Shown one piece after another: positions 1 to 64,000 of a stretch of 64,000 nt of DNA; within the stretch, counting starts at the first letter, position 1, and each line of letters opens with the position of its first letter. The DNA lies in contig JAJECO010000091.1 in the NCBI GenBank assembly GCA_022822005.1, forward strand, positions 1-64,000, in the 5' to 3' direction. A program made the translations under genes and the position numbers. The stretch is from Candidatus Poribacteria bacterium. Its GTDB lineage: Bacteria; Poribacteria; WGA-4E; PCPOR2b. The notes under the pieces were generated by a model. That model was not told the DNA's origin. It did no database searches and worked only from the letters and a program-made list of their open reading frames with translations.

Positions 1-1
1 A

Positions 2-262
2 GTGCTAAATTTTTTCGATTCGCAAAAAGGGAGTGACCCACAGCAACTCGTCCAAGTCAAATCGTGGGTCTCCCAAGCCTTTGGTCTATCAGAAGACGTC
101 TCCGTGATGATTACTCAGTTGCAATGCACCGAAGAAGGCTGCCCGCCTATTGAAACAGTCATTGCAATCATGGAGACGCCCGGAAAGCCCCGGCAATACA
201 AGATTCACAAACCGCTGGTGGAGGTGAAGCAGACGGACATCGTTAGCTTGACCGCTGGCTAA
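2..262 (+). CDS. small conserved hypothetical protein, possibly 5'-partial
   Basis: An 86-residue protein read from a GTG at base 2. With only one base before it, the true start may lie outside the window. It contains a compact segment with two Cys (QLQCTEEGCPPIETVIAI) followed by a basic stretch. I recall similar short proteins (CTxPGCPPLETVI type) next to CobW-family GTPases in other bacteria; that is memory, not a search. It ends 19 bases before the CobW gene, so the two are probably cotranscribed, and a role beside the metallochaperone, perhaps metal-related through the Cys pair, is inference. No signal peptide or membrane segment is visible. Confidence 0.7.
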   Translation: MLNFFDSQKGSDPQQLVQVKSWVSQAFGLSEDVSVMITQLQCTEEGCPPIETVIAIMETPGKPRQYKIHKPLVEVKQTDIVSLTAG

Positions 263-281
263 ATTCAAAAAGGAGAGAAAG

Positions 282-1631
282 ATGAACGCCATGCTAAACA
301 ATCAAGTCCCCGTCACCGTGTTGACGGGCTTTTTAGGTTCTGGTAAAACCACGCTTCTCAACCGTATTCTCACCGAGAACCACGGCAAACGTATCGCCGT
401 CATTGAAAACGAGTTTGGCGAGGTCGGCGTCGATAATGATTTGGTCATCGGTGCCGAAGAAGAGATTTTCGAGATGAACAACGGTTGCATCTGCTGCACG
501 GTGCGCGGCGATCTCATCCGTATTTTGGGGAATCTAATGAAGCGTCGCGATAAGTTCGACTACATCATGGTCGAAACCACAGGGCTTGCGGACCCCGGGC
601 CAGTTGCTCAAACGTTATTCATGGACGCCGAAATGACGGAAAAACTGCAACTGGATTCCGTCACGACGGTGGTTGATGCCAAACACATCTGGCAGCACAT
701 CGATGACAGCGACGAGGCACGTGAACAGATTGCCTTTGCCGATGTCATTTTGTTGAACAAGATTGACCTTGTGACCGAGAAAGAGTTAAATCAACTGGAA
801 GCCAGAATTCGCGGCATGAACGGTGCAGCGAAGATTTATCGAACGAAAGACGCCGTGGTTGAAATGGACAAGATTCTCAACGTCGGCGGGTTCGATCTGG
901 ACCGGGCGATGGAGGTTGACCCACAGTTCATGGAACCGGAGTATCCCTTTGAATGGGCTGGTCTTTATAACCTTTCGGCAGGCACGCATGAACTGGTTCT
1001 CCAAGAAGGTCCTGACCCGACGATGAAAGTCGCGTTGGCGCCCGTAAATGAGTCAACCGACGAAGCTTTGAAGGCCGCTGTCGAGCCAGTCGTTATGGTT
1101 TTCTCCGATGATGAGCATGAACTTTCGGCAGGTGGTGCCCTTCAACCGGGCGGACAACTCATTGAGTTGAATCTCACAGCGGACGAATTACGCTTTGACG
1201 TACAGATCGACCGCTCCGGTGCTTACGCGCTGTTTACCGAGCATCACCCCGACGAATTTCAAGCACAACTTTTTGGCAGCGGCGCCCTTGTCAAGCCAGT
1301 TGTTGACCGCGAATTCAAGCCAGACCACGAACATGACGACGAAGTCACATCGGTCGGCATCACAACCCCCGGCGACCTCCACCCCGACCGGCTGAACGAT
1401 TGGATTGGCAATCTGCTTCAGACAAAAGGTCTCGACATCTTCCGCATGAAAGGTATTCTGAGCATCAAGGGTCAGCCAAACCGATTCGTCTTCCAAGGTG
1501 TTCATATGCTATTCGACGGTCGCCCCGACCGCCCGTGGGGTGGTGAACCGCGCTACAATAGCCTCATTTTCATCGGGCGTAACCTCGACCGCACCGAATT
1601 GACAGAAGGGTTTGAAGCATGTCTCGCTTGA
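282..1631 (+). CDS. CobW/P47K-family GTPase (metallochaperone)
   Basis: A 449-residue G3E-class P-loop GTPase; relatives deliver zinc or cobalt to client enzymes. Visible signatures are a Walker A (GFLGSGKTT, residues 16-24), the metal-binding CxCC motif of the family (C69, C71, C72 in NNGCICC), a guanine-specificity NKID at 159-162, and a CobW C-terminal domain over roughly the last 90 residues. A run of His and acidic residues (DHEHDDE, mid-350s) just before that domain is typical of metal-handling CobW proteins. The ATG at 282 follows AAAAAGGAGAG. The gene overlaps the next one by 13 bases, so the pair is translationally coupled. Which metal and client are involved cannot be told; no Zur-like operator is evident in what is visible. 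Confidence 0.93.
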   Translation: MNAMLNNQVPVTVLTGFLGSGKTTLLNRILTENHGKRIAVIENEFGEVGVDNDLVIGAEEEIFEMNNGCICCTVRGDLIRILGNLMKRRDKFDYIMVETTGLADPGPVAQTLFMDAEMTEKLQLDSVTTVVDAKHIWQHIDDSDEAREQIAFADVILLNKIDLVTEKELNQLEARIRGMNGAAKIYRTKDAVVEMDKILNVGGFDLDRAMEVDPQFMEPEYPFEWAGLYNLSAGTHELVLQEGPDPTMKVALAPVNESTDEALKAAVEPVVMVFSDDEHELSAGGALQPGGQLIELNLTADELRFDVQIDRSGAYALFTEHHPDEFQAQLFGSGALVKPVVDREFKPDHEHDDEVTSVGITTPGDLHPDRLNDWIGNLLQTKGLDIFRMKGILSIKGQPNRFVFQGVHMLFDGRPDRPWGGEPRYNSLIFIGRNLDRTELTEGFEACLA

Positions 1632-2674
1632 ACAACCTAAGCAACCGCTTTGCCCAGCCCATTCAACTACGCGAAAATTGGAGCGCAACCATCAGCGACT
1701 ACGTCATTGATCTGGCGTGGTCACCTGATGGGAGATACATCGCTGCCGCGTCGGTTCTCGGTCCGGTGACAATTTTTGAAGGTCGTCGTCGAACGGTTAT
1801 CGATGCCTTCAGAGGGCATGAATTTGGCACAATGTCAATCGCGTGGCGTCCAGACAGTAAGGTGCTTGCAAGCGCAGGACAAGATGGGAAAATTCGGCTG
1901 TGGGATATGACAAGTGGCAGAGCGACCCATTCGCTTGACGGGGGCGCAGCATGGGTTGAGCACCTGGCTTGGAGTGGCGGTAAAAAACCGATACTCGCCT
2001 CTGCCGCTGGGCGCAAGCTGAAACTCTGGAACGCTGTCGGCGATCTTGTTCGCGAATATCCCGACCATCAGAGCACGATTTCTGGTTTCCAGTGGAAACC
2101 GCGTGTAGGGCAACTTGCCTCGATTGCCTACGGCGGCGTCACGCTGTGGGATCCGCAACAGTCGGAAGCCATCCGCCGATTGGAATGGCAAGGCTCATCA
2201 CTGGTGATTGCGTGGAGCCCTGACGGCAAATACATCGCCACCGGAGATCAAGATTCGACCGTACATTTCTGGATTATGTCTACCGGTGACGACTTGCAAA
2301 TGTCTGGCTATCCGACGAAAGTGCGAGAACTCTCGTGGGATGCCACGAGTCGATACTTGGCTACGGGAGGCGGTCAGGAAGTTGTGATGTGGGATTGTTC
2401 CGGTCGCGGACCGGCCAATACCGACCCCATTATGCTTTCCGGGCATCAGGATTTTCTCAGCGTTGTGCGTTTTCAACATCGCGGAAAACTGCTGGCTTCA
2501 GGCGGTGCCGATGGTCGGGTCTACGTCTGGCAATTGCGAGGCAGCACCCGTTCTCTGGCGGTTCATGAAGTCGCTCTGACGGCGGGGGTTACAAGCCTCG
2601 TTTGGTCACCGAATGACCAGCATATTGCTGTTGGTGACGAGTCGGGTGGGGTGAGCGTTTTTTCGATAAGTTAA
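1619..2674 (+). CDS. WD40-repeat beta-propeller protein
   Basis: A 351-residue protein built from about seven WD40 blades, with repeated units of the form W(S/R)PDG...A(S/T)(A/G)xxDxxxxxW, for example SIAWRPDSKVLASAGQDG and VIAWSPDGKYIATGDQDS. No signal peptide or enzyme domain is present, so it is most likely a soluble cytoplasmic scaffold. Its ATG lies inside the 3' end of the CobW gene (13-base overlap), which makes coexpression near certain. CobW-WD40 pairs occur in several bacterial groups, and a shared role in metal delivery or assembly is inferred. It is the last gene of this forward run and is followed by about 100 noncoding bases facing the reverse cydB gene. Confidence 0.9.
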   Translation: MSRLNNLSNRFAQPIQLRENWSATISDYVIDLAWSPDGRYIAAASVLGPVTIFEGRRRTVIDAFRGHEFGTMSIAWRPDSKVLASAGQDGKIRLWDMTSGRATHSLDGGAAWVEHLAWSGGKKPILASAAGRKLKLWNAVGDLVREYPDHQSTISGFQWKPRVGQLASIAYGGVTLWDPQQSEAIRRLEWQGSSLVIAWSPDGKYIATGDQDSTVHFWIMSTGDDLQMSGYPTKVRELSWDATSRYLATGGGQEVVMWDCSGRGPANTDPIMLSGHQDFLSVVRFQHRGKLLASGGADGRVYVWQLRGSTRSLAVHEVALTAGVTSLVWSPNDQHIAVGDESGGVSVFSIS

Positions 2675-2772
2675 AGTTTAACATTCAAACGGAGTCAGTT
2701 GCCCGAGTTCTTACTTTAGGTTATTTAACCGATGCCGAGTGGAATCGGAATGGCGTTTTCATCCCATTCACG

Positions 2773-3813
2773 TTAAGGACCAATCTCTTCTTTGGTTTGC
2801 CCCGCCTTCCGAGCTGCACCCTTAAACACAGCGTAAAGATACCAGAAAGCAGGCACCAACAACACACCCCCCGCAATCAGTACAATCAACAACGGACGCA
2901 ACACTGTATCCGGTGCAGCCGTATTTGAAAAGGTTAAGTCCGGTGTGACAAGATACGGATACTGTGCCAGCCCCCAACCGAAAACGATGAGCGTAACCTG
3001 TATCGGAACGAGGATACGCGCGAGGCGAAATTGACGCTTCCAAATTGTCCAGATCGCCCACAGTGCCATCGCGCCCGTTAAAATATGAAACGGGATCGAC
3101 CAAGACGCGCTACCGAGTCCGCGTCGAATTGCTGGCGCACCCTCCGCAGACAAGATAAAACTCAGTCCTGCCATCGCACCGACACTCACTGCCGAGATGA
3201 GAGCACGTCGCCGAAAATCTTCCTGCAATTCTGTGTCCTCAGTCTCAAGGGTGAGATACACCGCCGCAAGCAACGCACAAAGCGTCAAGGTAAAGAACCC
3301 GATTGCAAACGGAAACGGCGCAAACCATGCCGAGATGAAATCTGTGTCCACCTGTCCACTCTCCACGTCAACGTGTATCGTGCCGGACGCGACCGCGCCC
3401 AACGTAACCCCTAACATCACAGGCGTAATAACACTTGCAACAGCGAATACTCGGCTCCAACGGCGGTGTATTACATCCGATTGAACATCATAGGTGCGAA
3501 ACACAAACGCCGTGCCGCGAAGCACAATACCGATGAGCATAAATGTCAATGGAATATGTAAAGCCGTGCTAATTGCAGCGAATGCAACAGGAAACGCCAC
3601 GAAAAGTAGAACGACAATCACAATCAACCAGACATGGTTCGCTTCCCAGATGGGTCCAATCGCGTGTGCGATAAGCGAGCGCTGTGCGTTCGCACGGCGA
3701 CCTGTTGCAAACAGATCCCAGATGCCACCGCCAAAATCAGCACCACCTGTCAACATATAGATAATCAGGGAAATAAGCATTACACATGCAATGCAGAATT
3801 CAAGACTCAACAT
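2773..3813 (-). CDS. cydB: cytochrome bd ubiquinol oxidase subunit II
   Basis: A 346-residue integral membrane protein with about eight hydrophobic helices, the usual size for CydB. The N-terminal helix is followed by the family-typical GGADFGGGIWDL stretch and by an IGPIWEANHVWLI segment, a CydB hallmark. CydB is the non-catalytic partner that stabilises the haems held by CydA in the high-affinity quinol oxidase of the inner membrane. The start is an ATG behind GAGAGAA. It lies 147 bases downstream of cydA on the same strand, so the two are presumably cotranscribed. No cydX or cydDC gene is seen nearby. Confidence 0.95.
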   Translation of the reverse strand: MLSLEFCIACVMLISLIIYMLTGGADFGGGIWDLFATGRRANAQRSLIAHAIGPIWEANHVWLIVIVVLLFVAFPVAFAAISTALHIPLTFMLIGIVLRGTAFVFRTYDVQSDVIHRRWSRVFAVASVITPVMLGVTLGAVASGTIHVDVESGQVDTDFISAWFAPFPFAIGFFTLTLCALLAAVYLTLETEDTELQEDFRRRALISAVSVGAMAGLSFILSAEGAPAIRRGLGSASWSIPFHILTGAMALWAIWTIWKRQFRLARILVPIQVTLIVFGWGLAQYPYLVTPDLTFSNTAAPDTVLRPLLIVLIAGGVLLVPAFWYLYAVFKGAARKAGQTKEEIGP

Positions 3814-3960
3814 GAAAGTTCTCTCGATGTGTCGGTGGGTGCCTGGCAGTAGGTTCGTCGCAACAATCTATTGAAGTGCAAGCAGCAGAACAACATCGGA
3901 TCCCTGCGGAACTTATCCGAGAAATATTGTTTAACCAATAATCGTGTTTAACGCTTGGCG

Positions 3961-5250
3961 TTAGCTTAAAAATATCTGACGACGTAATAGGATAACAACG
4001 ATAATAGAGAGGAAAATATAAAGTACCGTAAAACCGAGAAAGGGAACGACGAGGTTCGGCATTGAGGTTACTGCCTCAGCGGTTCGCATGTAATTATAAA
4101 TAATCCACGGTTGCCGTCCAACCTCTGTGACCGTCCAACCTGCCTCAATCGCGATAAACCCAAGCGGTGTACAGAACGTAACGAACCGAAGATACCAACG
4201 TTGATCCGGTAGTCTTTTATGTTTCCACGCGAGCCAACCACCGATAACACCAGCAGCAATCAGCACTATCCCGCACGCTACCATAATTTGAAATGCGAAA
4301 TGCACAATCGCCACAGGCGGACGGTCTTCCGGTGGCACCGCCTTAAGCCCCATAACCTCAGCGTTGAAGTCAGAATACGCAAGAAAACTAAGTGCCTTCG
4401 GAATTTCAAGCGCATATCGAGTCTCTTCAGTGTCCTCGTTAGGAATACCACCGATACGTAAAGGTGCCCCGCGTTCAGTCTCCCACTGCGCCTCCATCGC
4501 TGCAAGCTTGATAGGTTGGTGTTTCGCAAGCTTCTTGGCACTGATGTCACCCGAAATCGGTTGCAGGAGCGCGAACACACCTCCAACACTCAAGGCAATC
4601 GCAAACGCACGGCGATGGAAAAGGTTGTCGGGATCACGTCGCAGAAAATAGGCGTGAATGCCCGCCACCGCAAATCCGACCGTCAGAAAAGCAGCGATAG
4701 TCATGTGAAGTGTTTGGCTAAACGAGGAGGGATTCAACATTGCCGCAATCGGATCGACATCCGTCACCACTCCATTGACAATAGAGAATCCGGTAGGCGT
4801 GTTCATCCATGCATTCGCGGTGACAACAAAAATACCGGACAAGGTGCCGCCGAGCAGCACCATCACCCCAGCAAACCAGTGGGCATATTTTGGAATGCGG
4901 TCCCAGCCATAGAGGTAAAGCCCTAAGAAGATCGCTTCTAGGAAGAATGCAAACCCTTCCAATGAAAACGGCATGCCGATGATCGGACCAGCGTAAGCCA
5001 TAAAATTGGGCCACAACAAACCGAGTTCAAAAGACAAAACGGTGCCAGAGACCGCGCCGACAGCAAACATAATCGCAGTCCCTTTTGCCCACCGCTTCGC
5101 AAGCGTCAGGTAAACCTCTTCTCGCGTTTTGAGCCATAGCCCTTCGGCAATCACCATTAGCAGCGGCATCGCTATACCGATCACCGCAAAAATAATGTGA
5201 AATGCGAGCGACATCGCCATCTGTGCGCGTGCTGCCAATAAATCTGTCAT
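3961..5250 (-). CDS. cydA: cytochrome bd ubiquinol oxidase subunit I
   Basis: A 429-residue membrane protein and the haem-bearing subunit of cytochrome bd, which oxidises quinol and reduces oxygen at low oxygen tension. Visible signatures are the N-terminal haem-ligand helix with H18 (LAFHIIFAVIGIAMP), a SLEGFAFFLEAIFLGLYLYGW helix, a second conserved His helix (FAVAGIHAYFLRRD), and the GRQPWIIY signature near residue 380. The protein is shorter than E. coli CydA and has the short quinol (Q) loop. The ATG at 5250 is preceded by AGGAGAG. That ribosome site sits immediately behind the stop of a broken PhyH gene, so transcription probably runs through the remnant into cydAB. Confidence 0.95.
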   Translation of the reverse strand: MTDLLAARAQMAMSLAFHIIFAVIGIAMPLLMVIAEGLWLKTREEVYLTLAKRWAKGTAIMFAVGAVSGTVLSFELGLLWPNFMAYAGPIIGMPFSLEGFAFFLEAIFLGLYLYGWDRIPKYAHWFAGVMVLLGGTLSGIFVVTANAWMNTPTGFSIVNGVVTDVDPIAAMLNPSSFSQTLHMTIAAFLTVGFAVAGIHAYFLRRDPDNLFHRRAFAIALSVGGVFALLQPISGDISAKKLAKHQPIKLAAMEAQWETERGAPLRIGGIPNEDTEETRYALEIPKALSFLAYSDFNAEVMGLKAVPPEDRPPVAIVHFAFQIMVACGIVLIAAGVIGGWLAWKHKRLPDQRWYLRFVTFCTPLGFIAIEAGWTVTEVGRQPWIIYNYMRTAEAVTSMPNLVVPFLGFTVLYIFLSIIVVILLRRQIFLS

Positions 5251-5263
5251 GAGGCGACTCTCC

Positions 5264-5695
5264 TTACACTATTTCTGGCGCATCCACCAGATACAAAACG
5301 CCTTGCACCTTCAAACGTACCGGCATATCATCCAACGACATATCCCAATGTAAATAAGGACGGGTGAACTTCCAATCCGGACGTTCAGGCGGATTCATAC
5401 TCGCACGATCAAAACTAACCCAGAGTTTCTCCGTCTCCCAAATCTCTGAAAACGCCTGATGGACGCGTGGATATTGGCGGTTGTCCCACAACGCTTGGTG
5501 TTGATAAATCTCCACCATGATGCTCCCGCGCGGTGGATCGGGATACCAACTGTCTGGGTTGTCCCGGTCCATTTCAAGAAAATCTCAGACGGCTTGTTCG
5601 GCGGCGCGGCAATTTTCAAGTGGTACCGCCTCCGGTACAACGACGTAACCGTTCTCTTCCCAAAATTCTAAGGCTTCTGCGTCAAAAACTGGCAT
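5264..5695 (-). pseudogene. truncated phytanoyl-CoA dioxygenase family protein with in-frame TGA
   Basis: Reading from an ATG at 5695, the frame gives MPVFDAEALEFWEENGYVVV and about 16 more residues, then meets a TGA (5583-5585). It continues in the same frame with DFLEMDRDNPDSWYPD and ends in VLYLVDAPEIV-stop. This is the recognisable N-terminal half of a bacterial PhyH-family Fe(II)/2-oxoglutarate dioxygenase. The family usually has Trp where the TGA stands, so a TGG-to-TGA change fits. The C-terminal half, with the second Fe-binding His and the 2-oxoglutarate Arg, is missing. Two lesions make it a pseudogene. TGA ends intact genes here (for example the CobW gene), so recoding is unlikely. 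The remnant lies just 5' of cydA. Confidence 0.8.
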
Positions 5696-5966
5696 AGGTC
5701 TCTCCTCACTAATCGGTTCAGCTTCGGACTCCTCTGTAAACAGAGAAATGCTTTAACTGCTTGAAGATTAATGCGGTATTAAGAATATCACAAAAGATTG
5801 AGAGAATCAAACTGTTCGATTTATAACCGTCCCTGCGCCTTTCTAAATTTTCGCAAGGCTCTCCGATACCCGAAAAATTTCTTGCAATCAATAAGGGACT
5901 ATACTATGGTAGTTGATGCAGTGAAAAGATGCTCTGATATCCCAACCGCACCGAAAGGACATACCG

Positions 5967-6689
5967 ATGAATTGCCTTGACTATGGACTCTCTTTTATCA
6001 ACTCTGTGGGTGACGGTAACGCGCCCCGATTTTGGGTCGAATCCCGATGCCGCTTGATAGACGATACGGACGGAAGTTTCAACGACTATTACCAGTGTGG
6101 TTCATGTAAGAGTGAACATACCTTCGCGAAAAAAGATCTCTTCGTAGACCCAAACTACGATTTTCTCCCGGTTTTTGGAGAAGAACACTCAGCGGTATTC
6201 AGACGACATGCCTACCGCAACGATAACTACGTCGAGTATAGACCGGCGAAGGAGTGGTGGGGAGGGCCCCTGTTTGATATCCAAGAAGCATCGCCGGTAC
6301 AAATCCTTGATAGTAACGCAGCTATTTTTGAAGCGACGCGAAAAAGCCTGCCCATCGTGACCCACACAGAGATATGGGATGCCACTACAAATCAGCGGGC
6401 AATTATCGAGTGTCCGGTTAAAACGATGAATATCGATGAAAAGGCGGACATCTACCAAGTCGATACAGGAATTGTCCCATTTCCAGACCTGTCAAAGCGA
6501 TATGATCGGCAGATTGAGGGGTTCAGCCTCGCTTATGTTGCCTTCAACGCCCCGCACTTCGCTGATTTTGTTATCGAGAAACCAACTCCAATTATTGAGG
6601 CTGGCGTAGAAGTCACCCAAGTGTACCACTATTCCGAAATTGTTAGCTTGGAAGCAAAGAACACGGTGTACTGCATCGGTGAACTATAA
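5967..6689 (+). CDS. hypothetical protein with N-terminal CxxC
   Basis: A 240-residue soluble protein I cannot assign. The N-terminus reads MNCLDYGLSFINSVGDGNAP and carries a CGSC pair near residue 45 in a sequence enriched in aromatic and acidic residues; there is no second CxxC, so a full zinc ribbon is not evident. The body has mixed alpha/beta character with a WWGGPLFDI segment near residue 98. No signal peptide or membrane helix. The ATG is preceded by GAAAGGAC with good spacing, which supports expression. It converges on the reverse Nudix gene, whose stop lies 13 bases away. Confidence 0.7.
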   Translation: MNCLDYGLSFINSVGDGNAPRFWVESRCRLIDDTDGSFNDYYQCGSCKSEHTFAKKDLFVDPNYDFLPVFGEEHSAVFRRHAYRNDNYVEYRPAKEWWGGPLFDIQEASPVQILDSNAAIFEATRKSLPIVTHTEIWDATTNQRAIIECPVKTMNIDEKADIYQVDTGIVPFPDLSKRYDRQIEGFSLAYVAFNAPHFADFVIEKPTPIIEAGVEVTQVYHYSEIVSLEAKNTVYCIGEL

Positions 6690-6702
6690 CGGCAGCATAT
6701 CC

Positions 6703-7287
6703 TCAGATAATTCCTAACTTCTTTAGAAAGTATTCAGTCGGAATTGTTAGATCAAGTCCCCTTATCTCATCAGGGGTGTACCACCCGATGATATCCGCTT
6801 CATCGGACAGCGTCGCTGTATTCTGATCTACCGTCGCTCGGTATAACCGCCATTCGTGGAAATCCGCGCCGCGACGACACGGCTCCTCTAAGGTCTCCAC
6901 AAACACCGGCTTGTCAGGCCGGATCTCAATTCCCGCTTCCTCTGCTATCTCGCGTGCAACGGCGGTCTCCGGTGTCTCATCGTCCAAATCCCAATGCCCA
7001 GCGACAATTGTATATAGAAATGGAAACAACCTGCGATGGAATAGGAGAACCTTCCCCTCCCATTCGATAACCGCGCCGACGGAATAGTGTAGCAACTCAC
7101 TATCAGGTAAAATTCGGTAGCGCATCTGCGGATAGAGCATGATGAGGCGACTATCATTATACCCACAGCGCTCACATCGGTAGTATTCCCTTCCTTCAAC
7201 CGTATAAGGTTGGATGTATTCACTCCAGCACTTGGGGCAGTAGCTATGGGTCCTGTTATCTTGAGGGATTTTTCCTTTAACTTTCAC
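6703..7287 (-). CDS. Nudix hydrolase with N-terminal zinc ribbon
   Basis: An N-terminal four-Cys ribbon (CPKC ... CERC, spaced about 22 residues) precedes a Nudix fold with the catalytic box ending REIAEEAGIEI. The box has one residue more than usual between its leading Gly and the first Glu (GHWDLDDE, Gly-x6-Glu). The pairing resembles zinc-ribbon Nudix proteins of the NudC/NADH-pyrophosphatase type, which hydrolyse nucleoside diphosphates linked to another group; the exact substrate is open. The frame is open to a GTG at 7311, but the GTG at 7287 has a clear GAAGGA six bases upstream and is preferred. It appears monocistronic. Confidence 0.85.
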   Translation of the reverse strand: MKVKGKIPQDNRTHSYCPKCWSEYIQPYTVEGREYYRCERCGYNDSRLIMLYPQMRYRILPDSELLHYSVGAVIEWEGKVLLFHRRLFPFLYTIVAGHWDLDDETPETAVAREIAEEAGIEIRPDKPVFVETLEEPCRRGADFHEWRLYRATVDQNTATLSDEADIIGWYTPDEIRGLDLTIPTEYFLKKLGII

Positions 7288-7678
7288 GGTTTGTCCTTCG
7301 CTGGATCTCACCAGCCTCCACGTCTTCCCAAGATTATCTTTCCAAACTCCGCTTATTATAACCTGAGTTGCTAGTTGCTAAGCCGGCTCGGCTTGGATAG
7401 GCATATCCAAGTCTCGGACTCTCCCCGATAAATCGGGACAGGCGGAACGGAACCATCTTTGCGCGTGTGCAGGGGATTTGTCAATCCACTGCGAGCAGTG
7501 AGGAACTCGATTTCGTTTTCATGCTTCCGCTTTGCGACATTTCAGATCAATAGCAACTTGCGTTATTATATCATACTGCGTCCGTTTTTTTTGAAAGTTG
7601 ATTTTTTTCTTTCACTTTATCCAGTTATCGCCTAAAATAGGGTGGTCGCGTTAGAGCGTGTAGAAAGGAAACAGAAGT
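7288..7678. other. intergenic region with small palindromes
   Basis: About 390 bases between the divergent Nudix and M28 peptidase genes, with no convincing ORF. It holds a perfect 8-bp-arm hairpin (CTTGGATA/TATCCAAG, 7392-7411) and the 14-bp palindrome CCCGATAAATCGGG (7424-7437), which recurs exactly at 14872-14885. The right end carries T-runs and the candidate promoter listed separately. Confidence 0.5.
7611..7638 (+). promoter_or_regulatory. candidate sigma70-type promoter for the M28 peptidase gene
   Basis: TTCACT (7611-7616), a 16-base spacer and TAAAAT (7633-7638), about 40 bases before the ATG at 7679. The -35 is imperfect. TAAAAT is a -10 form seen before other genes here (15035, 27060, 57907). 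Confidence 0.4.
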
Positions 7679-8614
7679 ATGACACGAGACATTATTCCAG
7701 ACCGGATCAAGCAAGTTGATCCGGAGCAGTTAAGGCGCAATCTGTTCTATCTGTCGAAAACACCCCTGCCCTATCGGAAGTTGAATTATACGATCCCCGG
7801 TCACGCTAAAAACACTTTGTACGAAGCCGACGATTTTATCCAGCAAAACCTGGAATCGTGGGGATATTCGGTGGAGAAGGAAGGTGTTCAGGTCCAACCA
7901 TTTGGTTGCGATACGTCCAAGCCGAAAGCACATCAGTACGCCCCGCCGGCTTCCGATGCCCCTTGGTATACCGCCTATAACCTTTATGCGAAAAAGCAGG
8001 GGTCCGTTTATCCCGAAGAGATTATCCTGTTCCTTTCGCATAAGGACTCCCAAAGCTGGGTGGATTCCCCCGGCGCGTATGACAACGCAGCCGGTACGGT
8101 CGGCACGATGGAAATAGCCCGTGTCTTGAAAGATTACCGTTCTCAACGGTCTATCTGGTTTCTGTTCTGTAATGAAGAACATAAGCCCTGGACCAGTGTG
8201 ACAGCGGCGCAAAACGCGAAAGCGCGAGGAGATAATCTGGTCGCTATCTTCAATCTGGATTCTCTGGGGGGCAAGTCGCAGGCGGACATTGATGCGGGAC
8301 GTCGGACAAACGTAACCCTCTACACAAAACCAGAAGGTGAGCGTTTCGCTAATTTGATGATTGATGTGAACAAAATTTACAACATCGGATTAATACAAAG
8401 CAAATTTCAGCGACAAGCCCCCGGCGATGATGACGGCTCCTACATCAACGCGGGTTATCCGATAGCGGTGGCAAATCTGGGTTCATACCCTTACGTTGAT
8501 CCAAATTACCACAGAGAAACAGACATCCCTGAACATGTCGATATCCCCAATGTGTGCATGGGAACGCAGGTAAGTCTCGCCGCTGGATTGAGGGTAGATC
8601 GCGGCGAAATATAA
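7679..8614 (+). CDS. M28-family zinc metallopeptidase
   Basis: A 311-residue protein with the M28 aminopeptidase layout: a first metal-binding His and catalytic Asp (H121, D123 in LSHKDS), the bridging Asp D135 in SPGAYDNAAG, the catalytic Glu pair E166-E167 in CNEEHKP, a further metal Asp D194 in FNLDSLGG, and the last His H278 in NYHRETD. These bind two zinc ions and cleave N-terminal residues from peptides. No signal peptide is visible, so it is probably cytoplasmic. The usual H(Y/F)DS is HKDS here. The ATG follows GAAAGGA. The gene stands alone with its own candidate promoter; the next gene begins 79 bases later. Confidence 0.88.
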   Translation: MTRDIIPDRIKQVDPEQLRRNLFYLSKTPLPYRKLNYTIPGHAKNTLYEADDFIQQNLESWGYSVEKEGVQVQPFGCDTSKPKAHQYAPPASDAPWYTAYNLYAKKQGSVYPEEIILFLSHKDSQSWVDSPGAYDNAAGTVGTMEIARVLKDYRSQRSIWFLFCNEEHKPWTSVTAAQNAKARGDNLVAIFNLDSLGGKSQADIDAGRRTNVTLYTKPEGERFANLMIDVNKIYNIGLIQSKFQRQAPGDDDGSYINAGYPIAVANLGSYPYVDPNYHRETDIPEHVDIPNVCMGTQVSLAAGLRVDRGEI

Positions 8615-8693
8615 ATGGGGCATCACTGTGTCGGAATCATAAACTCACAGGTGTGATTTATGTTTTACACTTCATAAACTGGAGGCAACAACA

Positions 8694-9638
8694 ATGATGA
8701 AAATATCCGTCTGGGACGGAGGTCTCTCGGACAGTTATCTGAAACAGGTTACGCAGTTAGGCGCAGATTGCATTGACTTCGGTGGTGGCAATTCTTTCCC
8801 CGGTGTCGAGGAACAGGGCTATCCAGATCTGGATGAGGTCATCAAGATTAGGAAGCGAATCCGTTCATGGGGACTCGATATCAACCGCGTGACCCTGCCC
8901 GATGTCACCGAGACGTTTATGAAAGGGCTGCCGGGCGCAGAGAAAGAACTGGAAAACACCTGCAACGCTTTAAGGGTTTTTGGAGAGGCAGGCGTCCCCA
9001 TCGCAAGACAACGATTTTGGGGCGATACCTTTAACGAAATCATGACCCGTTACAACTCCGAGCATCGCGGCGGCTACCTATCGCGCGGAGAGACCCGTGG
9101 ATTGACGGTTAATCCCCCCGAAACGCCAAATTTTGAAGAGCTCGAAGAATGGTGGAAACGTTTCTGCGAGGTGTACGGACAGCTCGTCCCTATCGCCGAA
9201 GAATACGATATCAAACTCGCCATCCATCCCTCTGACACCCCGAACCCCGACACACCCTTGGGAAGTCTGGGATTCCACCGTGTGATTGACGCCTTTCCCA
9301 GCAGAAATGTTGGCTATCTCTACTGCTGCGGCACCAGAGGCGAGGCAGGCAGCACACCCCTCGTTCTCGACGAGATAAATAACTACGGGCGTAAAGGCAG
9401 AATTTTTATGATTCACTTACGCAACGTCCGGGGGAGCCTTGCGACAGCCGGTGCTTTTGAGGAGGTCCTCCTTGACGACGGCGACATGAATATGTTCAAA
9501 ATCGTTCTCGCACTGGATAAGATTGGATTTGACGGCTGCCTAAACCCCGACCATATCCCTCGCATGGAGGGCAATGACGGATTGGCATATTCGGTTGGAT
9601 ACATCAAGGCGTTGTTCGCTGCGCTATCGATCATTTAG
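8694..9638 (+). CDS. mannonate dehydratase-like TIM-barrel protein
   Basis: A 314-residue xylose-isomerase-like TIM barrel with the end-of-strand motifs of D-mannonate dehydratase (UxuA): KLAIHPSDTPNP, then CCGTRGE, then FMIHLRNVRGS, a DDGDMNMF stretch and NPDHIPRM near the C-terminus. UxuA removes water from D-mannonate in hexuronate breakdown. At 314 residues this is shorter than the ~390-residue enterobacterial enzyme, and the HGRM-type motif reads HIPRM, so another sugar acid is possible. The start ATG (MMKIS) has GGAG ten bases upstream. It may be cotranscribed with the preceding peptidase gene. Confidence 0.8.
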   Translation: MMKISVWDGGLSDSYLKQVTQLGADCIDFGGGNSFPGVEEQGYPDLDEVIKIRKRIRSWGLDINRVTLPDVTETFMKGLPGAEKELENTCNALRVFGEAGVPIARQRFWGDTFNEIMTRYNSEHRGGYLSRGETRGLTVNPPETPNFEELEEWWKRFCEVYGQLVPIAEEYDIKLAIHPSDTPNPDTPLGSLGFHRVIDAFPSRNVGYLYCCGTRGEAGSTPLVLDEINNYGRKGRIFMIHLRNVRGSLATAGAFEEVLLDDGDMNMFKIVLALDKIGFDGCLNPDHIPRMEGNDGLAYSVGYIKALFAALSII

Positions 9639-9711
9639 GGTGTACTGATGCGATCGTCGTACTTGCCAACTGTTCAGATTCGGCACAGCCAAACGAAAAG
9701 GAAACAGTAGA

Positions 9712-10187
9712 ATGCCCGATTCCAAAACCTCGCTTGGCATCGAGGCTACAGTTACTTTGCGTGAGGTTACACAGGAAACAGTCAATTCCATCCTGAATCT
9801 TCGTGTAACCAAAGAACAGGAGCCGTTTGTCGCTTCAAACGCGGTCTCGATTGCAGAAGCCCATTTTTCCGCGGATGCCTGGTTTCGCGCAATCTATGCT
9901 GACGAAACACCGGTCGGTTTTCTAATGCTGTCTGATCAACCTGACAAAGGCGAGTATTTCCTATGGCGCTTCATGGTTGATGCCCAGTATCTTGGTCCCC
10001 TTTTCATCGGGTCAATGGTTGAAACGGTACTGGAAGCCCCGAAGGTTTCTACCGTAAGCTCTTTCAGTCTCCTTTTCATCGGACGTACGATGGTGCTGAT
10101 CTCTCCCACAAGAACAAAAGGATTACAACATATTTCACCCACAAAATGAAAAAAAATGCTGAAGTGAAACTTATATCCCAAGCATAA
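9712..10187 (+). pseudogene. degraded GNAT acetyltransferase (frameshift and internal loss)
   Basis: The ATG at 9712 opens a frame with a typical SpeG-like GNAT beginning: TVTLREVTQETVNSILNLRV, an AWFRAIYADETPVGF segment and YFLWRFMVDAQY, about 95 residues. The first frame then turns to unrelated sequence and stops at 10149. In the +1 frame the GNAT C-terminal signature GSPEGFYRKL reappears (around 10034-10065) and runs to a TAA at 10185-10187. The acetyl-CoA-binding region that should join them is missing or scrambled (about 15 codons instead of 30-40). I read this as a decayed gene rather than two proteins. It sits just before the duplicated ART/HEAT pair. Confidence 0.75.
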
Positions 10188-10200
10188 ATGTTTCTTAATC

Positions 10201-10245
10201 CCGATCTATTGGGGCTTGGACCTTACGGGCTAAAGCCCCAATCGG
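10201..10245. repeat. imperfect hairpin element
   Basis: Arms TTGGGGCTT (10209-10217) and AAGCCCCAA (10233-10241), extended by CCGA and TCGG outside. It lies between the GNAT remnant and the next gene. There is no T-run, so it is not a clear terminator; it resembles small intergenic repeats elsewhere in this window. Confidence 0.5.
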
Positions 10246-10298
10246 TAAAAAGATTTCACCTGAATCCCAAGATGAAGCCATAGGTACAGGAGGACGCA

Positions 10299-11351
10299 AT
10301 GAATTTCTATCACGGCACAACCTTACAGAATGCGATTAAAATTGCTGAGATGGGCTTTCTCCCAAGAAAGGGTGTGGTCTGGTTCACGACAAGCAAGCAC
10401 CGTGCCCAACGTCGTGCCAAGCAGAAAGCGCGTAAAATAGCTAGCTCGCCGTTTGTCTTCACTTGCGAAATTAATGTCCAAAACTTGTCTAACCGCCTTG
10501 GAAAACATCTCGTTATGCGCAGCAAGGGGTTTCTTGCCATCAGGAGGCGTGTCCCACCAACGGTGATACTGAACTCATCCGAACTGATTGCTAAGTGGGT
10601 CAGTCAGATACTCCAAGGTGAATCCTATGAGAGCATTAGTCCGGATCACCCCGGAATAGATCGGTTGTCGCGTTGGGTGGAGAACCGCATAAACGCCGGC
10701 ACAGACAAGGCTATCCGTCCAAAGGAACTGTCACAGCGGCTACAGCAATGGCTTCCCGATTTTTTTCGAAGGATCACGATCATACCCGAAAATCTACGCT
10801 TTGACTATTCTCCTGAACTTGTTGGATTTGAGATAGAACCTTCGTCAGAACCGGTCGATTCACAGGAAGAAAATGCACTTGATGCCCTTACCCACGCGAA
10901 ACCGAAACGACGCATCCGCGGTCTTGCACTGCTGGCACAGCTTGAACATGAAGATCTATATGACTGGTGCACACTATTACTCTTGGATGAGTCCGCAGAG
11001 GTTCGCATCGCTGCCTTACAAACAATAGTTCAGTGCGACGACGGAGATCCGGAGGCTATCCAACCGTTTGCTGAATCTGAAAACAAACGGATTCGAGCAG
11101 CAGCGATTGCTGCGCTTGCCAAGCATTCCGCCGAAGACGCGCCTCGTTGGTTCGAGCGAGGATTGAAAGACCGTGAAGCGTGTGTACGCCTTGAAACCGC
11201 CTCGCTGCTTCCAACACTGGATGTAAGTCAACATCGGCGGATTTTTGAGCTCGCGCTCTATGATCCCAACCCTTCAATCAAACACCTTGCAGAAAAACTC
11301 ACTGCGGGGAAAGGTTATGCAGATGCAAGGCAGATGAGGAGTTGGCAATGA
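10299..11351 (+). CDS. ART/KptA-like N-terminal domain with HEAT repeats, copy 1
   Basis: A 350-residue protein of two parts. The first ~95 residues begin MNFYHGTTLQNAIKIAEMGF, then VVWFTTSKHRAQRRA, SPFVFTCEINVQNL and a closing VPPTVI. This order (YHGT, W-F-T-T-x-K with a trailing Ala helix, a PFV strand, VPPxxI) resembles the ADP-ribosyltransferase fold, particularly RNA 2'-phosphotransferase (KptA/Tpt1) proteins. After a linker with PGIDRLSRWVENR come about five HEAT-like repeats (residues ~200-340), such as RIRAAAIAALAKHSAEDAP. The ATG follows AGGAGG. A paralogue lies 56 bases downstream. Relative to it, this copy lacks about eight residues after VPPTVI and has a longer C-terminus. Catalysis is unproven; the HEAT part suggests protein binding. 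Confidence 0.7.
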   Translation: MNFYHGTTLQNAIKIAEMGFLPRKGVVWFTTSKHRAQRRAKQKARKIASSPFVFTCEINVQNLSNRLGKHLVMRSKGFLAIRRRVPPTVILNSSELIAKWVSQILQGESYESISPDHPGIDRLSRWVENRINAGTDKAIRPKELSQRLQQWLPDFFRRITIIPENLRFDYSPELVGFEIEPSSEPVDSQEENALDALTHAKPKRRIRGLALLAQLEHEDLYDWCTLLLLDESAEVRIAALQTIVQCDDGDPEAIQPFAESENKRIRAAAIAALAKHSAEDAPRWFERGLKDREACVRLETASLLPTLDVSQHRRIFELALYDPNPSIKHLAEKLTAGKGYADARQMRSWQ

Positions 11352-11407
11352 AATTCACGCTTCATAAAAGGATTCTACCTGAATCTCAAGCATAGGCGGA
11401 ACCTACT

Positions 11408-12466
11408 ATGAACTTCTATCACGGCACAACCGTACGAAATGCGATCAAAATCGTCGAGATCGGCTTTCTCCCACGAAAGGGGGCGGTTTGGTTCACCACG
11501 AGCAAGCAGTATGCTCAAGGCCGTGCCAAGCAGAAGGCGCGTAGAACGAGTAGCTCACCGTTTGTCCTTGCCTGTGATATTGATATCCAAGAGCTGTATA
11601 ACCGCCTTGAAAAAAAACTGGTTATGCGCGGTGGAGGAGTTATCGCAATCCGAGGGCATGTCCCATCAACTGTAATACGCTCACATCTTACGGTAGAGTT
11701 ACTCAACTCACCCGAACAGATCGCTAAGTGGGTGAATCAGAGGCTGGGGCGTAAATCCCACGAAGGTATCAGCCCCCGTCACCCCGGAATAGAGCGTCTG
11801 TCGCGTTGGATGGAAAATCGTACTTCCTCTGGCACCGGCAGCACCATCCGTCCGGACGAACTATCACAGAAGCTGCAGCAATGGCTGCCTGACTTTTTTC
11901 AAGGGATCGAGATTACGCTCGAAGATTTGCGATTTGACTGTTTTCCCGAACTGGCAGAATCTGAAAAAACCGCACCGCCAGAGCCGATCGATTCACGGGA
12001 GGAAAACGCACTCGATGACCTCGCCGCCGCGAAACCGAAACGACGCATCCGCGGTCTGAAAACGCTGGCACGGCTTGGGAACGAAGATCTCTATGACTGG
12101 TGCACGATGTTCCTCTCGGATGAATCACTCGACGTTCGCATCGCCGCCTTACAGGCAGTTGCACGATGCGACGAAGGAGACCCAGAGGTCATCCTGCCAT
12201 TCGCCGAATCTCAAGATAAACGGATTCGAGGCGCAGCGATTGCCGCACTTGCCAAGCATTCCATCGAAGATGCTCCCTGCTGGTTTGAGCGAGGTCTGAA
12301 AGACCGTGAGGCGTGTGTGCGCCTTGAAACCGCCGCTCTGCTTCCGACGCTGGAGGTAAGCCAACACCGACGGATTTTTGAACTCGCGCTCTACGATCCC
12401 AATCCAGAGATTAAGAACCTCGCACAGAAACTCACCGCTGGAAAGGGTTATACAGGAGCCAGATGA
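11408..12466 (+). CDS. ART/KptA-like N-terminal domain with HEAT repeats, copy 2
   Basis: A 352-residue tandem paralogue of the preceding gene, with the same N-terminus (MNFYHGTTVRNAIKIVEIGF), the same WFTTSK and VPSTVI positions, the PGIERLSRWMENR linker and the same HEAT array (RIRGAAIAALAKHSIEDAP). After VPSTVI it keeps RSHLTVEL, which copy 1 lacks. The ribosome site is weaker (GGCGGA). The ~40-base leader also resembles that of copy 1 (CCTGAATC..CAAG), so the duplication took the upstream region along. Both copies are open and similar throughout, which suggests retained function rather than decay. Role unknown; see copy 1 for the fold argument. Confidence 0.7.
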   Translation: MNFYHGTTVRNAIKIVEIGFLPRKGAVWFTTSKQYAQGRAKQKARRTSSSPFVLACDIDIQELYNRLEKKLVMRGGGVIAIRGHVPSTVIRSHLTVELLNSPEQIAKWVNQRLGRKSHEGISPRHPGIERLSRWMENRTSSGTGSTIRPDELSQKLQQWLPDFFQGIEITLEDLRFDCFPELAESEKTAPPEPIDSREENALDDLAAAKPKRRIRGLKTLARLGNEDLYDWCTMFLSDESLDVRIAALQAVARCDEGDPEVILPFAESQDKRIRGAAIAALAKHSIEDAPCWFERGLKDREACVRLETAALLPTLEVSQHRRIFELALYDPNPEIKNLAQKLTAGKGYTGAR

Positions 12467-12627
12467 CAGCGAAATAGGGTCACGAATCCATTGTTGTGGA
12501 ACACAAACTCATTACAACCCCCTGATTCTCAGAGGATAACCCTGTTAATTCGTTGATTCTGAAATCCTGATTCAGACATTCATTCTACAAGCCCCATACT
12601 AACTAACAACAATAAGGAGAATAAAAT

Positions 12628-13380
12628 ATGGAACTTAGACCGAATCGAATTAAGCATAAATTGGCTGCGGGTGATACCGTCTATGTAGCTGGTGGTATGA
12701 CGCATCCGGATGACATCGATGCCTTCGGACCTAATGGCTTTGACGGCGTTTGGCTGGAAGGCGAGCACGGTCCCGTGGACGCTGCCGAGCTTGGCAACCT
12801 TACCCGTGCCTGCGATATCTGGGGGATGACCTCTGTCGTTCGCATCAACCAAAACGATCAGGGGTTAATCTATCGCACCCTCGATCGAGGAGCGCAAGGC
12901 ATCGTCGTTCCTCACGTCAACACAAAGGAAGAAGCACAGAACCTTGTCGACGGCGGCAAGTTCGCACCTATCGGTTACCGAGGCATGTATACCAGTCGGC
13001 AGGGGTACGCCGTTCCCGATTACCTTCAAGTTGCCAACGATGAAACGCTGTTGATCGTCCTGATTGAAGACATCGTCGCTGTCAACAACCTCGATGAGAT
13101 TTTGACGGTAGACCATATTGATGTGTTCTTTGTTGCGCCATCGGATTTGGCAACCTCAATGGGGCACATCGGTGAACTTCAGCATCCCGAGGTGATGAGC
13201 ACAATTGACGATGCATTAGCTCGCATCCAAGATGCTGGACGTGTCGCAGGTACACTTGCAAATAACGACAACGTTGCGAAATACGCTGCGGCAGGCATCC
13301 GTTTCCTATTCACTAGTGTTGGGGGCTGGATCTCGGCTGGTGCTGCTGAGTTCAGAAGCCGTGCGGAAGAAGCGAAGTAA
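12628..13380 (+). CDS. HpcH/HpaI aldolase family protein
   Basis: A 250-residue class II, metal-dependent aldolase of the HpcH/HpaI group, which cleaves 2-keto-3-deoxy sugar acids or 4-hydroxy-2-oxo acids to pyruvate and an aldehyde. Visible are GFDGVWLEGEHGPVD near residue 37 (family motif D..W.D.EHG), a VVRIN strand with the catalytic-site Arg, and GAQGIVVPHVNTKEEA. There is also a YRGMYTSRQGYAV loop, a metal-binding IEDIVAVNN (the I-E-xxxAVxN motif), and FVAPSDLATSMG. The ATG is preceded by AAGGAG. It is followed 31 bases later by an enolase-superfamily dehydratase; the two plausibly act in order, with dehydration of an aldonate followed by cleavage. Confidence 0.92.
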   Translation: MELRPNRIKHKLAAGDTVYVAGGMTHPDDIDAFGPNGFDGVWLEGEHGPVDAAELGNLTRACDIWGMTSVVRINQNDQGLIYRTLDRGAQGIVVPHVNTKEEAQNLVDGGKFAPIGYRGMYTSRQGYAVPDYLQVANDETLLIVLIEDIVAVNNLDEILTVDHIDVFFVAPSDLATSMGHIGELQHPEVMSTIDDALARIQDAGRVAGTLANNDNVAKYAAAGIRFLFTSVGGWISAGAAEFRSRAEEAK

Positions 13381-13411
13381 CATAAATTCACTAGAAGATA
13401 GGAGCTACACA

Positions 13412-14584
13412 ATGAAGATAACTGGAGTCACACCGTGGCTCGTTACATCACAGTCCCCCTACCTAGATACCGCGGGTGAAACCCCCGGCAGCGAACGAGA
13501 GTATATCTTCGTCGCGGTCTCAACCGACGAAGGCATTACCGGATGGGGTGAAATCACTGGCTACTCCTCGGTAGCAAATAGAGCGATCTGTGCCATGCTT
13601 GCACAAACCAGCAGTCTGATTGAAGGCGACGATGCAACGCGCATCGAGATGATATGGAACAAGGTCTTCCGCGCGTTCACGTACACGGGAACACGGGGTG
13701 CCACCTCAAACATCGTCAGTGCCATCGACATCGCGTTGTGGGATATTCGCGGTAAGCAGTTGGGATTACCAATCTATGAATTGGTTGGAGGAGGACCAGT
13801 TCGGGACTCGATATCCCTTTACACACATCCAGGGGGCGGAAAGGATCCAGAGAGTGTAGCAGCACACTGCAAGGCGATTGCAGAGACCGGTCACACCGCG
13901 TTGAAGACCGACCCGTTCCCTCACCACCCGGAAGAAGCCAACGGCTATCTGAGTGGGCAGATGGACGCCGCAGGAGAGGAACAGGGGGCGAATGTGATCG
14001 CTGCAATTCGGGAGGCGGTCGGACCTCACATTCAAATTCTTATCGACTGTCACGGTCGGTTCGATGTGGCGACAGCGATTCGGCTCGCGAAAAGGTTAGA
14101 GCCTTACAACATCGGTTGGTTTGAAGAACCGGTGCCCGTCGAAAGCTACCACGCCCTGAAGCAGGTCAGGCAGAATGTCAGCGTGCCAATCTGTGTCGGT
14201 GAACGGCTCCAGACCCGCTATGAGTTCGTGGCAGTTCTTGAGAACGAACTTGCGGACTATATTATGCCAGATGTGACGTGGGCGGGTGGTATTTCCGAAT
14301 TGAAGAAAATCGCGACGCAGGCGGAGGCTTACTACGTGCCGATCTCCCCGCACGATGCAAGTGGACCCATCAACGTGCTGGCTGGCGCACATACGATGAT
14401 GACGGTCCCAAATTTCTACAAATTGGAGACCAGTCGTGCCAAACTCAATGCTTATGATGTGTTAATCGACCATCCGTTGGATGTCAGAGATGGTTGTCTC
14501 CATCTGTCCAACCGCCCCGGTTTGGGAATCGAGATGAACGTCGATTATCTGCGGAGTAAAGCGATCGCACCGTTTTCCGGCTGA
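13412..14584 (+). CDS. enolase-superfamily (mandelate racemase/aldonate dehydratase) protein
   Basis: A 390-residue protein with the two-domain enolase-superfamily layout: an N-terminal capping domain (EYIFVAVSTDEGITGWGE) and a barrel with HTALKTDPFP, the metal-ligand strand ILIDCHGRFD, WFEEPVPVE (Glu ligand), ICVGERLQT and the C-terminal catalytic His in ISPHDASGP. This matches the galactonate/gluconate dehydratase type. The open frame extends to 13232 inside the aldolase gene, but the ATG at 13412 has GATAGGAG upstream and fits the family N-terminus (MKITGVTPWLV). It is probably cotranscribed with the aldolase. The substrate is not predictable by eye. Confidence 0.9.
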   Translation: MKITGVTPWLVTSQSPYLDTAGETPGSEREYIFVAVSTDEGITGWGEITGYSSVANRAICAMLAQTSSLIEGDDATRIEMIWNKVFRAFTYTGTRGATSNIVSAIDIALWDIRGKQLGLPIYELVGGGPVRDSISLYTHPGGGKDPESVAAHCKAIAETGHTALKTDPFPHHPEEANGYLSGQMDAAGEEQGANVIAAIREAVGPHIQILIDCHGRFDVATAIRLAKRLEPYNIGWFEEPVPVESYHALKQVRQNVSVPICVGERLQTRYEFVAVLENELADYIMPDVTWAGGISELKKIATQAEAYYVPISPHDASGPINVLAGAHTMMTVPNFYKLETSRAKLNAYDVLIDHPLDVRDGCLHLSNRPGLGIEMNVDYLRSKAIAPFSG

Positions 14585-14603
14585 ACCACGATAAAAATCA
14601 ACA

Positions 14604-14726
14604 CCCCCAGAACTTACGCACTTCGATTGTAGTTGCCCGATTCATCGGGCGTTAGCAACGGTGTCCAGCGGCGATAAATCGCCGAACTACAAGGCTTTGA
14701 CCGTTTAACTACGTAAGTCCTAACCC
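14604..14726. mobile_element. miniature inverted-repeat element A
   Basis: About 123 bases bounded by imperfect inverted ends: left CCCCCAGAACTTACGCACTT (14604-14623), right AACTACGTAAGTCCTAACCC (14707-14726). The shared core is ACTTACG. The interior holds GCCCGATTCATCGGGC and GGCGATAAATCGCC stem-loops. There is no coding capacity, consistent with a MITE-like element. The same end sequence recurs at 14784 and 17977. Confidence 0.6.
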
Positions 14727-14783
14727 TATATCCGTAGGTCGGGCATCTTGCCCGACTTTCAAAACCCGAGTTATACCAATTCT

Positions 14784-15000
14784 GGTTAGGAGTTACGCAC
14801 TTCAGGGAACAACGATCGTTGTTCCCTATGAACCTCTTGATGGGCCCTATACTGTAGGTGCCCGATTCATCCCCGATAAATCGGGATTATCAACGGGCGT
14901 TGAAGGGCTAGTCGTTCCCTCCCCCCGCCTGTGCTTGCATCCCGATCCTTCGGGGCGGGGGGATTAAGGGGGTGAGCATTCAACTGCGTAAATCCTACCC
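14784..15000. mobile_element. miniature inverted-repeat element B
   Basis: A 217-base noncoding element with 19-base inverted ends matching at 16 of 19 positions: GGTTAGGAGTTACGCACTT (14784-14802) and AACTGCGTAAATCCTACCC (14982-15000). Inside are the 24-bp palindrome at 14804, the CCCGATAAATCGGG palindrome at 14872 and a GC-rich hairpin near 14930-14965. It is of the same family as element A. Its mobility is inferred from structure only. Confidence 0.65.
14804..14827. repeat. perfect 24-bp palindrome (AGGGAAC family)
   Basis: Arms AGGGAACAACGA and TCGTTGTTCCCT are exact reverse complements. Related palindromes with the same AGGGAAC...GTTCCCT frame but different centres stand at 20987-21014 and 30433-30456. 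Confidence 0.85.
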
Positions 15001-15010
15001 AGTTTTGAAG

Positions 15011-15040
15011 TTGATTTTCTGTGGCAAAATCTGCTAAAAT
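15011..15040 (+). promoter_or_regulatory. candidate promoter
   Basis: TTGATT (15011-15016), an 18-base spacer and TAAAAT (15035-15040), just right of element B and about 33 bases before a small ORF. Plausible but unproven. Confidence 0.35.
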
Positions 15041-15072
15041 AAAATAGGTCATTTCAAGTAAGAGTATGCGCT

Positions 15073-15288
15073 TTGAAAGACAATAGAGTTTCAATATTCA
15101 GCTTAAATAGGCGATTCTTTGCCACAGATTTTGTTATTTTTTTTATTCTACTTGGTTTTTATGCCCTCCTCGTCTTTTTGGAAGCATCGTCTGTAAGTCC
15201 TGAAAGTTCCATTAAGACACTCATTCATGTTGTTGAGCATACCTCAAGAGCTGTACCTATCGCAATTGTTGTAGTGCTTTTATGGTAG
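15073..15288 (+). CDS. possible small two-helix membrane protein
   Basis: A 71-residue frame from a TTG, with two hydrophobic stretches (residues ~18-37 and ~60-71, the second ending at the stop). There is no clear ribosome site and no recognised family. The upstream candidate promoter gives mild support. It may be a chance ORF or the truncated start of a longer membrane protein, since the frame ends abruptly inside a hydrophobic helix. Confidence 0.25.
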   Translation: MKDNRVSIFSLNRRFFATDFVIFFILLGFYALLVFLEASSVSPESSIKTLIHVVEHTSRAVPIAIVVVLLW

Positions 15289-15339
15289 AAGATAGAATTA
15301 CTGAGACATTCCAAACCGAACCGCGCCGCCCCCAGGTCC

Positions 15340-15394
15340 GGTAGGTGCGGTTTTTAACCGCACCGCATCGGCGCAGTTGGAAACAGCGCCTACC
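15340..15394. repeat. GTAGGTGCGG-type hairpin repeat
   Basis: An imperfect inverted repeat with outer arms GGTAGGTGCGGTTTTT and GAAACAGCGCCTACC, plus an inner GTGCGG/CCGCAC pair. Noncoding. It belongs to the same cluster of short elements that fills 14.6-16.1 kb. Confidence 0.55.
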
Positions 15395-15461
15395 ATACAC
15401 GAGGAGCGAAAATGTCTACTTATTTATCTAATTCACCATAATTGAAGAGGTGATTTATACT

Positions 15462-15995
15462 ATGTTGTACGCGATCGAGTTGGCTAGGGCCAAAGGTGAA
15501 CAGTTAAGACAAAAGACGCGTGAAAGAATTAAAGATGAAGTTAAAAATGAAATCTATCAGGATTATCGGCAATTTGAGGAGAACTTACGCAACTGGAATG
15601 AACAGCGTATAAAAGCACAACAGGATGGCGTTGACTTTAATGAACCTATCCCAATTTTGGCGGATCGGACTTCTCCAGTAGCCTTCATCAAATCAGTCTA
15701 AATCTCCATTGATAACCAGTCAATTCTTGAGAAAGATATCCATGAGCTTCAAATCTTCATTTACGAAAGTAGTTTGCTTGATGCCACTCACAGAATGTTA
15801 GAACAAAAAACTAATAATGAATGGATATATATAGACGCTGCAAGTCCTACGTTTGCCCAAGGTAAGTTTCAAAGCTATCGTTTTGCAAACTCAGACAGTC
15901 AAATATGTTCAGTACAAATAGGATACATACCGTTCCCTCAAGATGAGTTTTTTCAGCAGCAGATAGGCTCAGTTGTTGATAGCATAGATTTTTAA
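15462..15995 (+). pseudogene. hypothetical coiled-coil gene split by an in-frame TAA
   Basis: From ATG 15462 (after GAAGAGG) the frame encodes 79 residues rich in Lys, Glu and Arg with coiled-coil character (LARAKGEQLRQKTRERIKDE), ending at a TAA (15699-15701). The same frame continues without another stop for 97 more codons (ISIDNQSILEKDIHELQIF ... QIGSVVDSIDF) to 15995. It has no good internal ATG or ribosome site until a weak TTG at 15774. One nonsense change (for example AAA or CAA to TAA) in a ~177-residue protein explains this best; two separate small genes is the alternative. I do not recognise the family. Confidence 0.5.
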
Positions 15996-16012
15996 TACCA
16001 GCTAGTACCAGC

Positions 16013-16095
16013 ACGTAGGTTGGGTTGAACGACACTCGTAGAACGTACCGGGGGCTCCGCTTCGATTGTAGGGTTCTATTCAATCCAACCTACGT
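16013..16095. mobile_element. miniature inverted-repeat element C (ACGTAGGTTGGGTTGAA ends)
   Basis: An 83-base element with 17-base ends matching at 16 of 17 positions: ACGTAGGTTGGGTTGAA (16013-16029) and TTCAATCCAACCTACGT (16079-16095). I recall very similar short elements as common MITE-like repeats in cyanobacteria and other phyla. It lies between two broken genes. Confidence 0.65.
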
Positions 16096-16123
16096 TATGG
16101 AAACCAACGGCTGGAAATTTTTG

Positions 16124-16319
16124 ATGAAAGTTGAACAAGTCATTAGCCAACTCTGACATTCACGGAGGAACATCGGTGTTTACTGGCACCCGTGTTCTTA
16201 TTGAGTCACTGATTGATCATCTAAAAGCAGGAGAGAGTCTTGAGGATTTTTTGGAAGGATTTCCTTCCGTATCTCGTCAACAGAAAATTACCGTATTTGG
16301 AGTTGCCCTATATGACTGA
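16124..16319 (+). pseudogene. DUF433 antitoxin-like gene, frameshifted
   Basis: The frame from TTG 16131 reads ANSDIHGGTSVFTGTRVLIESLIDHLKAGESLEDFLEGFPSVSRQ, unmistakably DUF433 (the VapB-like antitoxin partner of DUF5615/PIN-like toxins). The expected N-terminus MKVEQVIS is present from ATG 16124 but in a different frame. Dropping one C at the AGCCAAC junction (about 16148) joins the two. The C-terminus stops early at 63 residues, and no toxin gene follows. The protein could be made from the TTG, but the split N-terminus favours a pseudogene or a sequencing error. Confidence 0.6.
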
Positions 16320-16402
16320 AAGTAAACGCAACACTCTTAAGTCTGAGCAACTTCAACGCTTAATCTGAAGTTTATTGACAACCAAATTTGATGGAGGTTA
16401 AT

Positions 16403-17836
16403 ATGGGAATGCCTATTTCAAGCTACACTGTCTTGAACGCACTCAGCTCTGATAGCGAACGAGGTGGAACTCAATCTTATGCGACACTATCGCATGAAAT
16501 TCATGAAACTGCGGCTGCCGCATTGGAACCGTTTAATCTGTTTGCCTTTATAATTCATGATCCGCAAACCCATCCTGAGTTCCACGAGCGAATAAGTCAT
16601 ATATTTAGTGCCCTAGACGTAACTACAGGAAATAAGTTCTTGTTCTTTGCCCTTGTTGATCCACCAGAAGAGTGGTCAAGCAATGCAGCGAGGAGGAATT
16701 ATTATAAGCATTTGCGATCTTGGCAGCCTCGGATATTATTGGACCCTCACAATGCAATTACTTCCGCAGATACAAGCACAGCAGCCCTTGCACTGGCTAA
16801 AAGCTTGAACATATCTATTGACAATCTTCCTTGTCTCGTAGTGACTAGGGATTTCAGGCTCGAGAATGTTCACTGGGTCAAAACTTGTCCTGATCACGTT
16901 GCGGCGCAGCTTACGCTTCTAGGATCTTATGCCACCACATACGAAGATCCTCCTCTCTATCCTCTTACACGCCAAATTGACCTCTGTGGAGGAAGTGGTA
17001 TTGAACTTTTGGGGAATGTTAGTATGGCAAAGGCTCTAGCTGATGTTATGAGCTTCGCTATTCTAAATAATAACCGTGTACCCAATTCTCAGAGAGAACA
17101 GGCCCTTGAACAAGCCAGAAAAACACTACTAGAATTACGGAGCGATCTGATTCTACTGAAAAAAGCTTTTCGCGCCAGTAAGACGGAAGAACTAGATGAC
17201 CTAGATGACCTCTGTGAGACAATCGGCTCATTTCTCGGACTTGCTAATCCTCGGGATCATCTAAATTTGGCTGATTTCATTGATATAGATGAAAGGTATC
17301 TGGAACCCGAATCTAGAATAATGCTAAAAACCGCACATAGAGTGGTAAATTTGCTTAAGGATCCACTTCCTGGATTCTACCGCCTTGTTGGTGGTGTTGA
17401 TTATACCCCAGGGCTTATCTGTCTAGCGAAAGCATTTGAAAGGGAGATTAATTTATCCTATGTTCATAAGATGCGTGAAGAACTTAGCGTTCTGTTGCCG
17501 GATTACTTTGATAAATATCAGGAAGGTCGTACGGCGAGATATTCAAGCGTAGATTTCAACATAAGGAAGGGGGATACTGATAAATGGCTTCCGCCGGGTA
17601 TACTTCAATCATTGCGGGCTTATGAAGCTAAATTTTCAGTGAACGAATCACACCCAGAAAAACCCTTATTGAATCGGTGGAAACAAATAGGAGGGCTACG
17701 TAATAAGGCAGCCCATACTGAATTGATGGATTACCGGTCAGTTCAGGATGTCCAGGCAAATCTTAATAAATTATCAGACGCAGGGTTCTTTGCGGAAATG
17801 GATAGCCATAAACGGTATTATAGAAACCCTCATTAA
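16403..17836 (+). CDS. hypothetical protein with C-terminal HEPN-like RNKAAH motif
   Basis: A 477-residue soluble protein without a clear family. The ATG at 16403 is chosen because GGAGG lies five bases upstream; an ATG at 16391 overlaps that site. The N-terminal ~190 residues alternate strands and helices (FNLFAFIIHDPQTHPEF, KFLFFALVDPPEEW, LPCLVVTRDFRL) in a way reminiscent of a thioredoxin-like fold, which is speculative. A helical C-terminal half ends in GLRNKAAHTELMDY. R433-x4-H438 is the catalytic motif of HEPN ribonucleases, and its sequence context (RNxxAH) is typical. It sits directly upstream of a restriction-modification gene, so a defence role is a reasonable inference. Confidence 0.75.
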   Translation: MGMPISSYTVLNALSSDSERGGTQSYATLSHEIHETAAAALEPFNLFAFIIHDPQTHPEFHERISHIFSALDVTTGNKFLFFALVDPPEEWSSNAARRNYYKHLRSWQPRILLDPHNAITSADTSTAALALAKSLNISIDNLPCLVVTRDFRLENVHWVKTCPDHVAAQLTLLGSYATTYEDPPLYPLTRQIDLCGGSGIELLGNVSMAKALADVMSFAILNNNRVPNSQREQALEQARKTLLELRSDLILLKKAFRASKTEELDDLDDLCETIGSFLGLANPRDHLNLADFIDIDERYLEPESRIMLKTAHRVVNLLKDPLPGFYRLVGGVDYTPGLICLAKAFEREINLSYVHKMREELSVLLPDYFDKYQEGRTARYSSVDFNIRKGDTDKWLPPGILQSLRAYEAKFSVNESHPEKPLLNRWKQIGGLRNKAAHTELMDYRSVQDVQANLNKLSDAGFFAEMDSHKRYYRNPH

Positions 17837-17933
17837 GTTGAAATCGCACTCAACACATTGTCTAACAGTAACCCGGATATACCCTACGCTTAAACCTACA
17901 CTTTAATATATTGGGTGTTGAAAGGAGAATATT

Positions 17934-17984
17934 ATGGTTTCTCGTGATGCGTGGAGAAACGTTGCTCACCACAGAAGTGCGTAA
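17934..17984 (+). other. truncated gene start cut by a repeat end
   Basis: A strong ribosome site (AAAGGAG, 17921-17927) and ATG open a 16-codon frame (MVSRDAWRNVAHHRSA) that stops inside GTGCGTAAGTCCTA (17977-17990). That sequence is the same end found on miniature elements A and B. It looks like the 5' end of a gene whose body was lost when a repeat inserted or recombined here. Confidence 0.4.
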
Positions 17985-18022
17985 GTCCTACATTATTTCC
18001 TACTGAAAGAAATACTCACAAC

Positions 18023-20809
18023 ATGCGCCTATCATGGAATGAAATCCGCGCCCGTGCCGCCGCATTCGCTCAGGAATGGGCAGACGCAGGCTACGAAAGA
18101 GGACAAACCCACCTGTTCTATCAGGAATTTTTCGCCATCTTCGATCTACCCGTACGACGAGTCGCTGCGTTTGAGGAGCCCGTTAAACTGCTCGGCGATA
18201 GGCGTGGGTTTATCGATCTGTTTTGGAAAGGGGTGCTCCTCGTTGAGCAGAAAAGCGAGGGGCGCGATTTAGCAGAAGCGAAAACCCAAGCACTTTCTTA
18301 CTTCCCCGGCATCAACGACGCTGACCTGCCGCGCTACCTTCTGTTAAGCGATTTTCAGACCTTTGAACTATACGACCTCGACGAAGATGAAAGCGTCGCT
18401 TTTACTCTCGCTGAACTGCCCCAACATGTCGAAAAGTTCAGCTTCATCTTAGGTGTGCAGAAACGATCCTTCAGGGATCAAGATCCGGTCAATATCGAAG
18501 CCTCCGAACGCGTTGGGCAACTCCACGATGCGTTGGCTGATGCCAGCTACACGGGGCACGATCTGGAACAATTCCTGGTCCGCATCGTTTTCTGTTTCTT
18601 TGCCGACGACACCGGCATCTTTGAGCCACGTGACATTTTTCTCGATCTGTTAGAGAACCGGACACAGGAAGATGGCTCAGACCTCGGTGGTTGGTTAGCA
18701 CAACTCTTTCAAGTGCTCAACACACCCGTAGACCGCCGCTCCACAATCCTTGATGAAGACCTCGCCCGCTTCCCATACGTCAACGGTGATCTGTTCCGCG
18801 AACAACTGCTCATCCCATCATTCAATCCCGAAATGCGTCAACGACTCATTGATGCCTGTCATTTCAATTGGTCGGAAATCTCCCCGGCAATTTTCGGCTC
18901 ACTCTTTCAATCGGTGATGGACAAGGATGAACGCCGCGCCCAAGGTGCACACTATACCACCGAAAAGAACATCCTCAAGGTGATTGAGCCGCTATTCCTT
19001 GACGAGTTACGCGCTGAGTTCCAACGCCTGCGTGCCCGTAGGGACAATCGTCGTCTCCCCGACCTAATTGCCTTTCAGCAGAAACTCGGCCGGTTGCGCT
19101 TTTTTGATCCAGCGTGCGGCTGCGGCAATTTTCTCATCATTGCGTATCGTGAGCTGCGGACATTGGAAATAGAGGTGTTAAAGGAGATGCGGCCCCATGG
19201 TCAACTTGACCTACTGGCGCAGTCACTTTCGGTGGTCGATGTGGATGCGTTCTACGGGATCGAGTTGGGCGAGTTTCCCGCGCATATCGCGGAGGTTGCC
19301 CTGTGGATGATGGACCATATCATGAACAACCGCCTGAGTTTGGAGTTTGGGCAGACCTATGCCCGCATTCCGTTGGAAAAGTCTCCGCATATCAGATATG
19401 ACGATGCGTTGGAGTTCGATTGGGCGGAACTGCTGCCGCCGGAGGAGTGCTCCTATGTGCTCGGCAATCCACCGTTTGTGGGGGCAAAACTCCAATCGCC
19501 TCAACAGCGCGAACAGGTCCGCCGTATCGCTGCATTGGGTAGAAGCGGCGGCACCCTTGACTATGTGAGCGCGTGGTTTATCAAGGCGGGTGAATACATC
19601 CAGCAGAGCGAGGCGCGAATCGGTTTTGTGGCGACCAATTCCATCACCCAAGGCGAACAGGTGGCGCAGCTGTGGCCCCTCCTGTTTGACCGTTGCAAGT
19701 TGGACATCGCCTTTGCCCACCGTACCTTCGCTTGGGGATCGGACGCCCGTGGGGTGGCGCATGTTCACGTCGTCATCATTGGGTTGGTAAAACAGGGGGC
19801 CGCGCTGCAGGAAAAGCGATTATTTTCCTACAACACCCCCAAAGATGAACCACATGAAAGCCATCACGCCGCCCTTTCGCCCTACCTATTTGATGCCGGT
19901 GGATTGACTGATCCACGGATTATTGTAAAAGAGGAATCTCGGCAGATTAATGGGCTGCCGAAGCTAATCATTGGTTCGCAACCCATTGATGACGGAAACT
20001 ATATTTTCAAAGCAGATGAACGCGCTGCTTTTTTGCGAGAAGAACCCAATGCCGAACCGTATTTACGTCCGTACGTGGGAAGCCGGGAGTTTCTACAGGG
20101 TGGAGAACGTTGGATTTTGGCACTTCAGGCTGCCAATCCGACGGACCTTAGAGCGATGCCGAAAGTTGTGGAGCGGATGCAGGCGGTAAGAGCATTCAGG
20201 GCAAAGAGCAAACGCAAGAGCACTCTCGCCATTGCTGATTACCCAACGCAATACAATGTCAACGTTGTTCCAGATACACCGTTTTTGGTTGTGCCAGAGG
20301 TCAGTTCTGAAAGGCGAGACTACATTCCAATTGGGTGGCTAGAGCCGCCGGTAATTCCAAGCAATCTTGTCCGTATCATCCAAAACGCCAATAAACCCTT
20401 GTTTGCGCTGCTTACCTCTGCTATGCACATGGCTTGGCTACGTCACATTGGCGGCCGCTTAGAGAGCCGTTACCGTTACTCCATCGGTTTGGTGTACAAC
20501 ACCTTCCCGATGCCCCCGGTTCCTGAAGAACGGCTGCAACGCCTCGAACCCTACGCGGCCGCTGTCCTCGCCGCCCGCGCTGCACATCCTGACGCGACAT
20601 TGGCAGATCTGTATGATCCCGATGTGATGCCCCCCAATCTCCGCAAAGCACACCGTGACTTGGACAGTGCCGTTGATAAACTCTACCAACGTTCGGGATT
20701 TGCCTCGGACCGTGAGCGCGTGGAGCACCTGCTCGGTTTGTATGAGAAAATGATCGCCCCATTGGCAGCAAACATCAAGCCGAAACGGAGGCGACGACGG
20801 CGGAGATAG
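18023..20809 (+). CDS. single-chain restriction-modification enzyme, MmeI/type IIL-like
   Basis: A 928-residue fusion of nuclease, methyltransferase and target recognition. The N-terminus carries a PD-(D/E)xK site, D65-x9-E75-x-K77 (IDLFWKGVLLVEQKS), with the same spacing as MmeI. A helical spacer leads to GAHYTTEKNI (~310), SAM-binding motif I DPACGCGNF (362-370) and the amino-methyltransferase motif NPPF (482-485). The C-terminal third should be the DNA-recognition domain, ending in a basic tail (KRRRRRRR). Such enzymes methylate adenine in one strand and cut at a distance. The frame opens at GTG 17951, but ATG 18023 matches the family start (MRLSWNEIRARAAAFA). It appears complete. Confidence 0.9.
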   Translation: MRLSWNEIRARAAAFAQEWADAGYERGQTHLFYQEFFAIFDLPVRRVAAFEEPVKLLGDRRGFIDLFWKGVLLVEQKSEGRDLAEAKTQALSYFPGINDADLPRYLLLSDFQTFELYDLDEDESVAFTLAELPQHVEKFSFILGVQKRSFRDQDPVNIEASERVGQLHDALADASYTGHDLEQFLVRIVFCFFADDTGIFEPRDIFLDLLENRTQEDGSDLGGWLAQLFQVLNTPVDRRSTILDEDLARFPYVNGDLFREQLLIPSFNPEMRQRLIDACHFNWSEISPAIFGSLFQSVMDKDERRAQGAHYTTEKNILKVIEPLFLDELRAEFQRLRARRDNRRLPDLIAFQQKLGRLRFFDPACGCGNFLIIAYRELRTLEIEVLKEMRPHGQLDLLAQSLSVVDVDAFYGIELGEFPAHIAEVALWMMDHIMNNRLSLEFGQTYARIPLEKSPHIRYDDALEFDWAELLPPEECSYVLGNPPFVGAKLQSPQQREQVRRIAALGRSGGTLDYVSAWFIKAGEYIQQSEARIGFVATNSITQGEQVAQLWPLLFDRCKLDIAFAHRTFAWGSDARGVAHVHVVIIGLVKQGAALQEKRLFSYNTPKDEPHESHHAALSPYLFDAGGLTDPRIIVKEESRQINGLPKLIIGSQPIDDGNYIFKADERAAFLREEPNAEPYLRPYVGSREFLQGGERWILALQAANPTDLRAMPKVVERMQAVRAFRAKSKRKSTLAIADYPTQYNVNVVPDTPFLVVPEVSSERRDYIPIGWLEPPVIPSNLVRIIQNANKPLFALLTSAMHMAWLRHIGGRLESRYRYSIGLVYNTFPMPPVPEERLQRLEPYAAAVLAARAAHPDATLADLYDPDVMPPNLRKAHRDLDSAVDKLYQRSGFASDRERVEHLLGLYEKMIAPLAANIKPKRRRRRRR

Positions 20810-20986
20810 GAAGGCGAGATCAGCATATCAAGAAACACTAGGGGAATTGCATGTAAATATTGTGTAATACCGATTTTGTAGCACGATCTGTTAGATTGTG
20901 ATCTGATCCCGCAAACGCTGCTTGTGGATGCCCATTGTTTTGTGTCCGAATCATGTTACAAAATTATTCAGAAACGGTATTATTTC

Positions 20987-21014
20987 GTAGGGAACGCAGA
21001 TCTGCGTTCCCTAC
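20987..21014. repeat. perfect 28-bp palindrome overlapping the SDR stop codon
   Basis: Arms GTAGGGAACGCAGA and TCTGCGTTCCCTAC are exact reverse complements. The TAG stop of the reverse SDR gene (21011-21013) lies within it. It is of the same family as the palindromes at 14804 and 30433. It could act as a bidirectional 3' structure between the two convergent genes. Confidence 0.85.
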
Positions 21015-21757
21015 ATCATAGATTCGCCGCCATCAATGTCGATACTGACGCCGCTAATCCATGCGGATTCATCCGATCCCAGAAAGACTGCCGCCATCGC
21101 AATGTCAGCCGGATGTCCCCCGCGAACCAGCTCATGTGGTGGTAGTCCCGCATCCTCTTCGCCACGTGTGTCGCCGATGCCGCCGGGGCAGATACAGTTC
21201 ACTCGAATCCCATCATCGCGGTACTGACGGGCAAGGCTGCGGGTGAGTCCTATGAGTCCCCATTTTGCTGCGCCATACCCGGCGTTGGCGCGTTGACGGG
21301 TTTCGCCTGCAGCCGAAACAAAGATTATCGAACCCTGTTTCTGCTCCTGCATCTTCGGGATCACCGCCTGCGCACACATATAACCGGTGTGTAGGTTGAT
21401 GTCCACCAAGTACTTCCACGCCTCCTCATCGGTTTCATGCAACCGCAATCCGCTCGCAGCAGCGTCTCCCAAATTGTCGAACAGCACATCAATTTGCCCC
21501 CACCGTTCAATCGTGGCATCTGCCATCTTAACACCACCTTGGACAGTGGTGAGATCAGCGGTTACATAGTCCGCCTCGCCGCCCCTCGCCTCGATATCCG
21601 AGACCATCGCTGCCAACGGTTCCGATCTGCGCGCTGCAAGCATTAGTTTCGCCCCTTCTGCTGCATACCACAGGGGTGTAGATCGTCCCATACCTCCGCC
21701 AGCACCGGCTATAATAGCGACCTTGCCGGCAAGTCTACCCTCGTTATTCTCTCTCAT
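21011..21757 (-). CDS. SDR-family oxidoreductase
   Basis: A 248-residue classical short-chain dehydrogenase/reductase: nucleotide-binding GAGGGMG (18-24), a structural DNLG where NNAG is usual, and the catalytic S148, Y161, K165 (YGAAK). PGG follows, and the C-terminus is typical (SGVSIDIDGGESMM). It interconverts an alcohol and a carbonyl with NAD(P)(H); the substrate is unknown. The frame is open to 21805, but ATG 21757 has AAGGA eight bases upstream and matches the family start. It is the last gene of an apparent birA-to-SDR operon and follows a PhyH gene by 88 bases. Confidence 0.92.
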   Translation of the reverse strand: MRENNEGRLAGKVAIIAGAGGGMGRSTPLWYAAEGAKLMLAARRSEPLAAMVSDIEARGGEADYVTADLTTVQGGVKMADATIERWGQIDVLFDNLGDAAASGLRLHETDEEAWKYLVDINLHTGYMCAQAVIPKMQEQKQGSIIFVSAAGETRQRANAGYGAAKWGLIGLTRSLARQYRDDGIRVNCICPGGIGDTRGEEDAGLPPHELVRGGHPADIAMAAVFLGSDESAWISGVSIDIDGGESMM

Positions 21758-21845
21758 AACCGTATCCTTTCTTTCAGCTGCGCCCTTGACCATACCGCGT
21801 TTCAAATCGATCTCGTTATTGCTGAACCAAAGGTAACTTCTGCCC

Positions 21846-22685
21846 TCAAGAGATGCTGTTCGTCACCCCGTCGACTCGGTGCCTGTACAGTGGTTTTACA
21901 TCCTCCGGGAACGCATCGTAGACCTGCCGTGGAACGATTGCATTGTTGCGACCGCCGAACTCCACACTCACCCACCACGGCACATAACGCACCACAATCG
22001 CCACCCGCGGTTTATCGCTGGGGTTGGCAGCATTTGAATGCCAAATACGACTATCTATTATCACCACACTACCGGCAGGACCGGACGCTTGCATTTCGCC
22101 GGGGATAGGCTTAAATTCATCAATTCCGTCCTCCGGTCCCCTCGGATTGCGTGGATCGCGGTGGCTCCCCGGCACCACCCATGTACCGCCGCTATCGGGT
22201 CCAAATGGCGAGAGCAGCCATATCGTTGTCAGTCCCATTGTAACGTTGGGAAAGGGCTGACGGACGGCACCGGCTCTGTCCCTATCCGATAGGTCGTGGG
22301 GCCAATCCGAATGATAAGAACGATACATCTTGTTATCGTCATTCGGTGGGCGGGTCTTAAACTCGGTTTGTGCGATCCGCACATGCGGGTCAAGCATTGT
22401 CCTCACCACACCAAGCACACGTTTTTCCGCCAAGTAGGGTGCCAGCGGCTGAATGTAGGCGATGACGTTTTTCCCCGGTCCCCCGTCTTTGTCCGTCTGG
22501 CGACCAAGCGCACCCCCGGCTGCTTCATAGTCGGCTGTCGCCTCCAGATGGGCAGCTTCCACATGCTGGCGAATGGCATCCACCTCGTTTTCGGGGATAA
22601 CCCGCTCCACCACGCACCAACCCACTTCTCTCAGTTGCGACACATATTTTTCAATCTGCTTCGTTAACGCATCTGCCGCTGTCAT
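21846..22685 (-). CDS. phytanoyl-CoA dioxygenase family protein
   Basis: A 279-residue Fe(II)/2-oxoglutarate oxygenase. The metal site is H125-x-D127 (YHSDWPHD) and H216 (RIWHSNAANP), with R227 (DKPRVAIVV) placed to hold 2-oxoglutarate; GGTWVVPGSHRDPRN is the usual strand before the second half. It probably hydroxylates a small molecule. True phytanoyl-CoA activity should not be assumed, since bacterial members are diverse. The downstream start of the SDR and the upstream PhyH-HEAT gene (36 bases away) suggest joint action, with hydroxylation followed by alcohol oxidation. Confidence 0.92.
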   Translation of the reverse strand: MTAADALTKQIEKYVSQLREVGWCVVERVIPENEVDAIRQHVEAAHLEATADYEAAGGALGRQTDKDGGPGKNVIAYIQPLAPYLAEKRVLGVVRTMLDPHVRIAQTEFKTRPPNDDNKMYRSYHSDWPHDLSDRDRAGAVRQPFPNVTMGLTTIWLLSPFGPDSGGTWVVPGSHRDPRNPRGPEDGIDEFKPIPGEMQASGPAGSVVIIDSRIWHSNAANPSDKPRVAIVVRYVPWWVSVEFGGRNNAIVPRQVYDAFPEDVKPLYRHRVDGVTNSIS

Positions 22686-22721
22686 AAATCTTCCTCAATG
22701 AGATAGGTTCGTCAACACAAC

Positions 22722-24359
22722 CTAAAACTGTCTATCCGCTGTGATAGACTCATCCCAACGTTGGGCTTCCAGGTACGCCATAACCGCTTGCCGAGCAGCA
22801 GGCGAATCCATGCGCCTCAAGGCATCCATGGCAAAAGCTCCCACATGCCCACAGGGGTCGTCCATCGCGTGGAAGAGAATATCCTCAGCACCCGCAGCAT
22901 CTTTTCCTAACCGTGTAAATGCCATCGCTGCGTTCATCCGAACCTGATCCCGGATTGACCATCCACGCCGCTCCTCCTCGTGCCAGTCCCCCCGATCTTC
23001 TGTCAGCAAGCGGCTAACGTGTGGAATAAACGTCTGGAGATTCTGACCGATGCTTCCCAGCGCGTCCGTCGCTGTGCGAACAACGCGGTGTGAATCATTG
23101 CCTAAACACGCTGTCAGTTTAGCGACCGCACTTGCTGCATGAGAGTCCAATTCACCCAACGCAAAACTGGCATTGATGCGTACCCATTCGCTCGAAGATT
23201 CAAGCGCCTCGGTCAGTGCAGGAACAGCCGGCGCTCCAATAGCAGCCAAAGCGTGTGCTGCATCCTCCATCGAGATAGCGCCTTCGTTCCAAGGCTCCGG
23301 GACTGGGTGTGCATCTTCTCGACGACCCGCTTCGCTCAAACTTTCCATCAACGGGTCAATGGCAGGTTGCCCAATCGCACCAAGCGCATAGATCGCGGCT
23401 ACCCGCGCCGCCTGATGGTCATTCTCCAACATGGCGATCAGGTCAGGGATAGCTTCTGCAGCGTCAGAGCCAAGCCCCGCTAAATCATACGTTGCTCTCA
23501 ATCGGTCAGCTAAATCTCGATCCCTCCCCAAAGCAGCGATATATTGGGTCAAACCATTTTTCGTCGATTGGAGACCATCATTTCGGAAACTTTCATAACG
23601 ATCACGTTTCCCACACAACCAATCCCACATGTGAGACCACACCAATTCCAGATTGTGCGGTGTTTCGATGGCAGCTGGGTTCCGCCACTGGAGATTTTGA
23701 CAATTCCATGACGGTGCGGTAGGCTCCGACGCCCGAACATAGATAAACTTCACCATATCACGGGGCTGATTGAGAAGATTGACCCCCGCGGCATGACCCA
23801 CATCGAAATGCGTCAGCGATACAGTACCCGCTTTGCCTACCATTGGAATGGCTTGCGCCCGATCTTCATCGGTCAAGGTTTTATGGAATTGCGTACCGGG
23901 GATGGCATGGGTCGGTCCCAGTTCAACCGGTGTGTCCTGTGGATAGTACATAATCCGAGCAAAACGCGAGTAGTGCTGACGGGGTCTGCCCAAGGGCGTG
24001 TATGAATCTTGGTGGCAGTTCGCGGCTAATCTGACCGCCGGTTCTGGATCTGGATCAGTGACCGGTGCTATGTGATGACAGTAACGGTGGGGATGCTCAA
24101 TATATCCTTCGCCCAGCGCACTTATCAACGCACCGCGCACTTCAGGGCTATTGAGGATGTGGCGCATCTCCGGCACTCTCGGCAGTACGTTGTTCCCTGG
24201 ATTGGCGCCCGTCTCTAAGACTTCTGCAAGTCTTCGACGGATAGTTTCATGGAGCTCGTCGGGAACGGAGGGTTCCAGCATGACGTAGCCATCGACAACG
24301 TATTGACGCATCTGCTCATCGGTGAGCAGGACAGGCGCGCTGTTAAACGAAATGTTCAT
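22722..24359 (-). CDS. PhyH-like dioxygenase domain fused to HEAT repeats
   Basis: A 545-residue fusion. Residues ~10-215 form a PhyH-like domain with H116-x-D118 (ANCHQDSY), a PVELGPTHAIPGT strand, a distal His at H184 or H189 and R200. From ~265 onward there are six or so PBS-lyase/HEAT-type repeats (for example AAIYALGAIGQPAIDPL and ASFALGELDSHAA), ending in DALRRMDSPAARQAV. The repeats would give a curved binding surface that could dock a protein substrate next to the oxygenase centre; that is inference. It is probably cytoplasmic, with no signal peptide. The ATG follows AAAGGAG. It lies mid-operon. Confidence 0.85.
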   Translation of the reverse strand: MNISFNSAPVLLTDEQMRQYVVDGYVMLEPSVPDELHETIRRRLAEVLETGANPGNNVLPRVPEMRHILNSPEVRGALISALGEGYIEHPHRYCHHIAPVTDPDPEPAVRLAANCHQDSYTPLGRPRQHYSRFARIMYYPQDTPVELGPTHAIPGTQFHKTLTDEDRAQAIPMVGKAGTVSLTHFDVGHAAGVNLLNQPRDMVKFIYVRASEPTAPSWNCQNLQWRNPAAIETPHNLELVWSHMWDWLCGKRDRYESFRNDGLQSTKNGLTQYIAALGRDRDLADRLRATYDLAGLGSDAAEAIPDLIAMLENDHQAARVAAIYALGAIGQPAIDPLMESLSEAGRREDAHPVPEPWNEGAISMEDAAHALAAIGAPAVPALTEALESSSEWVRINASFALGELDSHAASAVAKLTACLGNDSHRVVRTATDALGSIGQNLQTFIPHVSRLLTEDRGDWHEEERRGWSIRDQVRMNAAMAFTRLGKDAAGAEDILFHAMDDPCGHVGAFAMDALRRMDSPAARQAVMAYLEAQRWDESITADRQF

Positions 24360-24464
24360 AGGTATTGGCTCCTTTCCAACGGTTTCATCATACCTTGAAG
24401 GCTATGCAAATGAACTAATAAATTGAATTCCTTAACCATTAGACAGATGTTTCCATTTTTCGGC

Positions 24465-25706
24465 TTAGGCTTGAAGTTCGATAACCGACTGGCGATGCGT
24501 TGGATCGAACGCAACAAAGGTTATGTTGTTCTCTGCAAAGAAGGTATTGCTCTTGAACGCGGTGCGTTTTTCAGCGCGAGCGAGGTCTTCGCCATCCGCA
24601 GAGACACCTCGCACATCAACGCCGGTCAAACGAAGCGTCAAATCAGGGACGCGCACCGGTAGGTCAAGTCGAATCTTATTGTCCTTCACGGCTACTTCAG
24701 CCATCTCTCGTGCACATGCGTAGTTCGTGATCTCGCTGCATTTGCGCCACTGCGTCCGTTCGCCATCCGGGTCACGCTCCTTCAAACGGCGGACAACGGT
24801 TTTGAAGGCGTTGAAGCCGCGACGGTCATCATTGTGCAACCCATAAAACCCCTGCCAGTGGCTAATTAGCACCGCGGGATCACCGGCGTCAATGACAGCA
24901 GGGAGCCGTCCGCCAGCCAAGTCCGCGGTGATATACTTGTCGACATTGACCTCGCCGTAGCCGGTCCACGAACCGGTCCAGTCACCGGTGGAAGCGATAA
25001 TCTCGCCGACCGCTGTTCCCGTCTCCCGGTCTGCATACCAAACCGGTGTTTCGACAGGACCATCGGCAGAGACCCGCTTGAAGAAGTAGGGCGTGGGATT
25101 GCCTGTAACCTCCCGTGCTGCAATACCGACAACCTTTGCGTAGAAATCGAGCGGATTGCCGAACCCGCCGGGGGAGGTAACCCCTTCAGGCGTTAATCCG
25201 ACGTTTTCCAGAATCTGGCAGGCGGTGGTAATATAGTCAATCACCAACTCTTCTTGATCGACGGGCAGATTGTTCCAGTCATACTGTTCCCAAATCCCCG
25301 ACTCTAAGGGTTCGCAGGTTTTCGGATCGACGACAACTGTATGCGTAATCATCTCAGGCGTGATGTCGTAGGCGGGTGTGATCACCTTCCGGCACATCTG
25401 CAACCAGCTCTCCTGCTGCGCCTTACTAAAGAGCGGCAATCCCTCGTCAATACGACCCAACGCAGCGGGACACGGGACGACGCTGAACTTCCCGCGAACA
25501 CCGTGTTCGAGACACCACTCGGCAAACTCACGGACAAATGACTCTGGGTGCACAACCGGCACGTCCTGCCACCGACGGTTCGCCCCGTCCACAAGATTGC
25601 GATCGCGCATAAAGAAGTAGTTCAGATTGATCAACACCGTTGAATCGTCGAAAATAATCGATAGAGGCACCCGGTCAAGGGCGTGTCGAGCGATTTCAAC
25701 CTGCAT
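24465..25706 (-). CDS. hypothetical protein, polysaccharide deacetylase-like
   Basis: A 413-residue protein. The N-terminus (VPLSIIFDDSTVLINLNYFF) places two Asp after a hydrophobic strand, and the next strand GVRGKFSVVPCPAALG, preceded by a helix, resembles a NodB-type deacetylase barrel. A later SPGGFGN and an ISHWQGFYGLHND segment could supply further active-site residues. I am not certain of the family, and a general carbohydrate-active TIM barrel is the alternative. No signal peptide. It lies between the PhyH-HEAT gene (105 bases downstream) and a VOC gene (26 bases upstream), so it is part of the same operon. The ATG is preceded by AGGAG. Confidence 0.65.
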   Translation of the reverse strand: MQVEIARHALDRVPLSIIFDDSTVLINLNYFFMRDRNLVDGANRRWQDVPVVHPESFVREFAEWCLEHGVRGKFSVVPCPAALGRIDEGLPLFSKAQQESWLQMCRKVITPAYDITPEMITHTVVVDPKTCEPLESGIWEQYDWNNLPVDQEELVIDYITTACQILENVGLTPEGVTSPGGFGNPLDFYAKVVGIAAREVTGNPTPYFFKRVSADGPVETPVWYADRETGTAVGEIIASTGDWTGSWTGYGEVNVDKYITADLAGGRLPAVIDAGDPAVLISHWQGFYGLHNDDRRGFNAFKTVVRRLKERDPDGERTQWRKCSEITNYACAREMAEVAVKDNKIRLDLPVRVPDLTLRLTGVDVRGVSADGEDLARAEKRTAFKSNTFFAENNITFVAFDPTHRQSVIELQA

Positions 25707-25732
25707 GAATAGCTCCTATAGACTCTCATATC

Positions 25733-26155
25733 TCAGTTCGTTTGAAAGAACTCGACACTTTCACCGTTAGGTCCCGCGAAGAAGGCGATCGTCACCTGTA
25801 ACCCGCCAAGATCCACATCGCGCGGTTCGACCGTAATCTCATACCCCGCCTCACGGACATGTTCCACCGCTCCGTGGATGTCGGTTGTTGTCAATGCAAA
25901 GTGATGCACTGGGTTGTTCGGCGCAGGATCCCCCGGTTTCGGTCCGTCGGCAGTCGGCTGGAAAAGCTCCATGTGGCTGCCATCCCCCATATCCAGCAGC
26001 AGAATTTTGCGATCGGGCGGACCAAATTCTGCGATAATCTCCATGCCAAGTACATCGCGATAAAGCCGCAGCGATGCCTCCCAATCGCGTGTATGCACAG
26101 CAATATGATGCGCGCCACAGCCTTTGATAACATTGTTTTTTGTTCCGACAGCCAT
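25733..26155 (-). CDS. VOC-family (glyoxalase/dioxygenase-like) protein
   Basis: A 140-residue protein of two beta-alpha-beta-beta-beta modules. Potential metal ligands sit in the expected places: His in GAHHIAVHTRDWEASL, Glu in SHMELFQP, His in NPVHHFALTT and Glu in ESVEFFQTN. Members include lactoylglutathione lyase, methylmalonyl-CoA epimerase and extradiol dioxygenases; context does not decide between them. The ATG at 26155 is chosen over a TTG two codons upstream because AAGGA lies seven bases before it. It is 23 bases from birA. Confidence 0.9.
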   Translation of the reverse strand: MAVGTKNNVIKGCGAHHIAVHTRDWEASLRLYRDVLGMEIIAEFGPPDRKILLLDMGDGSHMELFQPTADGPKPGDPAPNNPVHHFALTTTDIHGAVEHVREAGYEITVEPRDVDLGGLQVTIAFFAGPNGESVEFFQTN

Positions 26156-26178
26156 AGTCAAATCCTTTCTATTTTCTA

Positions 26179-26979
26179 CTAATTTTCCGATGTTCCCTGA
26201 CCAGTTTGGAGTACCTCTCCAACCAGAAACTTCTGTCGTTTTCCATCTATATCTTTGAGTACCAATCCACCATCCCGATCAATCTTCTCCGTCCAACCTC
26301 GAAAGACATTACCAGCAGTCTCAACCTGAATCCAATCACTGGAAAGATGCAACAGCCTGTTAGCCGTCTCGATAATCGAATCAGTTTCACCACGCATCAA
26401 ACACAGATAATTCTCCTCAAGGCGATGCAGAATAGCTTGGAGAAGGCTGACACGCGAGATTTCCCGGCTACTTTCTATCCTCAAAGAGGTAGCGGAAGCG
26501 CGCAGTTCCTCCGGCAAGTCTGCCCTTGTCGTATTGACATTGACCCCGAACCCCATGACGAAAAATGGCTGCCGATCTTGATCGTACTCCAACTCCGTCA
26601 AGATCCCGCTCACCTTCTTCCCTTGAATCAGTACGTCGTTGGGCCACTTGATCCGCGTTGTAAGATCCGTCAATTCGTTGATCGCGGTTGCGATGGAGAC
26701 TGCACCGATGAGATTAGGCAGCCCCACCTGATCCGCACGGAGCCGGTGCCGCAGGATAATCGATGCAAGGATGCTCGATCCAAGAGGCGCATGCCACCTT
26801 CTGCCGTGCCGTCCTCGCCCTTGGGTTTGGCTCTCCGCCAAGATCAGTGTTCCCTCCTGCGCCCCGTCAATACCACATTGGAGTGCCAAATCGTTCGTTG
26901 AGCCTACCTGATCGTAGATTTGGATCCGCCGCCCGATGGTTCGGTTTCGCAGCCCGGATAGAATGTCGTCAGTTGTCAT
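26179..26979 (-). CDS. birA: biotin-[acetyl-CoA-carboxylase] ligase
   Basis: A 266-residue biotin protein ligase lacking the N-terminal DNA-binding domain of E. coli BirA, so it should be an enzyme only. Key features are QVGSTND (biotin entry), the biotinyl-AMP loop GRGRHGRRW (G54-G60), IKWPNDVLIQGKKVSGIL, and a C-terminal beta-barrel domain with GLVLKDIDG. It attaches biotin to carboxylase carrier proteins. It heads the reverse operon that continues with VOC, deacetylase-like, PhyH-HEAT, PhyH and SDR genes, an odd set of partners. bioA is about 13 kb away on the other strand. Confidence 0.93.
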   Translation of the reverse strand: MTTDDILSGLRNRTIGRRIQIYDQVGSTNDLALQCGIDGAQEGTLILAESQTQGRGRHGRRWHAPLGSSILASIILRHRLRADQVGLPNLIGAVSIATAINELTDLTTRIKWPNDVLIQGKKVSGILTELEYDQDRQPFFVMGFGVNVNTTRADLPEELRASATSLRIESSREISRVSLLQAILHRLEENYLCLMRGETDSIIETANRLLHLSSDWIQVETAGNVFRGWTEKIDRDGGLVLKDIDGKRQKFLVGEVLQTGQGTSEN

Positions 26980-27036
26980 TATGAACCATCATGGTATCAC
27001 GCCCCGCAACGCAGTGTCAACGCCTAACTTTCCGCT

Positions 27037-27065
27037 TGACTTTGCCTTCTCGTTATCCTAAAATT
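27037..27065 (+). promoter_or_regulatory. sigma70-type promoter for ackA
   Basis: TTGACT (27037-27042), a 17-base spacer and TAAAAT (27060-27065), about 100 bases before the acetate kinase start. It lies in the divergent region between birA and ackA. Confidence 0.6.
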
Positions 27066-27167
27066 GACGCGATAGCAATCCAGTAAGGATGACGGAATTT
27101 TGCAACAGTTTATACGGTCAAGCGGTTCGACCACCCATCGCACACAATGCATCACGCTTTATGCCTC

Positions 27168-28367
27168 ATGTCCACAATACTCACAATCAACGCCGGAAGT
27201 TCCTCCGTTAAGTATCAATGCTTTGAGATGACGGGCGAACTATGTCTGGCAAAGGGGCAAATCGACCGACTGGGTTCTCCAGCCCCAAATTTGTCCTATG
27301 AGCGGTATGATGGCATCACATATCAAACTGATGTTCCACCGATGGAGTATGAAGCGGTTTTCCCTTCAATTTTTGAGACACTTCTCAACACAGAAAAGGG
27401 GGTCCTTCACAATCTCAACGATATTATCGCCGTTGGACACCGCGTCGTCCATGGAGGGAGTCGCTTTGCGGAATCAGCATTAATCACTCCCGAAGTTGAA
27501 ACAGCGATTAATCAGTGCGTTCCGCTTGCTCCACTACACAACCCGTATAACTTGGGCGGCATCCGCGCCTGCCGTCAAGCGCTGCCAAATGCCGCGCATG
27601 TCGCCGTATTCGATACCGCGTTCCACCAAACGATGCCCGATTACGCATACATGTACGCGCTGCCTTATTCGCTTTATGAGCAGCACGGCATTCGACGATA
27701 CGGCTTTCACGGCACATCGCACCGATATGTCTCAGCGCGAGCAGCGGAAATCTTCGGACGTCCACCGACAGCACTCAAACTGATTACCTGTCACCTCGGA
27801 AATGGGTGTAGTATCACGGCGGTCAATCAGGGTAAATCGATTGATACCAGCATGGGACTAACACCGCTTGAAGGCTTAATGATGGGAACACGCTCCGGTG
27901 ACATTGATCCCGCAATCATTTTTCACCTGATGGAAGGAGAACAGATGTCAGCAGACGAGATAAATCAGATTCTCAACCGTGAGAGCGGTCTGCTGGGCAT
28001 TTCTGGCGTTGCGTCAGATGTCCGAGACCTGTTTCGGGCTGTTTCGGAGGGCAATTCGCAAGCGGCCCTTGCGCTGCAAATGTTTTCATATCGCGTGAAA
28101 CAATATATCGGAAAATATGCGGCGGTTCTCGGCGGTTTAGATGCACTGGTTTTCACCGGAGGGATTGGCGAAAATGCCTCGTCCGTCCGCACCGCTATCT
28201 GCGAGAACCTCGGATTTCTGGGAATCCATCTTGATGAAGAAAAGAATCAGTCAGGCGATGTGGAAAAACCGATCCATCAAGCAGACGCTCCTGTAAAGCT
28301 GCTCGTCATACCAACCAACGAGGAACTGATGATTGCCCGCGATACCCTGCGCCTTATTGAAGGATAA
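27168..28367 (+). CDS. ackA: acetate kinase
   Basis: A 399-residue acetate kinase: ADP/ATP-acetate chemistry linking acetyl phosphate to ATP. Signatures are NAGSSSVKYQCF at the N-terminus, GHRVVHGG, YGFHGTSHRYV, LGNGCSITAV, the GLTPLEGLMMGTRSGDIDP stretch and FTGGIGENA near the C-terminus. The frame starts at ATG 27147, but the family N-terminus begins at ATG 27168 (MSTILTINAG); no strong ribosome site marks either. No phosphotransacetylase gene is adjacent. A kelch gene follows 28 bases later and may be cotranscribed. Confidence 0.95.
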   Translation: MSTILTINAGSSSVKYQCFEMTGELCLAKGQIDRLGSPAPNLSYERYDGITYQTDVPPMEYEAVFPSIFETLLNTEKGVLHNLNDIIAVGHRVVHGGSRFAESALITPEVETAINQCVPLAPLHNPYNLGGIRACRQALPNAAHVAVFDTAFHQTMPDYAYMYALPYSLYEQHGIRRYGFHGTSHRYVSARAAEIFGRPPTALKLITCHLGNGCSITAVNQGKSIDTSMGLTPLEGLMMGTRSGDIDPAIIFHLMEGEQMSADEINQILNRESGLLGISGVASDVRDLFRAVSEGNSQAALALQMFSYRVKQYIGKYAAVLGGLDALVFTGGIGENASSVRTAICENLGFLGIHLDEEKNQSGDVEKPIHQADAPVKLLVIPTNEELMIARDTLRLIEG

Positions 28368-28395
28368 ATCCTACCAGAAGGGAGGCATGGTAAAT

Positions 28396-29448
28396 ATGAT
28401 TTCTATAAAATGCCGAAAATATGCGGAAGCCCGTCTGATCCTCCTCTTTGTCATTTCAATCTTATGTGGGCTGTTAAGTTTCTCTTCCGTGAGCCGTGCG
28501 AAGCAGGGGAGATGGACTCAGAAAGCAGAGATGCCAACACCAAGAATGCAACTTGCGACCGCTGTCGTCAATGGTAAAATCTATGCCATTGGTGGACTGA
28601 ATGGCGGTCCGCTATCGGTTGTGGAAGCATACGATCCGCAGAAAAATATTTGGACGAAGAAAGCCGATATACCAACGCCGAGAAGTGGAATTGCTGCGAG
28701 TGCTGTTGATGGTAAGATTTATGTGTTTGGCGGTCACAGAGTCGCTTTCGAGCCGCTTGACACCGTTCAGATGTACGACCCGGAAAAAGATAAATGGACC
28801 CGGAAAAAGCGGATGCCGGTTCCGATAGACCGGATGACGACAAGCGTCGTCGAGGGCAAGATTTATCTCATTGGTGGCTGGGATTTTCCCGATGATGTTT
28901 ACGCAACCGTCTTTCAGTACAATCCTGGAGGAGACACTTGGACTCGGAAAGCGGATATGCCGACGGCGAGAGGTGGACACGCTGCGGTCGTCTTTGAGGA
29001 AAAGATTTATGTCTTCGGAGGTGGAACCTTCAAAGAAACGACTCACGGCGGGATCCGGTATTTTGACGTTGTTGAAATGTATGATCCCGTTGAAGATCGG
29101 TGGACGCGCAAACCCAAAATGCCGGTGCCAAACATTGGCTTAGGTGTCGAAGCCGTTAATGGAAAGATCTACACCATCGGAGGAACCGCTTCGGATAACG
29201 TTAGCAGGCTCTCAAGGGTAGACATCTTTACCCCGGACGACGGCACATGGCTTGCGGAGGGCGGGGCGCGGCTTCCGGTGGCAAGAGGAGGACTGTCGGT
29301 TTCTAAGGTAAATAATAAAATTTACGCCTTTGGTGGGGCTTCAGTACTTGGGGTGGTCCCGAAGGTAAACGAATACGATCCTTCGGTGCTGAGTGTTACC
29401 CCACAGAATAATCTTGCAACAATATGGGGTGCAATAAAGGGTGATTAG
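28396..29448 (+). CDS. exported or membrane-anchored kelch-repeat protein
   Basis: A 350-residue protein starting with a basic segment and a hydrophobic helix (residues ~12-33), a signal peptide or anchor, followed by six kelch repeats. Each has a (G/E/N)KIY(A/V/L/T)(I/F)GG core: NGKIYAIGG, DGKIYVFGG, EGKIYLIGG, EEKIYVFGG, NGKIYTIGG, NNKIYAFGG, with W-T-K/R and MPTPR segments between. Six blades make a closed beta-propeller, probably outside the cytoplasm. The ATG at 28396 is preferred; GGAGG lies ten bases upstream, while the ATG at 28387 is too close to it. It is a binding scaffold of unknown ligand. Confidence 0.85.
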   Translation: MISIKCRKYAEARLILLFVISILCGLLSFSSVSRAKQGRWTQKAEMPTPRMQLATAVVNGKIYAIGGLNGGPLSVVEAYDPQKNIWTKKADIPTPRSGIAASAVDGKIYVFGGHRVAFEPLDTVQMYDPEKDKWTRKKRMPVPIDRMTTSVVEGKIYLIGGWDFPDDVYATVFQYNPGGDTWTRKADMPTARGGHAAVVFEEKIYVFGGGTFKETTHGGIRYFDVVEMYDPVEDRWTRKPKMPVPNIGLGVEAVNGKIYTIGGTASDNVSRLSRVDIFTPDDGTWLAEGGARLPVARGGLSVSKVNNKIYAFGGASVLGVVPKVNEYDPSVLSVTPQNNLATIWGAIKGD

Positions 29449-29517
29449 TAACGCTTCCCTCTGAACTTTGATACAATAATTGGGTGGTCAAATACCCACA
29501 CAATAAAGGAGATTCCT

Positions 29518-30378
29518 ATGAAAATTGGTTTACGTATACCGGGCACAGCGCGCGAGTTGCCCTTTGATGAGTTCTGCCGTTGGTGCGCCGATAACGGCTT
29601 TGACGCTGTCGATATAAGCAGCGTTACACCCGAAACTGTGGGCACAGCAAGGGACGCTGGATTGGACATCGGCACGGCAGATATGCCGGGCACCGGTGAC
29701 CTATTAAGCGTTGATAAGGCCCAGCAAGCAGCGGGGGCAGAAGCGGCAAAAGCTGCCATCCAAGCCGCAGCCGATAACGATGTGCATCTCATGTTCTGTG
29801 TCTTTTCGCCAGCGGATCCAACCATTGGACGGGCGAAAGCCTTCGATCTGTGGAAGGAAACCGTCCCACCAATTGCAGAGTTTGCCGCGGATAACGGGGT
29901 TACCATTTCCGTCGAAGGTTATCCAGGTCCCTCACCCCACTGTCCCGCGCTCGGTTGCACCCCTGAAACGCTGCGCGCAATGTTCGCGGAATGCCCAAGA
30001 GGGCTTGGTGTGAATTATGATCCGTCACATTTAGTTCGCATCGACGTCGATTACCTGCGGATGCTTAATGAATTCGCCGACCGGGTCGTGCATGTCCACG
30101 GCAAGGACACCGACTTTGATCAAGAGGCCCTCTACCTCCACGGCAATCTGGGACCGAGTTTCCATCCCTCGCGCGGTTTTGGTGAGGATTGGTGGCGATA
30201 TACCATCCCCGGCGATGGTGTTGTCGATTGGCTCAAAGTTGTTCAACGGCTTGAGGATGCAGGCTTCGACGGGATTGTCAGCGTTGAGCTCGAAGATTAT
30301 CGCTACTGGAAAACTTGGGAGGCAGAATCTGATGGGCTTAAGCGTTCACAAGAGTACCTCGCACAGTATGTACGATAG
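29518..30378 (+). CDS. sugar phosphate isomerase/epimerase (xylose-isomerase-like TIM barrel)
   Basis: A 286-residue AP2Ec/TIM-barrel protein: MKIGLRIPGTARELPFDEF start, FDAVDISS, VTISVEGYPGPSPH (metal Glu), GLGVNYDPSHLVR (Asp and His ligands), VVHVHGKDTDF (His ligand) and FDGIVSVELED near the end (Glu ligand). Members isomerise or epimerise sugars or inositol derivatives using a divalent metal. The ATG follows AAAGGAGATTCCT. It is followed 151 bases later by an amidohydrolase. Confidence 0.9.
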   Translation: MKIGLRIPGTARELPFDEFCRWCADNGFDAVDISSVTPETVGTARDAGLDIGTADMPGTGDLLSVDKAQQAAGAEAAKAAIQAAADNDVHLMFCVFSPADPTIGRAKAFDLWKETVPPIAEFAADNGVTISVEGYPGPSPHCPALGCTPETLRAMFAECPRGLGVNYDPSHLVRIDVDYLRMLNEFADRVVHVHGKDTDFDQEALYLHGNLGPSFHPSRGFGEDWWRYTIPGDGVVDWLKVVQRLEDAGFDGIVSVELEDYRYWKTWEAESDGLKRSQEYLAQYVR

Positions 30379-30432
30379 CGCCCTGTGAAACCAATAAGGG
30401 ATACTTGTAACAGCAACGATTGTAGTCCAAGT

Positions 30433-30456
30433 AGGGAACGCAAATCTGCGTTCCCT
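30433..30456. repeat. near-perfect 24-bp palindrome (AGGGAAC family)
   Basis: Arms AGGGAACGCAAA and TCTGCGTTCCCT match at 11 of 12 positions. It lies in the 151-base gap between the sugar isomerase and amidohydrolase genes. It is the third member of the family in this window. Confidence 0.75.
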
Positions 30457-30529
30457 CCCCTTTGACTCTTGAACGATAGCATCGCTCCAAATAGCCTTCG
30501 ATAACAGCACCGAAGAAAGGAAGGATACA

Positions 30530-31648
30530 ATGATCATCGACTCACACGCATACTGCTTTGAGCCGGCGGATAGCCCACGCGGATACGCCAGCAGTGAAGA
30601 ACATCTTAAGTGGGTACAAGCATCGCACGCGGTGCACCATCAGCCAGCGTTTCGGATTCGTGACCGCGCACCCGGTCCCTCAGATGTTCTCGCCCCCGAA
30701 GGTCGTCGCGATCTGTCCAACCTTCCCGACCTACGATTTCGGATTAACCATCCACGCGGCAGGGTCGTCTGGAACTACGAGGGTGAGGAATACACCAAAC
30801 ACTTTTATCCGCCAAATCTGCGAAGTTGTGAATTCACGCCTTTCAGCTTGAATGCCGAGATGGATTATGCGGATGTGGATATGGCACTGCTCCATACGAA
30901 CCCAATGCTGGGTCGAGACAGTGCTTACCAGGCGGAATGTGTGGAGCGGTTTCCCGATCGTCTCCGCTCGATGACACATGTAGATGAATGGCGTATCCGT
31001 GATGAGATGGATGCCGTCATTGATGAAGTCACCACCGCCATTACTGCACACGGGTTGCACGCTATCAAGTTCAATCCGCTGACCTACATTATAAGCCCCG
31101 ACCCGTGGGACGACGGTGTCTACCGACCATTCTGGGAAGCGGTTATCTCCCTCGGCGTCCCTATATTCTTCACACTGGGCAGCGGACCAAAGGCGAACCA
31201 ATTCACACTCTCAGACATTGAACAGCAAGAGGGCTATCTGAACGAACTTCGCATCCTGATCCGATGGATGGAACGCTATCCAGAGACCATTTGCAGCATC
31301 ACTCACGGCTTCCCTTGGCGCGCCTTTCTGGACGGAGACCGCATCACACTACCGGAAGCCATCTGGGAACCGTTCCAAAATCCAAATCTCAGCTTGGAAG
31401 TGTGCTTTCCCGTCCGAATCGGCGACATCTTCGATTATCCCTATCGAGAGATCTGGTACACCCTTGAAGCAATGGTTGAACACATCGGCGCAGATCATCT
31501 GCTTTGGGGAACAGATATGCCGTTCCAGAACCGTTTCTGCACATACCGCCAATCCCGTCACTGGATTGAGAGATACTGTACTTTCCTAACCTCCGATGAC
31601 TTGGCGATGATCATGGGCGGCACCGTCGCACGTATTCTTGGGCTCTGA
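30530..31648 (+). CDS. amidohydrolase-superfamily protein
   Basis: A 372-residue protein of the amidohydrolase-2 (ACMSD-like) type: an N-terminal strand MIIDSHAY at the DxHxH position, a later GLHAIKFNP strand, SITHGFPW (a His at a barrel end) and HLLWGTDMPF (the catalytic Asp strand), with VARILGL at the end. Members are metal-dependent hydrolases or decarboxylases. The first motif reads D-S-H-A-Y, losing the second metal His, so metal content may differ or activity may be altered. The ATG follows GAAAGGAAGG. Confidence 0.82.
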   Translation: MIIDSHAYCFEPADSPRGYASSEEHLKWVQASHAVHHQPAFRIRDRAPGPSDVLAPEGRRDLSNLPDLRFRINHPRGRVVWNYEGEEYTKHFYPPNLRSCEFTPFSLNAEMDYADVDMALLHTNPMLGRDSAYQAECVERFPDRLRSMTHVDEWRIRDEMDAVIDEVTTAITAHGLHAIKFNPLTYIISPDPWDDGVYRPFWEAVISLGVPIFFTLGSGPKANQFTLSDIEQQEGYLNELRILIRWMERYPETICSITHGFPWRAFLDGDRITLPEAIWEPFQNPNLSLEVCFPVRIGDIFDYPYREIWYTLEAMVEHIGADHLLWGTDMPFQNRFCTYRQSRHWIERYCTFLTSDDLAMIMGGTVARILGL

Positions 31649-31742
31649 GGTCTGAGGTAGGATAGCTGCTATCACCATATTCGTGGAAGCCCCTACAGCG
31701 ACAATCTTCATAGCTGAAATGGGAAAATTGGTATTATGTCCT

Positions 31743-33881
31743 ATGCGCTACCTTCTGAGCACCAACCCAACCCCAATCTCGGTCAAGGCAATCCTTCCCT
31801 TCCTTCTAAGCCTCTTGTCAATCGTGTTTTATAATCTAGTTCATGCACAAACAGAACCAGAACCGGTCGAGCTTGAGGAGATCGTCGTCACCCCCGGTAA
31901 ATTCACCGTTCAAAGTGGAACAGATGCAAGCCTCTCACTGTCGAAGGAAGGGATAGATCTGTTCCCACTGATTGACAACGATGTTTTCCGTGCCGCCCAT
32001 ATCTTTCCCGGTGTTACGTCCAACGATTTCAGTGCAAGGTTTAATTTGCGAGGCGGCGAAAAGGACGAAATTGTTGTGCGATTGGACGGGATGGAACTGT
32101 TTGAACCGTATCACCTACAAGATTTTGGTGGCGCAATCTCCATCATCGACCTCGGAGTAATTCGTCGCGCCGATCTGTTGATGGGCGGCTTTCCCGCGGA
32201 ATATGGCGATAAGATGTCGGGTACCTTCGATATCACCGCAAAGACAGGGAATCGGGATAGGTTCGCCATGAATGTAGGGGTTGACCTGATCAATGCACAC
32301 GCGCTGTTGGAAGGTCCCCTATCGGACAAAGGTTCATGGCTTGTCTCAGCCCGGCGGGGCTATGCTGATCTGATCCTCGCATTGATGGACGCCGACGAAG
32401 ACCTCAGACCCCAGTATGCAGATCTCTACAGCAAAATCGCCTACGACCTAACTGATAGAGATAAACTCACCGTTAACGCACTCTACGCATGGGACGACAA
32501 CTTCATTGATGCGGACAATGACGCAGATGACCTTGATTCGACCTATCACAATGCGATGTTCTGGACGAAATGGCGTCATTTCTACAGCGAGTCGGTCTGG
32601 TCAGATCTGTTTGTCTTCAACAATTTGGCAGCCCGAGATCGCAGGGTGGGGCACTATGATACTTTAGGGCGTAGCATTGGCAGGATCTACAACAGTGTGG
32701 ATAAACGGGATTTCGGCTTTCTCGGTGCGAAGGGGGAATTAACTGCACGCCTAGGAGAGACTCATACCATTCGGGGCGGATTGGAATGGCGTTGGTCTAG
32801 GGCGGAATACGATTATGTCGTTCGTCGCCAGCAACAGATCACAAGGCAGTTTATTTTGAGCCGTTGCCCGCTCTGCACCTTTGGAACTAGCACAAAAATT
32901 GACGGTAGTGGCTCGGAGATCAAGGGATACTTGCAAGATGAATGGCAATTACATCCGAAGTTGGCACTCAATATTGGCGGACGCTATCTGTTCCAAAATT
33001 ATCGTCGTAACGATATTCGGAAATATGAGATCAGTCCACGAATCGCGTTGGCTGTCAAGCCTGTCGAAAACCTGACCTTACGAGCAGCGTGGGGGCTTTA
33101 CCACCAACCGATTGACCTGATGACGATTCCTGTCGAGACGTTTGTCACAGATGTCGGCGGGGCGGGTCAAGCAATACACTATATCATCGGGGCGGAATAC
33201 GCTTCCGGTAAGAATTTTATGGTTCGGGCGGAGGGCTATTACAAAATGCTCACCAATCTCACCGGGCAGATTCAGGATTTTGGTAGGCAAACGCAGATTA
33301 TTGCTCCCGCGGATTCGGGACATGCAACAGGTTTTGACCTCTTTAGTGCGTACGCGCTATCGGAACAGCTGACGGGGAGTTTCGGGTATGCGTTTTTAAT
33401 TACCAAAGCAAGCGAAGATGACCCGATGTATGATCGCCCACTATTCGGCGAGACATTCTATCGGGATTTTGATCAACGCCACACGATTGCCCTCAATGGC
33501 AGCTATCGGATCGCTCCACGTTGGCACCTACACCTCTCATGGCGTTTCCATACCGGTAATCCGACAACGCCGCTGGAGCATACGCTGGTTCTCAATTCTT
33601 CTGGTGGCATGGAGTGTGAACGGGGATTTGGGGAGTACAACACCGATCGGCTACCTGCGTACCATAGCCTCGACTTGAGGCTTACAAAAACCAGTGAATA
33701 CAAGAGTTGGACGCTCAACTGGTATGTTCAGATCTTAAACCTATATAACAGATCAAACGTGCATGAACGGGTGTTCAGTGAAATTCTAGACGAAACAACA
33801 GGAGAGCTTACCGGCTGTGAAGTAAGTGACGAACCGCTGTTCCCGATTCTGCCGACGCTGGGCGTGAGTGCAACATTTTAG
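31743..33881 (+). CDS. TonB-dependent outer-membrane receptor
   Basis: About 712 residues. A hydrophobic signal segment ends near ...YNLVHAQ and is followed by LEEIVVTPGKF, which could serve as the TonB box. A plug domain has FNLRGGEKDEIVVRLDGMELFEPYHL and GGFPAEYGDKMSG. A long beta-barrel follows, with alternating strands and a terminal aromatic (TLGVSATF). It takes up a large ligand (siderophore, cobalamin or glycan) using TonB energy. The start is uncertain: the frame opens at GTG 31683, with ATGs at 31719 and 31743 and no good ribosome site; 31743 gives the best signal peptide. No SusD, ExbBD or TonB gene adjoins it. Confidence 0.9.
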   Translation: MRYLLSTNPTPISVKAILPFLLSLLSIVFYNLVHAQTEPEPVELEEIVVTPGKFTVQSGTDASLSLSKEGIDLFPLIDNDVFRAAHIFPGVTSNDFSARFNLRGGEKDEIVVRLDGMELFEPYHLQDFGGAISIIDLGVIRRADLLMGGFPAEYGDKMSGTFDITAKTGNRDRFAMNVGVDLINAHALLEGPLSDKGSWLVSARRGYADLILALMDADEDLRPQYADLYSKIAYDLTDRDKLTVNALYAWDDNFIDADNDADDLDSTYHNAMFWTKWRHFYSESVWSDLFVFNNLAARDRRVGHYDTLGRSIGRIYNSVDKRDFGFLGAKGELTARLGETHTIRGGLEWRWSRAEYDYVVRRQQQITRQFILSRCPLCTFGTSTKIDGSGSEIKGYLQDEWQLHPKLALNIGGRYLFQNYRRNDIRKYEISPRIALAVKPVENLTLRAAWGLYHQPIDLMTIPVETFVTDVGGAGQAIHYIIGAEYASGKNFMVRAEGYYKMLTNLTGQIQDFGRQTQIIAPADSGHATGFDLFSAYALSEQLTGSFGYAFLITKASEDDPMYDRPLFGETFYRDFDQRHTIALNGSYRIAPRWHLHLSWRFHTGNPTTPLEHTLVLNSSGGMECERGFGEYNTDRLPAYHSLDLRLTKTSEYKSWTLNWYVQILNLYNRSNVHERVFSEILDETTGELTGCEVSDEPLFPILPTLGVSATF

Positions 33882-33962
33882 GTGGGCAGCGATATCCATG
33901 ATTCCGTTGAAATGAGCCAATCACTCGCTGAATCCAGTGGATTGCCAGAGGGTGTATAATCC

Positions 33963-33992
33963 TTGACATATCTCAATCACTTTGATTATAAT
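33963..33992 (+). promoter_or_regulatory. consensus-like promoter for the rhodanese gene
   Basis: A perfect TTGACA (33963-33968), an 18-base spacer and a perfect TATAAT (33987-33992), 75 bases before the chosen ATG at 34068. Confidence 0.7.
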
Positions 33993-34067
33993 TGGAGAAT
34001 CATAAGCGCGAAGCAGCATGCCTCATTTTGAATTCATACTATGCGACAGTACGCAAGGAGAGGGCCG

Positions 34068-34511
34068 ATGCTGAACAGTATCAAAAAAGCACTGCAAGAG
34101 CTCTTTAATAGGAACGCAATTTCCTCGGTCAAAGGGAGTGTGCCCCGAGCCGCACCAAGTGCCGAAGAAGCAATCATCCCTTTTAATCCTGCCGAACACG
34201 CAATCCACCCCCAGAACCTCAAGCAGCTGATAGATAACGGTCACGACATTATTTTATTAGATGTACGTGAAGCGTGGGAATACGAAATTGTGCACCTTAA
34301 AGATGCAAAGCAGATGCCCCTCGGAGAGCTACCGCAACAGGCAAATTTGCTGAACCCTTACGCTGAAATCGTTGTATATTGCCATAAAGGGATGCGCAGC
34401 TTGGATGCGGTGCATCTGCTACAACAACTTGGATTTAAGCGAGTCAAAAGCTTGGTGGGCGGTATTGATCGGTGGGCGAGGGAAATTGATACCGAACTTC
34501 AGCGATATTAA
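34068..34511 (+). CDS. rhodanese-domain protein
   Basis: A 147-residue single-domain rhodanese: IILLDVREAWEYEIVHLKDA, the active-site loop VVYCHKGMRS with catalytic C105, and VKSLVGGIDRWAREID. It transfers sulfane sulfur; the acceptor is not indicated by context. The ~50-residue N-terminal extension is helical then disordered. The ATG at 34068 is selected over 34041 because AAGGAGA lies directly upstream of it. It converges with a reverse sugar isomerase whose stop lies 19 bases away. Confidence 0.9.
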   Translation: MLNSIKKALQELFNRNAISSVKGSVPRAAPSAEEAIIPFNPAEHAIHPQNLKQLIDNGHDIILLDVREAWEYEIVHLKDAKQMPLGELPQQANLLNPYAEIVVYCHKGMRSLDAVHLLQQLGFKRVKSLVGGIDRWAREIDTELQRY

Positions 34512-34530
34512 CCTCTTGAGCACGTGATTT

Positions 34531-35370
34531 TCACGCATTGATGGCTTCTATCTTTTCACGCAGGAACGCGACGCACCCGTCTACCTCTGCTTCACTGAGG
34601 CCATGAAGAACTATCGGGATATCGGGGTCAACATCGTTAAGCAACGACAGGTATTGATCATAATCTAAAAGCCCCTTCCCCGCAGCAAGATGCCCCGCTT
34701 CACCATCCCGGTCAAGGTCTTTCGCGTGTGCAAAAGAGATGTCCTCACCGAGCAACGCGAAGGCTTCATCAAGAATTTCACGCATGTGCGGCAATTCCCC
34801 GGTATGAAAGATATTGGCACCATCCATAACCACTTTCAGATAGGGCGAACCGATCTGGTCAATTATGCGACGGGCTTTTACCGCAGAATCAACGACATTG
34901 GCAACTTCCGGCTCAAAGGCAAGAGTGACTTGGTATTCCTCGGCGATCTCTATGGCTTGACGCATTGAAACGACTAAATCCTCCCACGCCTCTGGGGTGT
35001 CATTGTCTGGGTGTCGCCGCCACATGTTATCGGGATCCCGTGAACCAGTGCAGAGCGCAATCACCGACGTACCTAACCGTTCACAAGCCGCTGCCAACAC
35101 ACGTAAGTTCCGCAATCCATCGGCGCGTCGCTGTACATCGGGATGTATCATATTATAGGTTCCACCAAGCGCGGTCATTGCTATGCTGCGTGCACCCATT
35201 TCTTCACGAATTTTATCACATAAACCTGCATCAATATGCGTTGGTATTTTAGTCACACCGGCACTCGAAAGGTTAAACTGCATACAGCTAATACCATGGT
35301 TTACAGCGGCATCCAACGCTTCTTCCAACGTCGCCCGGTCAAAGGTCCCAGACATAATTCCAATCTGCAT
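34531..35370 (-). CDS. sugar phosphate isomerase/epimerase (TIM barrel)
   Basis: A 279-residue xylose-isomerase-like barrel: MQIGIMSGTF start, VTLAFEPEVAN (metal Glu), LKVVMDGANIFH (Asp plus His), ISFAHAKDLD (His) and IPIVLHGL near the end. It is a second member of this family in the window, only distantly similar to the one at 29518. Substrate unknown. It stands alone on the reverse strand, with about 160 bases separating it from the divergent permease gene. The ATG is preceded by GAGGAGGGG. Confidence 0.88.
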   Translation of the reverse strand: MQIGIMSGTFDRATLEEALDAAVNHGISCMQFNLSSAGVTKIPTHIDAGLCDKIREEMGARSIAMTALGGTYNMIHPDVQRRADGLRNLRVLAAACERLGTSVIALCTGSRDPDNMWRRHPDNDTPEAWEDLVVSMRQAIEIAEEYQVTLAFEPEVANVVDSAVKARRIIDQIGSPYLKVVMDGANIFHTGELPHMREILDEAFALLGEDISFAHAKDLDRDGEAGHLAAGKGLLDYDQYLSLLNDVDPDIPIVLHGLSEAEVDGCVAFLREKIEAINA

Positions 35371-35527
35371 TCGTATCCCCTCCTCAACTCAGACCAATTC
35401 TCGATTTATACACGACTAATTTATAAGTGAGCCTCCACTATACCACCGTTCAGACACTGAATCAAGGGAAAAACCGAACGCATCATATAACAGACATCGT
35501 GGATCCCATTCTCCGTTTTCGTAACGT

Positions 35528-37210
35528 ATGCACACACTACCAATTCTACTCAAATCCAGTTGGCAGGGATGGTTAAATAGTATCCAATACGCCTCAGAGG
35601 AGAGACGGAAAAAGGTCGCAGAGGCTATCGGTTTTCTTGTCCTGATGGCTGCGCTATACCTGATAGGTCATGCTGTCTTCAAAGTAGTTGGTCAGCGGGC
35701 AGACGCCTATACAGAAACTATACTGCGCGCTATCAACATTTGTGTCGGACTCAGTGTGCTCATTCTGGCAAAAGGGGCAATAGAAGGCACAATTAAACAG
35801 TTTTACGAAGCTGCCGACACATCGCTGCTGCTGTCATCGCTACCTCCATCAACTGTTTTCGGATTCAAGTTGATTCAACTTATCGCATCGAATTTATTAG
35901 GCATGGTGATGTGGCTGTTCCCTCCGTGGATTGCGTTTGGACGACTTTTCGGGCTGGCCTGGCACTTTTACATAGGACTCATCCCTACCTGTTTTTGTCT
36001 ACTCGTCATCATTGTGACAAACGTGGTGGTCGTAATGATGTTGATTACACGCTTTTTTTCTTCACAGCGAATGATACAGTTCTTGAAAATTCTCGGCACA
36101 ATCATTGGCGCTGCTGCCGGATTTTTTCTCGCGTTCAGTGTTCTTACATTCGAGTGGTCAGATGAGATTGCCACATTTCTCCTCAAACGACTAAACCTGC
36201 CCACCTCCGACTGGTATCCGCACCTATGGGCAGCAAAGCTGATGATAAGTTGGCTCCCCGAATCCGGAATCCAACCGTTGCGATGGGCGATTCAACTGAT
36301 TGTTGTCAGCGTAGCGACACCGCCCTTAAGTGTATTATTGGCTTCCAAGATCTACCACCGGAGTTGGGAATATGCAAGGGGCGTAGAGGTTAATCCGACA
36401 CGGAGCAGTAAAAAGCGAAGGCGCATCGCCCTCCTCGGTCGGGGCAGAATCTGTTCAATGATGGCAAAGGATTTCCATGTTTTCCTCCGACACAAAGGGC
36501 GAGTCACCATGATCATAATCCTAACCCTCATCCAGTTGATACCGATATTCGCCCTGCTTTATCAGATGCCCACGACAGACCAAATCCACTACGGCTTTCA
36601 TCTGCCGAACTTAGCAGCAATAGTTGTTCAGATCATGATCTACAGCCTGATTGCCACAGCCGGACTCTCGTGGGGAGGATGCAAAGCAGAAACGAAAACA
36701 TGGTGGTTGTTAAAATCAAGTGCGATTTCACCGACGCTGCTTTTCAAGAGCAAACTTTCGATCGGGACCCTCTGCGCAGCTGCTTACGCAGGTGTGTGGG
36801 TTTTTGTAATATTAACCCTGTTTCGGATACCTATCCAGTTATGGCTGCCAACCCTATTGATGATTATTGCGATCATAGCGACAGCCACCGCGTTCAATAC
36901 AGCAATGGGGACACTGCCTTGGGTAGCAGAAATTGGAGAAACCAATCGGGATTTCAACAGGCAACCGGTCCTCCGATCGGCAACCCTTCTGGTCACAATC
37001 ATTGTCAACCTTATACTGCTCAGTGTACCCACCATAATCCTACAAATCGCTGTCCTTAGCGAAATGAAAATCTTCGGGGGTAGACAGAGCGATTCAATTC
37101 CCGCCACACAATTACTCACAATTGCGTTTATTCTGATCATCCTTATTGGCGTGTGGGTGATCTCATACCTTCTCGGAAGGCAATCGTTACGGAAACTGCT
37201 CTATAGATAA
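35528..37210 (+). CDS. orphan ABC-exporter-type permease
   Basis: A 560-residue polytopic membrane protein with about 12 hydrophobic helices and a basic cytoplasmic centre (NPTRSSKKRRRIALLGRGRI), resembling the putative ABC exporter / ABC-2 permease group. An ATP-binding partner would be needed, and none is adjacent. The 29 bases before the ATG read, in another frame from a GTG at 35499, as VDPILRFRNVC, which looks like the first residues of such an ATPase. No ribosome site precedes the ATG. The gene may therefore be the survivor of a deletion that removed its ATPase, or it may use one encoded elsewhere. Confidence 0.75.
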   Translation: MHTLPILLKSSWQGWLNSIQYASEERRKKVAEAIGFLVLMAALYLIGHAVFKVVGQRADAYTETILRAINICVGLSVLILAKGAIEGTIKQFYEAADTSLLLSSLPPSTVFGFKLIQLIASNLLGMVMWLFPPWIAFGRLFGLAWHFYIGLIPTCFCLLVIIVTNVVVVMMLITRFFSSQRMIQFLKILGTIIGAAAGFFLAFSVLTFEWSDEIATFLLKRLNLPTSDWYPHLWAAKLMISWLPESGIQPLRWAIQLIVVSVATPPLSVLLASKIYHRSWEYARGVEVNPTRSSKKRRRIALLGRGRICSMMAKDFHVFLRHKGRVTMIIILTLIQLIPIFALLYQMPTTDQIHYGFHLPNLAAIVVQIMIYSLIATAGLSWGGCKAETKTWWLLKSSAISPTLLFKSKLSIGTLCAAAYAGVWVFVILTLFRIPIQLWLPTLLMIIAIIATATAFNTAMGTLPWVAEIGETNRDFNRQPVLRSATLLVTIIVNLILLSVPTIILQIAVLSEMKIFGGRQSDSIPATQLLTIAFILIILIGVWVISYLLGRQSLRKLLYR

Positions 37211-37423
37211 TCTAAGCTACCACCCAACGAACGTAGGGCAGACATCCTACTCGACTCATAGCGATAGCTAGCAACCTGTGTAATCTCTAAGATTTCTGTT
37301 GAAACAAAGCCTGCAATATGCTAGAGTTTAACCCATTCAATTCCCTGAGTGTAACCAGACGTAACTACGGGCAAAACAGGGAAAAATGAAAAAGTCGCGC
37401 AAACCATAATTGGAGGAGATTGG

Positions 37424-38476
37424 ATGGCAACCGATAAAGTACGAGTTGCAGTTGTAGGTATGGGTATCGGCAAACCGAACGGACGTGCCTTGGCGGCAAA
37501 CCCGCGTGGACAGGTCATTGCGCTCTGTGATCTGTTAGAAGAGCGTATGCAGGAATTTGCAAAGGAGTTGCCGGAAGAGGTCAAATTTTACACCGACTAC
37601 AAACAGATGTGTAAAGATCCAGAAATCGATGCCGTCTTTGTTGGAACACCGAATCAGTGGCATGTGCCTGTCGCGTTGGAAGCTGTACGGAACGGGAAGC
37701 ACGTTATGGTGACCAAACCACTCGCCGACTCAGAAGCCGCAGCAAAAAAACTGGTTGCTGAAGCGGAAGCGGCGGGGGTCGTGAACATGATGTCTCTCTC
37801 TACCCGTTTTGGCCGCGACTGTCAATATCTCGGGAATCTCCAACAACAGGGATACTTCGGCGAACTCTACTACGCCAGGTCCCGCAGCGTTCGGAGAAAC
37901 GGAATTCCAACGTGGAGTCTCGGATTCATTCAGAAGGGTGGCGGCGCTTTTCGCGATATGGGCGTGCACGCCCTCGACGCTGTGTGGTGGGTGCTGGGTA
38001 TGCCCAAACCCGTCGGCGTGTTAGGCACCGCTGGCGCCAAGTTTGGCCCCCACGGATTAGGCTATTCGGGCAGTACACCTCCGCCTAAGTCGTTCTACGA
38101 ACAGTACGCATCGGACGATTATGGAGGTGGCTTTATCCGCTTTGAGAACGGCACAGGTCTACAGATCGAGAGTTTCTGGGCATCGCACCAACCGGGCGAG
38201 TTTCAGATGGAGTTGTTTGGCACGGACGCGGGTGCCCAACTCAGCCCACTCACGCTCTACCGCATGGAAGATGGCGCAACGCAAGACATCAACGTTGACC
38301 CACCTCCAGGGCTTGAATCTTGGGATAACATCGCCGCACATTTCATTGACAGCATCTTGGATGGCAAACCGTGTGCAGCCCCACTCCGCCACGGACTTAT
38401 CGTCCAACAGATGATGGAAGCACTCCTCTTGAGCGCAGAGACAGGGAAAGAAGTGCGGATTGAAACCGATGAATAA
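37424..38476 (+). CDS. Gfo/Idh/MocA-family NAD(P)-dependent oxidoreductase
   Basis: A 350-residue protein. An N-terminal Rossmann domain (VRVAVVGMGIGKPNGRAL, then VIALCDLLEERM) is followed by the family's nucleotide-site strand, here HVMVTKPLA in place of the usual EKP. The substrate domain has FRDMGVHALDAVWWVLG, which supplies the catalytic His region (D..xH). It oxidises or reduces a sugar, inositol or related polyol. The ATG follows GGAGGAGATTGG, a very strong ribosome site. It is monocistronic by spacing, although only 127 bases precede the next start. Confidence 0.92.
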   Translation: MATDKVRVAVVGMGIGKPNGRALAANPRGQVIALCDLLEERMQEFAKELPEEVKFYTDYKQMCKDPEIDAVFVGTPNQWHVPVALEAVRNGKHVMVTKPLADSEAAAKKLVAEAEAAGVVNMMSLSTRFGRDCQYLGNLQQQGYFGELYYARSRSVRRNGIPTWSLGFIQKGGGAFRDMGVHALDAVWWVLGMPKPVGVLGTAGAKFGPHGLGYSGSTPPPKSFYEQYASDDYGGGFIRFENGTGLQIESFWASHQPGEFQMELFGTDAGAQLSPLTLYRMEDGATQDINVDPPPGLESWDNIAAHFIDSILDGKPCAAPLRHGLIVQQMMEALLLSAETGKEVRIETDE

Positions 38477-38505
38477 TTTCCTTGCCTCCAGTTCCAAATC
38501 CTCAT

Positions 38506-38535
38506 TTGCAAATCTCTATGGGACTGTGGTATAAT
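38506..38535 (+). promoter_or_regulatory. promoter for the ferredoxin-fusion gene
   Basis: TTGCAA (38506-38511), an 18-base spacer and a perfect TATAAT (38530-38535), about 70 bases before the ATG at 38604. Confidence 0.6.
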
Positions 38536-38603
38536 TTGAGCAACTAAATTTACCGAAACCGTAGACAACAAAACAGGTTAGATGTGTCCGAGGAGAGATA
38601 GAA

Positions 38604-39839
38604 ATGGCTTATGTGATTGCCGAACCCTGTGTTGACGTTATGGATACGGCGTGCGTTGATGTGTGTCCGGTCGATTGTATTCATACCAAGGATGGGGAAA
38701 AGCAGCTCTATATTAATCCCGCCGAATGTATTGATTGCGCTGCATGTGAACCCGCATGTCCGGTCACCGCAATTTTCATACTTGACGATGTCCCGGAGCA
38801 GTGGACATCCTATATTGAAGTAAACGAGAAGTTCTTTGAAGATTTTGTCAAACCGACAAAAGCGGGGGCAGCAGCAGGAGAAGATGGCGCAGCCGCAGGG
38901 GACGAAGATAAAATTGGAATCGAAGAGTTTGTACAAGACATCGAATCTCCCAAGTCTTCGATTCGGCCCGTATTGCGCCCGTTCGTTATGCTTTCCCAAC
39001 TTGTGCTGGGTGCCTTTGACGCGAAATTTAAGCGTGAACTTGAGGAGATGGCACAGAACCCGATCATCTTTAGCGCCCCAATCTCAACGGGAATTAACAG
39101 CCTCATTAATTTAACGCTTTATCCACTCGTGCTTTTCCTCCTTTTCTCAGGTGGGAGCATAGAATCTGCACTGTTCACCGGTAAAGGGAACTTTGCGATC
39201 TTCCTCGGCGTGATCTTGGCGGTCCTTGAAGGTCTCTACCGATTTAGAGATGATCTCGTCACAACGGATAGCGAAGAACCCTCTCGATATGGTGCTTCGA
39301 TATACGGTTGGATTCCCTCCTTGGTTGCTCGCCTACTTTTGCCAGCATTACGACCGGTGCTTGCAACGGAACCCACCTCTCCGCGTTCAACCATGCCGGG
39401 TGCTGTCCTCACCGATGGACCTATTTACCAAGAGGATGTCCGTGAACGCTACCGCCGGTACGGGATGCTAAACCGGATGGAAGAACAAGCTGACCGCTAC
39501 GTCATCGAAATTGAGCTCCCTCGCTGGGTGCCTGATTCCACATATAAACGGAAATACAACCTTCCGGATCGGATGCCGGACTATACGTATCAGGTAAGCC
39601 TTGGCGAAGGCACGGTCGATGTGGAAACCAAGTTGGAGGATTCCCGGTTCACTGAGGTTGCCGGGCGGATCAGTTCATTCCCTCTCGGGTTCAACAACGT
39701 GTTCCGCATCGAAGCGCAACCTGAAGACTTCCAGGCAATGCTACGGGATAAAGTACTGGAAATCGTCGTTCCAAAGGCAGGGAAGGTCGAAGATCTCGTT
39801 ATTGAGCGGCCGGTCCACTACGCAAAGATTAAGGGATAG
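38604..39839 (+). CDS. ferredoxin - two-helix membrane - Hsp20-like fusion
   Basis: A 411-residue protein. Residues 1-60 form a bacterial ferredoxin, with C9, C17, C21, C25 and then C42, C45, C48, C52; the position of the second Cys of the first cluster motif is Val12, as expected for a [3Fe-4S]/[4Fe-4S] type. After an acidic, Ala-rich linker (84-105) come two hydrophobic segments (~163-182 and ~197-213), predicting a membrane anchor. The last ~100 residues (YVIEIELPR ... VLEIVVPKAG, 297-393) resemble an Hsp20/CS beta-sandwich. Electron transfer at the membrane is likely for the first part. The whole architecture is unfamiliar to me. The ATG follows GAGGAGA, and a strong terminator follows the stop. 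Confidence 0.8.
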   Translation: MAYVIAEPCVDVMDTACVDVCPVDCIHTKDGEKQLYINPAECIDCAACEPACPVTAIFILDDVPEQWTSYIEVNEKFFEDFVKPTKAGAAAGEDGAAAGDEDKIGIEEFVQDIESPKSSIRPVLRPFVMLSQLVLGAFDAKFKRELEEMAQNPIIFSAPISTGINSLINLTLYPLVLFLLFSGGSIESALFTGKGNFAIFLGVILAVLEGLYRFRDDLVTTDSEEPSRYGASIYGWIPSLVARLLLPALRPVLATEPTSPRSTMPGAVLTDGPIYQEDVRERYRRYGMLNRMEEQADRYVIEIELPRWVPDSTYKRKYNLPDRMPDYTYQVSLGEGTVDVETKLEDSRFTEVAGRISSFPLGFNNVFRIEAQPEDFQAMLRDKVLEIVVPKAGKVEDLVIERPVHYAKIKG

Positions 39840-39861
39840 TCGCAATAATTCCGACCCCACA

Positions 39862-39901
39862 AAGCGGAATCTGGAGAAACCTTCTGGATTCCGCTTTTTT
39901 T
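39862..39901 (+). terminator. Rho-independent terminator
   Basis: A perfect 10-bp stem AAGCGGAATC/GATTCCGCTT (39862-39871 and 39887-39896), a 15-base loop and a run of T. It closes the ferredoxin-fusion gene. Confidence 0.9.
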
Positions 39902-39937
39902 ATTTTCGATCATGTAAAAAATTGTACAAAATGCCAC

Positions 39938-41215
39938 ATGTCTAAGCCCTACCCTCCCCCTGAGTGGGAAACAGCAGGGTTCAACCACATCTGGTTGCCC
40001 TACACACAGATGCAGACCGCACCGTTGCCGTTGCCGGTCATCTCTGGCAGTGGTGTTCGGCTGACCTTAGCCGATGGTAGAGAATTGATCGATGGCATAG
40101 CGTCATGGTGGTGTGCCTGTCACGGATACCAACATCCCCACCTGACAAAGCAGATTGCAAAACAACTTGAGACATTGGCACATGTCATGTTTGCGGGGCT
40201 TGCTCATGAGCAGGCTTATACGCTTGCCCATCGTCTCGTCTCCATGGCACCACAGGGATTAAATCGTGTATTCTTTTCCGACTCCGGTTCAACAGCGGTC
40301 GAAGTGGGAATGAAAATGGCAGCACAGTTTTGGGCTAACCGACAGGAACCGGATAAGCGCAAGTTTATCTGTTTTCGGAATGGTTATCACGGGGACACCA
40401 TGGGCGGCATGTCACTCGCGGATCCCGAAACAGGCATGCACCGGACGCTAAACCGCTACACCCCCGAACAGCATGTCTTCGATATTCCCAACAACAGGGC
40501 GGATCTGACTGCGCTTGCAGCATCACTAAAGAAAGTTAGAGAAACGGTGGCGGGGCTTGTAATCGAACCGCTGGTTCAGGCAGCAGGGGGAATGAAGTTC
40601 CATTCGCCCGAAATGCTTGCCGAAATCTACCAGCTTTGTAAGGAACACCGTATCCTATTTATTGCCGATGAAATCGCCACAGGGTTCGGGCGCACCGGCT
40701 CGATGTTTGCCTGCGATGAAGCCGGCATCACGCCCGATGTTATGTGTCTGGGCAAGGCACTCACCGGCGGCATGGTAGGATTGGCTGCGACATTAGCCAC
40801 GGAAGAGGTATTTGAAGCTTTTCTGTCAGACCGGTTAGAAACTGCACTGATGCACGGTCCCACATTCATGGCGAATCCTATAGCATGTGCCGCCGCCAAC
40901 GCTTCACTCGATCTGTTTGAGGGGGAACCCCGAATCGCACAGATCCAAGGGATCGAGACGCAGCTACGGGAAGAACTGAAACCGTGTCATAAACTGGAAG
41001 ATGTTATCGATGTAAGAGTGAAGGGAGCTATCGGTGTCGTTCAACTGTCCGATGTGAGTGGAGAATATATACTTGAACTCCGCCAGCGGTTTATAGGGGA
41101 GGGTGTGTGGCTCAGACCGTTTAGCGATGTTATCTATATTATGCCTGCCTTCACAATTTCGTCAGCAGAATTAACGCGATTGACCGATGCCGTGTTTAAG
41201 GTTCTAACAGCGTAG
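39938..41215 (+). CDS. bioA: adenosylmethionine-8-amino-7-oxononanoate aminotransferase
   Basis: A 425-residue class-III PLP aminotransferase with BioA-specific features: HIWLPYTQMQTAP at the N-terminus, GIASWWCACHGYQHP, FSDSGSTAVEVGMKMA, NGYHGDTMGGMS, FIADEIATGFGRTG and the PLP Lys in CLGKALTGG. It makes 7,8-diaminopelargonate from KAPA using SAM as amino donor, in biotin synthesis. No bioB, bioD or bioF is beside it. The start ATG lacks an obvious ribosome site. Its TAG stop touches the stop of the reverse gene with no base between. Confidence 0.93.
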   Translation: MSKPYPPPEWETAGFNHIWLPYTQMQTAPLPLPVISGSGVRLTLADGRELIDGIASWWCACHGYQHPHLTKQIAKQLETLAHVMFAGLAHEQAYTLAHRLVSMAPQGLNRVFFSDSGSTAVEVGMKMAAQFWANRQEPDKRKFICFRNGYHGDTMGGMSLADPETGMHRTLNRYTPEQHVFDIPNNRADLTALAASLKKVRETVAGLVIEPLVQAAGGMKFHSPEMLAEIYQLCKEHRILFIADEIATGFGRTGSMFACDEAGITPDVMCLGKALTGGMVGLAATLATEEVFEAFLSDRLETALMHGPTFMANPIACAAANASLDLFEGEPRIAQIQGIETQLREELKPCHKLEDVIDVRVKGAIGVVQLSDVSGEYILELRQRFIGEGVWLRPFSDVIYIMPAFTISSAELTRLTDAVFKVLTA

Positions 41216-42949
41216 CTAACGCCGTTCCTTCCAGCTAATCCCGCCCTGCTGTGATGACTGGAGATCTACCTCCAAATCTTCAAAGAACAGATCGAAATGC
41301 GTAAGGCATGCAGTGTCTGGCTGCTCGACACCGTAAGCGCTCGCTGTAATCCCCAACTGTAACGCCGGATATTCTCGACGCAAGTGGTCGGCAAACTCAA
41401 AGAGCCATTGATAAATCACACCGATCGACTCGGCGCGTGTATAATGCTGATGCCCCAGTGCGTTGCATCCTTTTAAGAGGCTGTCCTCTGACCCCAAAAT
41501 TGGGCGATCCAAGATGAGGGTATCCGCCGCTGTCTCCTCAAGCAACGCTCTTACCGCCTGTGTGAGGTGGTAACCGTAATCACTCAAAACACAGTAAACC
41601 TCCGGAACTTCTTTGTGACTGGTGGGCTGCTGTATCTGCTCTTCTGCCGATTCCTCTTCTTGCTCCGCATCGCTACTTTCCGGCACTGCCTTCCATTGGA
41701 CTACTGGCGCCGGTGCCAACCGCCATTCCGGACGATCTAAAACCGCGGCGGGTATCTCAGCAATTGGAAGACGGATCCCAAACTTGCCTCCACCTTCATG
41801 CACCCGTTGACTTATCTGTTTTACTGTTTGCAAGTCTGCAATGTTCCAGTCATAATCGAAGACAATTAAATCTCCGGCGCGCATCGACTCTATCGGCATC
41901 TCCCATTCGGATTTGGAAGCTATCCAGTGAATCTCAGGGGTTTGTAACGCCGCACCTTCAGAATATGGTGGTATATACGCCACCGCATTCTGATTGATTC
42001 TTTCAATCGTGGCTTGGAGGCCACCTTCAACAAGCAGCGTCCAGACTTTGGGACTGTCCACTGACTGTCCCGACGGCACTCGGATTTCAGTCCGATTAGT
42101 AGCTGGCATCGACCTCAAACCGATCGACACAGTCTCTCGATCCGAGTAGACCCCATAGTGCTTGAGAATGCCCGCGCTCTCATTTCCCAGCACTACCCCG
42201 CTACCAACGCCAGCATCACCTACCAGAATAAATGCCTCCGATGTGCCCCCTTCCCAAGGCGTTGTCAGTGGTCCCTCTACCACTCCTGAAATTTCACACC
42301 TCCAGATTTGAAGGCTGTCCTTCCGACCCGCGAATAGCGGTAGAGACTCGATTGTCACATCCTCCACAAAAAACGCTGAATCTGTCAGATTCTGAATCGT
42401 CAACCACTTGCGAACCCCCGGCAGATCCGGATAAATTTCGTAATGAATCCACAGATAAAATATCGGTTCTACCTCCTCATCGGAAGTATATGTGAATTGA
42501 ATCGTAACCCGCTTGCCGCCCCCCATTTTCTGGACGATCTGATAATCGTTGTAAGTCAACAGATCGCTATCCCCAGAAAAGACTATTTCCCCAATCCGAA
42601 ACCGAAACTCCTCGCTCGGTTGATCTATGCAGCTTTGTCGCGAAGCCTTATGAGCGTAGCGAATCGTCCCAACCCTGTGCGCCCCCTGATCTAAACGCAG
42701 CCGGCGTTCCATCAGGTCGTTTCCCATGTAAAGTACGCGGGACTTTATATCAAAACCAGCATAGACCCCAATCCGCTTCAACGGCTGCAGCTGCGCTCTT
42801 AGATCAGCAATCGAAACTGTCTGCGCATCTTTACTGCTGCTTCCAGCGCAGCCAAGGCATATCAGAAGAATGAGTATGTAACTTAACAGCTTCGGGTGTG
42901 AAAGGTGAGATGGGGAAATTCCTGAGAAGTAGGAACTTAGATGTGTCAT
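41216..42949 (-). CDS. lipoprotein, glycosidase (GH36/melibiase)-like
   Basis: About 577 residues. The N-terminus has a hydrophobic segment ending in a lipobox (ILLICLGC, C34), so the protein is probably anchored by lipid outside the inner membrane. A beta-rich domain (IFYLWIHYEIYPDLPGVRKW, then VEDVTIESLPLF) and a following barrel-like part (DLIVFDYDWNIADL, GKFGIRLPIAEIP) resemble the N-terminal sandwich and start of the barrel in alpha-galactosidase-type enzymes. The catalytic Asp pair is not identified, and an acidic low-complexity insert (AEQEEESAEEQIQQ) interrupts the barrel. The start is uncertain: ATG 42949 is preferred over TTG 42973. Confidence 0.65.
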   Translation of the reverse strand: MTHLSSYFSGISPSHLSHPKLLSYILILLICLGCAGSSSKDAQTVSIADLRAQLQPLKRIGVYAGFDIKSRVLYMGNDLMERRLRLDQGAHRVGTIRYAHKASRQSCIDQPSEEFRFRIGEIVFSGDSDLLTYNDYQIVQKMGGGKRVTIQFTYTSDEEVEPIFYLWIHYEIYPDLPGVRKWLTIQNLTDSAFFVEDVTIESLPLFAGRKDSLQIWRCEISGVVEGPLTTPWEGGTSEAFILVGDAGVGSGVVLGNESAGILKHYGVYSDRETVSIGLRSMPATNRTEIRVPSGQSVDSPKVWTLLVEGGLQATIERINQNAVAYIPPYSEGAALQTPEIHWIASKSEWEMPIESMRAGDLIVFDYDWNIADLQTVKQISQRVHEGGGKFGIRLPIAEIPAAVLDRPEWRLAPAPVVQWKAVPESSDAEQEEESAEEQIQQPTSHKEVPEVYCVLSDYGYHLTQAVRALLEETAADTLILDRPILGSEDSLLKGCNALGHQHYTRAESIGVIYQWLFEFADHLRREYPALQLGITASAYGVEQPDTACLTHFDLFFEDLEVDLQSSQQGGISWKERR

Positions 42950-43026
42950 GCCATTTCTACTCGGCACTTTCAAAAGGGTAGGATTAAGCCGTCTGTGACT
43001 GGCAATGGAGTATTATAGGGACAAGG

Positions 43027-44004
43027 CTATCCCAAAACCTCAGTGATGAGGGAATATAGCTTCGGGACGGTACGATCAAAATCCCCGGAAATATGGTAAC
43101 TCTCGCCGCCGTCTCTCACAGTGCGAACGAGAATCGTCTTCTTAGGACGGTGGTAGTAGTGGGCATCTGTTGGACTGCCTTCCTCTCGGAAATCAGAGAA
43201 TTCAATCAAATCAAAATTAGCGGTGGTGAAATGCCGGACTTCTTCGCCGCGTTGCGCGGCGATGTTTCGCGCCATTGACAGACTCTTGAGATAAACCTCC
43301 GGTCCCATCACCGCAGAACCCAAGTTGAGAAACACGCCGTCCTCCAATTTTGAGACACTGTGGGCAAAACGCAGGAAATCCTCGCCGGTTGTGTAGCCCA
43401 TCGCAGCATAATCGGCGGCGGGGTGCTGGTCAATGATGTCGTAGCCGATCCCTTTATGCACGGTTATCGGAACACCCAAGCGATAAGCTGCTGCGAACAT
43501 GCTAATCGCTCGATGTGGAAACTTGACCCCACACTCCCCGTTCCGAATGAACCGACCAATCGCTTCACCGAAGCCAATTTTGTCGTGATAGCCGCGAGCG
43601 ATAGCATCATTGAGGTAACGTCCGGTCTCCTCCCAGTTACCAAACTTGCCATCCCAGATATACCGCTCCACATCCTCCAGTGTCGCACCAATTAGAGCAA
43701 GTTCAAAATCGTGGATGGTGCCGGCACCGTTCGTCGCCAGATGCGTGAGGACGCCGCGCTCCATCAGATCGATAATATAGCGCGAATTGCCTCGCCGCAT
43801 GACGTGCGCCCCCATCATCCATATCACCTGTTTCCCCGCCCGATGGGCTTGAATTATTCGATCTACAACTGTCCGCAAATCGTCGTTTTCATACGGCGGC
43901 GTTTCTGCATCCAACGGGTAGATGTCTGCGACCGTCATTTTATGTTCCCGTTCAGCTAACGGAAGAACCCTTAATTGCCTCCGATCTAATTTGGAATAGG
44001 CCAC
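43027..44004 (-). CDS. deoxyhypusine-synthase-like protein
   Basis: A 325-residue protein with the deoxyhypusine/homospermidine synthase fold. Features are MMGAHVMRRGNSRYIIDLM, the NAD-site strand HLATNGAGTIHDFELALIGAT, VHKGIGYDIIDQHP, FLNLGSAVMGPEVYL and a C-terminal GSPTDAHYYHRPKKTIL, where the DHS catalytic Lys loop would be. In eukaryotes and archaea DHS modifies eIF5A; bacteria lack that target, and related bacterial proteins use polyamines or are uncharacterised. The start is ATG 44004 (MAYSKL). It is 22 bases downstream of a 2-hydroxyacid dehydrogenase on the same strand, so coexpression is likely. Confidence 0.8.
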   Translation of the reverse strand: MAYSKLDRRQLRVLPLAEREHKMTVADIYPLDAETPPYENDDLRTVVDRIIQAHRAGKQVIWMMGAHVMRRGNSRYIIDLMERGVLTHLATNGAGTIHDFELALIGATLEDVERYIWDGKFGNWEETGRYLNDAIARGYHDKIGFGEAIGRFIRNGECGVKFPHRAISMFAAAYRLGVPITVHKGIGYDIIDQHPAADYAAMGYTTGEDFLRFAHSVSKLEDGVFLNLGSAVMGPEVYLKSLSMARNIAAQRGEEVRHFTTANFDLIEFSDFREEGSPTDAHYYHRPKKTILVRTVRDGGESYHISGDFDRTVPKLYSLITEVLG

Positions 44005-44026
44005 AAGTCGCGAGTCTCCCTGATTT

Positions 44027-44983
44027 TTAGCCGAACACAGAATAGGGCAGCGGCTCTCCCTTCAATCCAGCCAGCAGGTTCTCAGCCGCCATTGTTGCCA
44101 TCCGCGTACGGGTCTGTAAGGTTGAGCTGCCAAGATGTGGGAAGATAAGGGCGTTGTCAAGCGTCAGCAATGGATCGTCCGTCGGGATAGGTTCCGGGTC
44201 TGTAACGTCGAGTGCTGCGCGTGCAATTTCGCCGTTTTTTAACGCCTCATACAGTGCCGCTGGATCCACCACCGGTCCCCGCGCGATATTCACAAGGATC
44301 GCTGTCGGCTTCATTTTTTGAAACTCTTCCTTGCCAATTAGATGGTGGGTCTCCGACGTCATCGGAACATGTAGGGTGATAAAGTCAGATTCTTCGAGTA
44401 AGCGATCAAAACTTGCATATTCAATTCCCAACTCCGCTTCCCAATCCTCGCGGCGAGTCCGCTTATAATACAGCACCCGCATATCAAATCCCAACGCTCG
44501 TTTGGCAACCTCATAACCGATTCTGCCCATACCGACGATGCCGAGCGTTGCGTGATGCACATCGAATCCATGGAAGATATTTGGATCGTAGCAGGTCCAA
44601 CGCTTTTCCTGAACGAAGATACTGGCGGGAACGAGATGTCGTGCGGCTGCAAGCAGCTGCGCGAAAGTGGTATCGGCGGTGGTTTCGCTCAACACACCGG
44701 GGGTGTTCCCAACCGCAACACCCTGCGCCCTCGCCGCCTCCGCGTCAATGTGATTATACCCGACACCGACGTTGGAAATGACCTTAAGGTTTGGCGCGCT
44801 GGCAATCATTTCTGCCGTTACTGGCTCGTGACTATATGTAACCAACCCATCAAGCCCCGGCAGCCGCTCAGCGGTCGGGGGCAGAATCTCGCTCGTATGC
44901 CATATATCGACTTCACACTCTGTCTCCATCATGGCTAAGGCTTTTTCTGGGATCGGACGGGTAAGAAAAATTTTCGGCTTCAA
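44027..44983 (-). CDS. D-isomer-specific 2-hydroxyacid dehydrogenase (glyoxylate reductase-like)
   Basis: About 318 residues: substrate-domain motif VISNVGVGYNHID, Rossmann GIVGMGRIGYEVA, catalytic Arg in VNIARGPVVD, Glu in DVTDPEPIPTDDP and His in FPHLGSST. It reduces glyoxylate, hydroxypyruvate or a related 2-oxo acid with NAD(P)H. No ATG lies near the family start; the TTG at 44983 has GGAGG eight bases upstream and is preferred over the TTG at 44989, which is only two bases from it. It leads the deoxyhypusine-synthase-like gene. Confidence 0.9.
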   Translation of the reverse strand: MKPKIFLTRPIPEKALAMMETECEVDIWHTSEILPPTAERLPGLDGLVTYSHEPVTAEMIASAPNLKVISNVGVGYNHIDAEAARAQGVAVGNTPGVLSETTADTTFAQLLAAARHLVPASIFVQEKRWTCYDPNIFHGFDVHHATLGIVGMGRIGYEVAKRALGFDMRVLYYKRTRREDWEAELGIEYASFDRLLEESDFITLHVPMTSETHHLIGKEEFQKMKPTAILVNIARGPVVDPAALYEALKNGEIARAALDVTDPEPIPTDDPLLTLDNALIFPHLGSSTLQTRTRMATMAAENLLAGLKGEPLPYSVFG

Positions 44984-45145
44984 TGACAATACCTCCTACA
45001 TGAAATAAGTGACTCAATTTCCGTGATTTTAGGGATGCTCGATTCTTGAGATCTAACTGACTTTGTGGATAAAAGTTTGTATTAATCTAATATACGAGAG
45101 AAACACCTACCACGTTTTTCATTCGGATGACCTTCGTACAAAAAG

Positions 45146-45173
45146 TTGACAAGGTTAAGGAAACAACTATAAT
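45146..45173 (+). promoter_or_regulatory. consensus promoter for the DUF6785 gene
   Basis: TTGACA (45146-45151), a 16-base spacer and TATAAT (45168-45173). It lies in the 326-base region between the divergent dehydrogenase and membrane-protein genes, leaving an untranslated leader of about 130 bases in which I see no known riboswitch. Confidence 0.7.
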
Positions 45174-45309
45174 ATAATTTAGAGGACTCGACATAGTCTT
45201 TGCCTGATTACGTCGAATATTATAATCCACAAGGAACGTATTCTCAAGAGATTTCTGGATTCAAGGGCACCCACCCACGAGAAACGGTATAAGCCTGAAA
45301 GAGATCGCA

Positions 45310-47277
45310 TTGAATCTCCAAGCCCAATCGCCACCCCAATCCCAACAACCGCAGATCCGTTGGAGCGTAATCTGGTTCGGTTTAGGGCTCATTTTTCTCA
45401 ATAACTACTGGCTGTTTGCGATGCTACGTTGGGAGCAAGGTCTCCCAACCACCATGTCGCTCTTTTTCAATGTGATTTTCATCTTCGCGTTTGTGGTGGT
45501 GCTTAACTACTTGTTTGCCCGGTTTGCACCGCATTTAGCATTAACGCAGGGCGAGTTGTTGACCCTCTACGCGATGCTTTCCATTGCCTCTGCAATCGGC
45601 GGACATGATCTGTTTCAAGTCGTCGTCACCAATATCGCGGTCGTCGGCTGGATGTCGAACGAAGAAAACGAATGGGCAACACTGTTCCACCACTACCTCC
45701 CCGATTGGCTGGCATTGACCGATAAGAAGAGTATCACTCCCTATTTCGTTGGGGAATCCAGCCTTTACCTCCCTGAAAATCTTGGATTATGGTGGCAGCC
45801 TGTCCTTGCGTGGTCCGGGTTTATTATCGTTCTCCTCTTCACCGCCTTCTTCATCAACGCCATCCTGCGAAAACAGTGGATCGAAGCGGAACGGCTCAGC
45901 TACCCGATTATAGAACTCCCGCAGCAGATGACCACAACACATTTCTTTCGGAATCGATTGATGTGGGCGGGATTCGTTCTCGCTGGCGGCATGGATCTCA
46001 TCAACGGGCTGCATTTCCTGTTTCCCATTATTCCCGGGCTCGGTGGCGAATTTTTTGATCTGCGCCCTTTCTTTACCACGAAACCGTGGAACGCTATCGG
46101 TTGGACACCGATCGTTATTTTCCCTTTCGCGATCGGGATGGGATATTTTATCCCCCTCGATCTCTCCTTCACGTTCTGGTTCTTCTACGTTTTCTGGAAG
46201 TTCGAGATGATTATGGGGAGTGTCTTCGGTCTTCAGCATATCCCCGGTTTTCCCTTCATCTTCGATCAATCATTCGGTGTCTGCGTTGGTGTGCTAATTA
46301 TCACGCTATGGGGGGCGCGGCGCCACTTGCGCACTGTGCTTGTAAGTGCGTGGCGAGGTCCGTCAACCCATCGGCTTTATAGCACTCAAAGCGGAGAATC
46401 CGGACAGGAAGATCTATCAGAGAACGGAAGCGAAGCTAACGAACCCATCTCCTATCGTACCGCCGTACTCGGACTGATTATTGGTTTCACGCTGTTGGTT
46501 GGTTTTTGGGCGGTAGCAGGACTACCCCTTTGGGTTGCATTTCTCGTTCTCGTCATCCATTTCACAACGGTAACCGTTATCACCCGTATCCGTGCGGAGT
46601 TGGGTCCGCCCATCCACGATCTACGTGCGATGGGACCAGATGTACTACTGCCGAAGATGTTCGGTATGCGACGGTTAGGGGCAAGAAGTCTTACCCTGTT
46701 CTCGCTTGTGTATTGCTTCAATCGCGCCTATCGGGGCAATGCCATGCCGCATCAGCTCGAAGCGTTGAAACTCGCAGAGCGCACAGGGGTGTCATCACGC
46801 CGTGTCGGATACGCCATACTACTCGCAGTCGTTCTCAGTCCCTTGACCTCGTTCTGGTTCTCACTACACATCGGCTACAAGTCCGGCGCGTGGGAGGTGT
46901 GGTACGGTTCCATCTTTCGGCGTACCCAAAGCTGGCTTACTAACCCAGTGCCCGTCGATGTTCTGTCGATCTTGGCGATGTGCTTCGGGGTAGTTTTCAC
47001 CTTCTTGCTCACCGCTGTGCGCACGCGTTTTGTTTGGTGGCCCCTGTATCCCGTTGGATACGGTATCTCCGGCACATGGGCTGTCAACTTTTTCTGGTTC
47101 TCGGTATTCATCAGCTGGGTGATTAAGTGGTGTATTCTACGATTTGGAGGCTTAAAGACATTTCGTAACTTAGCACCATTCTTTCTCGGATTGATACTGG
47201 GTGAATTTCTTGTTGGCGGCGTCTGGGCACTGATTGGTGTGGTGTTAGAGAAACCGATGTATCGATTTATATGGTAA
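45310..47277 (+). CDS. DUF6785-type polytopic membrane protein
   Basis: A 655-residue protein with roughly 14 hydrophobic helices in two blocks separated by a hydrophilic loop (residues ~350-380, SGESGQEDLSENGSEANEP). The stretch GELLTLYAMLSIASAIGGHDLFQV and the many W/F-rich helices match the DUF6785/6784 group, which is distantly like oligopeptide transporters (OPT). Transport is therefore suspected, with no known substrate. The frame begins with a TTG behind AAAGAGA; no ATG occurs for 38 codons, by which point the first helix would be lost, so the TTG is taken as the start. Monocistronic with its own promoter. Confidence 0.8.
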   Translation: MNLQAQSPPQSQQPQIRWSVIWFGLGLIFLNNYWLFAMLRWEQGLPTTMSLFFNVIFIFAFVVVLNYLFARFAPHLALTQGELLTLYAMLSIASAIGGHDLFQVVVTNIAVVGWMSNEENEWATLFHHYLPDWLALTDKKSITPYFVGESSLYLPENLGLWWQPVLAWSGFIIVLLFTAFFINAILRKQWIEAERLSYPIIELPQQMTTTHFFRNRLMWAGFVLAGGMDLINGLHFLFPIIPGLGGEFFDLRPFFTTKPWNAIGWTPIVIFPFAIGMGYFIPLDLSFTFWFFYVFWKFEMIMGSVFGLQHIPGFPFIFDQSFGVCVGVLIITLWGARRHLRTVLVSAWRGPSTHRLYSTQSGESGQEDLSENGSEANEPISYRTAVLGLIIGFTLLVGFWAVAGLPLWVAFLVLVIHFTTVTVITRIRAELGPPIHDLRAMGPDVLLPKMFGMRRLGARSLTLFSLVYCFNRAYRGNAMPHQLEALKLAERTGVSSRRVGYAILLAVVLSPLTSFWFSLHIGYKSGAWEVWYGSIFRRTQSWLTNPVPVDVLSILAMCFGVVFTFLLTAVRTRFVWWPLYPVGYGISGTWAVNFFWFSVFISWVIKWCILRFGGLKTFRNLAPFFLGLILGEFLVGGVWALIGVVLEKPMYRFIW

Positions 47278-47363
47278 ATAGGGTATCTTCATGACCTGTT
47301 CCCGTTAGATTTGGCAGTTCGGATCGATGCAGCCAGAAACTTCTACTGTCCATGACAAAACGA

Positions 47364-47392
47364 TTGCAATTCCGAAAAGCATACAGTATAAT
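47364..47392 (+). promoter_or_regulatory. promoter for the tatAC operon
   Basis: TTGCAA (47364-47369), a 17-base spacer and TATAAT (47387-47392), about 85 bases before the tatA start. Confidence 0.6.
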
Positions 47393-47477
47393 ATCAATGT
47401 TTTAGGTTAGGGTAGCCGAAAAGAGTAAGGTGCCACAGGCCTTCAACGTCACAACCTTCATTTTGGGAGGAATCATC

Positions 47478-47687
47478 ATGCCGCCAATTGGCCCAATAGA
47501 ACTGATTATTATTCTTGCCATCGCACTTGTGATTTTCGGTCCCAAGCGCCTACCAGATATGGGCCGTTCACTTGGAAAGGCAATTCGGGAATTTAGGAAC
47601 GCCGGCAAGGAGATTCAGAACGACATCGCCGAATCAATTGATAAAGATGACCAAGATTCAACCAAACCTGCGAATAAGACGGTTTAG
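47478..47687 (+). CDS. tatA: twin-arginine translocase subunit TatA/E
   Basis: A 69-residue protein with the Tat A-type plan: a short periplasmic N-terminus, one membrane helix (IGPIELIIILAIALVIFGP), the FGPKRLPDMGRSLG hinge, then an amphipathic helix and an acidic tail. It forms the pore or membrane-weakening assembly for folded-protein export. The ATG at 47478 follows GGGAGGA; the longer frame to 47430 adds a segment foreign to the family. tatC begins eight bases after the stop. Confidence 0.93.
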   Translation: MPPIGPIELIIILAIALVIFGPKRLPDMGRSLGKAIREFRNAGKEIQNDIAESIDKDDQDSTKPANKTV

Positions 47688-47695
47688 TTACCACC

Positions 47696-48523
47696 ATGGC
47701 TTCTGATGCCTCAATGTCTTTTCTGGATCATCTTGAAGAACTTCGCCGACGGATTATCATTTCCCTAATTGCAATTGCGGTATCCATATTTATAAGTCTG
47801 TGGTTTCAACGTCCGGCTGTGGAAATCATCACGCGACCCGTTGACATACCGCTCAACGTGCAACTGGCAAATTGGATTGATCGGACTGTGAGTTCAGACG
47901 GTTCATTCATGGGGTTCTTGTCAATTGAACTGAGAGCACAAGCAGCAAACACGGTTCAGCTTAATAAAGTCGGACCGGGTGAAGCCATTATGGCTTATAT
48001 AAAAATTGCTGTTACCTTCGGGATATTACTTGCATCGCCCATTGTGCTCTATCAGGTCTGGGCGTTTGTTTTTCCTGCCCTAACACAACAGGAAAGGAAG
48101 TTCGCACTCCCCCTATTTTTAACTCTGGTTTTCTTCTTCCTTGTTGGGGTAGTTTTTGCCTACTTTATCGTCCTGCCTGTCATCGTCCAATTTGCCGCGG
48201 GTATTTTCTACGATTCAGGCGTTGGGAACCTATGGAGCATCGATAAGTATGCGGGTTTTGCGACCGGTATGCTGTTAGCCTTCGGTGTCGCGTTTGAACT
48301 CCCGATTGTTATGGCGTTTCTGTCACGAATCGGTATCATTAACGCCCAAGGCTTTCGAGAGCGGCAGCGATATGCTGTTATGTTTATCTTTGTCGCAGCA
48401 GCACTGTTGACACCTACAGATCCAGGGTCTATGTTATTGTTGGCAATTCCACTTATCTTGTTATACCAATTGGGAATCTTTCTCGCCTTTCTTGCAGAAC
48501 AGGAGTCTGACAGTAATGCCTAA
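47696..48523 (+). CDS. tatC: Sec-independent translocase TatC
   Basis: A 275-residue protein with six membrane helices: the receptor for twin-arginine signal peptides. The cytoplasmic N-terminus has MSFLDHLEELRRRI (the family motif) and the first loop has PGEAIMAYIKIAVTFGILLASPIVLYQVWAFV, with further helices to the end. An insertion between helices 1 and 2 (NWIDRTVSSDGSFMGFLSIE) is longer than in E. coli. Start at ATG 47696; the internal ATG six codons on is possible. It overlaps the next gene by eight bases. Confidence 0.93.
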   Translation: MASDASMSFLDHLEELRRRIIISLIAIAVSIFISLWFQRPAVEIITRPVDIPLNVQLANWIDRTVSSDGSFMGFLSIELRAQAANTVQLNKVGPGEAIMAYIKIAVTFGILLASPIVLYQVWAFVFPALTQQERKFALPLFLTLVFFFLVGVVFAYFIVLPVIVQFAAGIFYDSGVGNLWSIDKYAGFATGMLLAFGVAFELPIVMAFLSRIGIINAQGFRERQRYAVMFIFVAAALLTPTDPGSMLLLAIPLILLYQLGIFLAFLAEQESDSNA

Positions 48524-49289
48524 TCTCGAGTTGCAGGAACAGCTAAAATTATTACATGAATTTCAGCAGATCGATGCCGAAATCTTGAGGTTGGATAATA
48601 GGCTTAAGTCAGTTCCGCTTAAGATTAAGAGGGCGGATGAGCAATTTAAGATCCATCAACAAAAGCTGGAAGAGAAGCAGGCGCAACTGGTTGATACTGA
48701 AAAATTGCAGCGGACCAAAACGGCAGAACTTGAGATGGAGGGCGAGCAGCGCAACAAATATCAATCTCAGTTGCGGGAGGTAAAGACCAACAAAGAATAT
48801 GAGGCATTGGATAAAGAGATTAGCTTTATTCAAAAGAAAGAAGCGGAAATAGAAGACGAAATTCTCACGGCAATGGAGCGGATCGATCAACTCAACGAAG
48901 AACTCGTCCAACAGCGGAAAAACTTCGAGGCCGAACAAGAAAAACTTGAGGCGCAGAAAACCGCATATGCGCGGGAAGCAGAAGATCTTAAAGCAGAAAT
49001 TGTGAAATGGCAAGGTAAGCAACAAAGCTTTTCCGACCAGATTGATTCGGGATTAATAAACCAGTATCAAGCCCAATTCAAGCGTCATCGAAGAGGGTTG
49101 GTTTCCCTGGTTGTTGAAAATGCGTGCGGCAATTGCCATCTTACGATTCCACCGCAAACGCTACAGGAAGCTCGTAAGTATGAGAAACCTGTCCATTGTG
49201 GCAGTTGCAGACTCATTCTTTACATTCCTTCTCCCTCTCCTGACGATACTCCCGCCGAAGCATCCACTCCCAGTTCAGATCAGTCCTAA
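48516..49289 (+). CDS. coiled-coil protein with C-terminal C4 zinc ribbon
   Basis: A 257-residue protein, mostly a long antiparallel coiled coil (residues ~5-175, rich in Gln, Glu and Lys) ending in a zinc ribbon CGNC ... CGSC near residues 205-230. This is the zf-RING_7/CT398 family, widely found in bacteria and of unclear role; a chaperone-like or nucleic-acid-related function has been proposed. The start at ATG 48516 follows AGGAG and overlaps the tatC stop by eight bases, so it is translationally coupled to the Tat genes. The tail is Ser/Pro-rich and probably disordered. Confidence 0.88.
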   Translation: MPNLELQEQLKLLHEFQQIDAEILRLDNRLKSVPLKIKRADEQFKIHQQKLEEKQAQLVDTEKLQRTKTAELEMEGEQRNKYQSQLREVKTNKEYEALDKEISFIQKKEAEIEDEILTAMERIDQLNEELVQQRKNFEAEQEKLEAQKTAYAREAEDLKAEIVKWQGKQQSFSDQIDSGLINQYQAQFKRHRRGLVSLVVENACGNCHLTIPPQTLQEARKYEKPVHCGSCRLILYIPSPSPDDTPAEASTPSSDQS

Positions 49290-49542
49290 GTTTCCGTCGA
49301 CGCACATATCACAAATCCTTTTACCTACCGACGTATAGCGCAGCAGTTCAGCCCGTATTTGACCCAAGATTCGTATTGCCCAACCTGATTTTCCTGATGT
49401 TCCTTCTCTATCAATAGAATATTTGTATTGATAATTATAGGTATTATTTTTTATTTACACCAGTTCTTCTGAAACCAATCCAAAAAATCTTACGTTAGGC
49501 GCAGTATAACGATTTGTCTGAACTTTCGCTTGGAGAAGAACT

Positions 49543-50373
49543 ATGACCGTAATACAGAAATTGCTCATCCTTGTGGCAACACTGTTTTTATCCATATCTA
49601 CCACGGGCTTATCGGCAGGCACGTCTAAATCCACCGAGCCTACTATTGCAACAGAATCTCATTTTCGTTTAAGGACCATTGTTCTTGATGCTGGTCACGG
49701 AGGTAGAGACCCGGGCAACGTTGGTCGTGGACGCGAAGCGGAAAAGGATATCAACTTGGTAATCACACGCAAATTGGCAGCGTTGATTCAGAAAAAAACC
49801 ACATATGAGGTTCGTCTTACTCGATCGGATGACCGCTGGATCTCATTAACAGAGCGTGCCAGTATTGCCAATGAAAATCCAGCTAATGAAACGTTGTTTA
49901 TCAGCATCCACTGTAATTCACATTCCAGTCGTCGTGTTCACGGAATAGAGACTTATATCTTCGACATAAAAGCGACCGATAAATTCGCAGCAGAGTTGGC
50001 TAAATGGGAAAACAAGGAAGAAGATTTTAGTTCTGTCGACTTTATTATCACCAGTATGGCCAAGCGAGCCGTCGAAAGATATAGTTGGGAAGCCGCCCGT
50101 GTTATACAATCTGTGCTAGTATCCCACCTCGGAGCGCGAGATCGGAATCGAACTGCGTCGGACAAAATGGTCAGACGTGCACCTTTCCGTGTCCTTGTCG
50201 ATACGAGGATGCCAGCCCTTTTGGTCGAACTTGGATACCTATCTAATAGAACCGAGTACAAAAAACTCAACTCTTCCACCTACCAAGACAAAGTGGCAAA
50301 TGCACTGTTGACGGCAATTCAGCAGTTCGGTCAAGCAATGGAGGCAGACCGTATGGCGGCGCGGTTGCCTTAA
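49543..50373 (+). CDS. N-acetylmuramoyl-L-alanine amidase
   Basis: A 276-residue exported amidase_3 enzyme. A signal peptide spans ~1-25 (LLILVATLFLSISTTGLSA). Zinc ligands are H52 (DAGHGGRDPG), E67 (EAEKDIN) and H123 (SIHCNSHSS), and the catalytic Glu is E229 (LLVELGYLSN). It cuts the bond between muramic acid and the stem peptide in peptidoglycan, for cell separation or recycling. No SPOR or AMIN domain is fused. The ATG follows TTGGAGAAGAACT. It lies downstream of the Tat genes, although amidase signal peptides here lack an RR motif. Confidence 0.92.
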   Translation: MTVIQKLLILVATLFLSISTTGLSAGTSKSTEPTIATESHFRLRTIVLDAGHGGRDPGNVGRGREAEKDINLVITRKLAALIQKKTTYEVRLTRSDDRWISLTERASIANENPANETLFISIHCNSHSSRRVHGIETYIFDIKATDKFAAELAKWENKEEDFSSVDFIITSMAKRAVERYSWEAARVIQSVLVSHLGARDRNRTASDKMVRRAPFRVLVDTRMPALLVELGYLSNRTEYKKLNSSTYQDKVANALLTAIQQFGQAMEADRMAARLP

Positions 50374-50553
50374 TACAGCTTTCGTCCACACGCAAGACCA
50401 CAACCACAAACTTTACTCGGTTTTTAATATTGAAAAATCGGAAATTAGTGTTGGAGGGAAGCCACTATATTCTGGGCAACTTAGGGATTGGTCAACACAA
50501 GATCTCGTGGATAGAAAAACGGGAGGGAAGTTATTTTAGTCTTTGAGAAGTTT

Positions 50554-51585
50554 TCAGATGATTCGGACGGACTTCTCTCCATGGGTAATCTTGCCAAGTA
50601 AAGCAGGCGATTCACCCAACTCTCTGAGCGAAGCGATCGCGGTATCGATCTGGCTCGGTGGTAGTACGAGCACCATTCCAACACCCATGTTAAAAACATG
50701 GTACATCTCGGCTTCATCCACCCCACCCTTCTCCTGCAAGAAGGGAAAAATCGGCGGTATTTCCCACGTGCCCTTCCGAACCTCTGCGCAGCGATTCGGC
50801 GGAAGAATGCGAATAATGTTATCTGACAATCCGCCACCTGTAATATGAGCAATGCCTTTAATATCGCAACGCTCTCGCAGGGTGAGGACACTCTTTACAT
50901 AGCTTTTATGGTACGCCAGCAGCGCCGAGCCAATCGTTGTGCCGAGTTCAGGGATATACCGATCTACTTCATAGCCACAAACCTCAAATACGATTCGCCG
51001 AGCGAGTGAAAAACCGTTTGTGTGGAGACCGAGTGAACCCAAGCCAACCAAGCTGTCCCCCGGTGCGATCCTGCTTCCTGTAATTAATTGCGACTCCTCA
51101 ACCACACCGACGATTGTACCAGCGAGATCATACTCACCCATCGCGTAGAGTTCCGATAGTTCCGCGATTTCGCCACCGATTAGCGCACAACCGATTTCCC
51201 GACAACCCGCCGCTACGCCACTCACAATCTGCTCAATAACTTCAGGGTGCACCTTACTTATACCAATGTAGTCGAGAAAAAAGAGCGGTTCCGCCCCTTG
51301 AACAACGATATCATTACCGCAGTGCGCCACGATATCAAACCCAACCGTATCGTGCCGTCCCGTCATAAAGGCAACCTTGAGCTTTGTGCCAACGCTGTCG
51401 GTGCTGGACACTAAGATCGGCTTTTCGTATTCGCCAAGTGCAAACAGTCCCCCGAAATTACCTACCTCGCTCAAGACTTCCGGTCGATGGGTTGATTGAA
51501 GGTGGGGTTTTATGCGCTTTAGCGCATCGTCCTGTGCGTTGATGGACACACCTGCGCTAGCATATGTTAACCCTTGCTCAGCCAT
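50554..51585 (-). CDS. purM: phosphoribosylformylglycinamidine cyclo-ligase (AIR synthetase)
   Basis: A 343-residue enzyme of step five of purine synthesis: FGAM plus ATP gives AIR. Features are TYASAGVSINAQDDALKRIK at the N-terminus, the ATP-site strand LVSSTDSVGTKLKVAF (usually STDGVGTK), DIVAHCGNDIVVQGAEPLFFLDYIG, and a C-terminal GIAHITGGGLSDNIIRILP with FNMGVGMVLV. Its start overlaps the preceding small membrane-protein gene by eight bases. It is the last gene of the operon that contains purF. Confidence 0.95.
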   Translation of the reverse strand: MAEQGLTYASAGVSINAQDDALKRIKPHLQSTHRPEVLSEVGNFGGLFALGEYEKPILVSSTDSVGTKLKVAFMTGRHDTVGFDIVAHCGNDIVVQGAEPLFFLDYIGISKVHPEVIEQIVSGVAAGCREIGCALIGGEIAELSELYAMGEYDLAGTIVGVVEESQLITGSRIAPGDSLVGLGSLGLHTNGFSLARRIVFEVCGYEVDRYIPELGTTIGSALLAYHKSYVKSVLTLRERCDIKGIAHITGGGLSDNIIRILPPNRCAEVRKGTWEIPPIFPFLQEKGGVDEAEMYHVFNMGVGMVLVLPPSQIDTAIASLRELGESPALLGKITHGEKSVRII

Positions 51586-51934
51586 CGGAGTCGTCAGATT
51601 CCTTTCGCTTCTCCATACGTTGATTAAACGACTCTAAGCGGCGATTGCCGATGAAAGTCATTATCTTATCCATCTTTAGCAGAGAGCCAACCAGTATCAC
51701 AATACATAATCCAACAGTGATTAACATGGCATTCTCGGCGGCAACATGTGGGGGAACCGTTGGGCTCAGTTTTTGAACCAGCAAGATAGCGGGTTGATAC
51801 ACCACTATACCAAGAATCGCACATAAGACGATAGCGTAAAAGGTGAACCGCCCCTGCGATGTGGATAAGCCTCGCCGGACATTTTGAAAAGGGTGGGAAG
51901 ATCCAGTCCGCTCTCTTCTTAATCTATTTTGCAT
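51578..51934 (-). CDS. small two-helix membrane protein in the pur operon
   Basis: A 118-residue protein with a basic N-terminus (RLRRERTG), two hydrophobic helices (~32-52 and ~69-87) and a charged C-terminal tail. No family recognised. It lies 33 bases after purF and overlaps purM by eight bases, so it must be made with them. The start ATG is preceded by AGGAGTCCTCC-like sequence on its strand. A link to purine transport or membrane localisation is speculation. Confidence 0.7.
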   Translation of the reverse strand: MQNRLRRERTGSSHPFQNVRRGLSTSQGRFTFYAIVLCAILGIVVYQPAILLVQKLSPTVPPHVAAENAMLITVGLCIVILVGSLLKMDKIMTFIGNRRLESFNQRMEKRKESDDSDG

Positions 51935-51967
51935 TGGAGGACTCCTTCGGAATGGCTCCCTTAATCA

Positions 51968-53401
51968 CTAATCCGCTTCATTCATAAAAGTAATGGGGAG
52001 TTGTGACGTCGATTGCCCACTAAATTCGATGGGATAGCTGCCATCAAAACAAGCCGTGCAAAAATCAGCGGGTGACTTCATACATTTAAGCATCCCTTCA
52101 ATGCTGAGATATCCTAAACTATCTGCACGGATGTATTTGCAGGTTTCCTCAATGGTGTGTGAACTAGCGATCAGTTCTTTGCGGGTAGGGGTATCAATAC
52201 CGTAGAAACAGGGAAATTTATTGGGCGGAGAAGCGATGCGGACATGAACCTCTGTAGCGCCGCCCTGACGAAGCATCTTTACAAACTTTCGGCTCTCAGT
52301 TCCCCGCATAATTGAATCATCAACTACCACAACGCGCTTGCCTTCAAGCACATCACGAATTGGGTTCAGTTTCACCTTGACCATCAGTTCGCGCACCTCC
52401 TGAGAGGGGTTCATGAAAGCACGGCCTACGTATGAATTTCGATAGAGTCCCACATCAAACGGAATCCCCGACTCTTCTGAATATCCTAATGCGGAAAGTG
52501 TTGCCGAATCTGGTACAGGGATAACGATATCCGCTGCTGCCGGGCACTCACGCGCCAACTGTCTACCAAGTTCACGTCTTGGACGGTTAACCAGTTCACC
52601 AAATACAACGCTGTCTGGACGCGAGAGGTAAATATATTCAAAGATACATTGCGATAGGTGAGGTTGCTGCTGCCCAAACATAAATGATTCCGGTTCTTTA
52701 TCTGTCCCAGTAATAATAACCATTTCGCCGGGGCTTACTTCGCGGATGGGCTCCGCCTCTATCACATCGAAAGCACACGTTTCAGAAGTGAGAACGTAGG
52801 AATCGCCAACGCGACCCAACCAAAGTGGGCGGAAACCGTAAATATCTCTTACGCCAATCAGGATAGATTTTCCCATAAAGACAAGTGAGTACGCGCCGCG
52901 AATCTCTTTGAGGGCATCCATGATACGGTCTTCCAGCAGCGTCTGTCGGGAACGGGCGATGAGGTGAGCAATAACCTCTGTATCGGAAGTCGTGCTAAAA
53001 ATTGAACCGGCCTCCTCAAGGTCATTGCGGATACGCTGGGCATTTACAAGGTTGCCGTTATGCGCAATCGCAAGCGGACCTCGCTTATATTCCCGAACCA
53101 GCGGCTGCGCGTTCTGAAGGGTGCTGTGTCCGGTTGTCGAATACCGATTGTGGCCCAGCGCAAGGTCACCTTCCAGCTTTCCCAAGGTATCCGAATCAAA
53201 GATTGTCGCAACCAGCCCCATACCATGATGATATGTGAACGCATCGTCGTCTGCAGCGGCAATCCCTGCGCTCTCTTGACCTCGGTGCTGAAGGGCACGT
53301 AAAGCCAAATAAGTCAGTTCAACAGCCCTGGGGTGCCCCAAAATACCGAACACCCCACACTCACACCTCGGCTTATCATCAAACGCATTGAAATGTTCCA
53401 T
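51968..53401 (-). CDS. purF: amidophosphoribosyltransferase
   Basis: A 477-residue enzyme that begins purine synthesis: PRPP plus glutamine gives phosphoribosylamine. A short propeptide (MEHFNAFDDKPRCE) precedes the catalytic Cys C15 of CGVFG, as in Bacillus-type PurF. The glutaminase domain is intact (ALQHRGQESAGIAA, LALGHNRYSTTG). The PRPP loop is VVVVDDSIMRGTESR, and C-terminal CTACFDGSYP is the iron-sulfur Cys region. The frame is open to 53569, where it overlaps the upstream gene; ATG 53401 gives the family-length propeptide. Confidence 0.95.
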   Translation of the reverse strand: MEHFNAFDDKPRCECGVFGILGHPRAVELTYLALRALQHRGQESAGIAAADDDAFTYHHGMGLVATIFDSDTLGKLEGDLALGHNRYSTTGHSTLQNAQPLVREYKRGPLAIAHNGNLVNAQRIRNDLEEAGSIFSTTSDTEVIAHLIARSRQTLLEDRIMDALKEIRGAYSLVFMGKSILIGVRDIYGFRPLWLGRVGDSYVLTSETCAFDVIEAEPIREVSPGEMVIITGTDKEPESFMFGQQQPHLSQCIFEYIYLSRPDSVVFGELVNRPRRELGRQLARECPAAADIVIPVPDSATLSALGYSEESGIPFDVGLYRNSYVGRAFMNPSQEVRELMVKVKLNPIRDVLEGKRVVVVDDSIMRGTESRKFVKMLRQGGATEVHVRIASPPNKFPCFYGIDTPTRKELIASSHTIEETCKYIRADSLGYLSIEGMLKCMKSPADFCTACFDGSYPIEFSGQSTSQLPITFMNEAD

Positions 53402-53492
53402 ATTTGGATGAGTCTCCAATTCATCGGATATTCCGCCACACATCGGCACACTGTTGTATGGCGTCCGAAAATCTTGACAGTCTGGATCCGGG

Positions 53493-54035
53493 CTAGAGTT
53501 CAGCCGACGCTGTCCGCTTCCGCTCCATACCAAGCCGGTAGCCAAGGATTGCGCCAATCGGTGCCGCAACGATGTACAAAAGCTCGGGAGGGCATTTTAT
53601 TGCTAGCAAAATACGAAGGGGTAGAGATATGATAAGGGCAAGTAGTTGCGCTACATTAAGGAGTATGTAGAAGAGCAAATTCGAGGCAACCAGCGCGTCC
53701 CAGTGGATATTTAGCAGTGACATTAACGCTACTATCGCGGGAGCCCCAAGGAAGGCACCTTGGTATGCACGCTTACGGTCTACACTCACGCCAAATCGGC
53801 GTCCGGCAAGTATAACACCTTCCGCAACACCAGCAAGAGCACTCCCGTATGTCGCACTAAAGGAGATTAGTAGAAGTAAACCTACCCAGAAACCGTGCTG
53901 CACGCGGTCGCCGATTAAGCCTTTCCAAAACAGCAGTTCAACAATCAGGTAACAAAGCCAGCCACTTGCTAAACCGATAGATCCACCTAAAGCAATCTGA
54001 CTCGCTGTTAAGGCAATCGTTTTCTTTCGAGGCAT
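53493..54035 (-). CDS. hypothetical membrane protein heading the pur operon
   Basis: A 180-residue protein with four or five hydrophobic helices and no recognised domain. The basic N-terminus (MPRKKT) and KRKRTAS-type tail suggest both ends face the cytoplasm. The ATG has GGGAGAG four bases upstream, and a near-perfect promoter stands 34 bases before it. It lies 91 bases upstream of purF on the same strand. Confidence 0.7.
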   Translation of the reverse strand: MPRKKTIALTASQIALGGSIGLASGWLCYLIVELLFWKGLIGDRVQHGFWVGLLLLISFSATYGSALAGVAEGVILAGRRFGVSVDRKRAYQGAFLGAPAIVALMSLLNIHWDALVASNLLFYILLNVAQLLALIISLPLRILLAIKCPPELLYIVAAPIGAILGYRLGMERKRTASAEL

Positions 54036-54068
54036 ACTACTCTCCCAAAAATTCGGTCTGATGTAGAG

Positions 54069-54097
54069 ATTATATCACGGCATCGTACCCCTGTCAA
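54069..54097 (-). promoter_or_regulatory. consensus promoter of the purF-purM operon
   Basis: On the reverse strand TTGACA (54097-54092), a 17-base spacer and TATAAT (54074-54069). A perfect match to both sigma70 boxes, so strong basal expression is expected. No PurR or purine-riboswitch sequence is apparent in the short leader. Confidence 0.8.
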
Positions 54098-54224
54098 CCC
54101 CAATGAAGTGTGAATACGCTGCCCAAGATTCCTCCCAACAACATAGTACTAAACTAAACGAACAAAACCACATAAATGTGACAAATTTTGAGAACTTCTG
54201 GCAACTTGAGGCTTGCGTTTGATA

Positions 54225-54253
54225 TTGACAGCGCGCGCACCATCACCTACAAT
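54225..54253 (+). promoter_or_regulatory. consensus-like promoter for the SGNH hydrolase operon
   Basis: TTGACA (54225-54230), a 17-base GC-rich spacer (GCGCGCGCACC...) and TACAAT (54248-54253), about 105 bases before the ATG at 54358. The 322-base gap between the divergent genes holds this, the pur promoter and a possible small hairpin in the leader. Confidence 0.65.
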
Positions 54254-54357
54254 TGTATGACGTTAATCGCAAATACGCCTGTCCGCCGCTGTAGCAACCT
54301 CTTAGCTAAACCACAACTTCGGCTATAGACGGGTGAAACCGAGGTGAGAGGAAACCC

Positions 54358-54993
54358 ATGAGCAACCTACTGTTTCAGTCAGACGAAAAGGTACTTTTTA
54401 TTGGTGATAGTATCACCGACTGCGGACGGCGTGGCGACCACGCACCACTTGGGCAGGGCTACGTGAAAAAGGTAACTGAACTAATCACCGCAAAATACCC
54501 AGACCGCCGAATAGAGTATGTCAATAAAGGCATCGGCGGCGATGTCGTCGAAGGGCTCGAAGCACGGTGGGATACAGATGTCATCGCGGAAAAACCGGAC
54601 TGGCTGTCGGTGAAAATCGGTATCAATAATGCGTCACGACAACTTGGAGCGGGGATTCCAAACGAAACATATCTCCCAGAATGGGAGGAATGCTATCGAC
54701 GCATTCTCACCCGCGCGAGAGATGAACTGGGCGCAGGAATTTTCATGTTCGAAACCTTTTACATTGAAGAAGACGTCGCCCAGCCGCGTCCGTTGGATGT
54801 TGACGCCTATAATGAGATTATCCATCGGCTTGCTGACGAATTTAACGCTCGATTGATACGGACAAACGAAGCGTTTGACCGGGCGGTAGCCGCACGGCCG
54901 GGAGCGTTGTGGACGACGGAGGATGGTGTCCATCCAAACCCGGAAGGGCACACATTGATGGCGTTGGAATTTCTCAAACAGGCGGGCTGGTAG
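54358..54993 (+). CDS. SGNH/GDSL-family hydrolase
   Basis: A 211-residue esterase/lipase-type hydrolase. Block I is VLFIGDSITDCG with the nucleophile S18, block II KGIGGDV (Gly), block III KIGINNAS (GxND expected, here N-N), and block V DGVHPNPEGH with D189 and H192. It would deacylate a sugar, polysaccharide or lipid. No signal peptide, so it is cytoplasmic. The ATG follows AGAGGAAACCC. The DapA-like gene starts 38 bases after the stop, and the two may form an operon. Confidence 0.9.
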   Translation: MSNLLFQSDEKVLFIGDSITDCGRRGDHAPLGQGYVKKVTELITAKYPDRRIEYVNKGIGGDVVEGLEARWDTDVIAEKPDWLSVKIGINNASRQLGAGIPNETYLPEWEECYRRILTRARDELGAGIFMFETFYIEEDVAQPRPLDVDAYNEIIHRLADEFNARLIRTNEAFDRAVAARPGALWTTEDGVHPNPEGHTLMALEFLKQAGW

Positions 54994-55031
54994 AAACACC
55001 TTATTCACGTATCCCTAGCGGAGGCTTAATT

Positions 55032-55955
55032 ATGGACAGAGCTGCAAGAGTGTTAGAACGCATGAAAGGACCGGTAGTGCCCATAAATGTCTGTTTCAAC
55101 GCGGACGGAACAATCAACTACGACGCTGTTGGAGCGTACATCAATTGGCTGTGTGAAGAGCAAACCCCTGTGCTTTTGCTCACTTATGGAAGCAGCGAAT
55201 TTGCGAGTATCAGCGATGAAGAACTCTGGGAATTAACGGAGATTGTCGCATCTGCTACCGCTGGACGCTCGCTCTGCATTGCGTCTACTAGCTATTGGAA
55301 ACCATCGAAAACTCGCGATTTTCTGAAACACGCTGATGCCGTTGGCGTTGATGCTGTTAAGGTGCAAATTAACCCGTGGCTGCCCAAGACACGAGAGGCA
55401 TTAGTCGGATATTTCGACCTGATCGAAGATGCGTCCGACATACCGTTGCTGCTCTGGGGTGTTGCACCACCACCATTCCCCGTAGAGGTCGTAGCAGAGC
55501 TAGCGCGACGTCCCAACATCGTTGGCATGAAGAACGACGCACATCCTTTTTATGACTATTATGATTTGGTTCGCGCTACGAAGAACGAGGGTTTTGGCGT
55601 GGTCAGCGGCGGACAGATGCGTAACTTCGTGTTTGGACACCAGATCGGGTCGCCTGCCTACCTGTGCCCCATCGCGCCTTTCCGTCCCGATATCGCCTTG
55701 CAATTTTATCAATTGATAGTTGCAGGAAGCTACACTCAGGCGTGGGAGATGGTTTACCGTTACGAAGAACCTTGGCTCCAATGGGCAATTGACAAAAACT
55801 GGTTAGGAGTGATGAAGTCAGCGATACAACTTCAGGGGTTATATCCTAACAATCTGCTCGGACCGCCGAATCCTCCGCCCAGCCCAAACTTGTTTAATGA
55901 AGTGCGAGAGAAGCTGGAGGAACTCTTCGGCGCATCGTGCACACGCCCAGCGTAA
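55032..55955 (+). CDS. dihydrodipicolinate synthase/N-acetylneuraminate lyase family protein
   Basis: A 307-residue class-I aldolase-type TIM barrel with YGSSEFASIS (phosphate/carboxylate loop region) and the Schiff-base Lys K167 in PNIVGMKNDA. The canonical GTTGE loop is replaced, so the substrate differs from that of lysine biosynthesis; sugar-acid or 2-oxo acid lyases of this family are likely. The frame runs from 54909 inside the preceding gene, but ATG 55032 has GGAGG seven bases upstream and is taken as the start. Confidence 0.88.
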   Translation: MDRAARVLERMKGPVVPINVCFNADGTINYDAVGAYINWLCEEQTPVLLLTYGSSEFASISDEELWELTEIVASATAGRSLCIASTSYWKPSKTRDFLKHADAVGVDAVKVQINPWLPKTREALVGYFDLIEDASDIPLLLWGVAPPPFPVEVVAELARRPNIVGMKNDAHPFYDYYDLVRATKNEGFGVVSGGQMRNFVFGHQIGSPAYLCPIAPFRPDIALQFYQLIVAGSYTQAWEMVYRYEEPWLQWAIDKNWLGVMKSAIQLQGLYPNNLLGPPNPPPSPNLFNEVREKLEELFGASCTRPA

Positions 55956-56059
55956 CAACTATCCTCCTGCTCCGAAACCCTTTCATGACGATTGGCAATC
56001 CAATCTCCAATTCATAGGGAAAATCGAGAAGGAACATACCACGATAACAGAGGCACGAG

Positions 56060-57475
56060 ATGAGTAACCATGCAACCGCACAACACCATCAGGATACCGC
56101 TGTGAGTGCGGAAGCGTTCAACGAATTGTACAGTTTACTGGGTGACCGCCTGACCACAGCGAAGGATGTTCGGGAGGAACACGCAAAAGATGTCTCTCAT
56201 CACCTCCCCTACCTGCCGCATGCCGTCGCATTCCCCCATAGTAACGCTGAAGTTTCTCAAATCGTGCAAACCTGTGCGCGATATTCGGTTCCGATTGTCC
56301 CCTTCGGTACAGGAACGGGAGTTGAGGGAGCGGTTGTCGCTATCCACGGGGGTATCTGCGTCGATTTAACTCAGATGGGTCAAATTCTCCAGGTCAGTCA
56401 GAACGACATGGACGCGACGGTGCAGGCAGGGGTCACACGGAGGCAGCTTAACAGCCATCTTTCCGACACCGGGACGGGGCTTTACTTTCCTGTCGATCCG
56501 GGAGCAGATGCATCATTGGGCGGTATGGCAGCGACGCGCGCGTCGGGCAATGCTGCAGTGCGTTACGGCACCATGCGAGAGAATGTCTTAGGATTGACAG
56601 TAGTAACCGCCGATGGAAACATCATCCGCACTGGGGGTCGCGCCCGAAAATCCTCCGCAGGTTATGACTTAACGCGATTGTTTGTGGGATCGGAAGGGAC
56701 ACTCGGCATCATCACAGAGGTCACGCTAAAGTTAGCAAAGACGCCAGAGGCGGTTTCGGCTGCGGTATGTGCGTTTTCAGACGTTGCAGCAGCAGCAAAC
56801 ACAGCTATCCAAGTAATTGGATCCGGTATACCTGTGGCTCGATTGGAGCTGCTGGACGAAATCCAGATGGGTGCGGTCAACGCCTACTCTGCCTTAGACT
56901 ATAAGGTCGCTCCCACACTCCTTTTTGAATTTCACGGTTCAGAATCAGGGGTGACCGAGCAAGCAGAAACTGTGGGCGCAATCGTCCAAGAACATGGGGG
57001 CGAAGGTTTTCAATGGGCAGCCGGGGAGGAAGAACGCAACAGGCTCTGGCAGGCACGGTACGACAGCTACTATGCCTCACTGGCGCTGCGCCCCGGATCG
57101 GTTGGTTACGTCACAGATGTGTGCGTTCCTATCTCGCGCTTGGCGGATTGCATCCTAAAAACCAAACAGGAAATCCAAGCATCCGGCTTAATCGCGCCCC
57201 TGCTTGGGCATGTAGGCGATGGCAATTTCCATGTGGTATTCCCCCTCGATCCCAACCGTCCCGAAGAACTGGAAGAGGCACAACGGCTAAGCCAACTCTT
57301 CGTTGAATACGCACTGCAAATGGACGGCACATGCACGGGTGAACACGGCATCGGATTGGGTAAAATCGATGCACTTAGGCAGGAGCACGGACAAGGTGTC
57401 GACGTAATGTACGCCATCAAAAAGTCCTTAGACCCACAGAATATTATGAACCCCGGCAAGGTCATACCGCTCTGA
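56060..57475 (+). CDS. FAD-linked oxidase, glycolate oxidase GlcD / D-lactate dehydrogenase type
   Basis: A 471-residue flavoprotein. The PCMH FAD domain has VPFGTGTGVEGAVVAI, YFPVDPGADASLGGMAATRASG and GYDLTRLFVGSEGTLGIIT. The C-terminal domain has HVGDGNFHVVFP and TCTGEHGIGLGK, hallmark metal/active-site segments, with the family ending (DPQNIMNPGKVIPL). It oxidises glycolate, D-lactate or another 2-hydroxy acid. The iron-sulfur subunit GlcF is not adjacent. The ATG follows GAGGCACGAG. Confidence 0.93.
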   Translation: MSNHATAQHHQDTAVSAEAFNELYSLLGDRLTTAKDVREEHAKDVSHHLPYLPHAVAFPHSNAEVSQIVQTCARYSVPIVPFGTGTGVEGAVVAIHGGICVDLTQMGQILQVSQNDMDATVQAGVTRRQLNSHLSDTGTGLYFPVDPGADASLGGMAATRASGNAAVRYGTMRENVLGLTVVTADGNIIRTGGRARKSSAGYDLTRLFVGSEGTLGIITEVTLKLAKTPEAVSAAVCAFSDVAAAANTAIQVIGSGIPVARLELLDEIQMGAVNAYSALDYKVAPTLLFEFHGSESGVTEQAETVGAIVQEHGGEGFQWAAGEEERNRLWQARYDSYYASLALRPGSVGYVTDVCVPISRLADCILKTKQEIQASGLIAPLLGHVGDGNFHVVFPLDPNRPEELEEAQRLSQLFVEYALQMDGTCTGEHGIGLGKIDALRQEHGQGVDVMYAIKKSLDPQNIMNPGKVIPL

Positions 57476-57480
57476 GTAAC

Positions 57481-57837
57481 ATGAAAACAGCATTCAAAAA
57501 AACGCTAATTGCTTTCGTAATTCTTATTTTAAGCCTCATCGGGATCCTAATCGGTGTTATCAAACGTTGGTCGCAGAGCGGTTCTCTGATTGAAAGCATG
57601 ATGATGGTTGACTTCACAGGGCTTCTGATCGGTGTCTTGGGGGCATCAACCCTGATCCTTATCAGCGTTGGCTTGGTCTTTTGGTTGGCACACGCGTGGT
57701 CAGTTGAGCAACCTGCATTAGGGGAGCGAATCATCCGACTGGCAATGGTTGTGAGTATCCTGCTGATTCTCGTCTTCGGCGGAATGGGTATCGGTTTAAT
57801 CATCTTGCGCACACTTTGGACCGTCAACTATTTTTAG
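57481..57837 (+). CDS. small hypothetical membrane protein
   Basis: A 118-residue protein with three hydrophobic helices (~9-28, ~44-70, ~85-110), no known family. The ATG is five bases after the stop of the FAD oxidase, so it is probably translated by coupling. Its function could relate to that oxidase, for instance docking, but nothing in the sequence shows this. Confidence 0.65.
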   Translation: MKTAFKKTLIAFVILILSLIGILIGVIKRWSQSGSLIESMMMVDFTGLLIGVLGASTLILISVGLVFWLAHAWSVEQPALGERIIRLAMVVSILLILVFGGMGIGLIILRTLWTVNYF

Positions 57838-57882
57838 AGCAAGATTCAAGAAACAAACATGTCCATGTCAGCGGATTTTCAC

Positions 57883-57912
57883 TTGCATTCACAGATTCAA
57901 ATATGCTAAAAT
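57883..57912 (+). promoter_or_regulatory. promoter of the infC-rpmI-rplT operon
   Basis: TTGCAT (57883-57888), an 18-base spacer and TAAAAT (57907-57912), leaving a leader of about 140 bases before infC. I could not identify an L20-type autoregulatory structure by eye. Confidence 0.5.
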
Positions 57913-58055
57913 TGTTTTGAAGTGTAGCATGTTCCATAACCAAACTTTGCCTTTTAAGTCATTTTATCGGGGTTACGGTTGAAAAATGGAATCCACTGTA
58001 TATCGTAGGAACTAATCCCACAATATACACAACAGATTGAGAAGGGGTGTCAAAG

Positions 58056-58607
58056 ATTCAAAACAGAGGTCGCCGTTATCAACAGAAAACGCAAGAGCCG
58101 CAAAATAGGGTGAATCGACAGATTCGGGCAAGGCAGGTCTTGTTGATCACTTCCGACAACGAAAAACTTGGGCCCATGCCTGTCTATCAGGCATTGGATC
58201 GGGCTCAGGAAGAGGGTCTTGATTTGGTGGAGGTCTCTCCAAACGCCGATCCGCCGGTTTGCAAAATTATGGACTACGGCAAGTTTCAGTACGAAAAGAG
58301 CAAACGGGCGAAAGAAGCTAAAAAGAAACAAGCCAAAGTTGTGCTGAAAGAGATAAAGTTCAAATCCGTAAGAACCGGAGATCACGACTTTCAGTTCAGG
58401 CTGCGTCATGCCCGCGAGTTTTTGTCGAATGGCTGGAAGGTTAAAGCATCAGTCAGATTCAGTGGGCGCGAAATGTTGCATACTGATCTCGGGAAGGAGA
58501 TGCTGCAACGGTTTGCAGCAGATGTTGCAGATGTCGGCGAGATAGAATCGCCCCCACGGATGGAGAGTCGTAACATGTTCATGGTCTTGACACCAAAGTC
58601 AGACTAA
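58056..58607 (+). CDS. infC: translation initiation factor IF-3, probable AUU start
   Basis: About 183 residues with the full IF-3 plan: N-terminal domain (VNRQIRARQVLLI, LDLVEVSPNADPPVCKIMDYGK), a lysine-rich linker (KRAKEAKKKQAKVVLKEIKFK) and a C-terminal domain (KVKASVRFSGREM). It keeps 30S subunits free and proofreads start codons. A GTG at 58047 opens the frame but lies one base from the Shine-Dalgarno. The ATT at 58056 stands eight bases after GAAGGGG, the arrangement of autoregulated AUU starts known for infC. I therefore place the start there; the GTG is the alternative. rpmI follows after 19 bases. Confidence 0.92.
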   Translation: MQNRGRRYQQKTQEPQNRVNRQIRARQVLLITSDNEKLGPMPVYQALDRAQEEGLDLVEVSPNADPPVCKIMDYGKFQYEKSKRAKEAKKKQAKVVLKEIKFKSVRTGDHDFQFRLRHAREFLSNGWKVKASVRFSGREMLHTDLGKEMLQRFAADVADVGEIESPPRMESRNMFMVLTPKSD

Positions 58608-58626
58608 GTAGAGGAGCAGTAGTCAG

Positions 58627-58821
58627 ATGCCAAAGCTTAAGACACATAAAGGTTCAGCCAAGCGTTTCAAACTCACAGGAAGTGGGAAAATTCGCAGACG
58701 CAAGGCTTATTCGAACCACTTGTTCATGTCAAAGACACCGAAACAGAAGCGAAATCTCAGGAGAACAGCCATTGTGGATGAGACGAACGAGAAAAGGCTG
58801 CGTCGCTTGCTTCCCAATTAG
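58627..58821 (+). CDS. rpmI: 50S ribosomal protein L35
   Basis: A 64-residue, very basic protein: [20 protein letters not shown], then [20 protein letters not shown], the standard L35 sequence. The ATG follows GAGGAG. Conserved order infC-rpmI-rplT. Confidence 0.97.
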
Positions 58822-58854
58822 GTGATCGTCAACATCGTTTTTAAGGAGATTGTA

Positions 58855-59202
58855 ATGCCAAAGGTAAAAACAGGCAGTGTCCGTCGCCAACGCCGCAAAA
58901 GAGTCATGAAGCACTCAAAGGGCTATCGCGGAGGTCGCAATAATCTGAAGCGCTCTGCAACAGAGGCTGTCGAAAAAGGCTGGAATTATGCCTATGCCCA
59001 CCGCCGGACACGAAAACGGGAATTCAGGCAATTGTGGATTGCTCGTATCAATGCTGCCGCACGGATGCACGGGTTATCCTATAGCCGCTTTATGAACGGA
59101 TTAAAAAAGGCAGGAATTGACCTCAATCGCAAGGTCCTTGCGGATCTCGCCATTCATGATGAGGCTGGGTTCGCTCGTATTGCGGAACTTGCGAAAAGCT
59201 AA
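58855..59202 (+). CDS. rplT: 50S ribosomal protein L20
   Basis: A 115-residue basic protein: [38 protein letters not shown], then [20 protein letters not shown], typical of L20. It binds 23S rRNA early in 50S assembly and represses this operon in several bacteria. The frame is open from GTG 58822, but ATG 58855 with AAGGAG upstream is correct for the family. Confidence 0.97.
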
Positions 59203-59214
59203 AAAAATTGAATT

Positions 59215-59526
59215 TGCGTAAAGGCTATGAAAGGACATAGTAAGTGGTTCGAATTTTCTAAGCAGAGAGGATGCGCCACCGGCTGAAAGCGCATCTTTAG
59301 AACGAATCGCCGAATTTCATCCTGGAGCCGCCAAGTTGAACGTCGATTTTAGCAATTAGACTTGTGCCGGTTGCTTCGAACCCCGACCTTATCGGGGAGG
59401 TTTCGCCGTTACCGAAGCAGTCAATGAAGTGGGCAGATGTTATATCTGCCAATAAGGGTGGTACCGCGGAAGGTTTGGACGCCTGTCACTTTCGTCCCTT
59501 GGACGAGGTGATAGGTGTTTTTTTTT
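59215..59526 (+). promoter_or_regulatory. T-box riboswitch, phenylalanine type, controlling pheST
   Basis: The T-box sequence AAGGGTGGTACCGCGGA is at 59454-59470, followed by a terminator. Upstream are Stem I elements: ATAGTAAG (59237-59244, loop-E type), AGCAGAGAGGATGCG (terminal region) and a specifier region CGAATTTCATCC (59311-59322), where UUC at 59316-59318 reads as Phe, followed by A as usual. A CCCCGA...TCGGGG stem (~59381-59398) fits Stem III. Uncharged tRNA-Phe would stabilise the antiterminator and switch pheST on. The specifier choice agrees with the downstream genes. Confidence 0.92.
59480..59526 (+). terminator. T-box terminator hairpin
   Basis: A long stem formed by CGCCTGTCACTTTCGTCC (59480-59497) and GGACGAGGTGATAGGTG (59501-59517) with G-U pairs, followed by nine T residues (59518-59526). 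It competes with the T-box antiterminator. Confidence 0.88.
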
Positions 59527-59547
59527 GCTATTTTACAGGAGATAAAT

Positions 59548-60564
59548 ATGCAGGAAGAATTAAAACAAATTGAAACTGAAGCGTTGACAGAACTCAAAAC
59601 TGTGGAAGACTTAAGTGAGTTAGAATCCCTACGGATAAAGTATTTTGGACGCAAAGGTTTGCTCTCCACGGTGATGCGAGGGATGGGAAAACTCTCCAAA
59701 GCGGAGCGACCGGTTATTGGTAAACTCGCAAATGAAGTGCGAACCAGTCTCACGGAGGCATTTGACGGAGTTGAGGGAACTCTTAACCAACAAGCACGAG
59801 AGGGACAGTTGGCAGCGGAGGCTGTGGATATTACACTTCCGGGTAGACTGCCCCAGCTGGGGAAAAAGCATCCGGTGACACAAACCTTTGATCGCATTCA
59901 AGAAATCTTCCGGGGCATGGGATTCCAGATTGCTGAAGGACCTGAAGTTGAGCACGAATATTACAACTTTGATGCGTTAAACACACCCGCAGAACATCCT
60001 GCCAGAGATGCACACGATACGTTTTATATCACTGACAGCTTACTGCTGCGGACACATACCTCACCGGTCCAAATCCGCTACATGGAAAAACAGAAACCTC
60101 CCATACGGATTATTGTTCCGGGACGGGTGTATCGATGCGATTCCGATGCCTCCCACACACCGATGTTCCATCAGGTCGAAGGTCTGTTAGTTGCCGAACA
60201 GGTTACTTTCAGTGAATTGAAAGGGGTCCTATACGCTTTCGTGCAACAGATGTTCGGTGAGGGAACGCGGACGCGCTTCCGTCCCCATTTCTTCCCGTTC
60301 ACAGAACCGAGTGCAGAGGTCGACATCTCCTGCACAACCTGCCACGGGGAAGGCTGTCGCCTCTGCTCAGGAACCGGTTGGCTCGAAATCTTGGGGGCAG
60401 GTTCGGTGCATCCAAACGTCTTCCGCTATGTCGATTATGATCCAGAACAGTTTACCGGCTTTGCGTTCGGCATGGGAGTCGATCGGATTGCGACTCTGAA
60501 ATACGGCATCCCAGACCTACGGTTGATGTTTGACAATGATATGCGGTTCGCCCAGCAGTTTTAA
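59548..60564 (+). CDS. pheS: phenylalanyl-tRNA synthetase alpha subunit
   Basis: A 338-residue class-II catalytic subunit. An N-terminal coiled coil (tRNA binding) is followed by HPVTQTFDRIQEIF (motif 1 region), RVYRCDSDASHTPMFHQVEG (motif 2) and FAFGMGVDRIATLKY (motif 3). A Cys-rich insert (SCTTCHGEGCRLCSGTGW) within the C-terminal part is found in many bacterial PheS and may bind zinc. The ATG at 59548 has AGGAG upstream; the frame start at 59515 lies inside the terminator. Expression is T-box controlled. pheT follows after 22 bases. Confidence 0.97.
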   Translation: MQEELKQIETEALTELKTVEDLSELESLRIKYFGRKGLLSTVMRGMGKLSKAERPVIGKLANEVRTSLTEAFDGVEGTLNQQAREGQLAAEAVDITLPGRLPQLGKKHPVTQTFDRIQEIFRGMGFQIAEGPEVEHEYYNFDALNTPAEHPARDAHDTFYITDSLLLRTHTSPVQIRYMEKQKPPIRIIVPGRVYRCDSDASHTPMFHQVEGLLVAEQVTFSELKGVLYAFVQQMFGEGTRTRFRPHFFPFTEPSAEVDISCTTCHGEGCRLCSGTGWLEILGAGSVHPNVFRYVDYDPEQFTGFAFGMGVDRIATLKYGIPDLRLMFDNDMRFAQQF

Positions 60565-60586
60565 GATCAGTGGAGGAAAATGAGTT

Positions 60587-62983
60587 ATGAATGTAAGTAT
60601 CAAGTGGTTAAAGGAATATGTCGAGTTCGATCTATCCCCCGAAGCACTGGCAGACCGTTTGTTGATGTTAGGCATGGAAATCGAATCCATCAAACAGCTT
60701 GGAGAAGGGCTGGATCGGGTAGTCGTTGGCAGAATCAATACCGTAGAGAAGCACCCAAAAGCAGATAAACTCGTGCTTTGCAACGTTGATGTCGGGTCGG
60801 GCACGGACGCGCAAATCGTCTGCGGTGCCCCCAATGCACGTGAAGGGTTGGTTGCCCCCGTTGCCCTCATTGGTGCACAGTTGCCCAACGGGTTGACGAT
60901 TAAGCGGGCAAAAATTCGGGGCGAGGAATCGAGTGGGATGCTCTGCTCCCAACAGGAATTGGCGATTTCAGATGAGGCATCAGGCTTGATGGAACTCCCA
61001 GATGACACGCAAATTGGCGCCCCGATTGTCGAAGCTCTCGGTTTGGACGATGTTGTGCTGGAACTTGAGATCACGCCCAACCGCCCGGATTGCCTCAGCA
61101 TGATCGGGGTCGCCAGAGAAATTAGTGTGACTACGGGAAATCCACTCACGCTGCCCGACATAGATGTCCAAGAGGAAACGGCAGATATCCACAATCTCAC
61201 CAGTGTAACGATTGAAGATCCAGAACTCTGTCCACGTTACGCAGCGCGAGTTATCCGAGGCGTCAAAATCGCCCCTTCACCCGTTTGGCTACAGCGTCGG
61301 CTCGAATCTATCGGTGTCGGGACGATTAACAACATCGTTGATATTACCAATTACGTCCTGATGGAATATGGCCATCCCCTGCACGCCTTCGATTATCATC
61401 GACTGGCTGAGAACCGGATCGTTGTCCGCCGCGCTAAATCGGGTGAGACACTGAAGACAATCGATGCAGAAGAACGTGAATTGACGCCCGACATGCTTGT
61501 CATTGCCGATGCGGAGAACCCGGTCGCGTTGGCGGGTGTGATGGGCGGTTTTGATTCAGAGATTACTGATCAGACGGTTGATGTGCTGCTTGAGAGTGCG
61601 TATTTCCACCCACCGAGCATTCGGAAAACGTCAAAGGCTTTGGGAATGCACACCGAAGCCTCCCACCGATTTGAACGTGGTGCAGACCCCGAAGGTGTTA
61701 TCCCCGCGATCAACCGTGCGGCACAACTCATCGTGAAAATCGCCGGTGGAGAGATCTGTTCGGGGATTATTGATGTCTATCCGGGTGAGCGAGAAACTCC
61801 CAACATTACACTCCGTCCAGAGCGCGTCAACTTTGTCCTGGGAACGGAAATTGCCGACGATGATATACGTGGGATCCTGACTCGTCTCGGTTTTGCCGTA
61901 TCCGATGCGTTTGAAGTGACCGCCCCCACCTTTCGCCCCGATGTAGAACAGGAGATAGATTTGGTCGAGGAGATTGCACGTGTCTACGGGTTCGACAACA
62001 TCCCAACCACGCTGCCGAGAGGCGACATTCCTATCCCGAAGGTTGAACCTAAAGAGGATCTGCGCGAGCGTGTGAAAACGTATCTTCTACAGTGTGGCAT
62101 GATGGAGGCGATGAATTACGCATTTTATCATCCGGACGTTTTTGATCGCATCCGCCTTCCATCAACAGATCCACTTCGTCAGGCAGTTCAAATTGCGAAT
62201 CCGTTGAGCGTAGACCAGTCGATTATGCGAACGACCTTGCTTCCCAGCTTGCTCGCGAATGCCCAGCGTAACCGGAATCATCAAATTAACGATGTGCAAT
62301 TCTTTGAGTGCAGCAAGGTCTTTATTCCAAACGGTACGGATGAATATCCAAATGAACCTGAACGCGTCGCGGGTATGATTACGGGTAGTCTCGGCGCGGG
62401 TGTATACGGTGATCCATTTCGTCCAGCAGACTTCTTCGACGTTAAAGGAATTGTCGAAGGTATGTTGGACCGATGCGGTCTATCCGATTATACCGTCACT
62501 CACACCGACCATCCCGCCTTCCATCCGGGCCGCCGGGCAGAAATCTGCATCAAGGATAAAACGCTCTGCGTTTTCGGTGAAGCCCACCCAGAGGTGTTGG
62601 GAAATTACGACCTACCCAATAAGGCTTATCTGTTTGAACTCGATTTCGAGAGATTGGTCGATGTGGTAGAACCGCTGAAGCAATTCGAGCCTATCCCAAT
62701 CTACCCCAGTGTGAATCGGGACCTCGCCATTGTGTTAGATACAGATATACCTGCCAGCCGTCCGATTGAAATTATCGAATCTACCGGCGGCGAGTTAGTC
62801 TCTTCGTTGCATCTGTTCGATGTCTACACAGGCGAGCAGGTCCCCGAAGGGAAGAAAAGTTTAGCGTTTGCAATTGAATATCGCTCGACAACGGAGACGC
62901 TCACGGATGAAATTGTCGATCGAGTTCACGGCGGGATTTTAGAACGGTTAGAACAGGAGCTGGGGGCGACACTGCGCAGTTGA
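60587..62983 (+). CDS. pheT: phenylalanyl-tRNA synthetase beta subunit
   Basis: A 798-residue subunit with full bacterial architecture: an EMAP/tRNA-binding domain at ~40-150 (VVVGRINTVEKHPKADKL), the B3/B4 editing domain (TSKALGMHTEASHRFERGAD near residues 345-365), the B5 DNA-binding-like domain, the catalytic-like domain (EEIARVYGFDNIP) and the C-terminal anticodon-binding FDX-ACB domain (YPSVNRDLAIVL). It forms the alpha2-beta2 synthetase with PheS and edits Tyr-tRNA-Phe. The ATG is preceded by GGAGG. It converges with a reverse gene 15 bases away. Confidence 0.97.
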   Translation: MNVSIKWLKEYVEFDLSPEALADRLLMLGMEIESIKQLGEGLDRVVVGRINTVEKHPKADKLVLCNVDVGSGTDAQIVCGAPNAREGLVAPVALIGAQLPNGLTIKRAKIRGEESSGMLCSQQELAISDEASGLMELPDDTQIGAPIVEALGLDDVVLELEITPNRPDCLSMIGVAREISVTTGNPLTLPDIDVQEETADIHNLTSVTIEDPELCPRYAARVIRGVKIAPSPVWLQRRLESIGVGTINNIVDITNYVLMEYGHPLHAFDYHRLAENRIVVRRAKSGETLKTIDAEERELTPDMLVIADAENPVALAGVMGGFDSEITDQTVDVLLESAYFHPPSIRKTSKALGMHTEASHRFERGADPEGVIPAINRAAQLIVKIAGGEICSGIIDVYPGERETPNITLRPERVNFVLGTEIADDDIRGILTRLGFAVSDAFEVTAPTFRPDVEQEIDLVEEIARVYGFDNIPTTLPRGDIPIPKVEPKEDLRERVKTYLLQCGMMEAMNYAFYHPDVFDRIRLPSTDPLRQAVQIANPLSVDQSIMRTTLLPSLLANAQRNRNHQINDVQFFECSKVFIPNGTDEYPNEPERVAGMITGSLGAGVYGDPFRPADFFDVKGIVEGMLDRCGLSDYTVTHTDHPAFHPGRRAEICIKDKTLCVFGEAHPEVLGNYDLPNKAYLFELDFERLVDVVEPLKQFEPIPIYPSVNRDLAIVLDTDIPASRPIEIIESTGGELVSSLHLFDVYTGEQVPEGKKSLAFAIEYRSTTETLTDEIVDRVHGGILERLEQELGATLRS

Positions 62984-62998
62984 TCGGTGTCGCAGCGG

Positions 62999-64000
62999 TT
63001 ATCGGTGCCACCATCTTCGTTTAGACTTGGCTTCCGGCAGGTGGGGTTGAAGAGATTTTTCGGAGCGTAGGGATTTGAGCAGGTTCGATATTTCCTTGTT
63101 CTTTCCGTCGGTCTCTAAGGCAACTTCGCAGATTGCAACGGCGCGTCCCCCAACTGCCGGATCCTGTGTCGCTTGATAGGCAAGTCCGCAGATTGCTGCA
63201 GCGGCACCGTTGTATTCCGCTGGCTCAATCCCAGTCGGTAGTTCATCGGGAAGCCAGTCGAGAAGTGCAAGCCCAACCTGCCACGCCTCAGACTGCGCGT
63301 CACAAATCAGCTTGCGATACAACGAATCGGTCGACGAGTCATCGAGCCAATATGCTTGCTCGTAGCAGGCAGCCGCCTCGTCATACGCTTCATTGGCGAC
63401 GTGCAGCTTCGCCAATTCCGTATAAAATGCGTACAGTCCACGATCAGTGATGGCATACAATTCATGCTGCGTTTCCGTCAGCCACTCGCCTGCTTCCAGA
63501 AATTCGATCGCTGAATTCTTCTCATCCTCTGTAATAATAATACCTGTGAGGAGGTGCTTTGCTACCGCCGCGTTCGGGTAAATTTTGGTACGGCTCTTCA
63601 TTAGAGGATACGCCTGCGCCGGCTTGTCCATCTGAAGCAGCTTGAGCCCTGTTGCAATTCGGAAAAGCGAGACGATTGAATCGCTGTTTTTTCGCGCCCT
63701 TTCATCAAAGACCGATGCTTGGTTGTCGGCAATGTAGCGATTAAGGGACTCTAATTCCGATCGGATAGTCGGATCTGCTGGATCGTCTTGGTGCGCCTGT
63801 GCAAGGAACCTTTGGGCGGTAAACAATTCATCCCACTCCCGATAGATTCGACCAAGCGACAAATTCGCTTGCGCGAGAAGTGATGTCGCGATGGCGACAG
63901 ACGCAATGGTATCCCACGCTTGGATCGCTGTCGAAAGCTCCTTCGGTGCCGTCAGCGTTTGCGCATAACCGACAAACTGATCTAACTCCGCCCGGATTTT
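62999..64000 (-). CDS. TPR-like repeat protein, 5'-partial at the window edge
   Basis: At least 333 residues. The frame is open past a TTG at 63862 through 46 further codons (KIRAELDQFVGYAQTLTAPK...) to the last base of the window, so the true N-terminus lies beyond. The sequence is a string of helix pairs with TPR spacing and Ala/Leu/Tyr at repeat positions (SLGRIYREWDELFTAQRFLAQA; AACYEQAYWLDD), and a basic C-terminal end (KSKRRWWHR). TPR arrays bind other proteins; no catalytic domain is visible in the seen part. Confidence 0.75.
   Translation of the reverse strand, partial: KIRAELDQFVGYAQTLTAPKELSTAIQAWDTIASVAIATSLLAQANLSLGRIYREWDELFTAQRFLAQAHQDDPADPTIRSELESLNRYIADNQASVFDERARKNSDSIVSLFRIATGLKLLQMDKPAQAYPLMKSRTKIYPNAAVAKHLLTGIIITEDEKNSAIEFLEAGEWLTETQHELYAITDRGLYAFYTELAKLHVANEAYDEAAACYEQAYWLDDSSTDSLYRKLICDAQSEAWQVGLALLDWLPDELPTGIEPAEYNGAAAAICGLAYQATQDPAVGGRAVAICEVALETDGKNKEISNLLKSLRSEKSLQPHLPEAKSKRRWWHR

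What the first reader, a model, noticed from the sequence alone, without database searches (positions are those of the whole stretch)
10299..12466. Tandem pair joining an ART/KptA-like N-terminus to HEAT repeats
Both proteins open with MNFYHGTT, then (V/A)VWFTTSK and an Ala-rich helix, a PFV strand and VP(P/S)TVI. That order mimics RNA 2'-phosphotransferase (KptA) and other NAD-using ADP-ribosyltransferases. Both then carry about five HEAT repeats. I know of no described family with this architecture. The tandem copies have kept both halves, and copy 1 lacks about eight residues present in copy 2. Such a protein could be an NAD-dependent modifier aimed by its HEAT arm, perhaps in stress or defence.
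Basis: partly seen in the sequence, partly recalled or inferred. Interest (0 to 1): 0.72.

Follow-up and report, generated by a model that had tools for sequence, protein, structure and literature searches.

The report
ART–HEAT protein pair in Poribacteria
Two neighbouring genes in an uncultured Poribacteria bacterium encode proteins that join an NAD-binding ADP-ribosyltransferase fold, closest to the catalytic half of the RNA-repair enzyme KptA, to a small helical piece shared with a leucine/lysine-pathway enzyme and to a HEAT-repeat arm; I found this combination only in this phylum, and its target is unknown.

Summary
Two tandem ORFs (10299-11351, 11408-12466; 72% identical) encode an N-terminal ADP-ribosyltransferase (ART) lobe and five HEAT repeats. 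A model of the N-terminus finds RNA 2'-phosphotransferase KptA/Tpt1 as its best 18 PDB fold matches. A profile also finds KptA, weakly (E 0.006). All 37 distinct homologues keep YHGT, GFxP, WFT and AxxRAxxKA. All domains are under purifying selection.

Residues ~97-170 are homologous to the C-terminal tail of isopropylmalate/homocitrate-synthase-like enzymes (hhalign 99.6%, E 2e-23). It also follows the ART in a second Poribacteria family without HEAT.

This is not KptA: the winged-helix RNA lobe, holding three of the four essential RNA-2'-phosphate residues, is absent. Defence is unsupported: the sister genus carries the gene among housekeeping genes, phages and plasmids gave no relative, and evolution is slow; yet it is repeatedly lost. 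Best reading: a single-lobe, KptA-like, probably active NAD-dependent ADP-ribosyltransferase, aimed by its HEAT arm at an unknown partner. Catalysis and target are inferred. Novelty: a new architecture of a known superfamily, found only in Poribacteria.

The parts
10299..11351 (+). Copy 1, 350 aa: ART lobe + middle module + five HEAT repeats
10299..10568 (+). Copy 1 ART (KptA-like NAD-lobe) domain, residues 1-90: YHGTT, GFLPR, VWFTTSK, basic helix
   Evidence: alignment with copy 2 and homologues; A5 profile hit at 10299-10490
10572..10790 (+). Copy 1 middle module, homologous to the tail of IPMS/homocitrate-synthase-like enzymes
   Evidence: A8 profile hit E 2.4e-25 (the model includes this sequence); hhalign
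10851..11309 (+). Copy 1 HEAT arm
   Evidence: Pfam HEAT_2 E 3.6e-8, HEAT E 1.4e-5
11408..12466 (+). Copy 2, 352 aa: same architecture
11408..11686 (+). Copy 2 ART (KptA-like NAD-lobe) domain, residues 1-93; model strands 2-8, 27-30, 51-57, 72-75, 78-81
11678..11701 (+). Eight residues RSHLTVEL of copy 2 absent from copy 1 (end of ART / linker)
   Evidence: alignment
11696..11923 (+). Copy 2 middle module (IPMS/homocitrate-synthase tail-like), about residues 97-172
   Evidence: A8 hit 11696-11890, E 1.7e-27 (the model includes this sequence); hhalign 99.6%
11984..12442 (+). Copy 2 HEAT arm, ten helices = five repeats
   Evidence: Pfam HEAT_2 E 2.1e-7; model helices 196-343; Foldseek alphaRep HEAT hits
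10252..10278 (+). Leader segment upstream of copy 1 that resembles the one before copy 2 (CCTGAATCyCAAG)
   Evidence: read directly from the sequence
11370..11396 (+). Matching leader segment upstream of copy 2; suggests the duplication took the leader with it
   Evidence: read directly from the sequence

Best explanation
Each protein is a chromosomally encoded ADP-ribosyltransferase made of one KptA-like NAD+ lobe without the KptA RNA lobe, followed by an isopropylmalate/homocitrate-synthase-tail module and a HEAT arm. NAD+ is held by the HGT motif, the invariant basic helix (R39, K43) and the loop arginine R23, with the invariant aromatic W28 at the position of the second His of KptA (Tyr in PARPs). 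The HEAT arm docks a protein or other macromolecular partner, and the basic ART lobe transfers ADP-ribose to a group on that partner or on a nucleic acid it carries. The middle module forms part of the lid or a dimer contact. Shown here: the ART fold by profile and model, the HEAT arm, the homology of the middle module, invariance of the motif residues, purifying selection. Inferred: NAD+ use, transfer chemistry, target, role of each arm.
For: Fold: the residues 1-179 model (mean pLDDT 78; 82-93 over the first 90 residues in ten-residue blocks) has KptA/Tpt1 as its top 18 PDB matches, probability 1.00, E 5e-5 to 2.5e-3, then pertussis toxin S1 and other ARTs; the viral library returns KptA, DarT, rifampin-ART and ART-PolyVal proteins. 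Sequence: A4 profile to KptA 8tfi E 0.006, and PARP10 much weaker; Pfam KptA E 3e-4, PARP E 7e-4 and ART-PolyVal E 0.003 for the related protein L042, all below curated cut-offs. Function retained: Y4 H5 G6 T7, G19 F20, P22, W28 F29 T30, A36, R39, A40, K43, A44 in 37/37 homologues. CthTpt1 uses the His and Thr of HGT and arginines to hold NAD+ (PMC6333775). dN/dS 0.05-0.27 in ART and middle module, 0.08-0.34 in HEAT. ART net charge +9 to +18. The genome has one macrodomain and one ADP-ribosyl-glycohydrolase family protein, so ADP-ribose-processing proteins exist.
Against: All single-protein sequence hits are below curated cut-offs. The KptA second His is W, which I know of in no characterised ART. 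R23 is K in two homologues and missing in one. The KptA phosphate-caging Arg139 position appears to be filled by a variable residue. The model rests on eight sequences (pTM 0.60), and TM-scores are low (about 0.35), partly because the query holds the second domain. No partner, substrate or enzymatic datum exists. Repeated loss shows the gene is dispensable.
Confidence: 0.5

Rival explanations
1. Non-catalytic ART fold: the lobe binds NAD+ or ADP-ribose (or ADP-ribosylated partners) as a sensor or reader, and the HEAT arm transmits this to a partner.
For: W replaces the KptA second His; the third motif position is hydrophobic with no Glu; the R139-equivalent appears variable (PMC6333775).
Against: The H-H-h clade, to which KptA belongs by my own knowledge, has a hydrophobic third position (PMC9503650); position 28 is invariant and aromatic, and related Poribacteria ARTs have Tyr or Phe there (VYFS in L131, IFFA in L038), as PARPs have Tyr; HGT and the basic helix are invariant.
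Confidence: 0.22
2. A genuine RNA 2'-phosphotransferase in which the middle module and HEAT arm replaced the KptA RNA lobe.
For: KptA is the closest fold and sequence relative; no KptA (PF01885) found in the genome, so the role could be vacant; very basic ART lobe.
Against: Three of the four essential tetrad residues (Arg18, His19, Arg68 of CthTpt1) lie in the missing winged-helix RNA lobe (PMC6333775); the middle module is homologous to an enzyme tail, not to a winged helix; KptA is absent from most control genomes anyway (found in 3 of 14).
Confidence: 0.1
3. An anti-phage or stress effector that modifies or depletes NAD+ or a host target.
For: ARTs are common effectors; tandem duplication; recurrent loss and truncation at the g11 locus; a type IIG restriction enzyme lies 5.5 kb away.
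Against: The g11 neighbourhood is cyclophilins, DUF1844, K+ channel and YifB/ComM-like ATPase; no PADLOC match beyond HEAT repeats; no relatives in phage or plasmid records; slow evolution under purifying selection; the restriction enzyme is absent from the same place in G020 and G021.
Confidence: 0.1

Closest known systems
KptA/Tpt1 RNA 2'-phosphotransferase (PF01885)
   Same: ART fold of the NAD+ lobe, HGT motif, 'GIxP...VHLS' to 'GFxP...VWFT' region, hydrophobic third motif; best fold and profile matches
   Different: No winged-helix RNA lobe, so no Arg-His-Arg of the essential tetrad; W instead of second His; extra middle module and HEAT arm
PARP / H-Y-[EDQ] ARTs and DarT
   Same: WHGTT and IWF/VYF motifs resemble PARP 'LWHGT' and 'GIYF' (own knowledge of PARP); PARP is a recurring subthreshold Pfam hit
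   Different: No catalytic Glu/Asp/Gln at the third position; compact lobe; PARP hits below cut-off
ART-PolyVal (PF18760)
   Same: Subthreshold hit to the N-terminus of copy 2 (E 0.08) and of L042 (E 0.003)
   Different: That family is named for polyvalent proteins; no relative of these proteins was found in the phage records
Isopropylmalate/homocitrate-synthase-like HMGL enzymes, C-terminal tail
   Same: 72 aligned columns of the middle module, hhalign 99.6%
   Different: Here without the TIM barrel; fused to an ART. The HEAT-family version has lost the K-S-G motif that the second family partly keeps (S-G-K)
HEAT-repeat arms (PF13646; alphaRep structures)
   Same: Five canonical two-helix repeats
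   Different: Ordinary scaffold; only the fusion is unusual

Membership tests
ART superfamily | ART fold | tested here: met
   AlphaFold2 model, Foldseek top 18 KptA, then other ARTs
ART superfamily | Motif I His (HGT) in the first strand, conserved | tested here: met
   H5 G6 T7 in 37/37
ART superfamily | NAD+ binding and ADP-ribose transfer | not testable with these tools
   needs protein
KptA/Tpt1 (PF01885) | Score above the curated cut-off | tested here: not met
   no PF01885 row at E up to 10 for either copy; the NCBIfam RNA 2'-phosphotransferase model gives E 0.087 for copy 2; no PF01885 match in the genome
KptA/Tpt1 (PF01885) | N-terminal winged-helix RNA lobe with Arg-His...Arg of the tetrad | tested here: not met
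   protein starts at the HGT strand; tetrad residues as in PMC6333775
KptA/Tpt1 (PF01885) | Second His of the VHLS strand | tested here: not met
   W28 in 37/37
H-H-h clade of ARTs | His, His, hydrophobic active-site profile | tested here: inconclusive
   H, W, hydrophobic; clade profile from PMC9503650
H-Y-[EDQ] clade (PARP, DarT) | Third residue E, D or Q | tested here: not met
   mostly I, V, L or F, with invariant A80, at residues 78-81
HEAT repeat proteins | Pfam HEAT_2 above cut-off and helical repeats | tested here: met
IPMS/homocitrate-synthase tail module | Significant homology over the whole module | tested here: met
   hhalign 99.6%, E 2e-23; phmmer E 4e-11 to L036
IPMS/homocitrate-synthase tail module | Match to Pfam HCS_D2 itself | tested here: not met
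   HCS_D2 hits the HMGL enzyme just before and into the start of the module but not the ART proteins
Anti-phage defence system | Defence-island context or PADLOC model match | tested here: not met
   only a HEAT-repeat match; housekeeping context in g11

The most novel reading that the evidence does not exclude
A lineage-specific ART system in which a catalytic lobe related to RNA repair acquired a lid or allosteric module from isopropylmalate/homocitrate-synthase-like enzymes, so that ADP-ribosylation of a HEAT-bound partner is gated by a metabolite or by dimerisation.
Probability: 0.12. Interest if true: 0.78.

Novelty: new variant of a known kind. Interest (0 to 1): 0.55.

Why it matters
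It shows a KptA-like NAD+ lobe used without its RNA lobe and built into a chromosomal, slowly evolving protein with a targeting arm, in a phylum for which the paper search found no report on ADP-ribosyltransferases. The same lobe occurs in Poribacteria in several fusions (tail module alone, tail module plus HEAT, a 746-aa protein ending in HEAT), which gives a natural series for asking what ARTs of the RNA-repair branch do outside RNA repair. The borrowed metabolic-enzyme module makes metabolite control of an ART directly testable.

Tried and rejected
Chance resemblance of motifs: rejected by fold search, profile hits and 37/37 conservation. True KptA: rejected on the missing RNA lobe. Mobile or phage origin: no relative in viral contigs, phages or plasmids; the one phage hit for the second family, MT835478.1, is an HMGL enzyme tail on an unverified contig that looks bacterial. 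Defence island: rejected as unsupported. Conserved operon partner: none shared between genera; the g1 pair sits among sugar-metabolism-like genes and the g11 gene among housekeeping genes, so neighbours do not tell the function. PDB search with one sequence gave nothing and with the middle module gave nothing. The genome-collection scan reached only close relatives, all Poribacteria; presence in other phyla at lower identity was not tested.

Full report
Observation. A good ribosome-binding site (AGGAGG) precedes copy 1. A leader segment, CCTGAATCyCAAG, is shared upstream of both copies, as if the duplication took the leader with it (read by eye). Copy 1 lacks RSHLTVEL (copy 2 residues 91-98). 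The copy-1 orthologues of G019, G020 and G021 lack these residues too, so the gap is old. Copies 1 and 2 form separate clades across four genomes of the genus, so the duplication predates their split (support 1.00 and 0.87).

Organism and spread. Relatives in the genome collection are all Candidatus Poribacteria. Of 85 genomes held from the phylum, 42 have a match of some kind to copy 2, including the second family. The gene is a tandem pair in four genomes of the own genus (a third copy lies nearby in G020), and single in most genomes of genus g11 (same order) at 44-49% identity. It is absent from genus g10. No relative was found in the viral-contig, phage or plasmid collections.

ART domain. 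Single-sequence hits are weak: ART-PolyVal E 0.08 and KptA E 0.087 for copy 2. Related Poribacteria proteins with the same lobe are better: KptA E 3e-4, PARP E 7e-4 and ART-PolyVal E 0.003 for L042. A profile of 36 sequences puts KptA structures first in the PDB (8tfi E 0.006), with an exotoxin and PARP10 further down at E above 1. The AlphaFold2 model of residues 1-179, from eight sequences, gives strand-helix-strand-helix-strand-helix-strand-strand with pLDDT about 82-93 over the first 90 residues. Foldseek returns KptA/Tpt1 for all of the top 18 matches at probability 1.00, then pertussis toxin S1 and other ARTs. The viral library gives KptA, DarT, rifampin-ART and ART-PolyVal proteins. I regard the fold as established at about 95%.

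Active site. Y4 H5 G6 T7, G19 F20, P22, W28 F29 T30, A36, R39, A40, K43 and A44 are identical in 37 of 37 distinct homologues. In CthTpt1 the His and Thr of HGT hold the adenosine ribose, and Arg121, Arg139 and Arg140 cage the NAD+ phosphates (PMC6333775). R23 is a possible counterpart of Arg121 by position (34 R, 2 K, 1 gap). R39 and K43 lie on the helix that carries Arg139/140 in KptA; this is inferred from alignment, not from a superposition. The second His of KptA is Trp here, and Trp, Tyr or Phe in most related Poribacteria ARTs. The third motif is hydrophobic as in KptA. PMC9503650 names the ART clades H-H-h, H-Y-[EDQ] and R-S-E; this family reads H-aromatic-hydrophobic, between the first two. 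The ART lobe is very basic (+9 to +18), which suits nucleic acid or acidic partners.

Middle module. They match the C-terminal tail of Poribacteria HMGL-like enzymes (phmmer E 4e-11; hhalign 99.6%, E 2e-23, 72 columns). Those enzymes hit PF00682, then HCS_D2 just before and into the start of the module, and isopropylmalate, citramalate and homocitrate synthase models in NCBIfam, below the curated cut-offs. The same kind of enzyme with the same tail also occurs on a gut contig deposited as phage (MT835478.1), so the tail is probably not confined to Poribacteria. This suggests that the ARTs acquired it from the enzyme rather than the reverse. The module also follows the ART in a second family (own-genome member L003, 301 aa) that has an N-terminal helix-turn-helix-like unit and no HEAT. 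Its function here is unknown; lid or dimer contact is a guess from the position of the subdomain in isopropylmalate synthases (own knowledge).

HEAT arm. HEAT_2 is above its cut-off in both copies. The model has ten helices in five pairs at high confidence, and Foldseek finds artificial HEAT (alphaRep) proteins first.

Selection and loss. dN/dS is 0.05-0.27 in ART and middle module and 0.08-0.34 in HEAT for all pairs tested where it could be computed, so the domains are kept for function in both copies. In family f4 the gene sits between a DUF1844 gene and a K+ channel gene, downstream of two cyclophilins, in every genome examined. Genus g10 has the same gene row without it. G082 and G054 keep only the last 19-37 residues, G052 keeps the first 30 and last 29, G083 keeps only HEAT, and G028 keeps only ART plus middle module. 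Repeated loss means the gene is dispensable in that lineage. The own-genus pair is at another site, between a GNAT-like gene and an aldolase/enolase-like pair.

Mechanism. My commitment: an ADP-ribosyltransferase with a single KptA-like lobe, targeted by the HEAT arm, acting on a macromolecular partner or its nucleic acid, at 0.5. A non-catalytic NAD+/ADP-ribose reader is next (0.22). RNA 2'-phosphotransferase proper (0.1) is unlikely because the RNA lobe with Arg18, His19 and Arg68 is gone; the own genome has no PF01885 match. A defence effector (0.1) has no contextual support. The genome holds one macrodomain and one ADP-ribosyl-glycohydrolase family protein, which are common and only show that ADP-ribose-processing proteins exist.

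Novelty. No library searched holds this architecture, and the paper searches and the passages read did not turn up ART-HEAT fusions or Poribacteria ARTs; most subscription papers are not held. I call it a new variant of a known kind: ART superfamily, new architecture. Limits: few sequences behind the model, no test of other phyla at low identity, and no biochemical data.

Noticed in passing
L003:1222-2127 (G000:C22:154555-155103); L038, L040-L047: A second Poribacteria ART family: helix-turn-helix-like unit + KptA/PARP-like ART + isopropylmalate/homocitrate-synthase tail module, sometimes with two ART units in one protein (L042, L043), no HEAT.
   Followed up: partly
L131:1334-3589 and L132:145-1107 (G017): Two further ART proteins with the same lobe at about residues 113-190; L131 (746 aa) has a primase-like looking 'YSGARSLHVMIPFEAFP' stretch after the ART and HEAT repeats at its C-terminus, so ART and HEAT may have been joined more than once.
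   Followed up: partly
L036:34-1869, L037:616-2430: HMGL-like (isopropylmalate/homocitrate-synthase-like) enzymes with a Cache/PDC sensor domain at the C-terminus (PF22673, E 6e-17 in L036; similar sequence in L037), an odd pairing.
   Followed up: no
L152-L158, L063, L067: Remnants of the ART-HEAT gene at the fixed site between DUF1844 and K+ channel genes: five truncated or deleted forms, and no trace in genus g10.
   Followed up: yes
window 17951-20809: Type IIG restriction enzyme-methyltransferase (PADLOC PDLC03598, 1173 bits), next to ORF 16388-17836 whose C-terminus weakly resembles CARF-HEPN proteins (E 0.003).
   Followed up: no
L139 (MT835478.1): Unverified 'Bacteriophage sp.' contig carries an HMGL-like enzyme followed by a GntR/FadR-like regulator (by eye); probably bacterial DNA.
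   Followed up: partly
L058:6837-7217 and orthologues: A 127-aa protein 84-92% identical across genera g8-g11 with no Pfam or NCBIfam match; unusually conserved orphan between cyclophilins and DUF1844.
   Followed up: no
window 6703-7311: NUDIX hydrolase-like gene (by eye) close to the pair in the own genus; a NUDIX-like gene also lies two genes from the second ART family (L070:5374-5937). Could be chance.
   Followed up: no
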